Shown here piece after piece: positions 1 to 64,000 of a stretch of 64,000 bases of DNA. Every line of letters begins with the position of its first letter. The first letter of the stretch is position 1. This stretch comes from Plasmodiophora brassicae (lineage: Eukaryota; Endomyxa; Phytomyxea; Plasmodiophorida; Plasmodiophoridae). The position numbers were made by a program, and so were the translations under genes. The stretch spans positions 744,001-808,000 of the forward strand of contig JASFAU010000013.1 in NCBI GenBank assembly GCA_039704465.1, in the 5' to 3' direction. Under the pieces are notes generated by a model. It saw only the letters and a list, made by a program, of their open reading frames with translations. It had not been told where the DNA came from and did not search any database.

Positions 1-378
1 CGAGAAATATCACCAGGGCTGACAGGTTCGATACCCAGGTTCCAGCAGCGTATCCTGCAGATGATTTTGTTCGAGCAGATCAGGTAACGTCGTTCGCGGC
101 ATCGTCGCCCCTCATTAACCGTGCTCGTGACCAGCGACGCCCTGTTCAACCCGCTTGCAGACGTCCTATACCCTCTGATCCAGGTGGACACCGACGCGTT
201 CCAAAGTTCCGTCCGCGGTTTCATCAGCCAGGTCGCCGACCAGCGCACCCGCGCCCGCATCGCCGACGGCTTCAACGTCCTCGTCACCGGCCGGTCCGAC
301 CAGCGAAACCGCTTCCACTTCCGGGACAACGCCCGCCTCTTCGTCCAGGAGTGCCGGTCGTTCCTCCAAACGAAATAA
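1..378 (+). CDS. XPO7: Exportin-7 (RanBP16)-like protein, C-terminal end (partial)
   Basis: The 3' end of a gene that starts left of the window. Reading from base 1 and removing an intron at 84-134 (GTAACG...CCAG, 51 bases) gives a continuous C-terminus. It has the pattern of the exportin-7 end: a helix ending ILQMILFEQ, a hydrophobic helix around LADVLYPLIQ, then a last helix with RNRFHFRDNARLFVQECR, which parallels the 'KNRDRFTQNLSxFR' ending of XPO7. Exportin 7 is a RanGTP-dependent nuclear transport receptor made of HEAT repeats. Only about 108 residues are visible, so the assignment rests on resemblance of the last helices; exportin-4 or another karyopherin is possible. The stop is TAA at 376-378. 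Confidence 0.55.
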
Positions 379-649
379 GACTGCACGATCATTGATCAAT
401 CCAATCGCGGTCCGTTGGCGAGGTGCACCCCGCCCCCCGCGGCGTATTTCCGCCGGAAGGCTTCCGCCGGATGGACTTGAGGAGCCGCGCGCTGCGGTTC
501 AAAAAAAGAACGTGGCCGATCATTTTTGGGGCGGTCGCGGCGCTGTGCAGAGGTGTGTGTGAGGGTGGTGAAGGGAGCACTGTGACCTGGTCCGCGCCCG
601 CCGCCAGTCAGCGTCGTCGTCGTCGTCGGTCGACGGGCGGTCGGCGACG
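379..649. promoter_or_regulatory. Intergenic gap / presumed PP2A-A promoter and 5' UTR
   Basis: A 271-base gap between the exportin stop and the PP2A-A start codon. I see no convincing TATA box and no coding pattern. It should hold the exportin 3' end and the promoter of the next gene by position only. Confidence 0.3.
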
Positions 650-2723
650 ATGGATCCGCTGAAGCTGCTGAGCACGGACCTGTACTCGGACGACATCCAG
701 GTCGTGCTCGGGTCCCTGCGGCGCCTGCAGACGATCGCGCTGGTCCTGGGCCCGGCCCGGGCCCGCACCGACCTGCTGCCCATGCTCGCCCAGTACGCCA
801 CGCTGCGCAACGCAGAGGACATCGCGTCCGACAACGCGGCCGCCGCCGCCAGCGGCGCCGAGTGCGCCGGCGCGTCGCCCCTGCAGGAGACGTTCGACCG
901 GGTCGTCTCCGACGAGGCCCTGGCGGTCCTGGCGGAACAGCTCGGCGAGTTATGCTCCCCCGAGATTCAGGTCCCACCCGCCAGCGTCCTGCCCATGCTC
1001 GAGGCGTTAATGCAGGCCGACGAAACGTGCATCCGCGATTCGGCGGTGCGGGGCGCGTCCCGCATCACTGAAGTGTTGGCGCCAGCGCAGGTCGCCGAAT
1101 TGCTGATCCCGGTCTGCGATCGCCTGTCGAACGCGGCCTGGTTCTCGGGTCGGTGCTCGTCCGCCCAGCTCATCATCCCGATCTACAAGCGGGTCGTGTC
1201 CGACCAGGGCAAATCGTCGCTGCGCGCCATCGCCGCCAAGCTCTGCATAGACGAGACGCCCATGGTGCGGAAGGCGGCGTTCCAGGCGCTGCCGCCTCTG
1301 TGCGGCCTGGCCGGCGCCACGTTCCTGCGTGCCGACCTGATCCAGTCGCTGCGGGCGCTGTGCGAGGAGGATCAGGACAGCGTTCGGCAGCTGATTGTCG
1401 ATTCGGCGCTGGAGATCGCCAATACCGTCGACCAGGCGAACAACAGGGACCTGTCGGTCCCACTGGTCGAGGAGGCGGCCGCGGACAGCAGCTGGCGCGT
1501 CCGGAAGCACCTGGCGAAGAATTACGCGGCGATCTGCAAGGCGGCGTCGCCGGCCATCATCGGCGAGTCGCTGATGGCGATCGTGGAGAAGCTGCTGCAG
1601 GATCCCGAGAGTGGCGTCCGGACGACCATGGTGGAGAGCCTGATCGACGTGGCGAGCATTGCTGGGCAGGCGCAGACCACACAGCATATTCTGCCCCTGG
1701 CGAAAGCGTTGGCCAGCGATGCCGTCGAGGAGACGAAGTTCGCATTCGCGAAGATCGTCGCGCCGTTGGCGGCGACGATCGAGCCGAAGGCGGCCCAGAC
1801 GACGCTTCTGCCCATCATGCTGTCCATGCTGCAGGACGAGTCGTACGACGTCCGGTGCAACGTCCTGGAGAACCTGCAGTTGCTCGCGCCTATCATGGGA
1901 AGCGATTCTGCAACGACGTTGGCGCCGGCGATTGCAAAGCTGTCGACAGACGCCAAGGTCGGCGCCGCACGCTGGCTCGTGTCGTCCGCCTCGCTCTGAC
2001 ATCCGACGATCAGTGGCGAATCCGGCTTGGTGTTGCCAGCAAGATTGCCGTACTGACCAAGCCGGCGGGACTTACGGTTTATGAGCAGAAGTACCATGAG
2101 ATCCTCATGCGGTTGCTGTGCGATACGGTTGCACAGGTCAGGACAGCAGCGGCGACTCAGATAAAGCTCCTGGTTGCCAACTTCGGCGCGGAATGGGGTC
2201 AGGTCGGTGTGTGTGTGTGTCTGAGTCGCGTATGGGACGTTCAAGTTTCGCTGAGCATGTCGCCCCTCTGTGTAGAACAAGCTGATCCCTGAAATTATCA
2301 AGCACTTCGAATCCAGAACCAATTACCTGCACCGGCTCGTTCCGCACCAGATCGTTGTGGAATGCGCGCCACTGTTCAAGCCGTCGTTCTCGTCCACGAC
2401 CTTACTGGGGATCCTCACAGCAGCGGCGAAGGACTCCACCGCGAATGGTACTTTGCCCACGATCACGTCGTCCGCGTTGCGCTGCTGATTGAATGGACGC
2501 AGTTCGAATTAGCGCTGCCCGGCATCTAGGGGCGATCGGGCCTTCGTTTGAAACGGCCATCAAGCGCGACCAAATAATGCCTGCACTCGTCAAACTCAAG
2601 GTTCGCAATGCCGTCTGCCCCGACTGTGTCTGAACGGCGGCATGACCTCGTATTGCCTGGCAGGATGACCCTGACCAAGACGTCAAATACTTTGCCGAAC
2701 AGGCCATTGGCCGAGTAGGTTAG
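650..2723 (+). CDS. PPP2R1: PP2A 65-kDa scaffold subunit A (PR65), HEAT-repeat protein
   Basis: Structural A subunit of protein phosphatase 2A, which holds the catalytic C subunit and the variable B subunits. Five exons can be joined in frame: 650-1957, 2014-2202, 2276-2447, 2503-2600, 2664-2723. The introns are 56, 73, 55 and 63 bases, all GT-AG. The product is 608 residues, against 589 for human PR65. Each junction restores family sequence: DAK/WRIRLGVA, EWGQ/NKLIPEII, TAN/VRISAARHLGAIGP, and DDPDQDVKYFAEQA near the end. Tandem HEAT repeats with paired helices run through the whole protein. The second intron carries a short GT-dinucleotide run. ATG 650 is the first in-frame start and gives MDPLKLLS, close to the usual N-terminus. 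The gene looks intact. Confidence 0.93.
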
Positions 2724-3329
2724 GCGTTTCCGAGCTGGCCTTCGATCTGGACATTTAATCTCGGAATACAATTGGGTTATACTGAATCGGAAGACGCGTG
2801 CGTCCAGGGACGCGTTGACGTCAACTGACAGCAACGCCTTGTGCGGCGTCGTCATCCTCAGGCGTCCATCCTCTGCTATGTCGTCACCTGGCAACGCTGG
2901 CATCGCTGCCCGCCCGTAGGCGACGACCTGGTTGGCGACCTGATCGGGGCGGTCACACCCCTGGCTGGACGGGCTTCCTGAACGCGCGTCTGCCGTCGCT
3001 CTGCCCTCTCCTATTCCAGCTTGTGCCGATCCTGCATCGGATCGCGAGGTTCCCTCCCGATCGGAACAGGACCGGGCATTTGCCTCCTGCCTGAGCTCAT
3101 CTCCACCGGGATTGCCAATGTCTCGGGCGGCTTCACGACCTACATACATGTACGCCGAAGCTTCTGCAAGCATCATTCTGCGCGCTATTGGTGGGAAGAC
3201 CGCAGCGTCCACAAGTCCTCACACGGTTTACTACTGAGGGGACGCACGCGCGTTCACATCGGACGCAACGTCGCAAGCAGGATTCATTATATAGCAACTG
3301 AAATGGAAGGATGCGCGGGACAGCGGCGT
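2724..3329. other. Gap between PP2A-A and coiled-coil gene, no confident gene
   Basis: About 600 bases between two convergent genes. A minus-strand open frame (3212 to 2526) crosses it but runs into the PP2A-A exons on the opposite strand and resembles no family I know. The TATA-like stretch near 3286-3300 is not linked to a gene. I treat it as 3' sequence of both genes. Confidence 0.4.
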
Positions 3330-5176
3330 TCAGGTGGCACGCGACGAGCGCCTGCGCGATGCCGCGTCTCTACCATTCCTGTGTGGCTTGCCGTGCCCAG
3401 CGTTACCCGCCGCACTGGCATCAAGGGACATGACGCCACCATCTGTCGCGGCGTTCGAGACCTCGTCGTCAGCTAACGGTGTCGCTGTTGCCGCCCCCTG
3501 CTCGTCGTCTTCCATTGCGTCCAGATCGCGCTCGTCGGATAACCTCTCCATGTCCAGCTGGACGTTGCGCAGGTCGTTCTGCAGGCTTCGCTTCAGGGCG
3601 TAGTCGGCGTCGTCGTGGGCGGTGGTTCCTTCCTGGCCGGCAGCGGGACTGGCAAGCGCCGAGCCTCGTAGAGCAGCCAGCTCGGCGACCAGGGCGTCCT
3701 TGGCCGCCTTCAGTTCCGCATGGTCGGTCACGAGTCGGTCCAGCTTGTTCTGCAGCTGAATGTTGCCGCTCTTGAAGACGGCGGCCTTGCGGAAAACCTC
3801 ATGCAGGCGCTCCTCGGCGCGCAGCGCGCGTTGCTCGGCGGCCTCGACAACCATCATGTAGGACGACATCTTCTCCGCGCCCATCTCAATGTCGTACGTC
3901 AGCGATTCAACCATCTTCTTGACGCTCTCCTGTTCCGCGGCGGATCGAGAGACGGCCTCCTGCAGCGACTCGATCTCAGCGGCCTGGCTGGCGCTCTTCG
4001 CGGTTGCATCTTTAGCGGCCTCCTCGACTGCGGTCAGCTGTTCGCGGGCGAGACGAAGCTGACCCTCTTGGTCCGACTTCTCGTGCTCCAACTCGAGGAT
4101 GCGATTGGACGACGCCTTCAGCCGGCCGGTCAGATCGTGGAGCTCCTTCGTGTACTGGTGGATGAACGCTTCGACGCCCGACGGCGTGGGTGGCTTGTGG
4201 TGCGCGCCACCGACGGACCCGGACGCTTCTTCGACCTCGATAACGTCATCCGATTCGTCGGCAGCCGATGACCTCAATCCCCTGCCTTCCTGGTTGACCG
4301 CCAGTTCCCGTTTCAGGGCCTCAATGTCCAGCTCCAGGCCGCGAATCTTGGCGTCCTTGGCGAGCGCGGCCTTCTCAAAGCGCTCCAGGACCTGGACCTG
4401 GGCAGCCGCGTCCGCTAAATCGCTATCACTGGCCGCCACCTTCGCCTCGAACTGCTGACGCGCCTCCTCTAGCGCCGCGGCCGTCTTCCGCTGCTCCGCC
4501 TGGCGTTCCTCGAACATCGCCTTCAGCGCCGCTTCTTCAACCTTGCATTGTGCTGCGGGGACACAGGCTCAGACCCAGCTGAATACCCGGATAATGCCAA
4601 GCGTACCCAGCTGCCGCTCCAGGCGCGCGATGCCATCGCGGAACGATTGAATCTGGTCGCGCGTATCGTCAAGTGCCCGTCGTACCTATTGGACACGATG
4701 CACCTCAGCGCATTCATTGCAGGGTCCACGTCCGCACAGCATACCTTGGTGAGCTCGATCCGGGCGTCGTCGCGAATGCCGTGCTCATCCAGGAAGCGAT
4801 CGAGAAGGCGCTGGCGTTTCGTAGCCTTGTTCGCCGCCAGGGTGCCGGCGGTACTGCCCGCCTCGCTGCACGGGATCAGTACCCGGCCGTAGTCGTTGCA
4901 ATGCGCCGAAACGTACCCGAATTCCTGATCGACGTCCATCTCGTCCTTGGACGAATTGACGCGGCACGCCCTGCGCCTAGCGTGGCCGAACGCCGTGCGG
5001 TCGGCGTCGGCCTCGATCAGGTCGATGTCGTCCGAGATCTCCGTCTTGCTCAGCATGTACATGCCGTGCAGGCCTTCGGGGAAGTACTGCTTCCGCCGGC
5101 GTTTGCCATTGTCGAACACGGCGTCGAGCGGGTGCGGCCAGTTGGACGACGACGGCGGCGCCGCGTTCAGCGTCAT
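3330..5176 (-). CDS. Coiled-coil protein of unknown function
   Basis: A minus-strand gene from ATG 5176 (MTLNAAPPSSS...) to the stop at 3330. I place introns at 4686-4744 (GTATGC...CAATAG) and 4553-4606 (GTACGC...CCGCAG). After removal, the heptad pattern continues across both junctions (DDTRDQIQSFRDGIARLERQ, then KVEEAALKAMFEER). The N-terminal 140 residues are globular or disordered, with a basic patch GKRRRKQYF and an acidic stretch. The middle is a long coiled coil rich in A, E, K, L and Q, and the tail is acidic then basic (ASRRRSSRAT). The length is about 560 residues. The ends recall nuclear or cytoskeletal scaffold proteins, but I cannot assign a family. More introns may exist in the N-terminal part. 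Confidence 0.7.
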
Positions 5177-6099
5177 GCTTCGTGGCCGGCCGTCAATCTG
5201 TTGTGTAGGCAGGCCGACACCACGCGGTGCAACCCCCTTCCCCGGTGTGCCGGTGGCCGGGATCCGATTCGACAATTCGGGGCTGCGTGTGTGTGTGTCG
5301 CTGTGTGTGTGACTGATGTGGCCAACGGGGATTTCCGCGGACTTCCTCCTCCAACCCCATCGTTCGCCCGCCACACTCCGCCCGATCGGCTCTATACCTA
5401 CCTACAGTACCTAGACACGGTCTTGCCGCAGCAGCTACCTGAGCATCGTGTGCAACCGCGACCGGCGCTCCAAGCTAACACACGCAATCGGGGTGGTCAT
5501 TGTATTTCAGGTCTCCCCGCCGGGGGGCCGCCCCGCGTCGGTCGCCACGATGCGACGATGAGTTCCCGGACGTCGGACAGTCGGACGTGAAAAATAATTT
5601 GGGCAGACTGGCAGGGCCTGACGGCCTGTGGGGCACCGTGCCCCGTTCGCCCCGTCGGCTGCCAAAAATGTGCCGACGGGGAACTGTATCGGGTAGTACG
5701 GCGTGCGTGACGGTGGCGCGGATGTGTGCGACAGTGTGCGTCCCAGAAACGCCGCTGCGCCATGCCGCACGACAGGTGGGCGGCGCGGTTCCGTCGCCGG
5801 TTTTTCGCTCCTGACGTCGGTGGCAGAATTGGGGGGAACTCCGTAAGTGGGCGCGTCCCTCCCATAGGCGACAAACGTAAGTTGTCGTCGGGGGAGGGGG
5901 GCACGGGTGCCTGTGTTTCGTCCGGGATGATGCTGGGCCCATCGACCACGTCGCCGATGGCGTCGGGGTACGCGTCCTTGCTGACCAAACGCCGGAATGG
6001 GTCCAGGTCGCCGGATCCGTCCCCGAACCTGTTCGCCAATGTGCGGAACGCGTCCCGCCGACTGATCTCGCCGCTCTGGATCGTAACGTTTGCATCGAT
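5177..6099. other. Intergenic region with GT-rich tract
   Basis: It lies between two divergent genes and should hold both promoters. At 5283-5312 there is an interrupted GT-dinucleotide tract, similar to the one in the PP2A-A intron. Several overlapping open frames of 100-230 codons run here on both strands, as expected at this GC content. None shows a conserved motif. I see no gene. Confidence 0.4.
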
Positions 6100-7506
6100 T
6101 TGTACGTCCGGAGACGCTGCTGCGGCGCGCGCGATTCCAACCTGATTGCAGGTTTAGTGGTCTCAGGCTTGCTAGTCTGGCATACGCTGCTGAGGACACC
6201 TCCGATGATCTGGCGAGTACCGGACGTGTGCGGCTACAAGTCGATCTTGTACGACACGAATGTTACGCAGCGGATCCCGCCTGGCAATTACTTCATAGCG
6301 GCAAACGTGCACGACAACGAAAAGACCCTTCCGCACCTGTTGCACCAGCTCAAGAGGTCATCCGGATGCTCTGGGGCGGTATGAACCCTGCGTACTAACC
6401 GGCTTGGACGCAGAGTCGTGGACATAATCGGGGACCCGTCACGCGTCTACGTCAGCATATTCGAGTCGGGCTCGACGGACCTGTCCAAAGAGTGGCTTTA
6501 CATGTTCGCCGATGTCCTTGATGCCAAGAACGTGTCCAATTCAATCGTGACGTCCGACCTGCGTCGTCTGCTTCACGAACACCGGATCGACTTCCTGGCT
6601 CGTGTACGGAACAAGGCGCTTGAGCCCTTGTTCCAGTCCAAGCAATCCGGGTTCAAGGCTGACTACGTGCTTTTCGTGAATGATGTGGTACGTAGGCCGA
6701 CACGCAGATCTTGCGACGACACCGTTTCACATTGGTTTATTCAGTTCATGTGCGCCGAGGACTTGATTCGCCTGGCGCAAAGAGTATCGCTCCCAGAGAC
6801 GGATATGGCATGTGGGATGGACTTCGAGTTCGATCCGGACCATTCGTATTCCACCGAGATCACGTTCTACGACACGTGGGTTGCTCTTGACTTGGCTGGC
6901 AACTTCCTGTCGTCGATGTACCCCTTCTTTGGTCGAACGCACGATCGTGATCGTCTCCTCCGGTCTGAGCCCGTTCCAGTGTAAGCAAATACGTCCACCT
7001 CTGCGGCTTGTTAGTTTTGTTGGTCCCAATGATACCGACAGGTTCTGCTGTTGGAATGGGATGATCGCCGTCAAAGCGGCTCCCTTCTACGAAGGCATCC
7101 GTTTCCGGTCAGAGTCGTCTGGGTGCCGGGCCTCGGAGTGCACATTGTTCTGCAAAGACATGTGGAATGCAGGTATGCCGTCCATTGGAATGCCATGAGT
7201 AACTGCGGTGGTTCTTACCTCGGCATGGTGGCAGGGCATGGCAATATCCTGATTGATCCGACCGTTGCCGTTGCTTACGATCACGCCGCGTCTGGTCATT
7301 TGGCTGTGAGTCCAGCGAGGGGCATTGGAACCTTCAAAGGCGACCCGTTTGCTCCCGTCAAGTTCACTGAGGGCAAACCCAGCGACTTTATGTGCCATGG
7401 CCTTTCCGGATCAGGTAGGCATCCCAATATGGTGAGTCGCTGGATCAATTCCCATGAGCACAGGGAGAGGTTCACTGAGGGTCTACACAGGTCAAGAAGA
7501 GAGTGA
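6100..7506 (+). CDS. CAP59/CMT1-family glycosyltransferase (alpha-mannosyltransferase-like)
   Basis: A member of the cryptococcal mannosyltransferase 1 family (CAP59_mtransfer). These are Golgi type II membrane enzymes that transfer mannose, usually in alpha-1,3 linkage. Introns at 6357-6413 (with a TACTAAC branch site at 6393-6399), 6688-6744, 6981-7041 and 7173-7234 join family blocks in order: NYFIAANVHDNE, RVYVSIFESGSTD, VRNKALEPL, YVLFVNDV, MACGMDFEF, FYDTWVALDLAG, CCWNGMIAVKAAPFYEG, RASECTLFCKDMW and ILIDPTVAVAYDH. A hydrophobic stretch at 6142-6190 (LIAGLVVSGLLVWHTLL) looks like a signal anchor. It lies upstream of the first in-frame ATG (6205), so the true start is probably in an unlocated upstream exon. 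The 3' end near 7425-7506 may hide one more intron. Confidence 0.85.
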
Positions 7507-7863
7507 AAACCTTCTAGTGAGAGATGGCAAGAATGCTTCATCAAATCACTTCAAATTCATGTTACTGTTGATGTATTGTAGCGTTACTATGTGGAGAGCC
7601 TAGACTTCGTGAAATCAGCATAGTCCTGGTGCGCCGCTTGTACTGCTGTCCCGCATCGCCTCAAGAATGACGCAGAGAGAACTCTTGCCCCCGTTCAGGG
7701 ATCAGACTAGCCGTCGGCGAAGATGCTCTGTCGCGTGCGGACCCGGAAGCCGCACAGGGCAGACTGCGACGACCGCGAAGTCGCTGCAGGCCTGCGCCTT
7801 TCTCCTACGCTGCCATGACGTGTCCTCAACGCACCGCACGACCACCGCTGTATTCGCTCTGCG
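7507..7863. other. Intergenic; holds an inverted copy of a local repeat
   Basis: AT-richer at 7507-7620. From about 7740 to 7880 the sequence matches the repeat segment at 12360-12480 and 13975-14095. Here the part carrying CTGCAGGCCTGCGCC is flipped relative to the neighbouring CCAGACCACG block. No gene is seen. Confidence 0.45.
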
Positions 7864-8857
7864 TCAGGGTACCAGACCACGTACCGTCCTCCGCAAGCTC
7901 TGGAAGTTCGTGGTGAACTTCCGGCGCTTCGCGCCCGAATCGCCCGGCTTTGGGGTTTGGCGCCGGATCCATCGGATCGCGACACCTTCCGCCCGTTGAA
8001 AGTACATATTCACCTGCCGGGTCCATTCGGGCAGAGTCGAACCGCCGGCGAGCCTCGGCGGTAACGTCGGCGGCGGCAGCCTGCCGTCCGGCGCAAACCG
8101 CTGCGTTAACAGCAGGTCCCGCCAGAAACAGGCATCCGCGACACGCCGGCGACGGGTCTCCCCGCAGCCGGTCAGGTCGACCTTGTCCAGGTCGTTCACG
8201 AAGGCGTAAGCCGCCGCTTTCCAGGCCGGCCACGATGGGTGCAATACCCCATCGGTGACCTTATCGCGCCCGCCACGGGTGCCTGACGAAGACGCCGTCG
8301 CTGCTGCTGCTCTTTCTGCTGCTGCCTCGACCGTATCAGACGACGACGACGTCCAGCAACCCCTGGCGCGACCGGCGCCGACGATATCGGGCGCATGAGC
8401 GGCAGCGCGCTGCCCAGGTAGGCTGCCGGTACCGGCGACCACCTGGAGGGTGGACGCGACGCGCTCCATCTTCTCGTTCAGCGCAGCGACCTTGGTCAGC
8501 AGTGATTCCATGAACGCAGTGACCGCCGGCAACGACGCCTGAACAGGTTCTGTCGCGCCCGATGACGATGACAGTGCCGGAGCGGACTCGGTTGATTGTC
8601 GAAAGACGGGCTTCGAAAGCGCCGGCGCCCGTGCAAAGAGCAGGTCGCCGAACCGGACCAGCTGGTCCGATCGCGATGGGCGGCGCTGTTGCTGATGCCG
8701 AGGGACACGAGGCACCGGCAATGGCGACGTCAGCGGAGAGGGCGCACCGGGCAACGATGCCGATGAGGGCAACGGCGAGAACGGGACCGCCGGTGACGAC
8801 GACGCCGGCGAGCGTTCTTGCGCTGACGATGGCAACGGATGGACCTGTAACGGAGCG
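7864..8857 (-). CDS. Unknown protein, last exon(s), member of a locally duplicated family
   Basis: A minus-strand open frame with no stop for about 330 residues. Upstream it begins at a good 3' splice site (TTACAG at 8858-8863), so earlier exons probably lie further up in the palindrome arm. The N-terminal third is Pro/Ser-rich. It is followed by an amphipathic helix (LPAVTAFMESLLTKVAALNE), a Ser/Ala-rich linker, and a C-terminal part with WPAWKAAAYAFVNDLDKVD and WTRQVNMYFQRAEGVAIRW. A shorter homologue in the same frame, outside the other arm (17600-17851), keeps the amphipathic helix, which supports real coding. I recognise no family. The end of this frame (RGLVP then stop) has a relative without that stop at 12480-12582. 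Confidence 0.5.
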
Positions 8858-9905
8858 GCATGACATAATTAGTCAGCACACGCGAACCGACAAGTACGAC
8901 AGAACACGTGCAGCACCAATATCGCGGGCAACGACGGCGATAACGCCAACTGGACCGCCGCCGCCGCGGGCGGTACGACAGCAGCAGTGCCAGCACGCTC
9001 TGCACCAGGGGACGGCTCAGGCGGGCCGCCAATGAACGCGGGGCGACAACGACGACGACAACTGCCGCCAGCCAGAGCAGGCGCAGGCGGCAGCATCGGT
9101 GTGGCCGACGACGATGACGACGACGACGACGAGGACAACGAGGACCCCGGACCGGCCATGGCGGATAGCGAACTGCAGCTCCTGACAATGGTGCAGCTCC
9201 TGACAGTGGTGCAGCTCCTGACAGTGGTGCAGCTCCTGACAGTGGTGCAGCTCCTGACAGTGGTGCAGCTCCTGACAGTGGTGCAGCTCCTGACAGTGGT
9301 GCAGCTCCTGACAGTGGTGCAGCTCCTGACAGTGGTGCAGCTCCTGACAGTGGTGTGGACACCCGCCGGGTCAGAAGTGCCGAACCCCTTTACGTACGCA
9401 CTGAACTGCAAGACGTGCGCCTGTCGGGCAGGGCAACCACCTCCCCCTAGCCCTGATCGGCGGAGCGAACAGCACGTTCGAGCACGTTTCCGGCAATCAT
9501 GGTCCATGGGAGAAATACCGTTTCCGGTCCGTTTCGATCTGGAGGTTGCTGACGATCCGCATCGGAACGGCTGTCAACGACCACAGCCGTCCCTGAGTAC
9601 TGGATCGGGTATGATCGTTGCCAGCGATCCAGATGCAGACCGCACATGGCCTTCTTGAATACCCGCTGAACGGTACTGGTCCTGCGGGCCCCCCACAATT
9701 TCAAGGGGTCCCACCTTCGTTCAACTCGGGCCGGCTATTCGGATGCATCTCCGGGATCCCACCTTCCTCACTGTGGCTCGCGTGCCTGCCTGTGTGGGAG
9801 TGTAACGTGACATACTGTGGACCGTCGGCCACACTGTCCAGTGCCAAGTGAGTACAGCTAGATCGGCCGAGATATTCGTTATTCTTCAAAGTTGTCTGGG
9901 AACCG
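8857..9905. other. Palindrome arm, upstream part: repeat tract, coding strand unclear
   Basis: Bases 9018-9905 are nearly identical (inverted) to 16525-17437. This part lies upstream of the formin start and downstream of the unknown minus gene. Open frames exist on both strands: on plus an Asp-rich run at about 9107-9135, on minus the same bases read as a Ser run. It contains the 18-base tandem repeat. It is probably the 5' region shared by two divergent genes, but I cannot decide which frames are used. Confidence 0.4.
9172..9354. repeat. 18-base tandem repeat, 10 copies (left arm)
   Basis: Ten copies of an 18-base unit (CAGCTCCTGACAGTGGTG), the first with a variant base. The unit is a multiple of three, and most frames stay open through it (plus LLTVVQ, minus PLSGAA or TTVRSC). 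The inverted copy in the right arm has 12 units. Confidence 0.95.
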
Positions 9906-12341
9906 ATGGGCAACCAGTTGTGCGCGCCCTGGTCAAGCTTGCTGCGGCGGCGGCCGTCTCGTGCGGCGCCGTCCCGTCGACAGCTTCATTCTCAGCAGCA
10001 TACGGGCGAGGTCAGCCAGCAGCCGTGCACCGGCCCTGTCGATGCGTCGCGCCTAACGCAAGAGGTACGCCCGGCACGTGTCACCGTTCTGACCCGGCTG
10101 ACCGCAGCGGCAACCAGAACGCCGAGTTGCGCCGACGAATTCAGGATCTCGAAGCCGGCGTCGCACGTGCGCCTGCGACCCCGACAGCCGGCAGTCTGCC
10201 TCCTCGTCCGCCCCCACCGTTCGTTGCCGAGTTCTCATGCACTTGTGGGGCCGTCACTGATGGTGGTGCTGCTGACAGGGCCGCTCCTGCAGCGCCTACC
10301 CCGGCACCGGTCACCAGTCCTGGAGCAGGAGTGCCGCCTGCGCCCCTCTGCCCTCCTGTGCCGGCTGCACCTGCAGCGCCGCCTGCGCCCCTCTGCCCTC
10401 CTGTGCCGCCTGCGCCCCTCTGCCCTCCTGTGCCGCCTGCGCCCCTCTGCCCTCCTGTGCCGGCAGCGCCCCCGGCCCCGCCAGCGCCGCCAGCACCCCC
10501 GGCCCCGCCAGCGCCGCCAGCACCCCCGGCCCCGCCAGCGCCGGCAGCGCCCCCCACTGTGTCGGCGTCAGCAGCCGTACCCGGAGTGCCTCCTCCTCCT
10601 CCCCCTCCTCCGCCACCACCACCGCCTGCTGGACCGCCATGCGCCCCAGGTTCGTCAGCGGACTGCTCGCTGCGCCAATGCATGACACAGGCTGCGAGTA
10701 GGGTGCCCGCCGCCACCGCCACCACCAGCTCCCGCATGCGGTGCGGTTCGGCGCCCGCTTCCTCCTGGACTGAAGGCGAAGCCCGAGCTGCCAAAGCGCC
10801 AGTTGAGGAACCTTCACTGGTAAGCGATGTGCGCGCTAGTACCATCGCCCGTCACCAGGTGACCGGCACGGGTGTCAGGACAACGATTCCCGTCCACGAG
10901 ATCGCGGACACGATCTGGATGAAGCTGAACAATTCGGATCCTGAGCTGGACACGGCGCTGTTCCAGCAAGCGTTCGCCACGGTCGCCCAGAAACCATCTT
11001 CGCTCGCTTCGGATCAGAAGCCCAAGGTCGGTGCGCATGTCGATGCGTTTCGGATCTGGTCGACTCAGGTATCGGGACAGTCGGCTCCAGTACGAGCTGA
11101 ACGCGTCAAGCTCATCGATTCGAAACGGTCGCATAACGTGGAACTGTCTCTCGGTATGTACCCGGGTGCCCCACCGGTCGTCGCTGACGAACCAGCTGAC
11201 GGCACGTTCCGTACGTATAGCACGGTTCAAGATGAGCCCCGGCGAGATTCGCGACGCCGTCCTGCACCTGGACCAGGCACGTCTGAGCGCGCACCAGGTC
11301 GACACCCTATGGAAATGCTGCCCAACGCAGCCAGAAATTGCCATGGTGGGTGGCCATTCAGCATATGATCTGGCCGTTGTCCGGTCAGCAGCCAGACGAC
11401 GTCGTCGCTGACCTATCGCCGTCCAGGTCCGCTCGTACGAAGGCGACACCCACATGCTGGGAGCGACCGAGCAGCTGTTCCTCGCCCTTTCAGACGTGCC
11501 GAACGTCCGACCGCGTCGGTGCCTGGGCGTTCCAGCAGAGCTACGACGACCTGTACCAGGAGGTGTGTGCCGTGTCGTCGCGTTGCCCCGAATATTGCTG
11601 GACGGTTGCTAACGCGTCGGTGTCAGGCCCATCGCAAGGTCGACGTGGTGCAATCCGCATTGCACGACGTGGAACACGCGGACCGGTTCCATCAGCTGCT
11701 GCGCCTGATCCTGGCGGTCGGCAACGTGCTGAACGGCGGCACGCCGAAAGGGCAAGCCTATGGTTTCCGGCTGGCCGCCCTCCGGCAGCTGGTGTCGGTG
11801 AAGGCAACGGACAACTCGGGCAGCAGTCTCCTGCACCTGATCGTTCGGCACGTGCAGCAGCACTCGCCCGGCGTGGGCACCTTCCCGCAGCAGTTGGCCA
11901 GTTTGGCGCGCGTAATCGCCTGCCCGCCTGCGCGCTGGCCTGTCGCTGATTCGCTGACTGTGGCCGTGTTCGAAACAGGCGTCACGGGTCGACAGCGACG
12001 CGTGCGTCGCCGAGTGCCGGGACCTGGTCCGTCAGATGAAGAGCGTCGAGGCGCAGGTCGCCGCGTTCGACGACGCCCGATCCGGCACGGACAGGTTCAA
12101 GGACGTCATGTCGGCGTTCCTGACGGCTAAGGCGCGCCAAGCCACAGCGTTGATGGAGCAGGTGGACGCGTTGCTGGCTGACGTCGGCCGTGTGTCGGCC
12201 TGGTACGGCGGGTCGCCAGGAAAGGCCACGTGGGACGCCCTCTTCCGGACACTGCACGACTTTGCGGAATCGTACGTGCAGGCGGAGAGGGCGTCTCATG
12301 TGGCCAAACCGACGTCCGGCGGCGGGAAACGGGCACCCTGA
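9906..12341 (+). pseudogene. Formin (FH1-FH2), left copy, with a 2-base frameshift
   Basis: Formins nucleate and elongate unbranched actin filaments. The exons are 9906-10064, 10118-10649, 10702-10819, 10879-11026, 11081-11153, 11221-11345, 11427-11562, 11627-11911 and 11979-12341. They encode MGNQLCAPW at the start, a short coiled coil (NAELRRRIQDLEAG), an FH1 domain of proline runs, then FH2. FH2 begins with GLKAKPELPKRQLRNLHW and continues with VKLIDSKRSHNVELS, KMSPGEIRDAVLHLD, LILAVGNVLNGG and the C-terminal helix KATWDALFRTLHDFAESY. Intact, it would be about 646 residues. In exon 7, after DVPNV (base 11506), two Gs present in the right copy are missing. This breaks the frame inside the FH2 core, so a full protein is not expected unless the deletion is a sequencing error. 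Like FMNL formins, it starts with a myristoylation-type MGN. No GBD/FH3 domain is seen. Confidence 0.85.
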
Positions 12342-12820
12342 CGTACGCAGGTCGAATACAGGCGGTGGGCGTGCGATGCGTTGAGGCCACATTATGGCAA
12401 CGTAGGAGAAAGGCGCAGGCCTGCAGCGACTTGGCGGTCGCCCCAGTCTGCCTGTGCGGCTTCAGGTTAATTACCAGACCACGTAGTGTCCTCGGCAAGC
12501 TCTCGTAGTTCATTGGGAACTCCCGGCGCTCGGCGCTCGAATCGCCCGGCATTGGGATTTGGTGCCGGATCCACTGGATCACGACACGCGATCAGTCGGT
12601 GCCACGCGAGGAACGAAACCAAGTTGATTCGGAGTCGGTGGCAGGTGAGAAGCGAAACGTTGATGCTGTGCACGTCTGAGCGCCCACCAGGTCAGCACCC
12701 TCTGGAAATGCTGCCCAACGCAGCCAGAGATTGCTCTGGTACGGTGGTCATTCAGCATGACCTGGCCGTTGTCCAGTCAGCAGGTCAGCAGCTCGGCTGA
12801 CCGGACAACGGCCAGGTCAT
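12342..12820. repeat. Formin 3' flank with embedded fragments
   Basis: Bases 12360-12640 resemble, in altered order, the last exon of the unknown gene at 7.7-8.0 kb (minus strand IRHQIPMPGDSS). Bases about 12670-12800 are a partial copy of the FH2 exon and following intron (LSAHQVSTLWKCCPTQPE) found at 11270-11390. The piece ends in a short hairpin (12763-12820) whose arms contain CCTGGCCGTTGTCC. Confidence 0.75.
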
Positions 12821-13605
12821 ATTATGCTGAATGTTCAAAGTCGGAATTTTGTGCCGATATGAGTCGTCGTGGGGACGTCGATCTGGAGGAGACGTCGTCA
12901 CCCGATCATGAGGCCATGGGAGACTAGTTCTGGCAGGAATGGGCGAGGCGCGCCGAGGGCGTCGACTCAAACCTCAACCTTGCACCTTGCATGGGGCGGG
13001 CGGCGGGCCGGGCGCCCCTTTCCCGCCGCCGGTCGGTTTGGCCACAGACGTCCTCTCCGCCTGCACGTACGATTCCGAGAAGTCGTGCAGTGTCTGGGAG
13101 AGGGGGTGTCCCACGTGGCCTTTCCTGGCGGTCCGCCATACCAGGCCGACACACGGCCGACAGGCCACACGATCTGGATGCAGCTGAACGATTCGGATCC
13201 TGAGCTGGACACGGAGCTGTTCCAGCAAGTGTTCGCCACGGTCGCCCAGAAACCATCTTCGCTCGCTTCGGATCAGAAGGCCAAGGTCGGTGTACGGCTG
13301 CGTTGCGGATCTGGTCGACTCAGGTATCGGGACAGTCGGCTCCAGTACGAGCTGAACGCGTCAAGCTCATCGATTCGAAACGGTCGCATAACGTGGAACT
13401 GTCTCTCGGTATGTACCCGGGTGCGCACCGGTCGTCGCTGACGAACCCTGGCGGCACGTTCCGCATAGCACGGTTCAAGATGAGCCCCGGCGAGATTCGC
13501 GACGCCGTCCTGCACCTGGACCAGGCACGTCTGAGCGCCCACCAGGTCGACACGCTCTTCAAATGCTGCCCAACGCAGCCAGAGATTGCTCTGGTACGGT
13601 GTCAG
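12821..13605. repeat. Palindrome spacer: mosaic of formin fragments
   Basis: Unique bases at 12821-12980 are followed by a minus-strand fragment of the formin C-terminus (about 13160 down to 12990, SAWYGGPPGKATWD). This joins directly to a plus-strand FH2 fragment (13165-13600) starting HTIWMQLNDSDPELDTELFQ and reaching LSAHQVDTLFKCCPTQPE. The plus fragment keeps the intron sequences but differs from both full copies by about 5-10% and has small deletions. It has no start, FH1 or C-terminal half, so it is a pseudogene fragment. Confidence 0.85.
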
Positions 13606-14085
13606 CATGACCTGGCCGTTGTCCGGTCAGCCGAGCTGCTGACCTGCTGACTGGACAACGGCCAGGTCATGCTGAATGACCACCGTACCAGAGCAATCTC
13701 TGGCTGCGTTGGGCAGCATTTCCAGAGGGTGCTGACCTGGTGGGCGCTCAGACGTGCACAGCATCAACGTTTCGCTTCTCACCTGCCACCGACTCCGAAT
13801 CAACTTGGTTTCGTTCCTCGCGTGGCACCGACTGATCGCGTGTCGTGATCCAGTGGATCCGGCACCAAATCCCAATGCCGGGCGATTCGAGCGCCGAGCG
13901 CCGGGAGTTCCCAATGAACTACGAGAGCTTGCCGAGGACACTACGTGGTCTGGTAATTAACCTGAAGCCGCACAGGCAGACTGGGGCGACCGCCAAGTCG
14001 CTGCAGGCCTGCGCCTTTCTCCTACGTTGCCATAATGTGGCCTCAACGCATTGCACGCCCACCGCCTGTATTCGATCTGCGTACG

Positions 14086-16524
14086 TCAGGGTGCCCGTTT
14101 CCCGCCGCCGGACGTCGGTTTGGCCACATGAGACGCCCTCTCCGCCTGCACGTACGATTCCGCAAAGTCGTGCAGTGTCCGGAAGAGGGCGTCCCACGTG
14201 GCCTTTCCTGGCGTCCCGCCGTACCAGGCCGACACACGGCCGACGTCAGCCAGCAACGCGTCCACCTGCTCCATCAACGCTGTGGCTTGGCGAGCCTTAG
14301 CCGTCAGGAACGCCGACATGACGTCCTTGAACCTGTCCGTGCCGGATCGGGCGTCGTCGAACGCGGCGACCTGCGCCTCGACGCTCTTCATCTGACGGAC
14401 CAGGTCCCGGCACTCGGCGACGCACGCGTCGCTGTCGACCCGTGACGCCTGTTTCGAACACGGCCACAGTCAGCGAATCAGCGACAGGCCAGCGCGCAGG
14501 CGGGCAGGCGATTACGCGCGCCAAACTGGCCAACTGCTGCGGGAAGGTGCCCACGCCGGGCGAGTGCTGCTGCACGTGCCGAACGATCAGGTGCAGGAGA
14601 CTGCTGCCCGAGTTGTCCGTTGCCTTCACCGACACCAGCTGCCGGAGGGCGGCCAGCCGGAAACCATAGGCTTGCCCTTTCGGCGTGCCGCCGTTCAGCA
14701 CGTTGCCGACCGCCAGGATCAGGCGCAGCAGCTGATGGAACCGGTCCGCGTGTTCCACGTCGTGCAATGCGGATTGCACCACGTCGACCTTGCGATGGGC
14801 CTGACACCGACGCGTTAGCAACCGTCCAGCAATATTCGGGGGCAACGCGACGACACGGCACACACCTCCTGGTACAGGTCGTCGTAGCTCTGCTGGAACG
14901 CCCAGGCACCGACGCGGTCGGCCACGTTCGGCACGTCTGAAAGGGCGAGGAACAGCTGCTCGGTCGCTCCCAGCATGTGGGTGTCGCCTTCGTACGAGCG
15001 GACCTGGACGGCGATAGGTCAGCGACGACGTCGTCTGGCTGCTGACCGGACAACGGCCAGATCATATGCTGAATGGCCACCCACCATGGCAATTTCTGGC
15101 TGCGTTGGGCAGCATTTCCATAGGGTGTCGACCTGGTGCGCGCTCAGACGTGCCTGGTCCAGGTGCAGGACGGCGTCGCGAATCTCGCCGGGGCTCATCT
15201 TGAACCGTGCTATACGTACGGAACGTGCCGTCAGCTGGTTCGTCAGCGACGACCGGTGGGGCACCCGGGTACATACCGAGAGACAGTTCCACGTTATGCG
15301 ACCGTTTCGAATCGATGAGCTTGACGCGTTCAGCTCGTACTGGAGCCGACTGTCCCGATACCTGAGTCGACCAGATCCGAAACGCATCGACATGCGCACC
15401 GACCTTGGGCTTCTGATCCGAAGCGAGCGAAGATGGTTTCTGGGCGACCGTGGCGAACGCTTGCTGGAACAGCGCCGTGTCCAGCTCAGGATCCGAATTG
15501 TTCAGCTTCATCCAGATCGTGTCCGCGATCTCGTGGACGGGAATCGTTGTCCTGACACCCGTGCCGGTCACCTGGTGACGGGCGATGGTACTAGCGCGCA
15601 CATCGCTTACCAGTGAAGGTTCCTCAACTGGCGCTTTGGCAGCTCGGGCTTCGCCTTCAGTCCAGGAGGAAGCGGGCGCCGAACCGCACCGCATGCGGGA
15701 GCTGGTGGTGGCGGTGGCGGCGGGCACCCTACTCGCAGCCTGTGTCATGCATTGGCGCAGCGAGCAGTCCGCTGACGAACCTGGGGCGCATGGCGGTCCA
15801 GCAGGCGGTGGTGGTGGCGGAGGAGGGGGAGGAGGAGGAGGCACTCCGGGTACGGCTGCTGACGCCGACACAGTGGGGGGCGCTGCCGGCGCTGGCGGGG
15901 CCGGGGGTGCTGGCGGCGCTGGCGGGGCCGGGGGTGCTGGCGGCGCTGGCGGGGCCGGGGGCGCTGCCGGCACAGGAGGGCAGAGGGGCGCAGGCGGCAC
16001 AGGAGGGCAGAGGGGCGCAGGCGGCACAGGAGGGCAGAGGGGCGCAGGCGGCGCTGCAGGTGCAGCCGGCACAGGAGGGCAGAGGGGCGCAGGCGGCGCT
16101 CCTGCTCCAGGACTGGTGACCGGTGCCGGGGTAGGCGCTGCAGGAGCGGCCCTGTCAGCAGCACCACCATCAGTGACGGCCCCACAAGTGCATGAGAACT
16201 CGGCAACGAACGGTGGGGGCGGACGAGGAGGCAGACTGCCGGCTGTCGGGGTCGCAGGCGCACGTGCGACGCCGGCTTCGAGATCCTGAATTCGTCGGCG
16301 CAACTCGGCGTTCTGGTTGCCGCTGCGGTCAGCCGGGTCAGAACGGTGACACGTGCCGGGCGTACCTCTTGCGTTAGGCGCGACGCATCGACAGGGCCGG
16401 TGCACGGCTGCTGGCTGACCTCGCCCGTATGCTGCTGAGAATGAAGCTGTCGACGGGACGGCGCCGCACGAGACGGCCGCCGCCGCAGCAAGCTTGACCA
16501 GGGCGCGCACAACTGGTTGCCCAT
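14086..16524 (-). CDS. Formin (FH1-FH2), right copy, intact
   Basis: Mirror copy of the left formin, read from ATG 16524 to the stop at 14086, with the same nine-exon structure. The two Gs missing from the left copy are present here (14930 region), so the FH2 core reads DVPNVADRVGAWAFQQSYDD without a break. The order is: N-terminal MGNQLC, a potential N-myristoylation site with a nearby cysteine for palmitoylation; a short coiled coil; a proline-rich FH1 with runs of up to 13 prolines for profilin-actin binding; and an FH2 domain with the LHW start, a GNxLNGG motif and a C-terminal helix. The product is about 646 residues. It lacks the N-terminal GBD/FH3 regulatory domains of diaphanous formins, so regulation by Rho is not evident. 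It faces the broken copy tail to tail. Confidence 0.88.
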
Positions 16525-17084
16525 CGGTTCCCAGACAACTTTGAAGAATAACGAATATCTCGGCCGATCTAGCTGTACTCACTTGGCACTGGACAGTGTG
16601 GCCGACGGTCCACAGTATGTCACGTTAGACTCCTACTACACAGGCAGGCACGCGAGCCACAGTGAGGAAGGTGGGATCCCGGAGATGCATCCGAATAGCC
16701 GGCCCGAGTTGAACGAAGGTGGGACCCCTTGAAATTGTGGGGGGGCCGCAGGACCAGTACCGTTCAGCGGGTATTCAAGAAGGCCATGTGCGGTCTGCAT
16801 CTGGATCGCTGGCAACGATCATACCCGATCCAGTACTCAGGGACGGCTGTGGTCGTTGACAGCCGTTCCGATGCGGATCGTCAGCAACCTCCAGATCGGA
16901 ACGGACCGGAAACGGTATTTCTCCCATGGACCATGATTGCCGGAAACGTGCTCGAACGTGCTGTTCGCTCCGCCGATCAGGGCTAGGGGGAGGTGGTTGC
17001 CCTGCCCGACAGGCGCACGTCTTGCAGTTCAGTGCGTACGTAAAGGGGTTCGGCACTTCTGACCAGGCGGGTGTCCACACCACT

Positions 17085-17302
17085 GTCAGGAGCTGCACCA
17101 CTGTCAGGAGCTGCACCACTGTCAGGAGCTGCACCACTGTCAGGAGCTGCACCACTGTCAGGAGCTGCACCACTGTCAGGAGCTGCACCACTGTCAGGTG
17201 CTGCACCACTGTCAGGAGCTGCACCACTGTCAGGAGCTGCACCATTGTCAGGAGCTGCACCACTGTCAGGAGCTGCACCATTGTCAGGAGCTTCAGTTCG
17301 CT
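17085..17302. repeat. 18-base tandem repeat, 12 copies (right arm)
   Basis: Twelve copies of the same 18-base unit as in the left arm, read here as CACCACTGTCAGGAGCTG, with several single-base variants. The copy number differs from the left arm (10). Confidence 0.95.
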
Positions 17303-17599
17303 ATCCGCCATGGCCGGTCCGGGGTCCTCGTTGTCCTCGTCGTCGTCGTCGTCATCGTCGTCGGCCACACCGATGCTGCCGCCTGTGCCTGCTCTGGCTG
17401 GCGGCAGCCGTCGTCGTCGTCGTCGCCCCGCGTTCATTGGCGGCCCGCCAGAATCGTCCCCTGGTGCAGATGGTGCTGACGCTGCTGCTGTCGTACCGTC
17501 CGCGGCGGCGGCGGTCCAGTTGGCGTTATCGCCGTCGTTGCCCGCGACATTGGTGCTGCACGTGTGCTGTCGTACTGGTCGGTTCGCGTGTGTTGACTT

Positions 17600-17851
17600 A
17601 TGTCATGCCGATCCGTTACAGGCCCATCCGTTGACATCGTCAGGAAGCCCGTCTTTCGACAATCAACGGAGTTCGCTCCGGCACCGTCATCGTCATCGGG
17701 CGCGGCAGAACCTGTTCAGGCGTTGTTGCCGGCGGTCACTGCGTTCATGGAATCACTGCTGACCGAGTTCGCTGCGCTGTACCAGAAGATGGACAGCGTC
17801 GCGTCCACCCTCCAGGTGGTCGCCGGTACCGGCAGCCTCAGTGGAGACTAG
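17600..17851 (+). pseudogene. Truncated relative of the unknown gene at 7.9-8.9 kb
   Basis: In the same relative orientation outside the right arm, this frame keeps PVFRQSTEFAPAPSSSSGAA, the amphipathic helix LPAVTAFMESLLTEFAALYQ, and VASTLQVVAGTGSL, then stops. Compared with the left relative it lacks about 200 bases near 17640 and the whole C-terminal half. It is probably a decayed end of the duplicated unit. Confidence 0.6.
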
Positions 17852-18634
17852 CTACCACATGTGGCACGGTGCACCGTACGGTCAATCCCCATGACATTGA
17901 GCTGAAGAACAATACATGCAGAAACAGTGGTGGGATCGTTTAATTTCGTGGACGTAGTCTACAATCGTGTATCATATGTGTTTCAGGTAAGGCCTAGTAC
18001 TGTTAGTCTCTTCCGGGGCCCGCCTGCGGCAACATTCCATCGTGTATACATAACGAGAGGAAGAGTAATACCAAGTGAACTTCGTCAGCAGTCATGTTCA
18101 GTTATGTGCGCGCTAGTCGAATGATGTCAGGTGGGCAGTCGCCCCTGTCGGTAGTCTCTTGCGTCCAGGAGAGCATTCCTGATCTGGGTCTGTCCGAATG
18201 CTCTGCCTGTTGATAAACATTCGGCGCGTTGCAGGAGTGTGACGTTTGGCGTTGCATCGAGATCGTCAGTTTCTGACATTAGCGCCTGCGACAGCTCTGC
18301 TGTGCTTGAGCAGGTCCCTGCTGATAATAATTATAACATGTCCGATGATCACTGGTGTAATTCCCGGATAAAGTCGCCGTCGTCAGGGATTGAGCACAGC
18401 TGAACAGTAGACTGAGGCGGTGTTCAATGGGCTGGCTGTAATAACTGGGATATATCATTCTGCGTATTTCAGAACTCGGGCCCTGCGCCCAGGTAACGGA
18501 ATGTGGCGTCACCCGTGCCTTGATTCGACCGCAGCTCCCAGCTCACCTTCCTGACGACTACGATACGCATCAGCGTATAGCATTACCCTTAGATGATTGG
18601 GATAAATGTTAATGTATCTAGGGTGCACCGGCCA
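17852..18634. other. AT-richer intergenic region
   Basis: Lower GC than the surroundings. Short open frames occur on both strands (for example minus 18512 to 18279), but none shows a recognisable motif. It may hold a small unidentified gene; I cannot support one. Confidence 0.35.
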
Positions 18635-19836
18635 TCACCAGTTGACGTGTATGAAGGTAAATGGGGCATTGGGGACGCGGAATTCGCAGCCGATTTCACG
18701 GTCGCTCGTAAGCGACACTAACGATACGAACTTCAACCGATTGAACGCGCCTGGCGATGGGCGATTAGGAGCGCGCAGTTCCTTACGACACCAAACGGGT
18801 GCCAACGTACCTGGTATCGTGGAATGAACTACGACCTTTAGGCCCGCTGTCATGTGTCGCATGACAACAATGCACGACACTCTCGAACTCTTCATTCGGT
18901 ACTCTCCTATGTGTTACAAATTAGAACGTCAACGTCATCAACGACAGTGACCGCTACTTAGAAACCTTCAAAGATGGCCGGATCGCCTGCACCTGGATGA
19001 CGCTCCATATACCGATTGATCGCCAACGGCGGAGGGTCATTCATCAGAGAATACCATACCTGCAGGCGGGCAAGTCAGCCCCGAAGACGATGGCACTCAG
19101 CGGGGGCAACCCGTTACCTTTCGGTTCGGAAAGAATCTCAAATACCGATAGTACGAAAACTTCAACGGCTCGTAGTTGGACTGTGCCGAACCTTGCGCCC
19201 AGTAGGTCACCTGAAGACAGTAGATGCCGTCGTACCGAAGATGGGCGTCATGCAGGAATTTCTGCGGCTCGGTATCAGTTCGGGGCGGAGCACGCGACAA
19301 TGGAAACCAGATCTGACGTCTTTCCAGCTGAGAGCCTTGTACAGGCGCAACGGCGGACCAAAAACCGCCTTACACACCATCTGCCATAAACTGGGCATTT
19401 CGCTGACCCGCCGCCATTCGCGGCACACGCGCGTGCATCTCCCGATACTGCAGCCAGCCGCGTCAGCACAGGGACATATCCAGCAACCTCCATACGGACC
19501 TGTATCCATCGAGGAACGAGAACACAGTCAGCAGTTGGTCGGCGTTCATCGCTGTCCATCTGCGTCAACAGCGTGGAGTCAGTCGATACGTTTGCCGTGC
19601 ACGGTGCCCCGCGGCACAAACAAGCGCGTCTCAGAACGCCCGCCCTGCTCGGCACCACCATCGTCGTCAGAGCGCTCCGGCATGTCGGCAGAGCGCCCGG
19701 GTGCGTCGTCGTCCCGGGAGCGCGAAGCCGCGCGTGCCCAGGATACAGGCGTGCCGTCGCCCAGCAGGACGACCTCGTCCGACACCACTCTGTGATGCGC
19801 GTCCCGGCGCCTGACCTGCCTCCTATTCCTCACCAT
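18635..19836 (-). CDS. FBXO9: F-box protein 9-like (FBXO9/Pof7 family)
   Basis: A substrate-binding subunit for SCF ubiquitin ligases. Reading down the minus strand, an F-box (DQLLTVFSFLDGY, then after an intron RCTRVCREWRRVSEMPSLWQ) is followed by the FBXO9-type C-terminal region: LSWKD/KFLHDAHLRYDGIYCLQVTYW, FSYYRYLRFFPNRK, and FEG/EYRMKSSRVSCIVV across an intron at 18907-18965. The end is GAFNRLKFVSLVSL and NAPFTFIHVNW. The motif YYRYLRFFPN and the closing PFTFIHV match the family closely. The 5' exon (ATG 19836, acidic/basic low-complexity) is tentative, because I could not find a phase-consistent junction to the F-box exon. At about 330 residues it is shorter than human FBXO9, and no N-terminal TPR-like part is seen. 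Confidence 0.8.
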
Positions 19837-20082
19837 GCCTCCCTGCGCCGTCCGCTGCCAATCGTTCCACGTTCCAACTGGCAGCTGCCGGCAAACTCCG
19901 CCCCGCCCCTGACTGCCGCTGCTGTAGTTGTAAAGCCAGCGGGCCCCACTGCCATCCTTTTTGTACGGCTGTAGCCGCCTGGACGCAAAACTGCGCCAGT
20001 CGCCACCACGCCAACTTAGTCCAATTCGTATTTTTGGGGGGGGGATGACACCCAGCGCTGGGCCGCCGAATGCCGGACACGA

Positions 20083-20952
20083 CTAGTATCGTGTCTCGAG
20101 CCACTGCAACAGGTCGATGAACTTGCCGCCCATCCGTACTGCGTTTCCATCGTCAGTCAGGCGACGTCCAGGAGACAGCGACACGATACGGCGGCGCGTA
20201 CCGACGAGTTTCCCGCTCTGGACCTGGATGTACAGGCGTTCGCTGCCGAGCCTGTAGGTGAAGTCGTCCTCCCGGACGAACGGGATCATCACGTTCATCT
20301 GCTGGAACCGGGACTTGAGATGCTCGATGGCCTTGTCGACCGTCGCCGCGTTCTGTATGTAAACGGAACGTTTCAGCCACCATGGGCAACCTTGATGCCA
20401 GCACGGCTGCCTCACCGATCTGGACACCTTCTGCGTGCGCCGTCCAGGAACGGTCGGCATCTGGTTCGGCTTACGCTCCGCAGCATGATGGTGCTGATGC
20501 GCATCGACATTGTCGCCGCCGGCCGTGTTGTCAGCATCGCTGGTGGTCAGGCGGTGGATCAGCTCATCCGCGATGGATTTCGCTGATTCCCGCCGACGCC
20601 GCTCCAGCTGGAGCTCCATCTCGTTGGCTTCGACTTCGGCGCTCGCTGAATGCAACGCCTGGGCCAGCGCCTCTAACTGCTGCGCTAGGCCAATCTTCTG
20701 GCCGCTGCTCCCGGGCACGGGGAGCCTCGATTTCTCCAATTCAGCGATCCGCGACAAAGCCGCCACCCTGTCCTGCTCGCAGACGTTTAACGACGTTGTC
20801 ACCGCCTGAAGCTTCTCCTGCGTCCACTTCAGCTCCTTTTTCAGCTCGTCGACTTCGCGCCGCAGTTCTTCCTCGGCGGTCAGGGCAGCCGGCTCGGCGG
20901 TCGGGTCCCCGGCCAGGAACAGCAGAGCACTGCTGCTCGCCGGCGTTGACAT
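20083..20952 (-). CDS. Coiled-coil protein with C-terminal GAR (GAS2-related) domain
   Basis: The first about 140 residues form a coiled coil (EEELRREVDELKKELKWTQE...). The C-terminal about 75 residues (YIQNAATVDKAIEHLKSRFQ ... FTYRLGSERLYIQVQSGKLV/VRMGGKFIDLLQWLE) fit a GAR domain, a zinc-independent microtubule-binding fold of GAS2 and plakin proteins. The domain is completed only after removing an intron at 20139-20201 (GTACGC...ACGCAG, 63 bases), which restores the VRVGGGW-like core as VRMGGKF. A His-rich stretch in the middle (about 20450-20510) may contain another intron. There is no calponin-homology domain, unlike animal GAS2. It probably links microtubules to another structure. Confidence 0.65.
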   Translation of the reverse strand: MSTPASSSALLFLAGDPTAEPAALTAEEELRREVDELKKELKWTQEKLQAVTTSLNVCEQDRVAALSRIAELEKSRLPVPGSSGQKIGLAQQLEALAQALHSASAEVEANEMELQLERRRRESAKSIADELIHRLTTSDADNTAGGDNVDAHQHHHAAERKPNQMPTVPGRRTQKVSRSVRQPCWHQGCPWWLKRSVYIQNAATVDKAIEHLKSRFQQMNVMIPFVREDDFTYRLGSERLYIQVQSGKLVGTRRRIVSLSPGRRLTDDGNAVRMGGKFIDLLQWLETRY

Positions 20953-21329
20953 TAGGCACCTAAGGGGTACCCGAAGATCCCATGACGATCGATCTCAGTG
21001 GCGAGGCGCTGTTCCTGCGATACTCGAGATCTATTCCCAGCTGGGTCGCCGGTTGCATCAGACGCCCCCGACCCGAGGGGCCGCATAAACGCTGTCATGA
21101 GGGCGAGCCGTACACTAAATACGTATCGGTGGTACGTATTCCACCTGGGTGAATACGGAGGCCCCATGACGATGATCGAACTGAGGCCGTTCCTGTGACG
21201 CGTCCCTGCGCGGGGTGAGGTGGATCGCGTTGCGTCAGGGCCGCTCGAGAGGACTATTCCAGGCTGGATCACGGGGGCGCATCCGACGTCCCGACCCGAT
21301 CGTCAGTCGCAGGGGACGCGGAAACAGTC
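20953..21329. other. Intergenic, divergent promoters
   Basis: It lies between two divergent coiled-coil genes. Two loosely similar blocks (20976-21010 and 21160-21200, each starting CCCATGACGAT) suggest an old local duplication. No gene is seen. Confidence 0.35.
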
Positions 21330-22382
21330 ATGAGAGCGACGCCCTACGTCGAGCGGGCGGCCTCCAGCACGCCCGACCTGAACATGGATCGCGCCGCGGT
21401 TCGCGCCGCCAGACACACTGACGAATCGCCTCCGTTAACCTGTCATGTGCCAGATCGCCAAGGGCGTGATCGACGTCCGGACGGGGATTCGTCAGCTGAC
21501 GGGCCTGTTCCAGTACCAGGTCGCCCATGTGCCGTTCGATACGATCGACGACGATTTCGACGAAGACGTCGTCCTCGACGCCGTTCACGATCGCCTTGCA
21601 GATATGCTGGAGAAGTTGAACAGCGAGCCCGCCCAGAAAATCGTAGGATGTCGCCCGTCGTGAGCGCGTCCGTCGTCGTCTCAGCACCGCCGCGAAGGAT
21701 TTCGCTGCCCAGAAGGAGGCGATCGCGCACGGGTTCTCCACGGTGCGGTCGAATGCTGCCGTGGCTCACGACGACGACCTGCACGACCTGAACGGCAATC
21801 TGATTGACGCGCGGTTGGCCAGTCAGTTGTAATGTGCCCCATGTGGGCCAACGGCGCATTCACCAGACCGGCAGATGCTGAGCTGGCCCATGCAATCCAG
21901 AGCGAGACACGTCGGGTTCAGGCGGAGATGCGCCTTGTACTGCAGACCGGCAGGCGGGTTCACGCTGCACGACGTATGAGGCATCAGCGACTGGTTCGGC
22001 TCGGCCAGGAAATCAGGTCGGCGTGACGGGGACGCAGAAGCGTGTCAGGGATGGATCCTGAGACGACTGATCGTGTAGAGAGCACAACGATCGGATACTG
22101 AGGAAGGTCGAAGAATGTCGGGCCAGCCTGGGGACCAATGTCGCCAGCATCGAGCGGTTGATGATGGATATGGAGGAGCGCTCCTCGCCACAGAGCACCA
22201 GAGCCCTGGAGCGCGAGCTGATCGACACACAGGTCAAGTTGCATGATTCGCAGGTCGAGAGACGCAAACTGGAGGAGATGCTGGTCGAAGCGGTCATGGG
22301 TGTCGCCATCACCGAGGGCAGCGAGGCAGAACCGGTGTCCTCCCCGGGTAGACCGAACGGCAGTCTGCGATATCGCTATTGA
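21330..22382 (+). CDS. Coiled-coil protein of unknown function
   Basis: A plus-strand gene from ATG 21330 (MRATPYVERAASS). After an intron ending GTGCCAG (about 21461) it continues IAKGVIDVRTGIRQLTGLFQ and then an acidic stretch DTIDDDFDEDVV. The middle part (KDFAAQKEAIAHGFSTVRSN, NLIDARLASQL) joins the next open frame if an intron at 21829-21866 (38 bases, GTAATG...CACCAG) is removed; otherwise TAA and ATG overlap by one base at 21830-21834. A further intron at 22017-22078 joins RLGQEIR to EHNDRILRKVEECRASLG and the helix ALERELIDTQVKLHDSQVER. The product is about 300 residues and mostly helical. No family is recognised. The intron around 21640-21690 is unresolved. Confidence 0.6.
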
Positions 22383-22689
22383 CTGGAGTGGTTGCTGTGC
22401 AGGCAGCGGTACGCTGGGGAGAGTGGTGAACGGCGTCGTGAGCGCCGTCAGCACCGTGAACCGCGGGGGCTGGTGGATCGTCTCGACATCGACTGCGATC
22501 CCAAAGACATTCATGATCGATATCCCGAGGATAGTCCTGCGGTCCAGCATGGACGCGATATGGCGGCAGAAGAAAGTGGGTTAACCGATGACACTGCGTA
22601 CACTCTTATTATCCCTAAAATCAATAGCAATCAAACAGTATCCTGCAGACGAAGCCGGGCTGCCGATTCGGTATTCTATTAGACAGGGT
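22383..22689. other. Intergenic, convergent 3' ends
   Basis: About 300 bases between the stop codons of two convergent genes. GC falls and no coding pattern is seen. Confidence 0.4.
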
Positions 22690-24291
22690 CTACAGTCGGT
22701 TGATGCCATCCAGTGCAGCGACTCGATATGCCTGGCAGCATGGGTGAGATACGACATGTGGCAGCGGAGGACAACGGGCGTACTTCGGCGAAGCTGGGGA
22801 AGTTGAAGACGTGATCCCTGAAGTAGTCGATCGTGCCACCCATGGTCAGGACAACTTGCCCAATGTGGATGATCTCGGTGGCGTTCTCCCCGATCGCGTG
22901 GACGCCCAGAAGCTTGCGCGTGTGTGGGCAGAAGATGACCTTCAAGAACCCATGCTGCACGACACACCCCATGAGCAACGCGCAGAGCACGCATATGACG
23001 GCGACACCTTCAGGCCAAGCATCTGGCCTTTGGCAAGTTCATCGAATTTGGCCACGCCCGTCTCGTAGGCGACCTTCTTCTTGGACAGCTCCGCCTCGTT
23101 CTGTCCGACCATGGAAATCTCGGGAATCGTGTAGATGCCATACGGGAACATGGCGTGCGTGGAGTCGACCGGGATGTTGTACATGTGGTTCGATGCGATG
23201 CGGCCCTGCTCCTGGCTGACGGATGCAAGCGCCGGGAACCCAATCACATCACCGGCCGCGTAGATATGCGGCACGCTCGTCTGGTAACTTGCGTTGACGG
23301 AGATCAGCCCACGGGAACTCGTGGGAATCCCGACAGCCTCCAGGTTGAGCCCGGCAGTATTGCCCTGCCGCCCGACTGCATAGAGAAGCGCGTCGCCCTT
23401 CACGACTTTGTTGCTTTCCAGCGTGACGCGAACGCGGCCGTCCTTGACGTCAACGCCGGTCACGACCTCACCCAGACGGAATGTCGCCCCGTTAGAGCGC
23501 ATGCTATCCCGAAGTACATCCAGGATCTCCTGGTCGACAAATGACAAGAACCCCGGCGCCTTGTCCACGATCGTAACGCGAGAGCCCTGGAGCGCGTTCA
23601 GCATCGACGCGTACTCCATGGCGATGACGCCGCTGCCGATCACGATCATGTTCTTCGGGACGCGCCCAGGCGTTACCGACAGGATCGTGTCGCTGTCGAA
23701 GACGTACTTCGAGTCGAACGGATACAGCGGCGATCGCGCCGGATAGGTTCCTGTCGCGATCAGCGCATGGTCGAACTCGATCACGGCGTTCTCGTGCACG
23801 ACCTCATCGGGGCCAACGGAAACGTCGTGGTCGACCTGGATCCGGTGCTCGTCGATGAACGAGGCCGTTCCTTTGATAACAGCGACGTTATTCCGCTTCA
23901 GCTGCGACAGGATGATTTCAGTCTCCCAGCCTTCGACTTTCTTGACGCGATCCAGGATATCAGTGAACAGGATTTCATCGCGTTCCTGGTGATCGCGCCC
24001 GTAGAACCCGCGCTGCCTGTATCCAGTCAGGTACAGGACCGCCTCACGGAAGGTCTTGCTCGGGATCGTCCCCGTGTGGACGCAGACGCCACCGATCATT
24101 TGGCCCCGGTCGATGATGGCGACCCGTTTGCCCATCTTCGCCGCGTTGATGGCGCATTTCTGCCCGGCGGGCCCGCTGCCGATCACGACCAGGTCGAACT
24201 TGTCGGCGACCTCGTCCCGCAACGTCGACAGCCACCGGCGCGGCGCCCGCCGACCGACCAGGACGCGCCGCCACACCAACCCCAGCCTCAT
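22690..24291 (-). CDS. sthA: Soluble pyridine nucleotide transhydrogenase (SthA type), mitochondrial-like
   Basis: A flavoprotein that moves hydride between NADPH and NAD+, in the disulfide-oxidoreductase superfamily. The exons are 24291-23008, 22954-22784 and 22731-22690; the introns are 53 and 52 bases. The product is 498 residues, against 466 for E. coli SthA. After an Arg-rich presequence of about 31 residues (MRLGLVWRRVLVGRRAPRRW), which looks mitochondrial, come the FAD motif VIGSGPAGQKCAINAAKMG and the former redox site GGVCVHTGTIPSK. There the second cysteine of lipoamide dehydrogenase is Thr, as in SthA. Then follow the NAD(P) motif VIGSGVIAMEYASML, IYAAGDVIGFPALASVS, and a C-terminal GENATEIIHIGQ, FAE/AYRVAALDGINRL. 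It is intact. SthA is mainly bacterial, so transfer or patchy retention is possible. Confidence 0.93.
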
Positions 24292-24508
24292 AGCGATAAC
24301 GACGGCATCGTCAAAATGACATCACCACCTGCTGGCTGGCTGCTGCCTGTCACGACCAGGAGCGTTTTTGTGGCGGAAACTGTTCCAGCTCGTTTCACTC
24401 ACAGCGTTCGGCGGCAACGACCGGGAGCTGCAAATTGTTCGGCGGCAACGACTGTGAGCTACATCCCGCTGAACATTCGGCGTGCTTCTGGTGTAATAAT
24501 TTATGTCA
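24292..24508. other. Intergenic
   Basis: A 217-base gap. Two imperfect copies of a GCGGCAACGAC block occur at 24410-24450. No gene is seen. Confidence 0.35.
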
Positions 24509-27091
24509 TCACTTGCTCTCAACGGGGTTCGTGTCCGTTGCGTGGGAAGCTGCGGACGCGGGGGCGGGAGTGATCGCTTTCGGCACGAGGGGCCCTCGGC
24601 GTTTCGTCTTGTCCTGGGCCGAGCCGTCCATGATCGCCGAGATTTTCGGGACGAACAGGGTGGTCAGCGTTGCCGCGGACGCGAAGAAGATGGACATGTT
24701 CGACAGGACGAAGGACGATGACGGTTGGTCGGCGCTGATGAACCCGAGGACAGGGACGACGATGACGGCGATCAGGCTGCATGTGAAGATGGACAGTCCG
24801 ATCTGCCGAGAATCGTTCAGCGCCGGGATCTCCACGTTCCTGGTTTGATAGGCGAACGCGGCGGCTAGAATCATGAGCGCGCCTTTGTAGATGTAGATGA
24901 CGGCCAGGAACGTATCGATTTTCGACGATGAACACTGGATGACGTATGGTTGTACAACCGAGTCGGAATCGTCGTGCGATGGCAACTGGACGAAACCGGC
25001 CTGCAGGGGATCCGTTGCAAGCCAAACCGACAGGATCACAATGTCCACAACCAGCAGAAATAGGACGGAGCGAACCAGCACTGCCGTCTTGATCAGGACG
25101 GTCTGAATCCGTGAACCATCAGGCTGATGGTTGCCTCACACGTCGATAAGGTGTTACCTTCATCTCCTTACTGGCCGAGAAGATCATGCTGACTCGATAG
25201 GTCTTAGCGGCCAGGCCGCCAAACGCCATGGTGAATCCGATGCAGAGGACAGAGACACGAGACGAGCAGAGCTGGGCGATCTGCGAGACATCGTTCGTGC
25301 TCTCCTGCGCTGCTGACAGGATGATGTAGACGAAGGACAGGATGGTTCCCAGGATGATGCCGTTGTTGATCGTGGGTGACGACATCTTGATGAAGGTCAG
25401 GTTTCGATGGTAGACATTGAACACGAGGAGGGCAATAGCCATGATGGATCCCAGAGATGAGAACACAACGAGGGCCAATATAACACCGGCGGACGCGCTC
25501 AGGCGCGCTGACCGGATCTCGGGCAATTGCACAGGCGGTGTCACGCGCCCATCCGCCCACTTCACAGGCGTGTCCGTATCCTGCCACGACTGCACGGTTA
25601 CGCCTAGCGTTGCCACATTCAACCAAGTGCCCGGCGTTGTCGAAGGGGCGGCGTTCACGGGTCTCTGACACTGCCACACCGCATATGTTCCCAGGCGGTT
25701 CCCGATGCTGTTCAGCTGGACGTGCCCAGTTGTACCCATCATCGTCGTTGAACGGATCCCGTTCAAGATTGACGTCTGGTTCCATTGCAGACCCGCTTGA
25801 TGCATTTCGTGCAGGACAGTGAACCCCTACGCAGGCCAAGGTTACGAGTTGATCCGGGAGCGTTCGGGCCGACTTACAAAGACGACCGCATCGTAGACGT
25901 TGAACTGGATGTCGACGGGTTTCTGGGAAGCGTTTGAGGACCGGGGCCGTAACGAAGCAACTCGAAGTACATACTGGAATGCCAAACGTAATGTTCGGGT
26001 TCGATGCGTATAACGCCTGCCAGGCCGTCGTGACATCGCGCACGTCTGGCAAGGACGCGTTGATGTATGGCCAGATCCGGAACAAGTTCGCAGGGACCAC
26101 CGTTGTGATGTAGGGGGACACCTGGGCCGTGCCAACCCTGAGCTTCGACCTGTCCGTATTGCTCTGCGACGTCGTACCTGTGACCCGCCCACCCAGACGA
26201 ACTGGCTGGAATCAAGGCCAGCGGCGTGGACAGCCTGGAACACGCTGGGCCCATCGGGCAGACTGACGGGAGCGAGCACGATGCGCACGTTGCTGTCCTT
26301 GATACGCTGCATCGTGTCCTGGAGCGTATTCGGCTGGATGATCAGCGCGAACAGGATCGAAATGCCGACGTTCTTGCACTGCTCGACGATGATATTCGTG
26401 ACTGATACGGATTGTGCATCGGACGAATAGACGACGACGACCGTGTTCCAGCCAAAATGCTGCACGATGTGGACCATCGCCAACGCGGCCAGGCTATCGT
26501 CATTTATCATCCTTGACACGGTCCGGTATAGAACCTGGCTGCGAATCAGCGCCCAAATATAATGGCCGAGCGCAAGGGGCAGCACACCTTATCGTTGAGC
26601 GTCGTGGATCCAGCGACAGGCGCGATGACCGGCAGGCCTATGAAGCTGGCCATCTGGGCCATACCGGAGACGACCTCGCTAGAGTACATCGGGCCGATCA
26701 CCATGGGAACCTTAGCGGTCAACATCGTGGCGTTTGTAAGCGCTGTGCAGGCCAGCGCGTTGATGGCGCCCAGCGGGGTGCCTCGTGAGCTCTGCCAGCG
26801 AACGCGCTTCACCGTGCCGGGAAGGAGCACCCCTTTGCCGTTGACATGGTCGACGGCAAGTTGGACGGCGATCTGAGCCCCGACGACGTCGAACGGTATG
26901 ACGACTGCCAGCTCGACAACAGGCGCTGTCGAGCTGGCGTTAACGCACGGGTACGTGCGGCAGCACGACCTGCCGAGATACGCGCACGGGTCGTCGTCGC
27001 ACGTCGCCTGCCCCTTGACGCCGTTCCAGCAGCGGACGGTGACGGTGCTCACGAGCAGCAGCTTCAGCATCCCAATGGACTCTGGCGCCAT
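24509..27091 (-). CDS. GABA-B receptor-like class C GPCR, copy A
   Basis: A membrane receptor with an extracellular periplasmic-binding-protein-like domain and seven membrane helices. From ATG 27091 the order is: a signal peptide (MLKLLLVSTVTVRC), a Cys-rich start (CDDDPCAYLGRSCC), then an ANF-receptor/LIVBP domain with VVELAVVIPFDV, ARVPMVIGP-like and HIVQHFGWNTVVVVYSSDAQ motifs. The 7TM part (about 25700-24600) has ASAGVILALVVFSSLG, NNGIILGTILSFVYIILSA, CIGFTMAFGGLAAKTYRV and ALNDSRQIGLSIFTCSLIAV. One clear intron is 25103-25157, joining SASKEMK to TVLIKTAVLVRSV; several more cut the ligand domain. There is no Sushi domain, and the tail is short. The ligand is unknown. It pairs with copy B 10 kb away. 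Confidence 0.88.
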
Positions 27092-27769
27092 CAAGATCGG
27101 GTCTCCTGCAGGCCCTCTGTCGGGAATGTACTACACTACGTCGTATCCTGTAAGCGGGGCTCTGCACGTCTCAGTCGACCGTCTGCGGGTGAAGGTCGAA
27201 CGGTTCTATGACGGTTAGCTGGACGAACCTGGGACTCGGGACGACTGCATTGTACCGTTTCGCTAGTCACTCACCCATGATCATGCTGTGGTTGGAACCA
27301 GACATCTGCCCTGGGCACACTGCCTGACGGCGAATACGCCCTGGCCGACTCGGGGTTTCGTGGGGAGTCGTCGTTCAAGGTTCCGTACTCACGTCCGCCC
27401 ACCGCTTTCAAACGCAAGTACAACAAGCAACATAAGCTGTATATGGCGCGTCAGGAAATCGTCAATAAGCGCGTTAAGCAATAGCGTATTCTACGGGAAT
27501 GGTGTCATCGGAGCGATACTCGTCACAAGGAGGTCTTTGGGGCCATTGTCGAGCTCATCAGCATGATGTTCGCGCGAGAACCGCTGTTCAGAATTAGACT
27601 GTAGCGCATCGGTACTCTGCTCGTCAGCTTTACCGTGTCTGCGCGTGCTATTCTATTTGTGGAACCAGAGTAACAGTTGACAGTTGACGCCTGATCTCCT
27701 GACGCGCCCGCGCTCAGGGACGGCCACAGTCACGACTTGGCCGCCGCACACAACCCGCAGCCGTCAGGA
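27092..27769. other. Intergenic between divergent genes
   Basis: About 680 bases holding the promoters of receptor A (minus) and the LRR gene (plus). Short open frames only, no motif. Confidence 0.4.
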
Positions 27770-30700
27770 ATGGGTTGTCCCAACTACGTCGTATACCTGG
27801 AGGGCAGCAGTGGCGCTCGTCGTCGCATCACCAGCGACATCATCGAGAGATCGGCGTTCATACAGGGCATGATCGATTTCGGCGTCGACAGAGACGACGA
27901 CATCAGCGTTCGTGTCCCGCTGGACGAACACCTGCTGGACCCGGTATGCCGTTTATCGCACCCAGGAAACGGGTTCGTACTGACCCATGTTCGTACGTAT
28001 CCCATCAGCTGATCGACCTGCTGGGCTTTGACGTCGTCGCACCGGATCGCTTCGAGGATTCGACATTGCTACAATTGGTGCCCGTCCTGTACTATTTGCA
28101 AGCGCCGGACGGCATCATCGACAGCATCTGCTGGACGATCGGGCAGACGTTTGCCATTCCCGACGGTCAGTGGTCATCTTCGCGCGTGGAGCAGCAGTGG
28201 CATCAGCACGCCAGAACGTTTGTGCAGTACTTATCGTACCTGGGACTAACCTCGCGTGCCTGAGCTTGCCGCGATGTAGGGTCGGCCTGGCGGATCTGCC
28301 CGGCTGGGTCGTCACCGAACTGACCTGTCGACTCGCTCGTCTGGCCTTTCGCGACAAATGCCCTTGGCGCGTGGGGCACAGCATAGTGCACTGGTCCTCC
28401 AGATCGGTCTGGGGCACGCTGCGCAAGGACTGGTTCTCGAACATGCCATCGGGCACGGCCGTGCACGAGCTGTACAGTAGTGATCCTCACTTCGCAACGT
28501 GTGGTGCACGTTTGGGAACACCGGTCTGAATGCTGGGTTCGTGCAGAAACCTCGGCTACAACTGCATCGAATCGCTTCAGGGAAAACGCGTATTCGAGCG
28601 ATTCTCGTCGCTTCGTGTGCTGTACGTGTTGTCCAGCGTGTGGACAGTCAGTGTGCCCGTCTGTCTAACGTCGCCCGCCCAGGATCCTCTCCGGCAATCG
28701 CATCTCGACGATCGCGCCGGGCGCGTTCGAGGGATTGCCTTCTCTGTCGTCGCTGTACGCTAGACGCTGACAGCGGATCAGTTGCGGTTGTCTGATTGAT
28801 TCGCAGGCGTCTAGTGGGGAACCAGATCTCGACGATCGAGAAGGGAACGTTCACTGACCTGCCGTCGTCCTTTCAAAAGCTGTAAATCCGCCTTCAACAC
28901 CACCACCACCTCGTCCAATGCTGTCGTCTGACTGGACCACAGGTCCCTGGATCACAATTCGTTATCGGACGGCGTCCTCGCTGGCATGTCGACGCTGTCT
29001 GAACTGTATGTATCGTCTGCTGGTCGCCCCAGAGATGCTCTGATTGTGGGGCGTGCACAGGATCCTCTCGAGGAACCAGATCTTTCGATTGACGACCGGG
29101 ACCTTCAAGGGCCTGTCGATGCTAACACATCTGTAATTCGGCATCGCGTTCCTGTCTGCCGGTGCAAACGCGCCTGCCCTGACTAGGTTGTGACCCTGCA
29201 CAGGGATCTAAGCGGTAATCTGATCGTGACGATCGACGAGGGCGCTTTCGACGGTTTGTCATCGTTGCAGAAACTGTGATACGCGTACCCGAACCCGCGT
29301 CTGGCCTGGTTGGTTGACAGCCTGGTACGTTCAGGTACCTGGAGAGCAACTGTATCTCGTCACGATTGGTGGCCGGAACCTTCAAAGGCCTGTCGGCGCT
29401 AACGTATCTGTAATGCTTCGTCGCGTTCCTGTCTGCCGGTGCGAAGCGCCTGCCCTGACTACCTAGGTCGTGACCCTACACAGGGACCTAACCGGTAACC
29501 GGATCGCAGCGATCGACGAGGGCGCGTTCGATGGTCTGTCATCGTGTCAGCAACTGTGATGCCTGTACCCGTACCTGCGTTTGGCCTGGTTGGTTGACAG
29601 TCTGGTACGTGCAGGTACTTGGGCGGCAACTGTATCTCGTCACGATTGACGACCGGAGCCTTCATGGGCCTGTCGGCGCTAACATATCTGTAATGCGGCA
29701 TCACGTCCCTGTCTGCTGGTGCCCTGACTAGGTCGTGACCTTACACAGGGATCTAACCGGTAACCAGATCGAGGCGATCGGTGAGGGCGCTTTCGACGGT
29801 CGTTCATCGTTGACCAACCTGTGATGCGTGTACCCGTACCTGCCTTTGATCGGGTTGGTTGACACCCTGGTACGTACAGGCAACTGGGCAGGAACTGTAT
29901 CTCGTCACGATTGGCCCCCGGAACCTTCAAGGGCTTATCGGCGCTAACATATCTGTAATGCGGCGTTGCGTCCCTGTTTTCCATTGCAGACGCGCCTGCC
30001 CTGACTACGTAGCCATGGTCCTGCACAGGGTCCTGTCTGGTAACCGGATCGCGACGATCGAAAAGGGCGCCTTCGACGGTCTATCGTCGTTACGCGAACT
30101 GTGATAGGTGCACCCTTATCTGCGTTTGGCCTGGTTGGTTGACAGCTTCGTACACGTAGATACCTGGACAGCAACTCTATATCGTCACGATTGGTGGCCG
30201 GAACGTTCACGGGCCTGTCGGCGCTAACAATCCTGTAATGCGGCATCGCGTCCCTGTCTGCCGGTGCAACCTCGCGTGTCCTGACTACGTCGGGCTCCTT
30301 ACAAGGGATCTAACCGGTAACCGGATCGCAGCGTTCGACGAGGGCGCTTTCGACGATATGTCGTCGTTGCACGAACTGTGATGCGCGTACCCGTACCTGT
30401 ATTTGCCTGTTTGGTTGACAGAATGGCCCATGCAGGTCCCTGAGCGGCAACTGTGTCTCGTCACGATTGACGACCGGAACCTTCGAGAGCCTGTCGGCGC
30501 TAACATTTCTGTAATGCGGCATTGGGTTCCTGTCTGCCAGTGCATACACGCCTGCTCTAACCAGGTCGGTGGCCCTGCTCAGGAATCTAAGTGGTAATCG
30601 GATCGCGGCGATCGACGAGGGCGCTTTCGACAGTCTGTCATCGTTGATCAAACTGTGATGCGTGTGCCCACACCTGCATTTGGTCGGGTTGGTTGACAAC

Positions 30701-31138
30701 CTGGTACGTGCAGGTACCTGAGCAGGAACTGTATCTCGGCGATCGCGAAGGGTGCCTTCCGGGGAGTGTTCACGCTCGAGCAACTGTAATGCGTTGGCTT
30801 GCCTGATAAACCCTGGTTTGACGTTCCTGCAGGCATCTGGACGACAACCATATTCGAACTATCGAACCGGGCGCCCTGGAGGATGTATTCTGTCTATCGG
30901 ATCGGTACTTATCCGCCTCTTGGCTTTGGAACCCCAGTCGTATTTTAACCCGGGCATGCAGAGACGAAGACTCAACGGGCGGCTCAACGGACGAATATGA
31001 AGAGCCCCCAATGTTCTGTCGTCTGTACGTACAACTGCCTGCTCTTGTATTGCGGTGTATCACAAACTGGGGTACAGTATGCTGGCCGGTAACCCGATCT
31101 GCGATGGCTGGGGCGACGACCAGTACTTAGCTAGGTAA
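27770..31138 (+). CDS. Skp1/BTB-like domain plus leucine-rich repeat protein, one LRR per exon
   Basis: From ATG 27770 (MGCPNYVVYLEGSSG) the first part looks like a Skp1/BTB fold: SDIIERSAFIQGMIDFGVDR, VRVPLDEHLLDP, an intron at 27944-28008, then LIDLLGFDV and LVPVLYYLQAPDGIIDSICW. After a linker of about 170 residues come at least 17 LRRs from about 28680 to 30900. Most LRR exons are 72 bases (24 residues, type LTGNRIAAIDEGAFDGLSSL) or 75 bases (25 residues, type GNCISSRLTTGAFMGLSAL). Each ends in CT before GT and restarts with G after AG, so a Leu codon is split at every junction. Examples: exons 29204-29275 and 29335-29409. The end looks like a short cap (GNPICDGWGDD). The protein is probably intracellular, perhaps a ubiquitin-ligase adaptor; the function is inferred only. 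Confidence 0.75.
29204..30660 (+). repeat. Tandem two-exon LRR units, period about 285 bases
   Basis: A unit of one 72-base exon, one intron, one 75-base exon and a second intron repeats five times. Type-A exons start near 29204, 29484, 29742, 30030, 30308 and 30583. Introns within the array are also alike (for example CCTGGTTGGTTGACAG), so exons and introns were duplicated together. Confidence 0.88.
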
Positions 31139-32373
31139 TGAACCTGGCCTGCCGCCTCCAGTATCCATCAACTGACATGCGCCTCGCTGATTCAGCGGAT
31201 TGCCAAGCGGCGTATTCGTAAAGCACTGGGTGGACGAGTTTGAGCGCTGACTTGCTCCATACTTTGTTTCGGCCCGGGCCCCATCCCCCCTTTGATCACC
31301 GATACACGGTGTGTTCCACAGACGAAGTTCCCTATGACAGATGATGCGATGGTATAGGGCGAACAATTCGAGACATAATCGTCCGCAGGCAATTTAGTCA
31401 CAGCTTTAATCACGAAACGGAGCTTGGGCTGCTGCCGTCCGACACGAAGGGCACTATGAGTCCGCATATGTGGCATTCCGCTTTGTGACATCCTGTGCGC
31501 AACAGCAGCCGTTGGCAGAATGTTGGACGCGGAATATGCGACTTGTTGCTCGGACCCCAAGGAACGACCCAGGCCTGACAGAGTACCCGAGCTGCTTCAC
31601 AGCAGCGTCGAGCAGGGTAATCCATCGGGGGACGCAATTCGGAAGCGTCAACGACTCGTGTTGCAGGTCCCATATGCATCCAATTAGCGTGGCCCGTATG
31701 GCATGGTCGATCCTTAGAACTTCGCGGCGCCGCGCTGTAAACAGAGAGGATTCAGTCGGGTCAAACAGGATTGCACGAATTCGTTACCTGTGCCGGTACA
31801 GAATCGGCATACCAGATGATCTTGCCGATGCCGGCATTCTGCGCCATTGACGTTACATGTCGATAGAACATTCATCCCGTCATCGGTCTGGCTGTACATA
31901 CAGTCAGCTGTCCAAGTTGTTTGCTGTTCCACTGGAGTACTGCAGCGCGCCCTCATAAACTCTGGGGCATGTGGTGTTCTCGCGTCGATCCAAGCATGAG
32001 GTGGGACCCCAATCGCCACCCTAGCTAGCTAGTGGTCCCCATTTGATTGGCGTTCGACGTGCCAGTTCACACGCCGGCGCGTTGCCTCGGTACCTTGACG
32101 GGCCTATGCACGCTGACCATCTCGACGTAGTACCCGACGGTCCTGCCGCGCCGATCGTGTGAAACATCTCTCGATGCTCCAGTCGCCCACGCCCATCGTG
32201 GTTCGACCGATGTAAGCGATGATCAACAGTGTTCAGCTTCTGTATCTCTGACACGTTAGAGCGCATCAGTGCTTGTCGACATCGTCATCGTAGCGTTGGG
32301 CGGGTTCCACTCGTGACCCGTTGCGGCAACCAAGTACCAACTCACAGCCATGCCAGGCTGGGATTTGTTGAGC
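31139..32373 (-). CDS. Possible Cys-containing unknown gene (low confidence)
   Basis: A minus-strand region with several open segments that read like protein: 32019-31714 (includes CRHRQDHLVCRFCTG), 31679-31410 and 31560-31192 (QPKLRFVIKAVTKLPADDYV). I could not join them with consistent introns and know no family. The alternative is non-coding sequence between the LRR gene and the small palindrome. The exact ends are unknown. Confidence 0.25.
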
Positions 32374-32750
32374 ACGTCGTCGACCGATGAACAGTGGTCC
32401 CATCGTATTCATTGCAGTTATCGTGGCGGCCGTCCTCGGCACAGGGACGTCGGTCTTTAATCGATACGCTGATCTTCGCCAGCGCGCCCAAGGCGAAGAG
32501 AGTCGAGCCCAGCAGGCGGATCGCCGAACCGACATCGCTGAACGTCGAGCCGCCATCGCGCAGCGTCAGGTGGAGCTGATCGAGTCGTATATGAGCAGAC
32601 CTCATTGAAGCAGGACATTGCCCTGTTCGTTCTATTTTAGCTTCAACTAGCTGACCGAGTTCCCAGTCACCCTTCGAATGAAGCTGTAGCAAACATGCCT
32701 GTGTTATTTACTCAACATCAAGCGGATGATTGCTAATGACTGCCAAAGAA
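32374..32750. repeat. Left arm of palindrome 2
   Basis: The reverse complement of this segment occurs at about 32890-33270 with roughly 93% identity by eye. An extra segment of about 90 bases (32755-32842) sits on the left side only. Confidence 0.88.
32387..32608 (+). CDS. Small one-helix membrane protein with coiled coil
   Basis: A 73-residue frame from ATG 32387. One membrane helix (GPIVFIAVIVAAVLGTG) is followed by a basic segment and a charged coiled coil (RRTDIAERRAAIAQRQVELI) ending ESYMSRPH. It lies inside palindrome 2 and has a mirror copy in the other arm with the same reading. Conservation of the frame between the arms suggests coding or recent duplication. It may be the last exon of a longer gene. 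The function is unknown. Confidence 0.5.
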   Translation: MNSGPIVFIAVIVAAVLGTGTSVFNRYADLRQRAQGEESRAQQADRRTDIAERRAAIAQRQVELIESYMSRPH

Positions 32751-32842
32751 CGCCAGTTAGTGGCAGCTTGCATCTGCTCGCCATACCGGGTTAATCCCTT
32801 ATGCACCGTGCATTGCACACGATGTCCGAGCCGAACAGGTAT

Positions 32843-32886
32843 CGGTGATGGAGGGTCGCCCCATGGAGGGCGACCGTCCATCACCG
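32843..32886. repeat. Hairpin at the centre of palindrome 2
   Basis: Stem CGGTGATGGAGGGTCGCCC (32843-32861) pairs with 32868-32886 with one mismatch and a 6-base loop. It sits at the symmetry centre of the two arms. Confidence 0.9.
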
Positions 32887-32889
32887 CGT

Positions 32890-33270
32890 TCTTTGACAGT
32901 CATTAGCAATCATCCGCTTGACGTTGAGTAACACACGCATGTTTGCTACAGGTTCATTCGAAGGCCTACTCGGTCAGCTAGTTGAAGCTAAAATAGAACG
33001 AACAGGGCAATGTCCTGCTTCAATGAGGCCTGCTCATATACGACTCGATCAGCTCCACCTGACGCTGCGCGATGGCGGCTCGACGTTCGGCGATGTCGGC
33101 TCGGCGATCCGCCTGCTGGGCTCGACGCTCTTCGCCTTGGGCGCGCTGGCGACGATCAGCGTATCGATTAAAGGCCGACGCCCCTGTGCCGAGGACGGCC
33201 GCCACGATAACTGCAATGAATACGATGAGAACACTGTTCGTCGGTCGATGACGTCTATGCACGGGATTAT
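32890..33270. repeat. Right arm of palindrome 2
   Basis: Inverted copy of 32374-32750, ending near the position that matches the start codon of the small membrane protein. Confidence 0.88.
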
Positions 33271-33313
33271 TGTTTACCTGCGGCGAACGTGATCCACGCC
33301 GTGGTACAACCAC
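33020..33313 (-). pseudogene. Mirror copy of the small membrane protein, start codon lost
   Basis: On the minus strand it encodes the same helix (VLIVFIAVIVAAVLGTG) and coiled coil (RRADIAERRAAIAQRQVELI). The codon matching ATG of the left copy is ACG here. The frame is open upstream, so it could instead be used as an internal exon. Confidence 0.5.
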
Positions 33314-34719
33314 GCCCCGCGTAGTTTCTTAAGCAGCTGACAATCGGCGATCAACCCCGCCACGACGCTCACCCATGTGGGATATGATACAACATCGGCA
33401 TGGGTCACCTTCGCCGCAGGTGCCGACGATAGGAATGGCGGTGGACACCGCATGTGAGGCGGCGCCCACTGCCAGTTGACGGGCAACCAAGAGACAAAAG
33501 GGGGGCCTGATTTCACGGCAGTTGTCTCCATGGCGGCCTGGGGTCTAATACGGAGTTGTCCGTATAATTCGACGGCGTCGCAGCTGGCAAGGGCATATGG
33601 CTGGGTGGGCGACTTGTCGGCGTTGGTCGCCAGTTGACAGTTGTTCAGGAAACAGAGCAGGGGCCGGAATTGCGCAATTGGCATCTCCACGACAACCTGG
33701 GCGCAGAAGAAAATGAACGAAATCAATAAAAAGCGGTGTCAACCGACACCCTCGTCAAATGATTGGTGCCGCTATGGCCAAACGGTGGAACGTCGGTTGT
33801 TTCAGCTGTTCTGGGGACCCACTGGTTTGGTGTCCTCGATTCTGTCGCACTCGCGTCACCGACTCTTGATCCGGCCAGGTTCTGACTCGCTCGATCGTAT
33901 GATGGTTCAGTGAGTGTACTCGGCCTGCGACCAGGACGAACGCTGAAAGAGATCCGAGAGCATCTCCCTTTGTTACATTCAGCGGCGATTGTCGCGCGCG
34001 TACAGTGCAACAGCGATAGGTGCGTCCTCGTGCTCGATGCCTTATTGTTCCGACGTGATTGCCACCTGGAAGCCCTACCCGCAGTCAGGCATTCATGTTC
34101 CCGTACTGCAACTGCTCTGGATGACGTCCGGCGTTGTCATCGTCACACGATTCAACGAGGCCCTGATACCCAACGCGACGACCGGCGATTGACAGCCAGT
34201 TCGTGAATGCCTGCGGCAGCGGTCGCGGCCGTTACCGTACGGGATGTGGAGCTGACTCGATTTCTACATGTCCGATAGACAATCTGGCGACGTCGCCAGA
34301 GTCGTCAAGGCGCACGATGCCGATGCCCTCATTGTGATGCGTCATCCATTCGTCAGCACGCTGGCGACGTTCTCCTCCAACAGCACTGGTAAACGGTGGA
34401 TGCCATGAGAGTTTGCCTTCGCATTGTTTCCGTCTGTGCCGAGAAATCAGTGGAACGACTACATACGTAGCGACTTCACGGAAGAATCTCACGAAGCCTT
34501 CGGTGGGCTCCTGTTGGACCTGCTGAATCCAGTCGACACGTGAAGCGCGGCAAAGTGGCCGCCTGATTTCTTCCCTCCGGCAGCGATCGGACATACAGTT
34601 GGCGTGATGAGAGGGCATCACACCCATGGCCAATATCGAACGCGACGGACCTGTAGCGGTTCGAGGAACGCCAGGGCGCCACCGAGGAATATATTGTATT
34701 CGGAGCGCGCCTACGTCTC
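33271..34719. other. Region without a confident gene
   Basis: Mixed GC. Two readings look protein-like but stand alone: minus 33726-33274 (hydrophobic start MISFIFFCAQVVVEM, several Cys) and plus 34048-34192 (YPQSGIHVPVLQLLWMTSG). I found no splice-consistent gene. The stretch 34232-34719 is downstream of receptor B and shows nothing clear. Confidence 0.35.
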
Positions 34720-37317
34720 TTACTTGGTCTCGCTGGACTTGAGCGGCTTCGAGTCTGCGGAAGCTGGTGCGATCGAGCCAGACAACGGGCTGATGAACTT
34801 CGGATAGCTGGGCCCCTGACGCCTGGTCTTGTCGTGCGCCGACCCGTCCATGATGGCCGAGATCTTTGGGACGAACAGGATCACCAGGGTTGCCGAGGAA
34901 GAGAACAGGATGGACATGTTCGCCAGGACGAACGATGACGACGGTTGATCGGCGTTGATGAACCTCAAGATCGGGACGACGATAACGGCTATCAGGCTGC
35001 ACGTGAAGATGGACAGCCCGATCTGCCTGGAGTCGTTCAGCGCCGGGATCTCCACGTTCCTCGTCTGGTAGGCGAACGCGGCCGCCAGCACGATGATCGC
35101 CCCCTTGTAGAGGTAGATGACGGCCAGGTACGTGTTGATGTTCGCCGACGAACACTCGATCGTGTACGGCCGCACAATCGAATCCGACTCGTCGTACGAC
35201 GGCAACTGGACGACGCCCGCCTGCAGCGGATCTGTGCCCAGCCAGGCCGACAGGATCACAATGTCCACAATCAGCAGCAGGATCACGGATCGGACCAGCA
35301 CCGACGTCCTGATCGCGACCGACTGTCGGCATGCAACCGGTGAGCGCGCCCTCGATCGGTCACGACACGCAGCAGCAGACGATGGGCGCGTACCTTCATC
35401 TCCTTGCTGGCCGAGAAGATCATGCTGACGCGGTAGGTCTTCGCGGCCAGGCCGCCAAACGCCATGGTGAACCCGACGCAGAGCACAGCGATACGGGACG
35501 AACAGAACCGGGCGATCTGGGCGGTGTCGTCCGTGCTCTCCTGCGCCGCCGACAACACAATGTAGACGAACGACAGGATGGTGCCCAGGATGATGCCGTT
35601 GTTGATTGCGGGCGACGACATCTTGATGAAGGTCACGCCGCGGTTGTAGATGTTGAACACGAGGAAGACGGTCGCCACGATGATCCCCAGGGACGCGAGC
35701 GCAGTGAGCGCGACGACGACACCGGTGGATGCGGCCAGGCGCGTCGACAGGATCTGTGGGAACTCGACAGGGGGCGTCCTGCGCCCGTCCGCCCATTGCA
35801 CAGGGGTGGGCGAATCCTGCCAGGATTGCGCGGTCACGCCCAGCGTTGCCACGTTTGTCCAACCGCAAGGTGTCGTGTAGGGATCGGCGTTAATGGGACG
35901 GTGGCACTGCCAGACCGCGTACGTTCCAAGACGGTTCCCGATACTGTTCAACTGAATGGACCCAGTGGTGCCCATCATCGTCGTCGAACGAATCGCCTTC
36001 AGGACCGACGTCTGGTTCCATGCGAGGCCCGCCTGACGCATGCTGTGTAGGACGGTGAACCCCTAACGAGACCAGCACATCAGGACGCTGTCATCTCATG
36101 CCCCGACCCAACTTACGAAAACGACCGCATCGTAGACGTTGAGCTGGCCGTCGACAGGCGACTGAACAGATTCGCTTCCATGAGCACGGACCAGCAATGT
36201 TGCAACTGAAGCGTACCGCGAGGCGAAACGTATTGTTCGGGTTGGCCGCGTACAGCTGTCCCCAGGACTTCATCACGTCTATAGCCTGAGGCAAGGACGC
36301 GTTCTGGTACGGCCAGATATGGAACAGGTTCGCGGGTAGGCCAGCTGTCACATATAACGGAAGCTGAAGAAGCGCTCGTTATCGGTATCGTTGGTAACCA
36401 CGACCTGAAGCATACCTGTGTTCCAGCCAACCAGACGTACTTGCTAGAATCCAGGCCGGCGGCACGAACTGCGTCAAAGAACAAGCGCTCGTCGGCGAAA
36501 CTAATGGGTGCAACAACGATGCGCACGTTGCTGTCCTTGATGCGTTGCATCGTGTCCTGGATCGTGTTCAACTGAACGATCAGCGCGAACAGAATCGAGA
36601 TCCCGGCCGCCTTGCATTGCTCGACGATAACCTGCGTCATCGAGACGCTCTGCGCGTCCGACGAGTAGACCATGACGACCGTGTTCCAGCCGAAATGCTG
36701 CACGATATGCACGATGGCCGTCGCGGCCAGGCTGTCGTCGCTGATCATTCTCGACACGGTCCTGTACAGAACCTACGCGGGTCCAGTGTACACACCCGGT
36801 GCTGCACGAGAACGGCACGTGTACAACGTACCTTATCGTTGAGCGTGGTCGAGCTGGAGACGGGAGCAATCATGGGCAGACCGATGAAGCTGGCCATCTG
36901 GCCCATGCCGGAGGTGGCTTCACTGGAGAACATCGGGCCGATGACCATGGGGACCCGCGCAGTCAACATCGAGGCGTTCGTGAACGCGGTGCAGACCAGT
37001 CCGTTCATGGCGCCGACCGGGGTGCCCCGTGAGCTCTGCCAGCGAACGCGTTTCAGCGTGCCGGGCAGTATCGTCCCATCGGCGTTGACGTGGTCGACGG
37101 CGAGCTGGACGGCGATCTGGTTCGCGTTGACGTCGAACGGGATGACGACGGCCAACTCGACAACGGGGGCCGTCGAGCTGGCGTTCGCGCACGGGTACGT
37201 CTGGCAGCACGACCTGCCGAGATACGCGCACGGGTCCGCATCGCACGACGCCTGCCCCAGGGCGCCCCTACAGCACCCGGCAGCGACGAGGCTCACGAGA
37301 AGCGCGTGCAACAACAT
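34720..37317 (-). CDS. GABA-B receptor-like class C GPCR, copy B
   Basis: A paralogue of receptor A in the same orientation and exon layout. From ATG 37317 it has a signal peptide (MLLHALLVSLVAAGCC), a Cys-rich start (CDADPCAYLGRSCC), an ANF-receptor domain (VVELAVVIPFDV, ARVPMVIGPMF, VHIVQHFGWNTVVMVYSSDA), a WNQTSVLKAIRSTTMMGTTG block, and seven membrane helices (STGVVVALTALASLG, NNGIILGTILSFVYIVLSAA, CVGFTMAFGGLAAKTYRV, VRSVILLLIVDIVILSAW, ALNDSRQIGLSIFTCSLIAV, VLANMSILFSSSATLVILF). It ends in a short Ser/Lys tail. The 7TM half is nearly identical to copy A, while the ligand domain differs more. Several introns of 50-80 bases interrupt the N-terminal half. It is intact as far as can be seen. 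Confidence 0.88.
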
Positions 37318-37456
37318 TCCCAAATGAGGTGGCCTCGTGGTTTTGGTGTTGTCACGCGCCGCGCCCGGAACAGGTGCCCCCGATTCCAAGTCCGGATGGC
37401 CCGCCGGGCCCCACCGAAAGTCCCAGACCACCCGAGGCTCGGGTCCTTTTGCGCCA

Positions 37457-37470
37457 GTTAATATAAATAG
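37457..37470 (-). promoter_or_regulatory. TATA-like element upstream of receptor B
   Basis: Read on the minus strand, TATTTATATTAA lies about 145 bases upstream of the receptor B start codon, in otherwise GC-rich sequence. It is the clearest TATA-like element near a gene start that I noticed in the window. Confidence 0.35.
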
Positions 37471-38399
37471 CTCTCGTGTAGGTACGGGCGCTGTCAAGAC
37501 AACCAAATCGGGGGGCAGACCCACCAAGCGTCGTCGGCCTGCATGCGGCACAGTCAGTTGGACACGCTGAACATGCAGTTGAAACAGAAACGACGTGTGA
37601 CGAGAACGCCAACGTCAGCGCGACGCGTCAGCCGCGGTAGACACACCCTTCTGGGATGTTCATCGAACGCCCCCGCATCGTGTTTCTTGGCATCATCCGT
37701 CTCGAACGCCGTTGAGTCGGACGGGACAGACGGCAACTTCGCCTCAGTATCGGTGATCCGGACCGAGACGATGCCTCGAGTGCTCCATCGTCTCTAGTCC
37801 ATCGCCTGGAACGCCTCGAGGCACAATAACCCGAGATCTACCTAGGGCGGGCGGGCTCAGCAGCGCGAGATCCTCTGTGCTCTGGCTGCAACTCGCTCAG
37901 CTCAGGAGCGCGCGTGTGCGTACTGGTAAGTGGTAACATGGCTACGTTACCGGCAGTGGTTTGGCAGGATGACAGCAATACACCGTCCGCGGGCACCGCC
38001 GACCTCAGTCGGCTAGTCCGTGTTCTGGAGACAATCGTCGTCAGCCACATGTCGCGTCGTGCGTCTCCTAACAAGCATCGCAAGCGAGCGGGTCGCGTCC
38101 GGTCGCACGCCGCTGGACGACCTCTTGGACGGATGCATTCTGGGACGGCCTCGGTGGCACCGGCTCTGGCGCAACGTCCAAGAGTCGTCCAGTGGCGTGC
38201 GGGCCTGAGCCGCATAGCGATGGCATGCGAGACGAAGGCGAAAACCCTGGATCAAAGTGCAAACCGGCAGTGGACGACGGCGATGCCTTCAAACAGTCAC
38301 ACGTGCGACGCGTGGCCAGCCTTACGCTATACGGGCTGCGGTTCACGAGACGAAATTGGTGGCCGTCATTCTTGTGCCCGTCCGCATTTTCAATGACAT
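37471..38399. other. Ambiguous region, possible small gene
   Basis: Competing frames on both strands. On plus, ATG 37938 opens MATLPAVVWQDDSNTPSAG...LSRLVRVLETIVVSH, with a further segment TPLDDLLDGCILGRPRWHRL near 38110-38205 in another frame; this could be a two-exon gene. On minus, 38346-38068 is open. There is no known domain. I do not call a gene. Confidence 0.3.
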
Positions 38400-38700
38400 G
38401 TAATGGGAGCGCACGACGTTAATTCGTCAGCATCGGCGGGTGGCAGACGGACGGAGACATCAACTTACTTGATCGTTCGCATTCATAAACTGGATGAGCT
38501 GCTCCAACAGCCAACGGTCGATTGTGTCCACGATCGTCCGTGTGGTTATGGCCTTTTGAATAAAACGGGAGTGAATGGCGGCATGCCCGTTCTTCACAGG
38601 GTTCGCAGTGCCGTCGTTTAACTGGAACCAAAACGCTTCGCCAAGGCCAATGAATCCGGCCAAGATGGCAATCAACGAATTGATCATCGGTATGGACTGG
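38400..38700 (-). CDS. Possible unknown protein segment
   Basis: A minus-strand reading from about 38695: MINSLIAILAGFIGLGEAFW, then a hydrophilic helix (TIVDTIDRWLLEQLIQFMNA), ending at a GTAAGT donor near 38467. It looks like a first exon with a hydrophobic N-terminus. No downstream exon could be linked with confidence. The family is unknown. Confidence 0.35.
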
Positions 38701-38827
38701 TGCAGGTAGTTACGCGGACAGAAGACTGATGAGACTCGACGCGACGGTCTCACCGAGTCGTACGCGATTTGTGTATTCAGGCGCCATCGCCCCAGCCGGC
38801 GACTCCGCCTTGCGGTCGTGCAGCGTA

Positions 38828-41800
38828 TCACTGGGGTTTGCGCTGCAGAACAGGTTCGAGGATATCGTAGATGTCGGGCCAGGTGCTGGGCGGCTCCGTC
38901 CGGACCCGGTTGCTATAGTCGGCGTGGCCCATGGAATTCTCTGTGTCCACTTCGAGGGCGGCGATCTCGTGTTTTTCCCATTCGCGCTCCACTTCCAGGT
39001 CGGACACGGTCGCCTCCAGGCGGTCCACGGCAATCCGCATCGTAACGTGGACGAACGTTCGCCAGCGTGAAAGTGCGCGACGGTATGTGCGGACCTTCGC
39101 GGTCGTCACCGCCTTGCGAAGCGCCGTCTGTCGCTGCCAGACACGGCGCCATGCATGGACATACCGCACTAGACGACGAAGGCGCCAGAGCTTCAGCGGC
39201 AACAAAGTCTGCTCGGTCCGGAGCGTGTCTTTGTGCTTCTGCAGCGTTTCTGCCAGCGCGGCGTCCTTCTCGGCTAGGTGCTGTGCTAGGCGTTGGTGGG
39301 CGTCCTTTGTCAATGACGCCTCCTGTTCTTCGAGAGCCTTCTTCAGCTGCGAGTTCGCCAGAGCAAGCCTGGATAGGAGGCCGTTGCGTTCGCTCTGCAG
39401 ACGGCCGGTTCGCGATTGCAGGTCGTCGAGTTTGGATTGCAGACGCGCGTTGTTCGATTTGACGACATCGATGGCAGCAGTTGATGATGAAATCTCAGCC
39501 TCAAGGTCGTCCTTAGCCTGCAGCAGCGCCGACTTCTCTTTCGACAGCGACACGATCCGGGCCAAGACGAAGCAGTACCTCCACTTCGACAGCGACACGC
39601 GAACAAGCAGCGCCATGACATTGCGACGCCATCGCCGCACCAGCAGGAATGGTGGTTCCTGGGGCGTGGGTATCTGCAATGGACCAACTTGTACCGGCTT
39701 CGCCGGCAGACGCACCCATCTCGATAACGCCCAGCGCGTCTGACGCATCGAGTTAGACGGCGCCATCGCAGGACATGTTGGGAAATACCTGAGCATGAAA
39801 GCTCTGGTGGCAACAACGTTGCACGACTTTGTACAGTTGCCGACATCGCTGCACAGTTTGGCGCCATGCCAGGAAGGCATCTGTTACAAGCGCCCGCATC
39901 CAGTTTCGCCGCCTGTCAGCAACCCAGCGCTCTGATCACACAGTCGATCAGGCTGTAAACTCGCGAAACGTGCGATCGATCGTACCTCGGCGAATGGCAA
40001 CCGCAATCGAGTATCGCCACTTGTGCACCACCCTTCGAAGACTGGCGTTCGTCAGCAGGCCGGCCAACCTCTGCAACCCTCGCCGGACGCGGTTCCGTTG
40101 AATGCACCGGTTCCGCCAGCCTTTCCACACGAGTCACTAGCCTTGTTCGTCCGAACCCGGCACATAGCTTACAGACGAGCGCGCGACGTGCTAGATGACG
40201 ACAAGAACGGTGAGCAGCCATAGAAGTGGCGACCTTGTCGGCAATATGCGAGGCGTTCGACGCTGACCGCCAACGTAACATGGCTCGCCGACACGCCAAA
40301 CGATCGCCGATATACAGAACATGACGGAGTCGTTCACGACGTCGTTGACAATCAAGTCTAAGCGTTCGCCACACTTGCAATGTCTTTCGCCGTCTAGCAC
40401 GACTTCGGCGGATCCGTTCTCGTTCTGCAACTCTCGCGCGTTCGGCAACCGCTTTCCAAGCATTGAATTGACGGGCCTGCGGCAGAACGGGTTACGGCAC
40501 GTTTCGGCAACATGAAACAATCGTAATAGGGCACCAGTCGGGTTCTTGCTAGCAACAAGGACATGTTCCGCGCGCGGAGACGTCGCTCCTGGAGATGCTG
40601 TCGCCATTGCAGGAACGCATGGGCGGCACGCAGCACGTCATTGACCTGCTGGGCGGACTGGGTCGCCAGCGCGTTCAACCGTAGAGCTCTGAACATTGTC
40701 CATGTCATACTTATATCGTCACAGTTGTTCTCAGCGGGACGTACTGGAAGGCCGATCGAATCGATATAGCCATTGATCGATTTGCACACGACGCTAGAGT
40801 GCGACGAAGGTGTCCACGGCTGTGTACTGCACGTCGCCAAGCGTTCCAGGACTTGAAGCGTACCCGTTCCTGTCCATTACCGGTTCAGATTCATCTCACT
40901 TTGCACTTCGCAGTACCTACTGTTCTTTGGCATTGTGGACGTGCCGCCATGTCGTGCATGTGCCGGTCGTGGGCGATATACCATCTCCATTGCGACCACG
41001 CCCGTTCCATCACCCAGAGTCCGCATCGTCTCAGGCAGGACTTGACAGCGTTTCTAGAAGGGATCTCCAAACGTCAGTTGCGCCAATCATCATGTTCAAG
41101 CCATAAGAAATAACCGTCTTGTCGAGTGGAAGCCAGCCCGGTTCACCCACTGGCGATACGCGCGACGAATGATACTACGGCGCCGTCTCAACCGGCACAG
41201 ACGTGCCTGCCGGGCTCGTAAGACGACCTTTTTCAACCCACGAAGAACGTTGCATTTCAGAGCGAGCTTGTCGTGTTGCTCTGGGGTGTTTGATTACGTT
41301 CCAAATCGGACGGGAATTGTTAAAGCCAACCTCGGTTCTTGATGAGAACTCGTAGAGCATGCTCTCGGTGCCGTTCGTAGCCTATGAACACTTTCCATCG
41401 TCGGATGGAGCTCGCGGCCAATCTGAACCGTTAGACGGTCTATTCAATGGACCGATCATGTCTCTGGTACCTTCTTCTGCCGCACACTGCCAGACATCGG
41501 CACACGCGCTCGGCAGCCGCCCGCTTTTGTCCACGGGCACGTTCGCGATGATCGTACAAGGCTGCGATAACGAATTTCGCCGCCCGCCTGAATCCTTAAA
41601 TTGAGACCCATCACGAGGGTTCACAGGGAAGCGCCAACCAATAATGGAACGCGGATGAGACGGATCGCTTCGTCAGCGCTCTCCAGGCTACAGTTACTGC
41701 CCGACGTAGCTTCGTGGTGCGACGGGCATGTGCCCGCCATGCCTGCAGAAATAATGTCAGCGACCAAGACGACAACAACGAGGGCCAGTTACAAGCATAG

Positions 41801-44800
41801 CGCGGATCATGAGGCAGCGGGTCAAGGCTCGGCACGCGATGCCAGCGGTGTGGGCGGTATGGATGCTCTCCCTGACATGTATTTGCCAACACTGCAATGC
41901 ATGCCGTACTTGCACCTTGTTGCGAACGTGGGCGCACCGGGCCAGGTGTCGTTTGGCGGCCTAATGCAGGTTTCAGATGGAGCACCGAGTACATGTGGAA
42001 ACCACTGCCGTACGCGTCGCATTCTTGTGCGAGTCGCCCATTGAAGCACAAGACCCGACATCAACTTCCTCATGACACGCGTTCGCATAAGGTTTTCTCG
42101 GCTGGACATCTCTCGTGCAACCTACCATGCAGTGTTGAGCCATGAGACGTGTACTGATCTCTAGAGAAACCAACCTTAACGAAGTGGTGCCACACTCCCA
42201 GCGCCATGCTCTGCTGTCGAGATGAACTGCGATGGTGAAGACGCTCCATTTGTGTTCGGAATCGGTACCGCAACCGGGCCTTATTGATCCAGATCCTAAA
42301 CAGCATCTGCTGACGGTGCCGGTCAAGAACAGCAGAAAGGCTCGATGCCATGTGATTCAGCGATCTCCGAAGGCGTTTCTTCGCATCTTGAATGCGACCC
42401 TTGTCGATAAACGACCGCCAGAAACGCCAACCATTAGCAACGTTCGTCCTCCACACATATCGCATGAAGCGTGTCAGGATCTGAAATGGGTTACGCTAAG
42501 CGGTATTATCACGCCGTCCATACTGGTGGTACCTTCCGTTCGTGCTCCACTTGACGTTCTCTGATGCAGGTTGCCCTCCAGGATCGCATTGTTGTCATCA
42601 GAGTGTGCGTTCTAGTCGCAGTGAAAGTGTGATGAAGAACGCGACGCAGCCAAGCACGAGACAGTGCCATCCGCGACCATTTCCGGAAGGTTCTATCGAG
42701 AGCCCACCGCCGACTCGCCTTCTCGGCCAACTTCATCCGTTCCTGTTCGAGCATGCGCTCTTCGACTTTCATTGCTAACGCAATGGCCCTAATTCGGATG
42801 CGTCAGTTGGGGGCTTCGAAAGACTAAGCAACGGGACTGACGTCCAGCGCTTCCACGCGAATCGTTTCGCAGCGGATAGTATGAGTTTGACGGCGCGTCC
42901 AACGGCGGATCGTTCGTGAGCGACTCTCTTGGAGACCGCTCGCCATTGTCGCAAAGACCGTGCGAGGGCACCCGTGGTTAACCTGAAACCGTGCAACGTT
43001 ACAAACGGTATCCACTCGTTCCAGTGCAGAATCAAACCAACTTCGCCAGGCACCGTCGTAGCGTCTTGCACTCGTGGACAAAGTCGACCCATACTCTGAA
43101 GCGAACGCGCTGCAGGTTCAGCTTCCAGTTGCGGATCACCCGATCCATCGTTTCCTTTCGTCGTCGCGCCTATTAAACAGCCACCGCAGTCTCAGTCGCA
43201 CCCGCCGCAATGACTCCCATGTTGATCTGACCTCAACAGCATCAACGATCGATTGCGCAGCAGCCGCCTTGGTGAAAGTTCGCCAGTGGTGCAAAGCTCG
43301 GAATTTCGCAATGGCATCCAGTCGCGACAGACGCTTCCCCAACCTGCAAATTACGTCAACCCGAAGGACTGTCTCCATTGTCCAATGAGTACAAGACCTT
43401 TCGCGTGTCCCTTTCTGTTCCGCGACGAACGACCGCCAATGCGCGAACAGGTTGAACAGGTTCGCGCCGCGCCACAGTTTCATAATGCGTTTCTGTACGC
43501 CCTTCTGCTCGTCGGAGAACGTAGTCCGGGTGCCTGTCGGCGAATGGTCTTCTACACGGACATCGTCTTGGAATTGCACTGAACTTCGTCGCGATCGCAA
43601 CGATGCCACATTGTCATCCCCGTCCGAAACGCGGACAACACTCATCCTGGATATTATCGGCGGCATCTCTTCAGGCTCATTCCTCGGTCGGGCTTCGTCG
43701 ATGTCAGGCAACGGGTTCGTAACCGACGCCAGTCTTTCCACCAGCCTCTGGTGATCGAGACCTGGCGCGGGTGCAAGACCGCCTAGCGAATACGTCGCGG
43801 CACGATAAGAGGTCGTGTCCATATTGTCTCCAGATGGGCCACTGGACGCAAGACTGGACCGTCGCGATAACCGATCCAGAACCTGCTGGACAACGTCTTG
43901 CGTCGACACCACACTTGACATTCGCGTGTGGCTCCCACTCGCCGTCTTCTTCAGTACGTTCATACGCCATGTCATGAACGCTTTCCACACCTGACCGAAT
44001 CGCATGTTAACAGCAGCGCAATGATTTGCAATCCCGACAACCTTCGCTCGATAGAGACGTGTCAGAACCCGCACAATAAGACGCCGCCTCGTATAGGCTT
44101 GGCGCCATTTGACCCATATGCGTCTCTGAATGTCAATCAGTCGACTGCGAACTGCTCGCCAGCGTTGCCAGCGACCTTCCAGACACGTCGTAGGCGCAGG
44201 AGAGCGTCCACGCCTACCGTCGTCACTTTTCGACGACGGCGACGACCGTGCAAGCGCGCCTTCCATTTAGCCAACCAACGTCGACGAATGACATGCGCCT
44301 GGAAGTACCGGCACCTAGCGTGCAAACGCAATACGTTGACCTGGACGACGGCATGAAGTTACATGACGCGACAGCGACAATGGGGAAATGAGGGGCACCG
44401 CACCCATTGGTGTAGCCAACACCTGACGATGTTCGTGTTTCGGCGTGCCTGAAAAGCCTGAACCATGGTGTCAATGATCCGGTCGTGGTTGACGGTCGTT
44501 CGCCAGCGACGAAGGGATCGAAGTATCTGGTGTGTGGAGTCAACGCAAACATGGCCAAAGGCGGCATTGCCAGCGGACCTGGGCGCTCAAGGAACTATTG
44601 AGAACGCGACGCAGAGCATCCCGCCTTTGCTGTGATTCGTCAATAAATCCGACCCATGCGTTCCATACGATTCGCATGTGTCGTCTGGCGGCATACGTAT
44701 TAGCATGCTGACTAACCGGCCGACAATGCTCGCAGGCAAACCTGTTATTACGGGCGTCGTCGCCGGCGACAATGGACTCGGCGATGGCGTGCCTTCGTTT

Positions 44801-47776
44801 TAGGTGCTTGATGTTCGCCATTAACGCGGCGCGCCACTTAGCCTGCCATAACCGGTACCACCTGGTTGCCAAGACAATCCTGTCATTGCGCGCATGGAAC
44901 GAAACAAACAAGGCGAACCTGGCCGTTAGCGTTATACGAAGACGGGCCACAGCGTGCCGGCAGCGTCGCGACCGACGAGCAGTCGCCACCCAAATCCGGA
45001 CCGCATCCACAACCATCGCGTTCTTTCTCGTACGTTCCTGGGCCATCAGCAGGGTCTCTATGGTCGCCTCGCGTTTCCGATCCATCCAAATGACAGATCT
45101 CCACCTGCACAAGGGAACCCTTAGAAACGGAAAGGGCGCGCACGGCTTCACATCGTAACTCGTTCCAAGCGTCTCGACGAAGGTGCACCGATCTTCGGTA
45201 TAAAACGCGTGCCAGTGCCGACCTAGCTACGCGACGACGACGCGTCTGCCACCGCCACGCTTCCAGCAAGGCCAGAGCATGACGGCGGATACGCGCGCGA
45301 TCGCATGAAATGCTGGCGGCGTGCTGTGCGTCCGCCTTTGTCGCCGCCATTGTCATCGAACGCCACACTCTCCAAGCCGGCTTGGGTTTGCCCTTCGCGA
45401 ACCTAAGAAAGCCCCCCAAGTCAGGAAGCCGTCGTAGATGACGAGCCGCGAACAAGCCGACCTGATGATCGTTCCAATTGCGGCACGTTGTCGGGCGATA
45501 TAGGTACGCCAGGCGAGGAAGGCGCGTCGCCTCCGAACGAATGCATCCAGCACGGCCGCAGTCGCTTCAGCATGATCACGATCAGCATTATCATCCGCCT
45601 GCCGCATCGACGAGGCAAGTGAACGCCAAACTCGCAAGGCACGACGTTCATCGTGCCTAGCGAACATGACCATCAGATGTCCGAGCCTTCCTCGACGATC
45701 CTCCGTCATCTACGTTGCTCGAATGAACCATGTGAACGGCAGAAAATAAACCAGAGAGCGACCTTGGCGCGTAGCCTTTGATCGGCGAGACGTCCTGTGG
45801 CAAACGTTGCCCATTGGTGCAACGCGTCCCGAAGTTTGGAACGTCGCGACTGCAATAGGAACACGGTAATGACGCGACGAGCCGAACGCCGAGCCAGGCG
45901 CCAGCGCGCCCAGCAATGGAACGTCTTTGTTAGAACCGTGCGGCTAGATAGCAGGGCATGTTGCCGCGCATTGCTATCCTCTTGCCGAAGGTCAGCAACC
46001 TGCACCCGCTAGCGTTAGTCAGGGGCCCTGTTGCGTCGCTTCGCCAACATACAACGCGTTTCATCCGGCTGAACACATGCGAAAGCTGAAGACGGTGAAG
46101 GCGCTTGCATGCGTTCGCAAGGGCTTGTTTGATGTGACGTCGACGGAGTGTCGCCATACGCCATGACCGGAACATAGAGGCGCGCTTGGCCACACGGTTG
46201 TGCTCGAGGAAACGGTCGGAAGAGACAGCCAGTTCGTAGTTCCGACGTAGTGCCATCATCGCGAAACGAACCTTCCGAACCCGTTCTTTATCATCAAGGC
46301 GTCCTGCGTTGCCAGGTAAGCGAACGGGATTGTTCATACACTCGGGGGTGGTGCCTACCTAATGCCATGCCGAGCTTGCGGTTTCGAGTTCGCTTCAACT
46401 TCACGTTCAAGCGCAGAGCAAGGAACGCTTTGAAGAGTACTGTGGCCGATGATGACGAAAGGACACGTTCTCGTAGTCGGTTCAGCGCCAGCCGCATCGT
46501 CGCGATACGTGCGACGTTGACGAGCCGGCTCAGAGCTTGTCGAGCACTGCGCCGCAGGAGCCACCGAGAACGCCATCGCGACCACGTTTTCGACCGTATT
46601 CGCTGACGTACAACGCAGGCGAACATATCGAATGGGACGGTATCGACGCCGGGCAGATTGTTCCTAAAGGCGTTCAGCCTCCAGGTCTGGAATGCGACAC
46701 GAACCGGGTTCCTGTCCGCAATGCGTCGCGCAATCGAATGCAACAGGTATCGGCGCCGCTCCGCGTGCCGTTCCGCGAACGCCACCTGGCGCCAACGAGC
46801 GAACGCGTACCGTACTGGCATCGTACGCGACAGGCCCAACATGCGGCCTATAAGCAAACGGGACCGGCGACGGTGTGCGGCATGGCCGACCCAGACTCGG
46901 AGCGTGCGTAGCATTCGGCGATGTCGCGTGACACGTTTCAGGTCGGCGTGTTTCCGCAGGCAGACAACGGTGGACGTTAGCCAACGTCGGAAAGCGGTTC
47001 GCGCGCGAGGTTTTTCAATCTTGTTCCGGATGAGGTCTAGACCGCGACGAATGCGCTGACGTCGTTCGCGTGCCGCCTTCCACATTGACAGGTGCCGCGC
47101 CAGGCACCACTGCGCTTCCAGCCGTGCTAGCGCCACTCCCATAACATTCGCCGAACGCGATCGGAACCGGAACGCGGCCCGTCGCCAAAGCGACAGGTAC
47201 TTTCGACGGGTCGGTGCATCGGGATTCGCGACCGTGATCGTGGGCGCGAAACGTAAACGATGCAATGCATGCCGCATCGCCGCTTTTCGACCCAGCCTGT
47301 CCACTAATGTCAGCCAGGTTGCGAGTGGGAAGGCCTCCCAGCTACCTGAATGCCCGTTGCAGAGCAGCGCCGACGCGGAGACGGTGACGATAGCGATGGC
47401 GCCATCGGAGTAAAATGTTTCGCGCCAAACGTCGTTGCCTTTCAGCATCGTGACGTTGAGCGTAAAGGGCGAGGCGCAAGGCATGGCGCCAAGCGCCGAA
47501 GGCAGCTTTCGATTGGCGCCGGCAACGGCACTCGTCTAGTGCCTTGTCGAGTACGGAATCGGCATCAGCGGTAGCGATATAGCGGGCGACCGCGAAGAGG
47601 ACACCGACGAAAGGGTTGGAGGCGGTACAAGCGCCTGCGACAGCGCGGAATAGCGACAGTCGCCCAGCCGCGACCCCATCAATCTGTTGTGCTTGACTGA
47701 CAAGGTTCTCCCGCAGCCTTGCAAGCTGCGACTCGCGCTCAGCCAGCAATCGTTGCTCCATAGCAGTCGTCGCCAT
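38828..47776 (-). CDS. Very long Sfi1-like centrin-binding-repeat protein
   Basis: A minus-strand gene from ATG 47776 (MATTAMEQRLLAERESQLAR) to about 38828. The span is full of short Arg/Trp-rich helical repeats, such as AFGAWRHALRLALYAQRH, LRWRHRYRHRLRVGAALQ, AFRRWLTSTVVCLRKHAD, YAFARWRQVAFAERHAER, AFQTWRLNAFRN and AFLQWRQHLQERRLRAR. The pattern A-x2-x-W-R every 30-40 residues is that of Sfi1 repeats, which bind centrin at spindle pole bodies, centrosomes or basal bodies. The C-terminal part (about 39550-38830) is a true coiled coil followed by more WR repeats. Dozens of small introns break the frame, and I could not map them all. The product may exceed 2,000 residues. It may be more than one gene, but orientation and repeat type stay constant. 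It diverges from the kinase gene. Confidence 0.65.
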
Positions 47777-47926
47777 CGTCGACCTGCGTGCCTGCACGCG
47801 GCCAGCAAGCCGGCAACACCAGCGCACAGCACGACTGTGTGTCGGGGTGCATGGTTGGCCCACCCCGGGTCACTCGAATGGTATATTGCCCGTTCGCTTT
47901 GGCCTGAAACAGAAACTTCTGATCAA
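47777..47926. promoter_or_regulatory. Short bidirectional promoter region
   Basis: Only 150 bases separate the start codons of the divergent Sfi1-like and kinase genes, so they must share upstream sequence. No obvious core element is seen. Confidence 0.4.
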
Positions 47927-48931
47927 ATGCGCTACGAACCCAGACAAGACGTACCTACGCCTTACGCCAAGGTCCGAGAGCGTCCGTTGGCCGAGAGCAT
48001 AATCCTGACTCGATACGGCCGAGTTAAGATGGGAAGCGCGGTCGTAGCGCCAGGTTGCCTGTCGTCATCGTCGCCGTTGCTGTCGCCCGAGGACGATTTC
48101 CTAGCTACTTACGACAAGGTGGCACGGATCCGCAGGTCGCTATCGGGTAGCATTACCCTGGTGCGGCACAGGCTGTCAGGCGAGCTGTTCGCGATGAAGA
48201 CCGTCTGCCGCGACCTGCCCTTGTGCAGCGAGAATGCGCGCAACGAAATCGAGCTGATGACAGAGCTGTCCAGATCGATCGGCGGGTACGACAACGTCGT
48301 GCAGTTGGCCGACCACTTGACTCTGGACAGTAGCACGCACATCATCGTCATGGAGTACGTCCCCGGCGGCGACCTCCTGGACCTCCTGCAGGTGAACGGG
48401 CCCACGCCGGAGTCGAAGGCTCGCATCGTGTTTCAGGGCATCGTTCGGGGCCTGACCGCTTTGCACCGCAAGTGGATTTGCCACCTGGACCTGTCCCTAG
48501 AGAATATCCTCCTGTCCAAGGACGGCGCTCCGAAGATATGCGATCTGGGTCAGGCGCGTCGCTTCCAGCTCGGTGAGTACTTCCGCGGCCGTAAGGGTTC
48601 GATGCGTCCAGGGAAGCTGGAATACATGGCCCCTGAGGTGTACGCAGGGCAATGCTTCAAAGGACCCGACGCCGACGTCTGGTCGCTGGGCGTCTGCCTG
48701 TTCTGCCTTCTCTTCGCGTGCCACCCGTACCGCGCAACGTCGTCGGGCGCCGTCAACCACGAACACCTTCTCCGGGACGGCCCGCAGGCGCTCGCCCATC
48801 GCTGGAACCTGCACCCTGCCGTCTCCGACGACGCGTTCGACCTCCTATCCGCCATGCTGCGCCCCGCCGCCACCCGCATCACCCTGGCCGACGTCGCCGC
48901 CCACCACTGGACGAACCCGCTGGACACTTGA
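47927..48931 (+). CDS. Protein kinase with atypical catalytic loop (HLDLSLEN, DLG)
   Basis: A single-exon kinase from ATG 47927 to TGA 48931, about 334 residues. The order is: an N-terminal extension of about 60 residues, beta-3 lysine in ELFAMKTV, alpha-C glutamate in NEIELM, hinge MEYVPGGDLLDLL, catalytic loop HLDLSLEN instead of HRDLKPEN, magnesium loop ICDLGQAR (DLG for DFG), APE motif LEYMAPEV, and DVWSLGVCLFCLL in helix F. The catalytic Asp, Asn and metal Asp are kept, so activity is plausible. Arg of HRD is Leu, suggesting control without the usual activation-loop phosphate contact. Variants of this type (H-x-D-x-S-x-E-N) are common in some protist kinase families. The substrate is unknown. 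A GTG-started frame upstream overlaps the Sfi1-like gene and is ignored. Confidence 0.9.
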   Translation: MRYEPRQDVPTPYAKVRERPLAESIILTRYGRVKMGSAVVAPGCLSSSSPLLSPEDDFLATYDKVARIRRSLSGSITLVRHRLSGELFAMKTVCRDLPLCSENARNEIELMTELSRSIGGYDNVVQLADHLTLDSSTHIIVMEYVPGGDLLDLLQVNGPTPESKARIVFQGIVRGLTALHRKWICHLDLSLENILLSKDGAPKICDLGQARRFQLGEYFRGRKGSMRPGKLEYMAPEVYAGQCFKGPDADVWSLGVCLFCLLFACHPYRATSSGAVNHEHLLRDGPQALAHRWNLHPAVSDDAFDLLSAMLRPAATRITLADVAAHHWTNPLDT

Positions 48932-49056
48932 TGCCACACTTTGTTGTCATGAGAATGAAAACAGAGCCGCGGCTCCGCCGGCGCCATCAACTCGCTCTCT
49001 GTCGACGGCACATTTAGCGCGCCGGCCGCAGCGGGCGCGGCGCCGGCCGACAGACC

Positions 49057-50297
49057 ATGAGCCAGCCCGCCGATGACATCAACATCGCCGAGTAAGTGTG
49101 CGCGCCCTGCGACGGGTGGGACGCGCGTGCCAGACATAACGACGCTGGTTCAGGCAGATGCATGTGCTGCGAGCGATTCGCGAGCAGGCGCAGTCGGAGT
49201 TCGAGCGCGCCCAGCACACGATCCAGACGGCGCTGGAAGGTGGTTGCGGCGGCTCAGTGCTATGTAGACAGCCACGGGTGAGAACGCTGATGGAATATTG
49301 TACAGAGGCGGACTCGGCAACGATAACGAGTAAGCAGGCGTCGGAAGCGATGAAGCAGCAGATCCTGGCGGCATTCGGTGCGAGTACCGAAGAATTTCGG
49401 TACGGGGGTGGGTCTGACACCTGTCATTCTACGTTAGTCTGAGGCGTGCGCCTAGGGCAGCAAACGCTTGTGCTGCGAAGATTATGTCGATCATACAGGC
49501 GAAAGTGTCGTCAACACGCACGCGTAACGATTCCGCCTGCACCTGCGTCTGTATGCACCGATTTGAGTTGACACATGATGTTCAGCGCGGATGGTCACCA
49601 AGGTCCAGCCGATCCATCTGTACGGCACGGCAGTGGCTAGAGGCCCTGATGAGTACGTAGCTGGCTGTTGATCCAATAACGCTCGGCTGACATTGCGCTT
49701 AGCGATGTATGGACGCATCGAGACGACGCGCCGTTCGAACCTGGTTCTGCCGTTGCTGCTCTGATCGACGAGCATTCGGAGCCGAACCTGTGGATTCTGG
49801 CGTCGGTGGTCTCCTACGACCGGAAACGTGATCGATACACCGTCGTGGACAATGAAGCAGACGACGTGGGGAATCGGGAGACAGTCAAGTGTGGCCCCAG
49901 TACTGCCGATACCTTCCATCACACGTGCTCATGCGCGTTACCTGCCCAGGGACTACATCATTGACAGCGACCGCGTCCTGCTGCTGCCATCCGATGAACA
50001 GGTTCCGCTGACGAGGCGCGTCGAGTTCCAGAAAGACGAGACGGTCCTCGCCATCTTCCCGCAAACGACCGTCTTCTACCCTGCCGTCGTCGTCTCCGGC
50101 CCGAAAAAGGTCAGCGTCGTCCCGACTGCCTCGCTCGACGTGCGCCTGATAGGTTGGTCGTCGTCGCCTCCCAGAACAAAGGGCACTACCTGCTCCAGTT
50201 CGCCGACGACGAGACGAAACAACGCAAAGTGCCCGCCCACCACGTCGTCCCGCTGCCGGCTCGGTACTATAACCAGTCGGAGGAGCTGACCCTGTAA
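49057..50297 (+). CDS. SGF29: SGF29-like SAGA subunit with tandem Tudor domains
   Basis: SGF29 reads H3K4 methylation for SAGA/ADA histone acetyltransferase complexes. The gene starts MSQPADDINIAE, has an intron at 49092-49153, then a helical N-terminal part (MHVLRAIREQAQSEFERAQ). A stretch at 49230-49690 is unresolved and holds at least one more intron (QASEAMKQQILAAFG is probably coding). The Tudor part is clear: EHSEPNLWILASVVSYDRKR, YTVVDNE, an intron at 49889-49949, IIDSDRVLLLPSDEQ, VLAIFPQTTVFYPAVVVSG, an intron at 50110-50174, and GHYLLQFADDET to the stop at 50297. These match the SGF29 blocks WILA.VVSY, RRRVIPLP and VLALYPQTTCFYRA. One Tyr of the methyl-lysine cage (LYPQTT) is Phe here; the second (TTxFY) is kept. 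It is nuclear by family. Confidence 0.82.
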
Positions 50298-50396
50298 CGA
50301 CAGCAGCCTTCGTCGGCGTATCTATTACCTATCCGAGCAGCAGAGTCCAGTAAAGCGGTTATTGTCGCACTCGATTTAGACGGTGACCGGTGCGGC

Positions 50397-52385
50397 ATGG
50401 CGGCGCGTGCTGTCGCTCGAGCGTTCGCTCGCGTCGGTCGACGACCCCCGGGTCTGCGGTACATGGACGCCGCCACGATCATGGAGCGCCCGAGCGTCCC
50501 GCAGGCCATGCGCCTGCTGCAGGACGGGTGCGACCCGGCGCACGGCTGGGCCGTCTTCCAGCGCGTGCTCTGCTCCCAGCACGTGCTCGACCCGGCCTTC
50601 TTCGAGCAGATGCTCCAGTTCTGCCAGCGATACGACCCGTCCAGGGTCGTCGACGTCATGAACGTGGCCGTATCACGCGGTGGCCTCTCCCCCCAGGCCA
50701 TCGACACGCTGTTCTCCGCCTTCCTCGTCGCTTCCCACAAAGCGAAACCTCCACCCGTTGCGTACGCGTTCGAGCTCTACTCGAAACACGACGTTCTTCA
50801 TACGTCCACGACAGCACTGAACGGATTGGTCAGCCTCTGCCGGGTCGCGAACGACGCCTCGTCCGCGTTCCCGCTTCTGGACGACGCCCTGAAGCGCAAC
50901 CTGACGATCGGCCCGGATTTGTTCGCGTCGTTCGCGTTGTGCTGCGCCGAATCAGGGTCGGCGCAAGGGGCCGACGTTGCAGAGAAGATGCTGGACGATG
51001 ATGTCTCGACGCAGATCAGGTTCCCTCGTCAGCACGCGCCGTTCGGGCACCTGGTCCAGGTCCTGATCGCGCACCATCGCCTGGAATCGGCCGTCCGCGT
51101 CTTGGACGTGATGGAAACCCTGACGATCCCTAACCGGGATCGTCAGGCTGCTGTCCAGAAGGTGCTCGTGGCCCTTGCCAAGGCCACGCACGTGCCTCTG
51201 ATGATGCTCGTGTTCCGGGCGATGAAGGTCGGTGCCGTGCCGGGCGTGCTCAGCGCCATGATCACCGCTGCCGGGCGGGCGTTCGACGGCACCGCTGTGG
51301 CGACGCTTCACCGATACGCCAGCGAAACCGGAATGCTCGGCAGCGACCCGATCGTCACCAGGCTGATGTCGTCGTACGAACTCTGTATGAACCTGGACGC
51401 CTGCGACGAGCTGTTCAGAGGCGCCGCGAGCGCGCCCGCCTACACGGCCATGATTGCAGCGTACAGCAACCATGGCCTGCTGGACAAGGCCATAGCCACG
51501 TTCGGCGCGATGCAGGAGGCGCGACTGCGTCCGACGAAGGAGACGCTGCTGGCGTTGCTGTCCGGGTGCAGGAAGGTGGCCGATCTGGAACGCGCCCAGG
51601 CCATCCTGGCTGATTTCGCCAGGACGTGGCAGATCCATCCCGGCCACGTGCACGCCAATTGCATGGTCGACCTGTACGCCCGGGTCGATGACCTGGACGC
51701 CGCCGAGCGATTCGTTGCCGGCCAAGCAACGTTCAACGACAGTGTATCGTGCTGGGCGCGCGTTCTTCGCGCGTGCCGCAAGAAACACGACGTTGAACGA
51801 GCGGAGCGCGTCTTTGCTCGCATTCTCGGTATCCCATGCGCGTCGCCAGAGGCAAGGGCACCGTCGTACGCGTTAATGGCGAGCGTATACGCGCGTGCTC
51901 GACGTCTATCCGACCTGTCGCGGTTGCGGGCCGAGATGACGAGCATGCGAGTCCCTGTTCCCGACAGCAGGCCGACGGTGACGTCGCTGCTGCTGGATGA
52001 TCGTCGCATCGATTTCCTATCCGGCGACGCCGAACAGCCACCCGGTGCCGTCGAGCAGCACTCGATGATGATAGACAACCTGCTGAGCGACGGCTACACA
52101 GTGGACACGTCGGTGGTCTGGGCCGATGCCGACGCATCGTCCACTGAGGACCGGGCGAGAGCATCGGTGCTGATGCATGGCGAGAAACTGGCGGTCGCCT
52201 ACGCCCTGATGCGTCCTGGCCCGGCATCGGGCCCCATTCGTCTGACGACGCGCGCGCCGCTGTGCCTGGACTGCCACGATGCCCTCAGGCGGGTGTCGTC
52301 GCTGTACGACCGCCCGATCTTCGTCTTCGAGCACGATAAGCGTCCGCATCGGTTCATCGGCGGCCAGTGCTCATGTGGAGACTAA
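50397..52385 (+). CDS. PPR protein with DYW-type cytidine deaminase domain
   Basis: A single exon of 662 codons from ATG 50397. The first residues (MAARAVARAFARVGRR) look like a mitochondrial presequence. Pentatricopeptide-type helical repeats follow (for example PAYTAMIAAYSNHGLLDKAI, ANCMVDLYARVDDLDAAERF, SCWARVLRACRKKHDVERAE), then E-like motifs. The C-terminus is a DYW domain: zinc/catalytic motif HGEKLAVAYAL (HxE), SGPIRLTTRAPLCLDCHDAL (CxxCH), and the end HRFIGGQCSCGD. The protein stops just before the usual final Tyr-Trp. DYW proteins are C-to-U RNA editing factors of plant organelles, also known from a few protists. The intact HxE and CxxC suggest an active deaminase acting on mitochondrial transcripts. 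It is almost intron-free, unlike its neighbours. Confidence 0.9.
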   Translation: MAARAVARAFARVGRRPPGLRYMDAATIMERPSVPQAMRLLQDGCDPAHGWAVFQRVLCSQHVLDPAFFEQMLQFCQRYDPSRVVDVMNVAVSRGGLSPQAIDTLFSAFLVASHKAKPPPVAYAFELYSKHDVLHTSTTALNGLVSLCRVANDASSAFPLLDDALKRNLTIGPDLFASFALCCAESGSAQGADVAEKMLDDDVSTQIRFPRQHAPFGHLVQVLIAHHRLESAVRVLDVMETLTIPNRDRQAAVQKVLVALAKATHVPLMMLVFRAMKVGAVPGVLSAMITAAGRAFDGTAVATLHRYASETGMLGSDPIVTRLMSSYELCMNLDACDELFRGAASAPAYTAMIAAYSNHGLLDKAIATFGAMQEARLRPTKETLLALLSGCRKVADLERAQAILADFARTWQIHPGHVHANCMVDLYARVDDLDAAERFVAGQATFNDSVSCWARVLRACRKKHDVERAERVFARILGIPCASPEARAPSYALMASVYARARRLSDLSRLRAEMTSMRVPVPDSRPTVTSLLLDDRRIDFLSGDAEQPPGAVEQHSMMIDNLLSDGYTVDTSVVWADADASSTEDRARASVLMHGEKLAVAYALMRPGPASGPIRLTTRAPLCLDCHDALRRVSSLYDRPIFVFEHDKRPHRFIGGQCSCGD

Positions 52386-52396
52386 ACATCGTCCTT

Positions 52397-55300
52397 TTAT
52401 GCAGGCGGTTTGTGCCGGCGCCTGTGGGCGGCGCGTTTCCGTCTGTGCCGCGGCAGGACGACCGGGAACGGCCACTGGACAGCGGCCGGGTCCGCCTTCG
52501 TGGCGTCTTCGTGCGCTGCCCCAGGCCTCGCGATCGGGTTGACCGGGCATGGGTCCTGACCCATCTGCTTGAAGATGTCGATTGGGTGCTGCTGGATGGC
52601 GTCCTCCATCGCCTTGTACTCGTCGTCGTCGACGTGATGCTGCTCGGTCTTGCTGAACCTGCTCAACGACATGATCCCTGACAGGTGCTCTGTCGTTGTC
52701 GTCTGCCCGCCATCCTTGTCAGCGCCTGCGCTGCCCTCGCCAGACATCGACCGCATCACGGATCGTTTGGCATCGTCGAAATGCGTCATGTAGACGTGCA
52801 GGCGGTCTCGCGTCTCCACGATGCTCTTCATCTCCTGTTCGTAGCGTTGAAGTTTCAGCAGCAGTTCGTCGTCGTTCTCCATTAGCCGTTGCTCCTCGGC
52901 CATCAGTCCCGCCTCGTCCTGGACGATCTTGGCCAGCGCGCGTATTTCCGCGTCCGACATCATCGACAGATCCGTCTGTGTCAGCGCTCCCAGGACTGTC
53001 GACGTGTGCGGGCTCTTGTTGTTCACCAGCATCATCATCTGTCGAACGAGGTCCCGCCTGCGCCCTTGCCGCTCGACGACGTCGACGCGCACCTGGGATG
53101 CCTTGCTGAGCTTGATCAGCGAGTTGCCATGCTCGACGATCCCCGGTAGGGTCGCCGGCGGCCTGGGTGACGTCCCGCTAACGCCCTCGTATACGGCCGG
53201 ATGCCCTAATGTCGTCTCTTGGTTCACAGCTTGACGATCCTCGGCGCTCCAGTTCGCGGACGCTGTCAGCGACGAAGCGCGCTGAGCGCTCCGTTCGAAG
53301 GCGTCCAGATCAGACATGGCTGTACGGATCCAGTGGCGTTGCCCCTCGACCCATTCCGCCATCATCGCCCGCGTCTCCAGCCTGACCACCTCCTGTGCTC
53401 GTTCGAGGGCGTCGGCCCTCGCGACAGTCGTTAGGACAGTTCGCCACCTGGCGGACGTCATCATCGGCTCGTGATGACGAGGAGGTACACGTTCCGGGGA
53501 GAACGGAGTCGGCTGCGAAGGCGACACCGTGACGCGATGCGACGCGACCCATTCCTGCCACGCTTCCCTCTCCTCGCGAAGACGACACTCGACGAGGTGC
53601 TGTCGTGCCGACTGTTCGGCGGCTCGCAGCTCCCCGACCATCCGCTGGGATCGTCGCAGGCTTTCCATTCGCTGGCGTTCCTCTTCCGCCATCCGCGCTT
53701 GCCGCTCCTGTACCCTTGCCGTCACCTTCCGCAGTGCTTCTCGACGCTCGCGGCGAACTAAGAACGATGCCAAAGCCGCGCGCGCTGCGTCGCCGACGAC
53801 GTACAGCGGCTCCAGGAGCGTGCTGGCGACCACATCTCCCTTGAAAACGCTGAGGAACGTGTCCACATCGCTGGGCGTAGCCCTCCACCCGCACCGGGCG
53901 CCGAGTAGCACGGCGGCCTCAACAGGTGTAAGCTTTTGCGGCGTGCCACGCACTTCTTCCGCACTGGGGCCTGCAGCCTCGACTGCGTACTGCAGGCGCA
54001 GCTTCGCGGCATCGTACGTCGACATGCGGTGCAGCGACTGCCCGAGTGCGGTCTGCCGCCACGGCGGTATCGTCCACCGATTCAGACGGACGCGCTCGAC
54101 GGCGTCCAGGAACTCGGTGACGTCGCAGCCGGTTGTCAGGCGCACGACGTCGCTGGGCGTCAACGTGGACATGCAGCGCCCATCGATAACCTTGACGACC
54201 AAGGACTCGAACGCGCCGTCCGCGCCGCGATCGCCTCGCATGACGTGTCCGGTGGCCGTGTGACGAACGATGCAATCCGGGTGGGCGCGCGCAACGACGC
54301 TGATCTCATCGGCGGCGATCGCCACGAAATCGTGCGAAGCGAGCTCGACGACGGCGTCGATCGCCGGTATCGACATGGACACGTCGACGTTCAATGCGGG
54401 TAGTACCCGTTTCGAGATGTGGACCCGCGATGCTGGCCATGGCGGCGCGACACCAACGAACCGAATGTCCTGGAGCGCGTACGCGAACTGGCTGACGTCT
54501 TTGTACAAGGCGGGATCCAGTGGCGTCCCCGGTGCGTATTTCGGCACAGGCGCGGGCGTGTGCAGGCACTGCCACGTGGGGTACGCAGACGGCGCGTTGG
54601 TCAACGCCGGCGCGGACAGGTTTCTGTCGGTCGGGCGCATCAGCCACTGGACGAGGTGGTCCTTGGTGATCCGGAAGTCGCTGTCGGCGCTCTGGGCAAT
54701 GTACAGCGCGATGTGCTGCATGAGGTCGACGGGAACGACAACGTGTACAGCGACGGCAGGCGCTGGGGCCACCGTTGCCAGCGCACGCTCGAGGTCGGCG
54801 AGTCGGCTGTCATGTGACACCGTCACGATGACTACCGTAGCCGTCTTCGGCGTATCGATCAACGATAACGCGTACTGCAGGGCGGGGACTGCCCTCGCCA
54901 GACGACGATCGACCAGGACGGCGCCAACCCTGTCTGGTGTGTCATGATGCGCATCGGCGCCAATCGACGGCACCCATCGCTTTAAGTGCCCGTCGGACGC
55001 TTCGTGGACGATGCCAGCAGGGAAGGCCTTCCCCGAGTGGGCGCCTAGGTCAGATTGCTGTTCGTCGAGGTGACCGGCCAAGTCGATGATGACATGGGAT
55101 CCGGATCGCGCCAGGGAGTTTACAACAGCGCCGGGCTTGTTCAGGCGCAGGTCCACTGTTCTGATCGCCGTCAGGAGCGATTTCGTCGCCGCAGACGGTG
55201 CGGGACGCGCGCGCTCAATCACCGTGCCGCTGGTTCGGAACAGCTGGTCGGCGACCGGCGCAGGCGACGTGCAATGCATGCCGGCCAGCGGCAGAATATG

Positions 55301-58300
55301 CGATAGCAACCGCTCGTGCATGTCGCTATGCGTCGGGCGGTCGTCAGCGATCTCATGCGCGGCGAAAATCGCCGTCCCGAATGCTATATGGGCCTCGCGG
55401 AATTTCCACTGGGCAGGTTCCGCGGGCGTCCACCCGTCCTGGCCGAGCGCGTAATCCCGCCCGTGCATCATTTGCATGAGGCGGGGCAGGGCGTCGTAGA
55501 TCCAGGCGTGCGCGTCGGCGACCAGGGCGGGGCAGTCGTCGGGTCGGCGCGGGTCGGCGAGCGCCATCCGCACCCGACCGAGTGCGCAGTCGGGGGCGAA
55601 CGCGTTGAAGTAGACGACGATCCAGTCGGCGAGTACGGCGCGAAGCTCGTCCGCGTACCAGGACGGCAAGGCGAGGATGACTGCGGCACGTTTCCCGCTT
55701 TGGTGCCACAGCGCGCATCGGCGCGCGCCCCGATCCAGCTGTGTGTGGACGGCGGCCAGCGACCGGAGGAACTCGGGGCGGTTGTAGTGAAGCTTCTCCA
55801 TCCAGGCGGTGTCGTCGGCGTGCTGCCAGGACGCCAACGATGACACGACGTGGAGCGCCAGGGGAACGCGCCTGGGGTCCCCGGGCGTCCAGGAAGGCGC
55901 CGGCCCGGGCACCGTGCACCGCGCCGTGTCGAGCACGACTCGGTCGACGTCCTCGACGCAGACGTCATCGATCTTCGCCCCACGAAGTCGAAGAAGCGTC
56001 CGGCCGCTGCACACGACGATGGCGAATCGCTCGGGGAACGCGGTGTCGTCGTCCGTCAGCACGACGGCGTTCACGAGGCCAGGCCTTGCGACGCGTTCGG
56101 ACCCGACCGGTACGACGAGAACGCGCAGCGCGGGCCGCGACAGGACCGCCTGGGACGCAACCAGTTGCAGGGACGTCGTCGCCGGCGAATTCGTGAGCAG
56201 GGCGCCGTCGATCGGCCTCGTCGTCATGAATTCCGCCCGCAGCAGGCCGATGTCGACGGCGCGGGCGTCGCCCGGGAACCAGGCCGCCCGGCTCGACGAG
56301 GCGCACAGCGCGAGCAGCTCGTCGAATGCATCAAGGGCGGCCCGCAGTGCGGCCTGCAGGTCCGACTGCATCAGGTCCGGCGTGACGCGCCCGATGCCGG
56401 CCGTGACGACGCCCAGGGCCTCGCCCTGACGATGAGCGCGCAGCACGAACAGGTAATGCCGGACGAGGTCGCCGGCGTCGTTGCTGCTGCTGCTTGACCG
56501 CCATCGCTGCCAGTGCAGAGCGGCCCGTTCCAGGTCGGCGCGGCGCCCGGCGCGCAGCGTGCCCGATAGTCGCTTCAGCGCGTCCAGCGGCGATTCTTTC
56601 GGGCCGGACGGCGACGCCGTCCGGGACGCGTCGCCATCGTCGTCATCGTCGTCGTAGGTGATGTCGCCCATCAACGCGTCCTGTTCGGCCATGTGCTGGA
56701 TGCTGATCTGCGCCAGCAGCTCGATGGACTGCGCCTGGCGGGTCACGAGCACGTCATCCCGCACCCGGCTCAGCGGCTCCCGCACCAATTGGGCAACGTC
56801 GTCTGCCGCCCACGACGACACGTCATGCTTCCCAGGCGGGTCCTCCATCGTCGCAGGTCGTGCCCCAGGGCGGGCGCCTTCTGCAACCGTAACGGTACGC
56901 GCCGGTGCGACCGGGTCGTCGCGTGCCGAATCCGGCAGATCGACCGGGACGCAATTCCTGGACAGGAACTCGACGGCGTCGTGAGCAGAAGACGATGGTG
57001 ATGACGCCAGCGCCGGCAGCATGGGCGCCAGGTTGGCACAGGCGCGGGTGACGGATCGCAGCAGTGCGAGTGCGAACGAGTGCGGGCCGCCGAGCAGCAT
57101 CGGCGCGCACAGCAGTGCGAACGTGCGCCCGGACGAGGTCTGCCCCGGGGCCACCTCGACGGACGCCGACCCGGACAGCAGGTCGTACATCTGGAAGAAC
57201 GACTGGGCTGACGACCGCGCCGGCCCCTGCTTCAAGACGGCGTCCCAAACGGATCGGCACAGGCGCCGGGCGGACGCACCGCGGCACACGTTGTCCTCGA
57301 CGACCCGTGCGTAGATGACGTCGTCGCCCGATGCAGACGCCACCAGGGCCGGAATCGAATCGGGGCACGCGTTGACGGCGGCCTCCTCCTGGGGAACGGG
57401 CGCCTCGACGGTGAACGTGCCCTGGCCGGATTCCAACGCAGACAGGGACGCCAATCGGCATCGGGCCAGCCAGGAATCGCGGGCGACTCGCTGGAGAAGC
57501 GGCCGCTCGGTGTCGATCTCAAGGCGAATGTCGGTGGGGACCCTCTTCACGCATTCCACGTAGCGTTCGACGTGGGACGGCAAGGAGCCGTACACGAGTG
57601 CATCAATGGCCGGGTTGCCGATCGCCAGGCAGTGCAGCCGCATGGCGGTGCCCATCGGGGAACCGTCGGCATTGATGGCCTGCAGTGGAGGTGGGACCGC
57701 TTGGTCGTGCGGGCGAACGAACGCGATCTGCTGCAGGGCGGCGACGTAATCGCGCTGGGCGACGAACGCGTCGGCCAGGGCCAGCCGCTGCCGGTTGCCG
57801 TGTGGCATTGCGAACCGAAGCGAGATGTGCATCGGGATCGTCACGGGCCCTGGCAGCGCCAGATACCGACAACAACGATTGTCGGCAAGGACGAGATGCG
57901 GAGCAAGGCCCAACCGTACGTCGACGTCATCGTCGCCGTCGTCGGCAACAACGCCGATCGTGGCTCGGTGATGGCGACTGAGGAGTCTACCTTCGTCAGA
58001 GTCGAGGACAACCGACCCGACGTCCAGCCGGTGAAGCGGAAAACGTTGGCTGGACGTCGGGGACCATGCTGGCACCATCGACGTCTGAAAGTGCCGAGCG
58101 GTCCCCGCCGTGTTGCTCAACCAGGTGAGGACGTTGTCGCTGTCGTGGCCGACAAGCGATGCGAATCGCGCGCCGAGCGACGCGCGTGTCAGAATCGGGC
58201 ACGACTGGTCCAGCGAGACCGCCCGCCATACGCCGCGCTGCATGTGGTCGTCGTTCAACGTCCCCAGCTTGCGATTCGCCTGAAGGACGCGCCGTCGGGC

Positions 58301-61300
58301 GTACCTGCCGTTGTCATCGAGAACGCTGCCCCCCGCCGAGCAATATTAGCGCGCCGCGTCATATAGGCCTGCGCGGCAACCTGACCTGATCGCTTCTTCG
58401 ACGTCATCCTCGACAGGGACCATCTGGACGTGGGCGACGACCACAGGGGATGGTGCCGACGTGACCGACCGGGTCGGGTAGAGCACGATCTGAGCGCCGG
58501 GCATGTCCCTGGCGGTGCGGTGCGGGTATCCGACGAGCTTCCCGACGAGGACGTCGTCGGTGACGTCGAGCTCCACGCGCCAGAACGTCATCTGGTCGAC
58601 GATCGGGTCGGGGACGACGCCGCGAAGGAACCGCGCCGGGCAGAGCACCTGCTGGTGCCCGTCCGACATCACGCGCGTCACTCGAATATCGTCCAGGACG
58701 GCATCTGGCAACGACGGCCCCCGTCGTATCCATGACAGGTCGCTTGTCGTCGACCCCGACTTCCATAACGCCGTCCGAACGACGTACGGTCCCGAGGCCC
58801 GTCGTTGCAGGACGCGCATCACGGGCGGGTCCCGCTCGACGATGACGTTGGCGGTCTGCCCCGTTCGATGCCAGGTCATCAGCAGCAGCGCGTAACGAGA
58901 CGCGCCGTCAGCGATGGCATGCGCCCTGAGGCGCACGTGCTGGCCGAGCTCGTGTCGCCATCCGCCGCCCAGCTCCACCGACATGATCGAGTCCAGGACC
59001 GTGCCGACCCACCCCGTATCCGCCGACAGGGCATCCACCGCGAACTCGTCATCGCGGTCGGCGCGCCCGGCTGCCTCGGTTTCCTGCGCGCCGAGTTAGA
59101 AGCGCCCATAAAACGGTTGAGCCACCGCACCTCGATCTGTACGTTGCTGTGCAACAGGCGCATGCGCCCCGAGGTCGGGGATCGGTGCACCCAGATCGCG
59201 GGCGGCGGGTCGGCCTCGGGGATCACCAATGCGATATCGGGGTGTGCGGCGATCCAGGCGGGCAGCGGGTGCAGGTAGGCCTGGTGCCCCCAGACGAGCG
59301 ACAGGGTCGTGTCGACGCTGATGGGCACCGCGCCTCTCCGAGTATACGTCGTCCGTTGACCGGCCCACAGCGCAGCGTTCGGCGTCGTCAGGGCAGCCGA
59401 GGCACGTTGCCTCTTGACAAGGGCGTGTGCGGCGGCATCCTCGCACAGGGACGCGTGCACGACGCCGTCCAGGAACGCGTCGCACCAGGCCGATGGGCGA
59501 TGGGCGAGATCCGGGCACCGGTCCAGAAGGTGGCCAACGGCGTCGATGATGAACTCCGGCTGCCCCGCCGCCATGATCAACGCACCCGGCGCCGCATGGA
59601 GCTCCCGCGCGCCGGCGTTAACGCCGTCCTGGCACACCAGGGCGCGCGCCAGACGAAGCGCCGCGTCCACGTCGCCGGCGTCGACGGCCGCCCGGTACCG
59701 CTGGTTCAGCAGCGCGATCAGGTCGCCGTCCAGCGGCACCTGGCAGACGTGGTACACGTCCGCGATCCAGACGGCAACGTCCGTGCTCGGGTGCCGATGC
59801 CTCGCACGCACCTCGACGCACAGTTCGCCGGCGTGGCGAAGGAGATCGCGCTCGTCGTCGTCGACCTCGCGTGCGACAGTCAGCGCGTCGACGATCGCCG
59901 TCCGCACCGATTCCGGCGGGTCGCACGCACCGTCTCGGCACGTCAGCAGGAGCGACGTGACCGAGAACGGGTCGGCGTCGATCGGGGCGTTCAGCGCCCG
60001 GGGCGCCACGCCCAGGATGGGGGACCAATCCGCGGCCGTGGGGCCATCGTCGTCGTCGTCGTCGCCCCACTGCCACTGCACCTTGCCGTGCTTCCACGCA
60101 CCCGTGTACGGCGTGGGTGCGTGCGTGCGCGCGCACAGCACCGCATGCGTCAGCAGCATCGCGACGGTGCCGATCGCGGTCAGCCCGTCATCGGACAGGA
60201 ACGACGTCGTCAGCCCGTCGACGGATAGCGTCCAGTCGGGCGCGTATCGCCACTCGAGGGTGACCGTTGCCGCCGGCGCGTGCAGGGCGGACCGCGCCAG
60301 GCGCCACGCGGAACGGCATTCATCGTGCCGGGCGCGCAGGTCGCCAACCGGGGGAACGACTAGGCGCACGTCGTCGCGCCTGTCCACGATACGCATGATG
60401 GCGACAGTGAAGACGGCCAGCGTGATGACGTGCTCGTCGCCGTGGACGCTTCCCGGTTCCCGCACCGGTAACGCGGCATAGGCGCAGGTGTACCGTTGTG
60501 CCAGGGCAACGAGCCGCGCGGCCAGGTGCTCCCGGCTGACGAACGGCACCGTGTCCGGCCAGGCTCGCATGCCATCCGCGAGTTGCACGACGGCCAGGTG
60601 CCGGACGAGGGCGACGTACACCGAGGCGGACAGCGTCGTCAGCGCCGGCATCGCCATCGACACGGTCCAGTACTCGTCGAGGAGCGCGACCAGGTCGGGG
60701 ACCGTCCTGCAGGTCATTCCCCGCAGCGCCACCAGCGAGACCGGCAACGAGGACAGCGCCGCGCCCAGGGCGTCCGCGGGCGCCGGTGCGGAAACTCGAC
60801 GGGCGCGAATCCCATCGCCCGTGTTGTCGTACGCGGCCTCGGCGAACGGGAACGCCTCGTACCTGACGTCGTCGTTCGACGCAACGGTAGGGTGTCCGTC
60901 ATCCGGTTCGGCAAGGAACGGGGCGATGGCGTTTGTCAGGACGCGATCGGCGACGCGATCGCACCCGGCGCGAAGGGCGTCCCGATCGGCCCGGGTTAGC
61001 TCTGGGTGCCTGGCAAGCAGGTCGTCGCGCGCCTCGCTCAGCAGCGCAGTCTGGAGGCGGGTCCAGACGGCGCGTGCGTCCGCGTACGACACGCCCCGAT
61101 AGCGTTGCAGGGCGGATTGCAGGGCGTGCTGCACGACACGCACCGCGTTGGTGCGATCCGACCTCGGCAGGCACCGCATCGGTGCGCTGACGATCCGGTC
61201 CCGGCACGCCGCGAACGTGTGCACGCCGAGTGCGTTGGGGATGACGCCATCGTAGAGCAGCGCCCAAGCGCGCGCGTTCTCGTCCGGCATGCACAGGAGC

Positions 61301-61812
61301 GCCCACCACCACGCGCCGTCGGTCAGGTGCGCGATATCGACGTCCTGGAACGTCAGCGACGACTGGCGAAGCAGGCGCCCGGTGCCGCTCGCCGACCCGG
61401 GATGGTAGGCGTTGAGCGTCGCGTCTCGGGAGACGTTGGTCAATGTCAAGTCGAACGCGCGTTGCGATCGTCGCCCGATGGTGACGACGATGAATAGGTC
61501 CGGGCGCCCCGCACGGCAGGGCACGATGAGGACCTGGCCGGGTTCGAGGCCGGTCACCCGTCCAGTGGCTTCGTTGATCAGGGCGCACAGCGAGACGTCG
61601 TCGTCGGCAGCGATCCTGGCTTTGTGGTGCTTATCGGCGAATGAGGCCGCATCGCGAAGGGCAGCGAAGAACGGGGCGTCGATCGTGGCGTGGTCAGCGA
61701 TGGTGCTAATCACGACGGACAGGTCGTCGACGTGCGATGCGGACCCGGCCACGCCGAGGTCGGCGTCCTGGAAGACGCCATTCCACGTCGTGGTCCGCCA
61801 GATCTCGCGCAT
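52397..61812 (-). CDS. Giant protein of unknown function (about 3,100 residues)
   Basis: A minus-strand gene. Three exons join in phase: 61812-59143, 59083-58386 and 58325-52397, with introns of 59 (TTCTAAC branch site) and 60 bases. The product is 3,098 residues from MREIWRTTTWNGVFQ. The N-terminal and central parts are globular and mixed alpha/beta, with no P-loop, kinase or known repeat that I can see. A conserved-looking stretch lies near 55130-54980 (LNKPGAVVNSLARSGSHVII). The last about 450 residues are a charged coiled coil (ERREALRKVTARVQERQARM; RLMENDDELLLKLQRYEQEM) ending in a basic tail (RHRRKRAAHRRRHKP). It overlaps no other gene and ends 11 bases from the stop of the PPR-DYW gene, tail to tail. 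It might be a large cytoskeletal or trafficking scaffold; that is a guess. Confidence 0.82.
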
Positions 61813-62229
61813 TGCTGGCCCCCTAGGCTTCCATGATGGGTTCGATCCAACAGTACAGCGATATCCCACGAATTAGCGGCATGCGAATCGTACCCCCGGC
61901 CTAGTGTCGCTACTGGGTCGCTTCACGGTGCCGCATTCTATAAGAAGAGAGAGCTCGGTCGGGTCAAACAGACTTGCTGGGCGACGTCGACTTGCCGTCA
62001 GGATCGGCAAGTGGCACAAGTACATTCTCATGTTCTACAATCCGCATGTCAGATGATGCAAGTGGATGCCAACAACGGCCATACCTTCCAAAGTGCCTGT
62101 CTGCAATGCCGTCTAAATTCACACTCAACGCAATGAGCCAACACATGATGTTAACGTTGTCGTTGCGTACCATTGGCTGGATGCGGAGGCACCCCTTGAT
62201 ACTGGGCCTGTATCCACACGCATTGTAAA
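61813..62229. other. Intergenic, AT-richer
   Basis: Upstream of the giant gene. It contains a short block (GGTCGGGTCAAACAG near 61956) also found near 31755 as CAGTCGGGTCAAACAG. No gene is seen. Confidence 0.35.
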
Positions 62230-62455
62230 TAATGGTCTGTTTGATGTGCAGTGCAACACGATCATTTGTTCGAATTCCTGTCGCAGATCCGAAATGAGTT
62301 CGTCAACATGGCGGACCAGCACGTGTTCGCCATTGAAAGGAATTTACAGCTGGCGAACACGGGCTGGTCCGCCATCCGGACGAACTCATTTCGGATCTGC
62401 GACAGGAACTCGAACAAATGATCGTGATGCACTGCACATCAAACAGACCGTTATT
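62230..62455. repeat. Palindrome 3: inverted repeat with arms of about 103 bases
   Basis: Bases 62230-62332 pair with 62352-62455 at about 93% (roughly seven mismatches) around a 20-base loop. Both strands of each arm stay open and protein-like, for example FLSQIRNEFVNMADQHVFA in one direction and DELISDLRQEFEQMI in the other. The RNA would form a very stable hairpin. Confidence 0.92.
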
Positions 62456-62775
62456 AAATTAAACCCCAGAGGCAGACGTTCTCGACGTACGTGAAACATC
62501 TTTGAATATGGCATTGCACGGCGGACACCCAGCAGCCGCAGCCGACGAGGCGCGGTGACGAACCTGACCCATCTTCAGGTGCAGTGCTCTTCTGTGCTGT
62601 TTGATGACTTCGACAAATTACGAATGAATAAATGGAATTCTAAATAATCGACACACGTTGGCGAGTGTCGGCCAAGATCCACTCTTCGGCAGGCAGGCCC
62701 ACTTGCACCGGCCCCTCCGAGAGGATCCTCTGGTGCAGGACGGCGTTCTTAGCGGGACAGTTCCGCTCCCGCTGC

Positions 62776-63396
62776 CTATGTGTAAATACTGACACACGGG
62801 AGCAATGAGCGTCCTCGATTTCGGATCCATACACGCACACAGGAGCAGTACCTAGCATACACACCCGGAAACCAGGCACATAGCGCCTTGCGTTCCGGCG
62901 TCAAGGGCAGGTGAGGTCCTCGCCCGACAAACCGTTCGTAAACCGGTGACGGCATTTGAAGAATAAAATCGTCGTCGGTATCAGTGTGTGGTGGAGAAGC
63001 AGCATCAGGCCCACATTCGACAATCGTGTGGTGGAGACGCACCCTCTGGACGGAACAGAAAGGTGCGTTGGTGGGAGCTACCGAGCCGGCATCACCAGGA
63101 CGGATTGGATCGCCTGAACAATTGTAGGTACAATTCAATACATGAGAAACATCAACGAAGATCGTGCGAACCTCTGATGGACTGTCGCAGTCTCCCGCCG
63201 ACAGGGCTGCTAGCGCGCTTGAGCTTCTTCCAGGAGGAAACGCGGACAATCGGGAAAATGTCGATTGGTCATGACCATCGTGATGCGGTAACTCAAGCAT
63301 GCAGAACATCGCGGTTGTTCCAAGGTAGAGGCCGCCGTCAGTGAAGTTCGCCAGGAAATGACAATTGCTCGACTTCAAGTTAGGAGGTATCAGCAT
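62776..63396 (-). CDS. Unknown protein segment, possibly an exon of a larger gene
   Basis: An open minus-strand frame of about 200 codons that reads like protein (NFTDGGLYLGTTAMFCMLEL, EVRTIFVDVSHVLNCTYNCS, DDDFILQMPSPVYERFVGRG). It has several Cys and two NxT/S sites, so it may be extracellular. The 3' end may be cut by an intron near 62860. It could belong to the same gene as the segment at 63640-64000. The family is not recognised. Confidence 0.4.
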   Translation of the reverse strand: MLIPPNLKSSNCHFLANFTDGGLYLGTTAMFCMLELPHHDGHDQSTFSRLSAFPPGRSSSALAALSAGDCDSPSEVRTIFVDVSHVLNCTYNCSGDPIRPGDAGSVAPTNAPFCSVQRVRLHHTIVECGPDAASPPHTDTDDDFILQMPSPVYERFVGRGPHLPLTPERKALCAWFPGVYARYCSCVRVWIRNRGRSLLPCVSIYT

Positions 63397-63639
63397 CCTG
63401 TGTTCGGAAGAGACACGCGCCTATGATCTGCAACGGTTAAATCCGATTAACGTAACAGCAACATCTGCGTAGCCTTGAACGTGGCATCTGTTGCAGGCGT
63501 CCTGCTTTCCGCCTTGGGAGCAACGAGTTGTCAAGCTGAACTCCTTGTAGTCTAACGTCTGCCACAAATAAGATCTACGTTAAACCAGAAGAAACATGAG
63601 CAGATGTAGAAGGGAGTACGTACAGCGCACGATAGAACA

Positions 63640-64000
63640 ACCCTTGCAGTTGCAGTCCCAGTTGTCGGATCGAACACAGGGAACCCGAGCTGGTACATCA
63701 AGTTCAATTCGAACGCGTCCAGGCGTAGAAACGCTAGCTGCACGATGACCTCGCGCGATGTGCGGTATGACTGCATGAATAAGGCCGAGATCACCTGACC
63801 TCAGAGGGCAGATCGACCGGCGTAACCGACTACGATCCCCACCGCAAGACGCCGGCGCCGTCAATGCCAGACGTCACCGCGAGAGGGTATTCGTTGAAAC
63901 GCAGCGCTTTCAGCACGAAAGGACCATACTTATCCTTGAAACACTGGCCATCTGCCCAGCCGCGAATTAATACTGCTGGACGAGCAAAGGCCCAAGAGAA
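63640..64000 (-). CDS. Unknown protein, partial at the window edge
   Basis: From the right edge the minus strand is open: FSWAFARPAVLIRGWADGQC, then YGPFVLKALRFNEYPLAVTS, to a donor-like GTAGTC near 63830. A second open segment follows (SALFMQSYRTSREVIVQLAF, LDAFELNLMYQLGFPVFDPT). The two are probably exons of one gene whose start lies beyond base 64000. The exact junction and the family are unknown. Confidence 0.4.

What the first reader, a model, noticed from the sequence alone, without database searches (positions are those of the whole stretch)
50397..52385. DYW-type PPR protein in a protist, ending just before the Tyr-Trp
HxE and CxxCH of the deaminase are intact, with a likely mitochondrial presequence. 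DYW proteins outside plants are scattered and linked to C-to-U mitochondrial editing. The terminal YW is missing, and the gene is uninterrupted in an intron-rich neighbourhood, which would fit transfer or retrocopying.
Basis: partly seen in the sequence, partly recalled or inferred. Interest (0 to 1): 0.75.

Follow-up and report, generated by a model that had tools for sequence, protein, structure and literature searches.

The report
Clubroot parasite's 43-member DYW-PPR family
The gene encodes a plant-like, RNA-editing-type protein in the clubroot parasite, and it is one of 43 relatives, half of which have lost the editing chemistry but kept the fold, while the parasite's mitochondrial genes show little sign of needing editing.

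Summary
ORF 50397-52385 (+) encodes 662 aa: a PPR solenoid, a weak E motif and a DYW deaminase with HGE, CLDCH and the second zinc site intact, stopping at ...CSCGD. The genome is Plasmodiophora brassicae (clubroot agent, Rhizaria).

The genome holds at least 43 DYW domains on 18 contigs, 41 of them in open frames of 686 codons or more. They form one side of a 100/100 branch against 29 other DYW proteins (land plants, unnamed records, one Balamuthia). So neither the missing intron nor the short tail marks this copy as a recent transfer or retrocopy; 8 of 43 do not end in Trp.

Two results are unexpected. The catalytic glutamate or a Zn1 ligand is lost in 21 of 43, while all four structural Zn2 ligands are kept in 43 of 43. 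And ten mitochondrial genes show no excess of C-to-T repairable positions: 0 of 328 opportunities at 90% conserved columns, lowest of twelve types. One good candidate was found (cob Arg to Trp).

Best reading: a mitochondrial PLS-DYW RNA factor in a lineage-specific family serving few editing sites and probably mostly other RNA maturation. No RNA data were available; editing is unproven.

The parts
50397..52385 (+). uninterrupted ORF, 662 aa, PLS-type PPR-DYW protein
50397..50471 (+). residues 1-25, basic N-terminus, likely mitochondrial presequence (net +5, one acidic)
   Evidence: inference, no targeting predictor was run
50448..51944 (+). residues 18-516, alpha-solenoid of helical hairpins (degenerate PPR tract plus E region)
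   Evidence: AlphaFold secondary structure; many of the best Foldseek hits are PPR proteins
51432..51743 (+). residues 346-449, last P-L-S triplet; the best-scoring PPR motifs
51789..51944 (+). residues 465-516, E motif (21.2 bits, below Pfam cut-off)
52092..52382 (+). residues 566-662, DYW deaminase domain
   Evidence: 55.2 bits, cut-off 24
52176..52184 (+). H594-G595-E596: Zn1 ligand and catalytic glutamate
   Evidence: role from PMC7611903 (passages)
52263..52277 (+). C623-L-D-C626-H627: Zn1 cysteines; H627 is a Zn2 ligand
   Evidence: role from PMC7611903 (passages)
52347..52349 (+). H651, Zn2 ligand
52368..52376 (+). C658-S-C660, Zn2 ligands
52380..52385 (+). GAC TAA: D662 is the last residue; Tyr-Trp is absent

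Best explanation
The gene encodes a nuclear-encoded, probably mitochondrial PLS-class PPR-DYW protein of Plasmodiophora brassicae, one of a lineage-specific family of 43. Shown by sequence: architecture, predicted fold, intact Zn1, glutamate and Zn2, missing Tyr-Trp, family size, one branch in the tree made here, and loss of the catalytic site in 21 of 43 with Zn2 kept in all. Inferred: the PPR tract binds a mitochondrial transcript and the C-terminal domain docks on it. Copies with an intact site, this one included, can in principle deaminate a cytidine downstream of the bound sequence. The mitochondrial genes examined need very few such changes, so most of the family probably acts as sequence-specific RNA maturation factors (splicing, end formation, stability) in an unusually intron-rich mitochondrial genome, the broken copies as binders or as adaptors for an active partner. 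The missing Tyr-Trp probably lowers but need not abolish activity.
For: DYW and PPR matches; synthetic PPR-DYW as best PDB sequence and fold match; 43 DYW domains in the genome, none found between 46 bits and the 24-bit cut-off; the 43 rows one side of a 100/100 branch against 29 others; catalytic site intact in 22, broken in 21; Zn2 set HHCC in 22 of 22 and 21 of 21; at least 13 changes of catalytic state on the tree; N-termini basic, at most one acidic residue in 22 of 23 full-length copies; P-L-S motif order and N, S, T prevailing at code position 5 of P and S motifs; C-to-T repair at 0 of 328 opportunities in ten genes and at 1 of 63 mismatches in cob plus cox3; one A.C mismatch in 273 intron domain V pairs and one in 532 tRNA pairs; 54 mitochondrial introns reported (PMC6823432, passages).
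Against: No RNA, localisation or activity data. The mitochondrial test has blind spots: if sites fell at random, 22% would lie in columns that count, so about 14 sites in the ten genes are not excluded at 95%; 20 of the 32 protein genes given in PMC6823432, the rRNAs and most intron sequence were not tested systematically. At 70% conservation seven C-to-T repairable positions exist, such as nad5 Ser to Leu (56 of 65 bacterial rows have Leu), without excess over other types; against E. coli alone atp1 shows five and atp6 one, unweighted. Intron work is an inference from the intron number. Only one P-L-S triplet scores well in this protein. Trp and Asp of the terminal motif matter for activity in Arabidopsis OTP86 (PMC7611903, passages), so this copy could be inactive.
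Confidence: 0.6

Rival explanations
1. An ordinary site-specific C-to-U editing factor for one or two mitochondrial sites, as in Naegleria and Acrasis; the family's active half does the editing and the rest recruits an active partner in trans, like plant E+ proteins with DYW2.
For: All catalytic and both zinc sites intact in this copy. One strong candidate site: cob codon CGG (Arg) where all five cytochrome b rows printed have Trp; C at C21:46139, minus strand, with U at -1. C-to-U editing exists in another rhizarian group with DYW proteins (PMC11946409).
Against: No excess of C-to-T repairable positions; one good candidate against 22 intact copies. The PPR code of the 23 full-length copies does not single out the cob site; two copies for which no cytidine scored higher (L033, L035) have only one and three informative motifs, so ties explain it. 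Four of six predicted sites were rejected by cDNA in Acrasis (PMC4202320, passages).
Confidence: 0.3
2. This copy is a decaying paralogue on the way to a pseudogene, its C-terminus cut short next to the convergent neighbour whose stop lies 11 bp away.
For: Missing Tyr-Trp; 39th of 43 in DYW score; convergent ORF 52397-58258.
Against: 662 codons without a stop, the catalytic and zinc residues kept, confident model; identity to the best-scoring paralogue is 38%, so the frame has stayed open over much divergence.
Confidence: 0.05
3. A recent transfer from the Brassica host, or a retrocopy of another gene.
For: No introns; plant-like architecture; the named hits outside Plasmodiophora are land plants.
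Against: At most 33% identity to any other protein listed; sister to another P. brassicae copy with 99/87 support, inside a 43-member branch separated from the others by a long stem; open frames are the rule in the family.
Confidence: 0.03

Closest known systems
Land-plant PLS-class DYW PPR editing factors (OTP86, PPR56/PPR65, DYW1/DYW2)
   Same: P-L-S motif order, E motifs, DYW deaminase with HxE, CxxCH and second zinc site; best PDB match is a synthetic protein of this class
   Different: Lineage-specific branch; divergent PG box (GRTSLxLPDRxVxF-like instead of PGxSWIEVxGxxHxF); half of the copies have a broken catalytic site but keep Zn2; this copy lacks Tyr-Trp
DYW proteins of Naegleria gruberi (11) and Acrasis kona (12), with two confirmed C-to-U sites each (PMC4202320, passages)
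   Same: More DYW proteins than apparent editing sites in an AT-rich protist mitochondrion
   Different: 43 copies here, 21 with broken active sites; RNA not examined
PPR-DYW proteins of paradinids (Ascetosporea, Rhizaria), one and three found in two strains, 20-21 C-to-U sites (PMC11946409, results sections read)
   Same: Rhizarian, PPR-DYW
   Different: The two-residue deletion which that paper gives for paradinid and fungal proteins is not the rule here: the His-to-Cys spacing is 28 in 28 of 43 copies, 29 in this one, 26 in one.
Plant E+ PPR proteins acting with DYW1/DYW2-type partners (PMC7611903, passages)
   Same: PPR proteins without their own catalytic site
   Different: [quoted passage not shown] here the domain is kept with its structural zinc and only the catalytic site is lost

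Membership tests
PLS-class PPR-DYW proteins | DYW deaminase domain over the curated cut-off | tested here: met
   55.2 bits against 24
PLS-class PPR-DYW proteins | PPR tract in P-L-S order | tested here: met
   One P-L-S triplet before the E region in this copy; repeated triplets in paralogues such as L026 (home-made motif models); solenoid in the model
PLS-class PPR-DYW proteins | E motifs between PPR tract and DYW | tested here: inconclusive
   Right place, but 21.2 and 25.7 bits, below the cut-off of 27.3; 14 other copies pass it
PLS-class PPR-DYW proteins | HxE(x)nCxxC catalytic zinc site | tested here: met
   H594, E596, C623, C626
PLS-class PPR-DYW proteins | Second, structural zinc site (two His, CxC) | tested here: met
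   H627, H651, C658, C660
PLS-class PPR-DYW proteins | C-terminal Asp-Tyr-Trp (naming signature; variable in true members, OTP86 ends DSW) | tested here: not met
   Ends at Asp; Tyr-Trp missing. 35 of 43 copies end in Trp, 21 of them in DYW. Not treated as decisive because the domain model and both zinc sites pass
PLS-class PPR-DYW proteins | PG box (PGxSWIEVxGxxHxF) | tested here: inconclusive
   Divergent at the expected place
Mitochondrial C-to-U editing factor | Mitochondrial location | tested here: inconclusive
   Basic, acid-poor N-terminus in this copy and most full-length paralogues; no predictor, no experiment
Mitochondrial C-to-U editing factor | A cognate C-to-U site | tested here: inconclusive
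   One candidate in cob; no excess of repairable positions; code match uninformative
Mitochondrial C-to-U editing factor | Deaminase activity | not testable with these tools
   needs an assay

The most novel reading that the evidence does not exclude
In P. brassicae a PPR-DYW editing family has been largely turned from C-to-U editing to other mitochondrial RNA maturation, mainly of its 54 introns. The DYW domain survives in half of the copies as a zinc-stapled scaffold without catalysis, which was lost many times independently: a natural case of an editing enzyme family becoming a pseudo-enzyme family.
Probability: 0.35. Interest if true: 0.75.

Novelty: new variant of a known kind. Interest (0 to 1): 0.6.

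Why it matters
PMC4202320 (passages) already states the puzzle that protists have more DYW proteins than editing sites and suggests other roles. P. brassicae is a strong case, with a mitochondrial contig at hand, a countable set of copies and a split between intact and broken active sites, so the puzzle becomes testable: which copies act on which RNA, and whether the broken ones work. The keeping of the structural zinc in every copy argues that the fold has a job beyond catalysis. If RNA reads confirm the cob site, it would extend C-to-U editing to a second rhizarian lineage.

Tried and rejected
Recent host transfer or retrocopy: rejected on identity, tree and family-wide open frames.

Editing need in introns: domain V hairpins show one A.C mismatch in 273 pairs. 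24 hairpins were listed and 21 scored; one too short and two out of register (7 and 9 mismatches) were dropped. Within 18 bases of 29 exon ends there is no clear GCGYG-for-GTGYG pattern; the exon ends were set by alignment, not by splice data.

A-to-I editing: no ADAR-type deaminase was found with Pfam A_deamin, but the control genomes did not ring either, so absence is not shown. A-to-G repairs are the commonest type at 90% conserved columns (13 of 438 opportunities): five Ile/Val, three Lys/Arg, two Ile/Met, two Ser/Gly, one Asn/Asp. I read this as drift in an AT-rich genome, not as editing; it was not tested further.

PPR code against the cob site: uninformative. Among copies with at least four informative motifs the best placing was 17% of cytidines scoring higher; copies with one to three motifs cannot discriminate. 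Motif edges were trimmed in my home-made models, and the code table was recalled, so this is a weak test.

18S search for the organism: not answered in four tries. The organism was fixed instead by a 100% match over 678 aa of L025 to a protein named Plasmodiophora brassicae and by the assembly layout in PMC6823432 (20 nuclear contigs and one mitochondrial contig of 114,663 bp; here 21 contigs, C21 of 114,743 bp). The strain is not settled.

Full report
Observation. It matches Pfam DYW_deaminase (55.2 bits, residues 566-662) and PPR (47 bits); the E motif is below its cut-off. By sequence its best match in the PDB is a synthetic PPR-DYW protein (E 1.4e-58). The AlphaFold model from a 40-row alignment has mean pLDDT 89.6 and is a helical solenoid from residue 18 to about 516 followed by the deaminase domain; Foldseek ranks the same synthetic PPR-DYW structure first (TM 0.53/0.57 over 637 columns). 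The zinc and catalytic residues are present and their columns are invariant in that alignment. Zinc geometry was not measured.

Organism. L025, a paralogue, matches over 678 aa, at 100%, a protein named as P. brassicae (P0038), and the layout of the assembly (21 contigs, one of them an intron-rich mitochondrial contig of 115 kb that reads with TGA as Trp) agrees with PMC6823432 (passages). In that paper's text 'PPR' and 'pentatricopeptide' do not occur, and 'RNA editing' occurs once, in a reference.

Family. A search of the whole genome with the DYW model finds 43 domains on 18 contigs, scoring 46 to 116 bits, above the cut-off of 24 and with nothing found between 24 and 46 (the tool calls its counts lower bounds). 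41 lie in open frames of at least 686 codons, one of these with a stop in the last codons of its domain; two are in short frames (222 and 172). I extracted all 43 (22 with full frames plus the window's own, and 20 as C-terminal pieces of about 700 bases). The best-scoring paralogue of each is 31-50% identical over the aligned stretch. In a maximum-likelihood tree of the last 200 residues with 29 other DYW proteins (land plants, unnamed records, one from Balamuthia mandrillaris), the 43 are one side of a branch with 100/100 support; the bootstrap had not fully settled, two rows are very long, and no other named protist protein was available. The window copy pairs with L050 (99/87).

Ends and active sites. 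35 of 43 copies end in Trp, 21 of them in DYW; the window copy is one of eight that do not. Scored in one alignment, 22 copies keep His, Glu and both Cys of the catalytic site and 21 have lost at least one; the glutamate is lost in 13. All four Zn2 ligands (the His of CxxCH, the later His, and CxC; roles from PMC7611903, passages) are kept in 43 of 43, including the 21 broken copies, among them L046, L059, L060 and L066 in which both neighbouring Zn1 cysteines are gone. That the broken class has poor Zn1 columns is true by definition; that Zn2 is untouched is not. State changes on the tree number at least 13. I read this as repeated release of catalysis with selection kept on the fold. A domain without the Zn2 motif would score lower, so some such copies could have been missed, but the empty range between 46 and 24 bits argues against many.

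The missing Tyr-Trp. In OTP86 the terminal Trp stacks on a Zn2 ligand, alanine at Asp958 or Trp960 lowers activity, and the middle residue points to solvent (PMC7611903, passages). The window copy keeps the Asp and loses the Trp, so reduced stability or activity is likely; loss of all activity does not follow.

Targeting. N-termini taken from the first Met of the 23 full-length frames have mean net charge +4.3 over 25 residues against +0.15 for internal windows; 22 of 23 have at most one acidic residue. In some copies (L033, L035, L043) the first Met lies far inside the frame, so their true start is unsure. This suits mitochondrial import; no predictor was run.

Does the mitochondrion need C-to-U editing? 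I fetched contig C21, read its exons with code 4 and compared nad1, 2, 3, 4, 4L, 5, 6, 7 and 9 with 43-80 bacterial sequences each, and cox1 with 11 representatives of 119 homologues. Only exons found by similarity are covered, and one misread cox1 exon was dropped before counting. Over 2,931 codons, 912 columns are at least 90% conserved and P. brassicae differs at 84. A single C-to-T change would restore the consensus at 0 of 328 nonsynonymous opportunities, the lowest of twelve types (the others 0.3-3.0%). At 70% conservation it is 7 of 532 (1.3%), within the range of the others (0.9-6.2%); the strongest of these are nad5 Ser to Leu, nad4L Ala to Val and nad4 Leu to Phe, each with 86% of the bacterial rows. 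In cob and cox3, of 290 columns where two PDB rows agree (taken from the printed alignments; a plant and a mammal by my recall of the entry codes), P. brassicae differs at 63, and one is C-to-T repairable: cob CGG, Arg for the Trp before the WGGF motif. Power: 22% of nonsynonymous T sites lie in columns that would have counted at 90%, so about 14 randomly placed sites in the ten genes are the 95% limit; fewer if editing mainly restores conserved residues. Intron domain V hairpins (21 of 24 listed were scored, 273 pairs, 11 mismatches, one A.C) and 24 tRNAs (532 pairs, seven mismatches, one A.C) show little need for repair either. cox2 and atp6 were looked at by eye, and atp1 and atp6 against E. 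coli alone, where five and one C-to-T differences of unknown weight appear; the other genes and the rRNAs were not tested.

PPR code. P and S motifs of the 23 full-length copies carry mostly N, S or T at position 5 (105, against 41 for the next five residues), as expected of an RNA-reading tract. Matching the codes to the cob site among 8,774 cytidines gave nothing usable.

Mechanism. The most likely account is a family of mitochondrial RNA-binding factors derived from PPR-DYW editing proteins. The 22 intact copies, this one included, may edit a small number of sites; the size of the family, the loss of the catalytic site in half, the low need for editing and the 54 introns reported for this mitochondrion (five, in protein genes, for Spongospora; PMC6823432, passages) point to other RNA maturation for most. 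The intron link is inference.

What is known. PMC4202320 (passages) reports 12 DYW proteins and two confirmed sites in Acrasis, cites 11 and two for Naegleria, and suggests other roles. [quoted passage not shown] the P. brassicae copies do not share it as a rule. Paper searches: Plasmodiophora with DYW (two listed; by their listing neither is about such proteins of the parasite); Plasmodiophora with pentatricopeptide (17 listed; the one opened, PMC8298192, passages, mentions two pentatricopeptide genes among expression changes); DYW with Rhizaria (five listed). None of these listings describes this family; most subscription papers are not in that library. One member is already named DYW domain-containing protein in public databases (P0038).

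Noticed in passing
window 52397-58258 (-): A convergent uninterrupted 1953-aa frame ends 11 bp from the DYW gene's stop; no Pfam match at E 0.001.
   Followed up: partly
C21:46139 (L017:6139), minus strand: cob codon CGG encodes Arg where the five cytochrome b rows printed have Trp; a single C-to-U change would restore it.
   Followed up: partly
C21, after cox1 exons ending at 29336, 25740 and 16152 (minus) and nad5 exon ending at 77774 (plus): The bases after these 4 of 29 exon ends all begin GGGCGA, unlike the usual group II GTGYG (exon ends set by alignment).
   Followed up: no
P0147 (public Cox1 of P. brassicae) against C21:23653-23757: The deposited Cox1 reads this exon in another frame than the one that matches other Cox1 proteins (PEVYILILPAFG...), which looks like an annotation error.
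   Followed up: partly
P0029 (PBRA_008312) against L028: The deposited model is about 100 residues shorter than an uninterrupted 1336-codon frame, which suggests false introns in the gene model.
   Followed up: no
P0033: A Balamuthia mandrillaris PPR-DYW protein falls among the non-Plasmodiophora, mostly land-plant rows of the tree, which may be a separate transfer.
   Followed up: no
C16:484838-487317 (L030, L043): Two DYW domains about 2.2 kb apart on one strand, one with an intact and one with a broken catalytic site (HGP instead of HSE).
   Followed up: no
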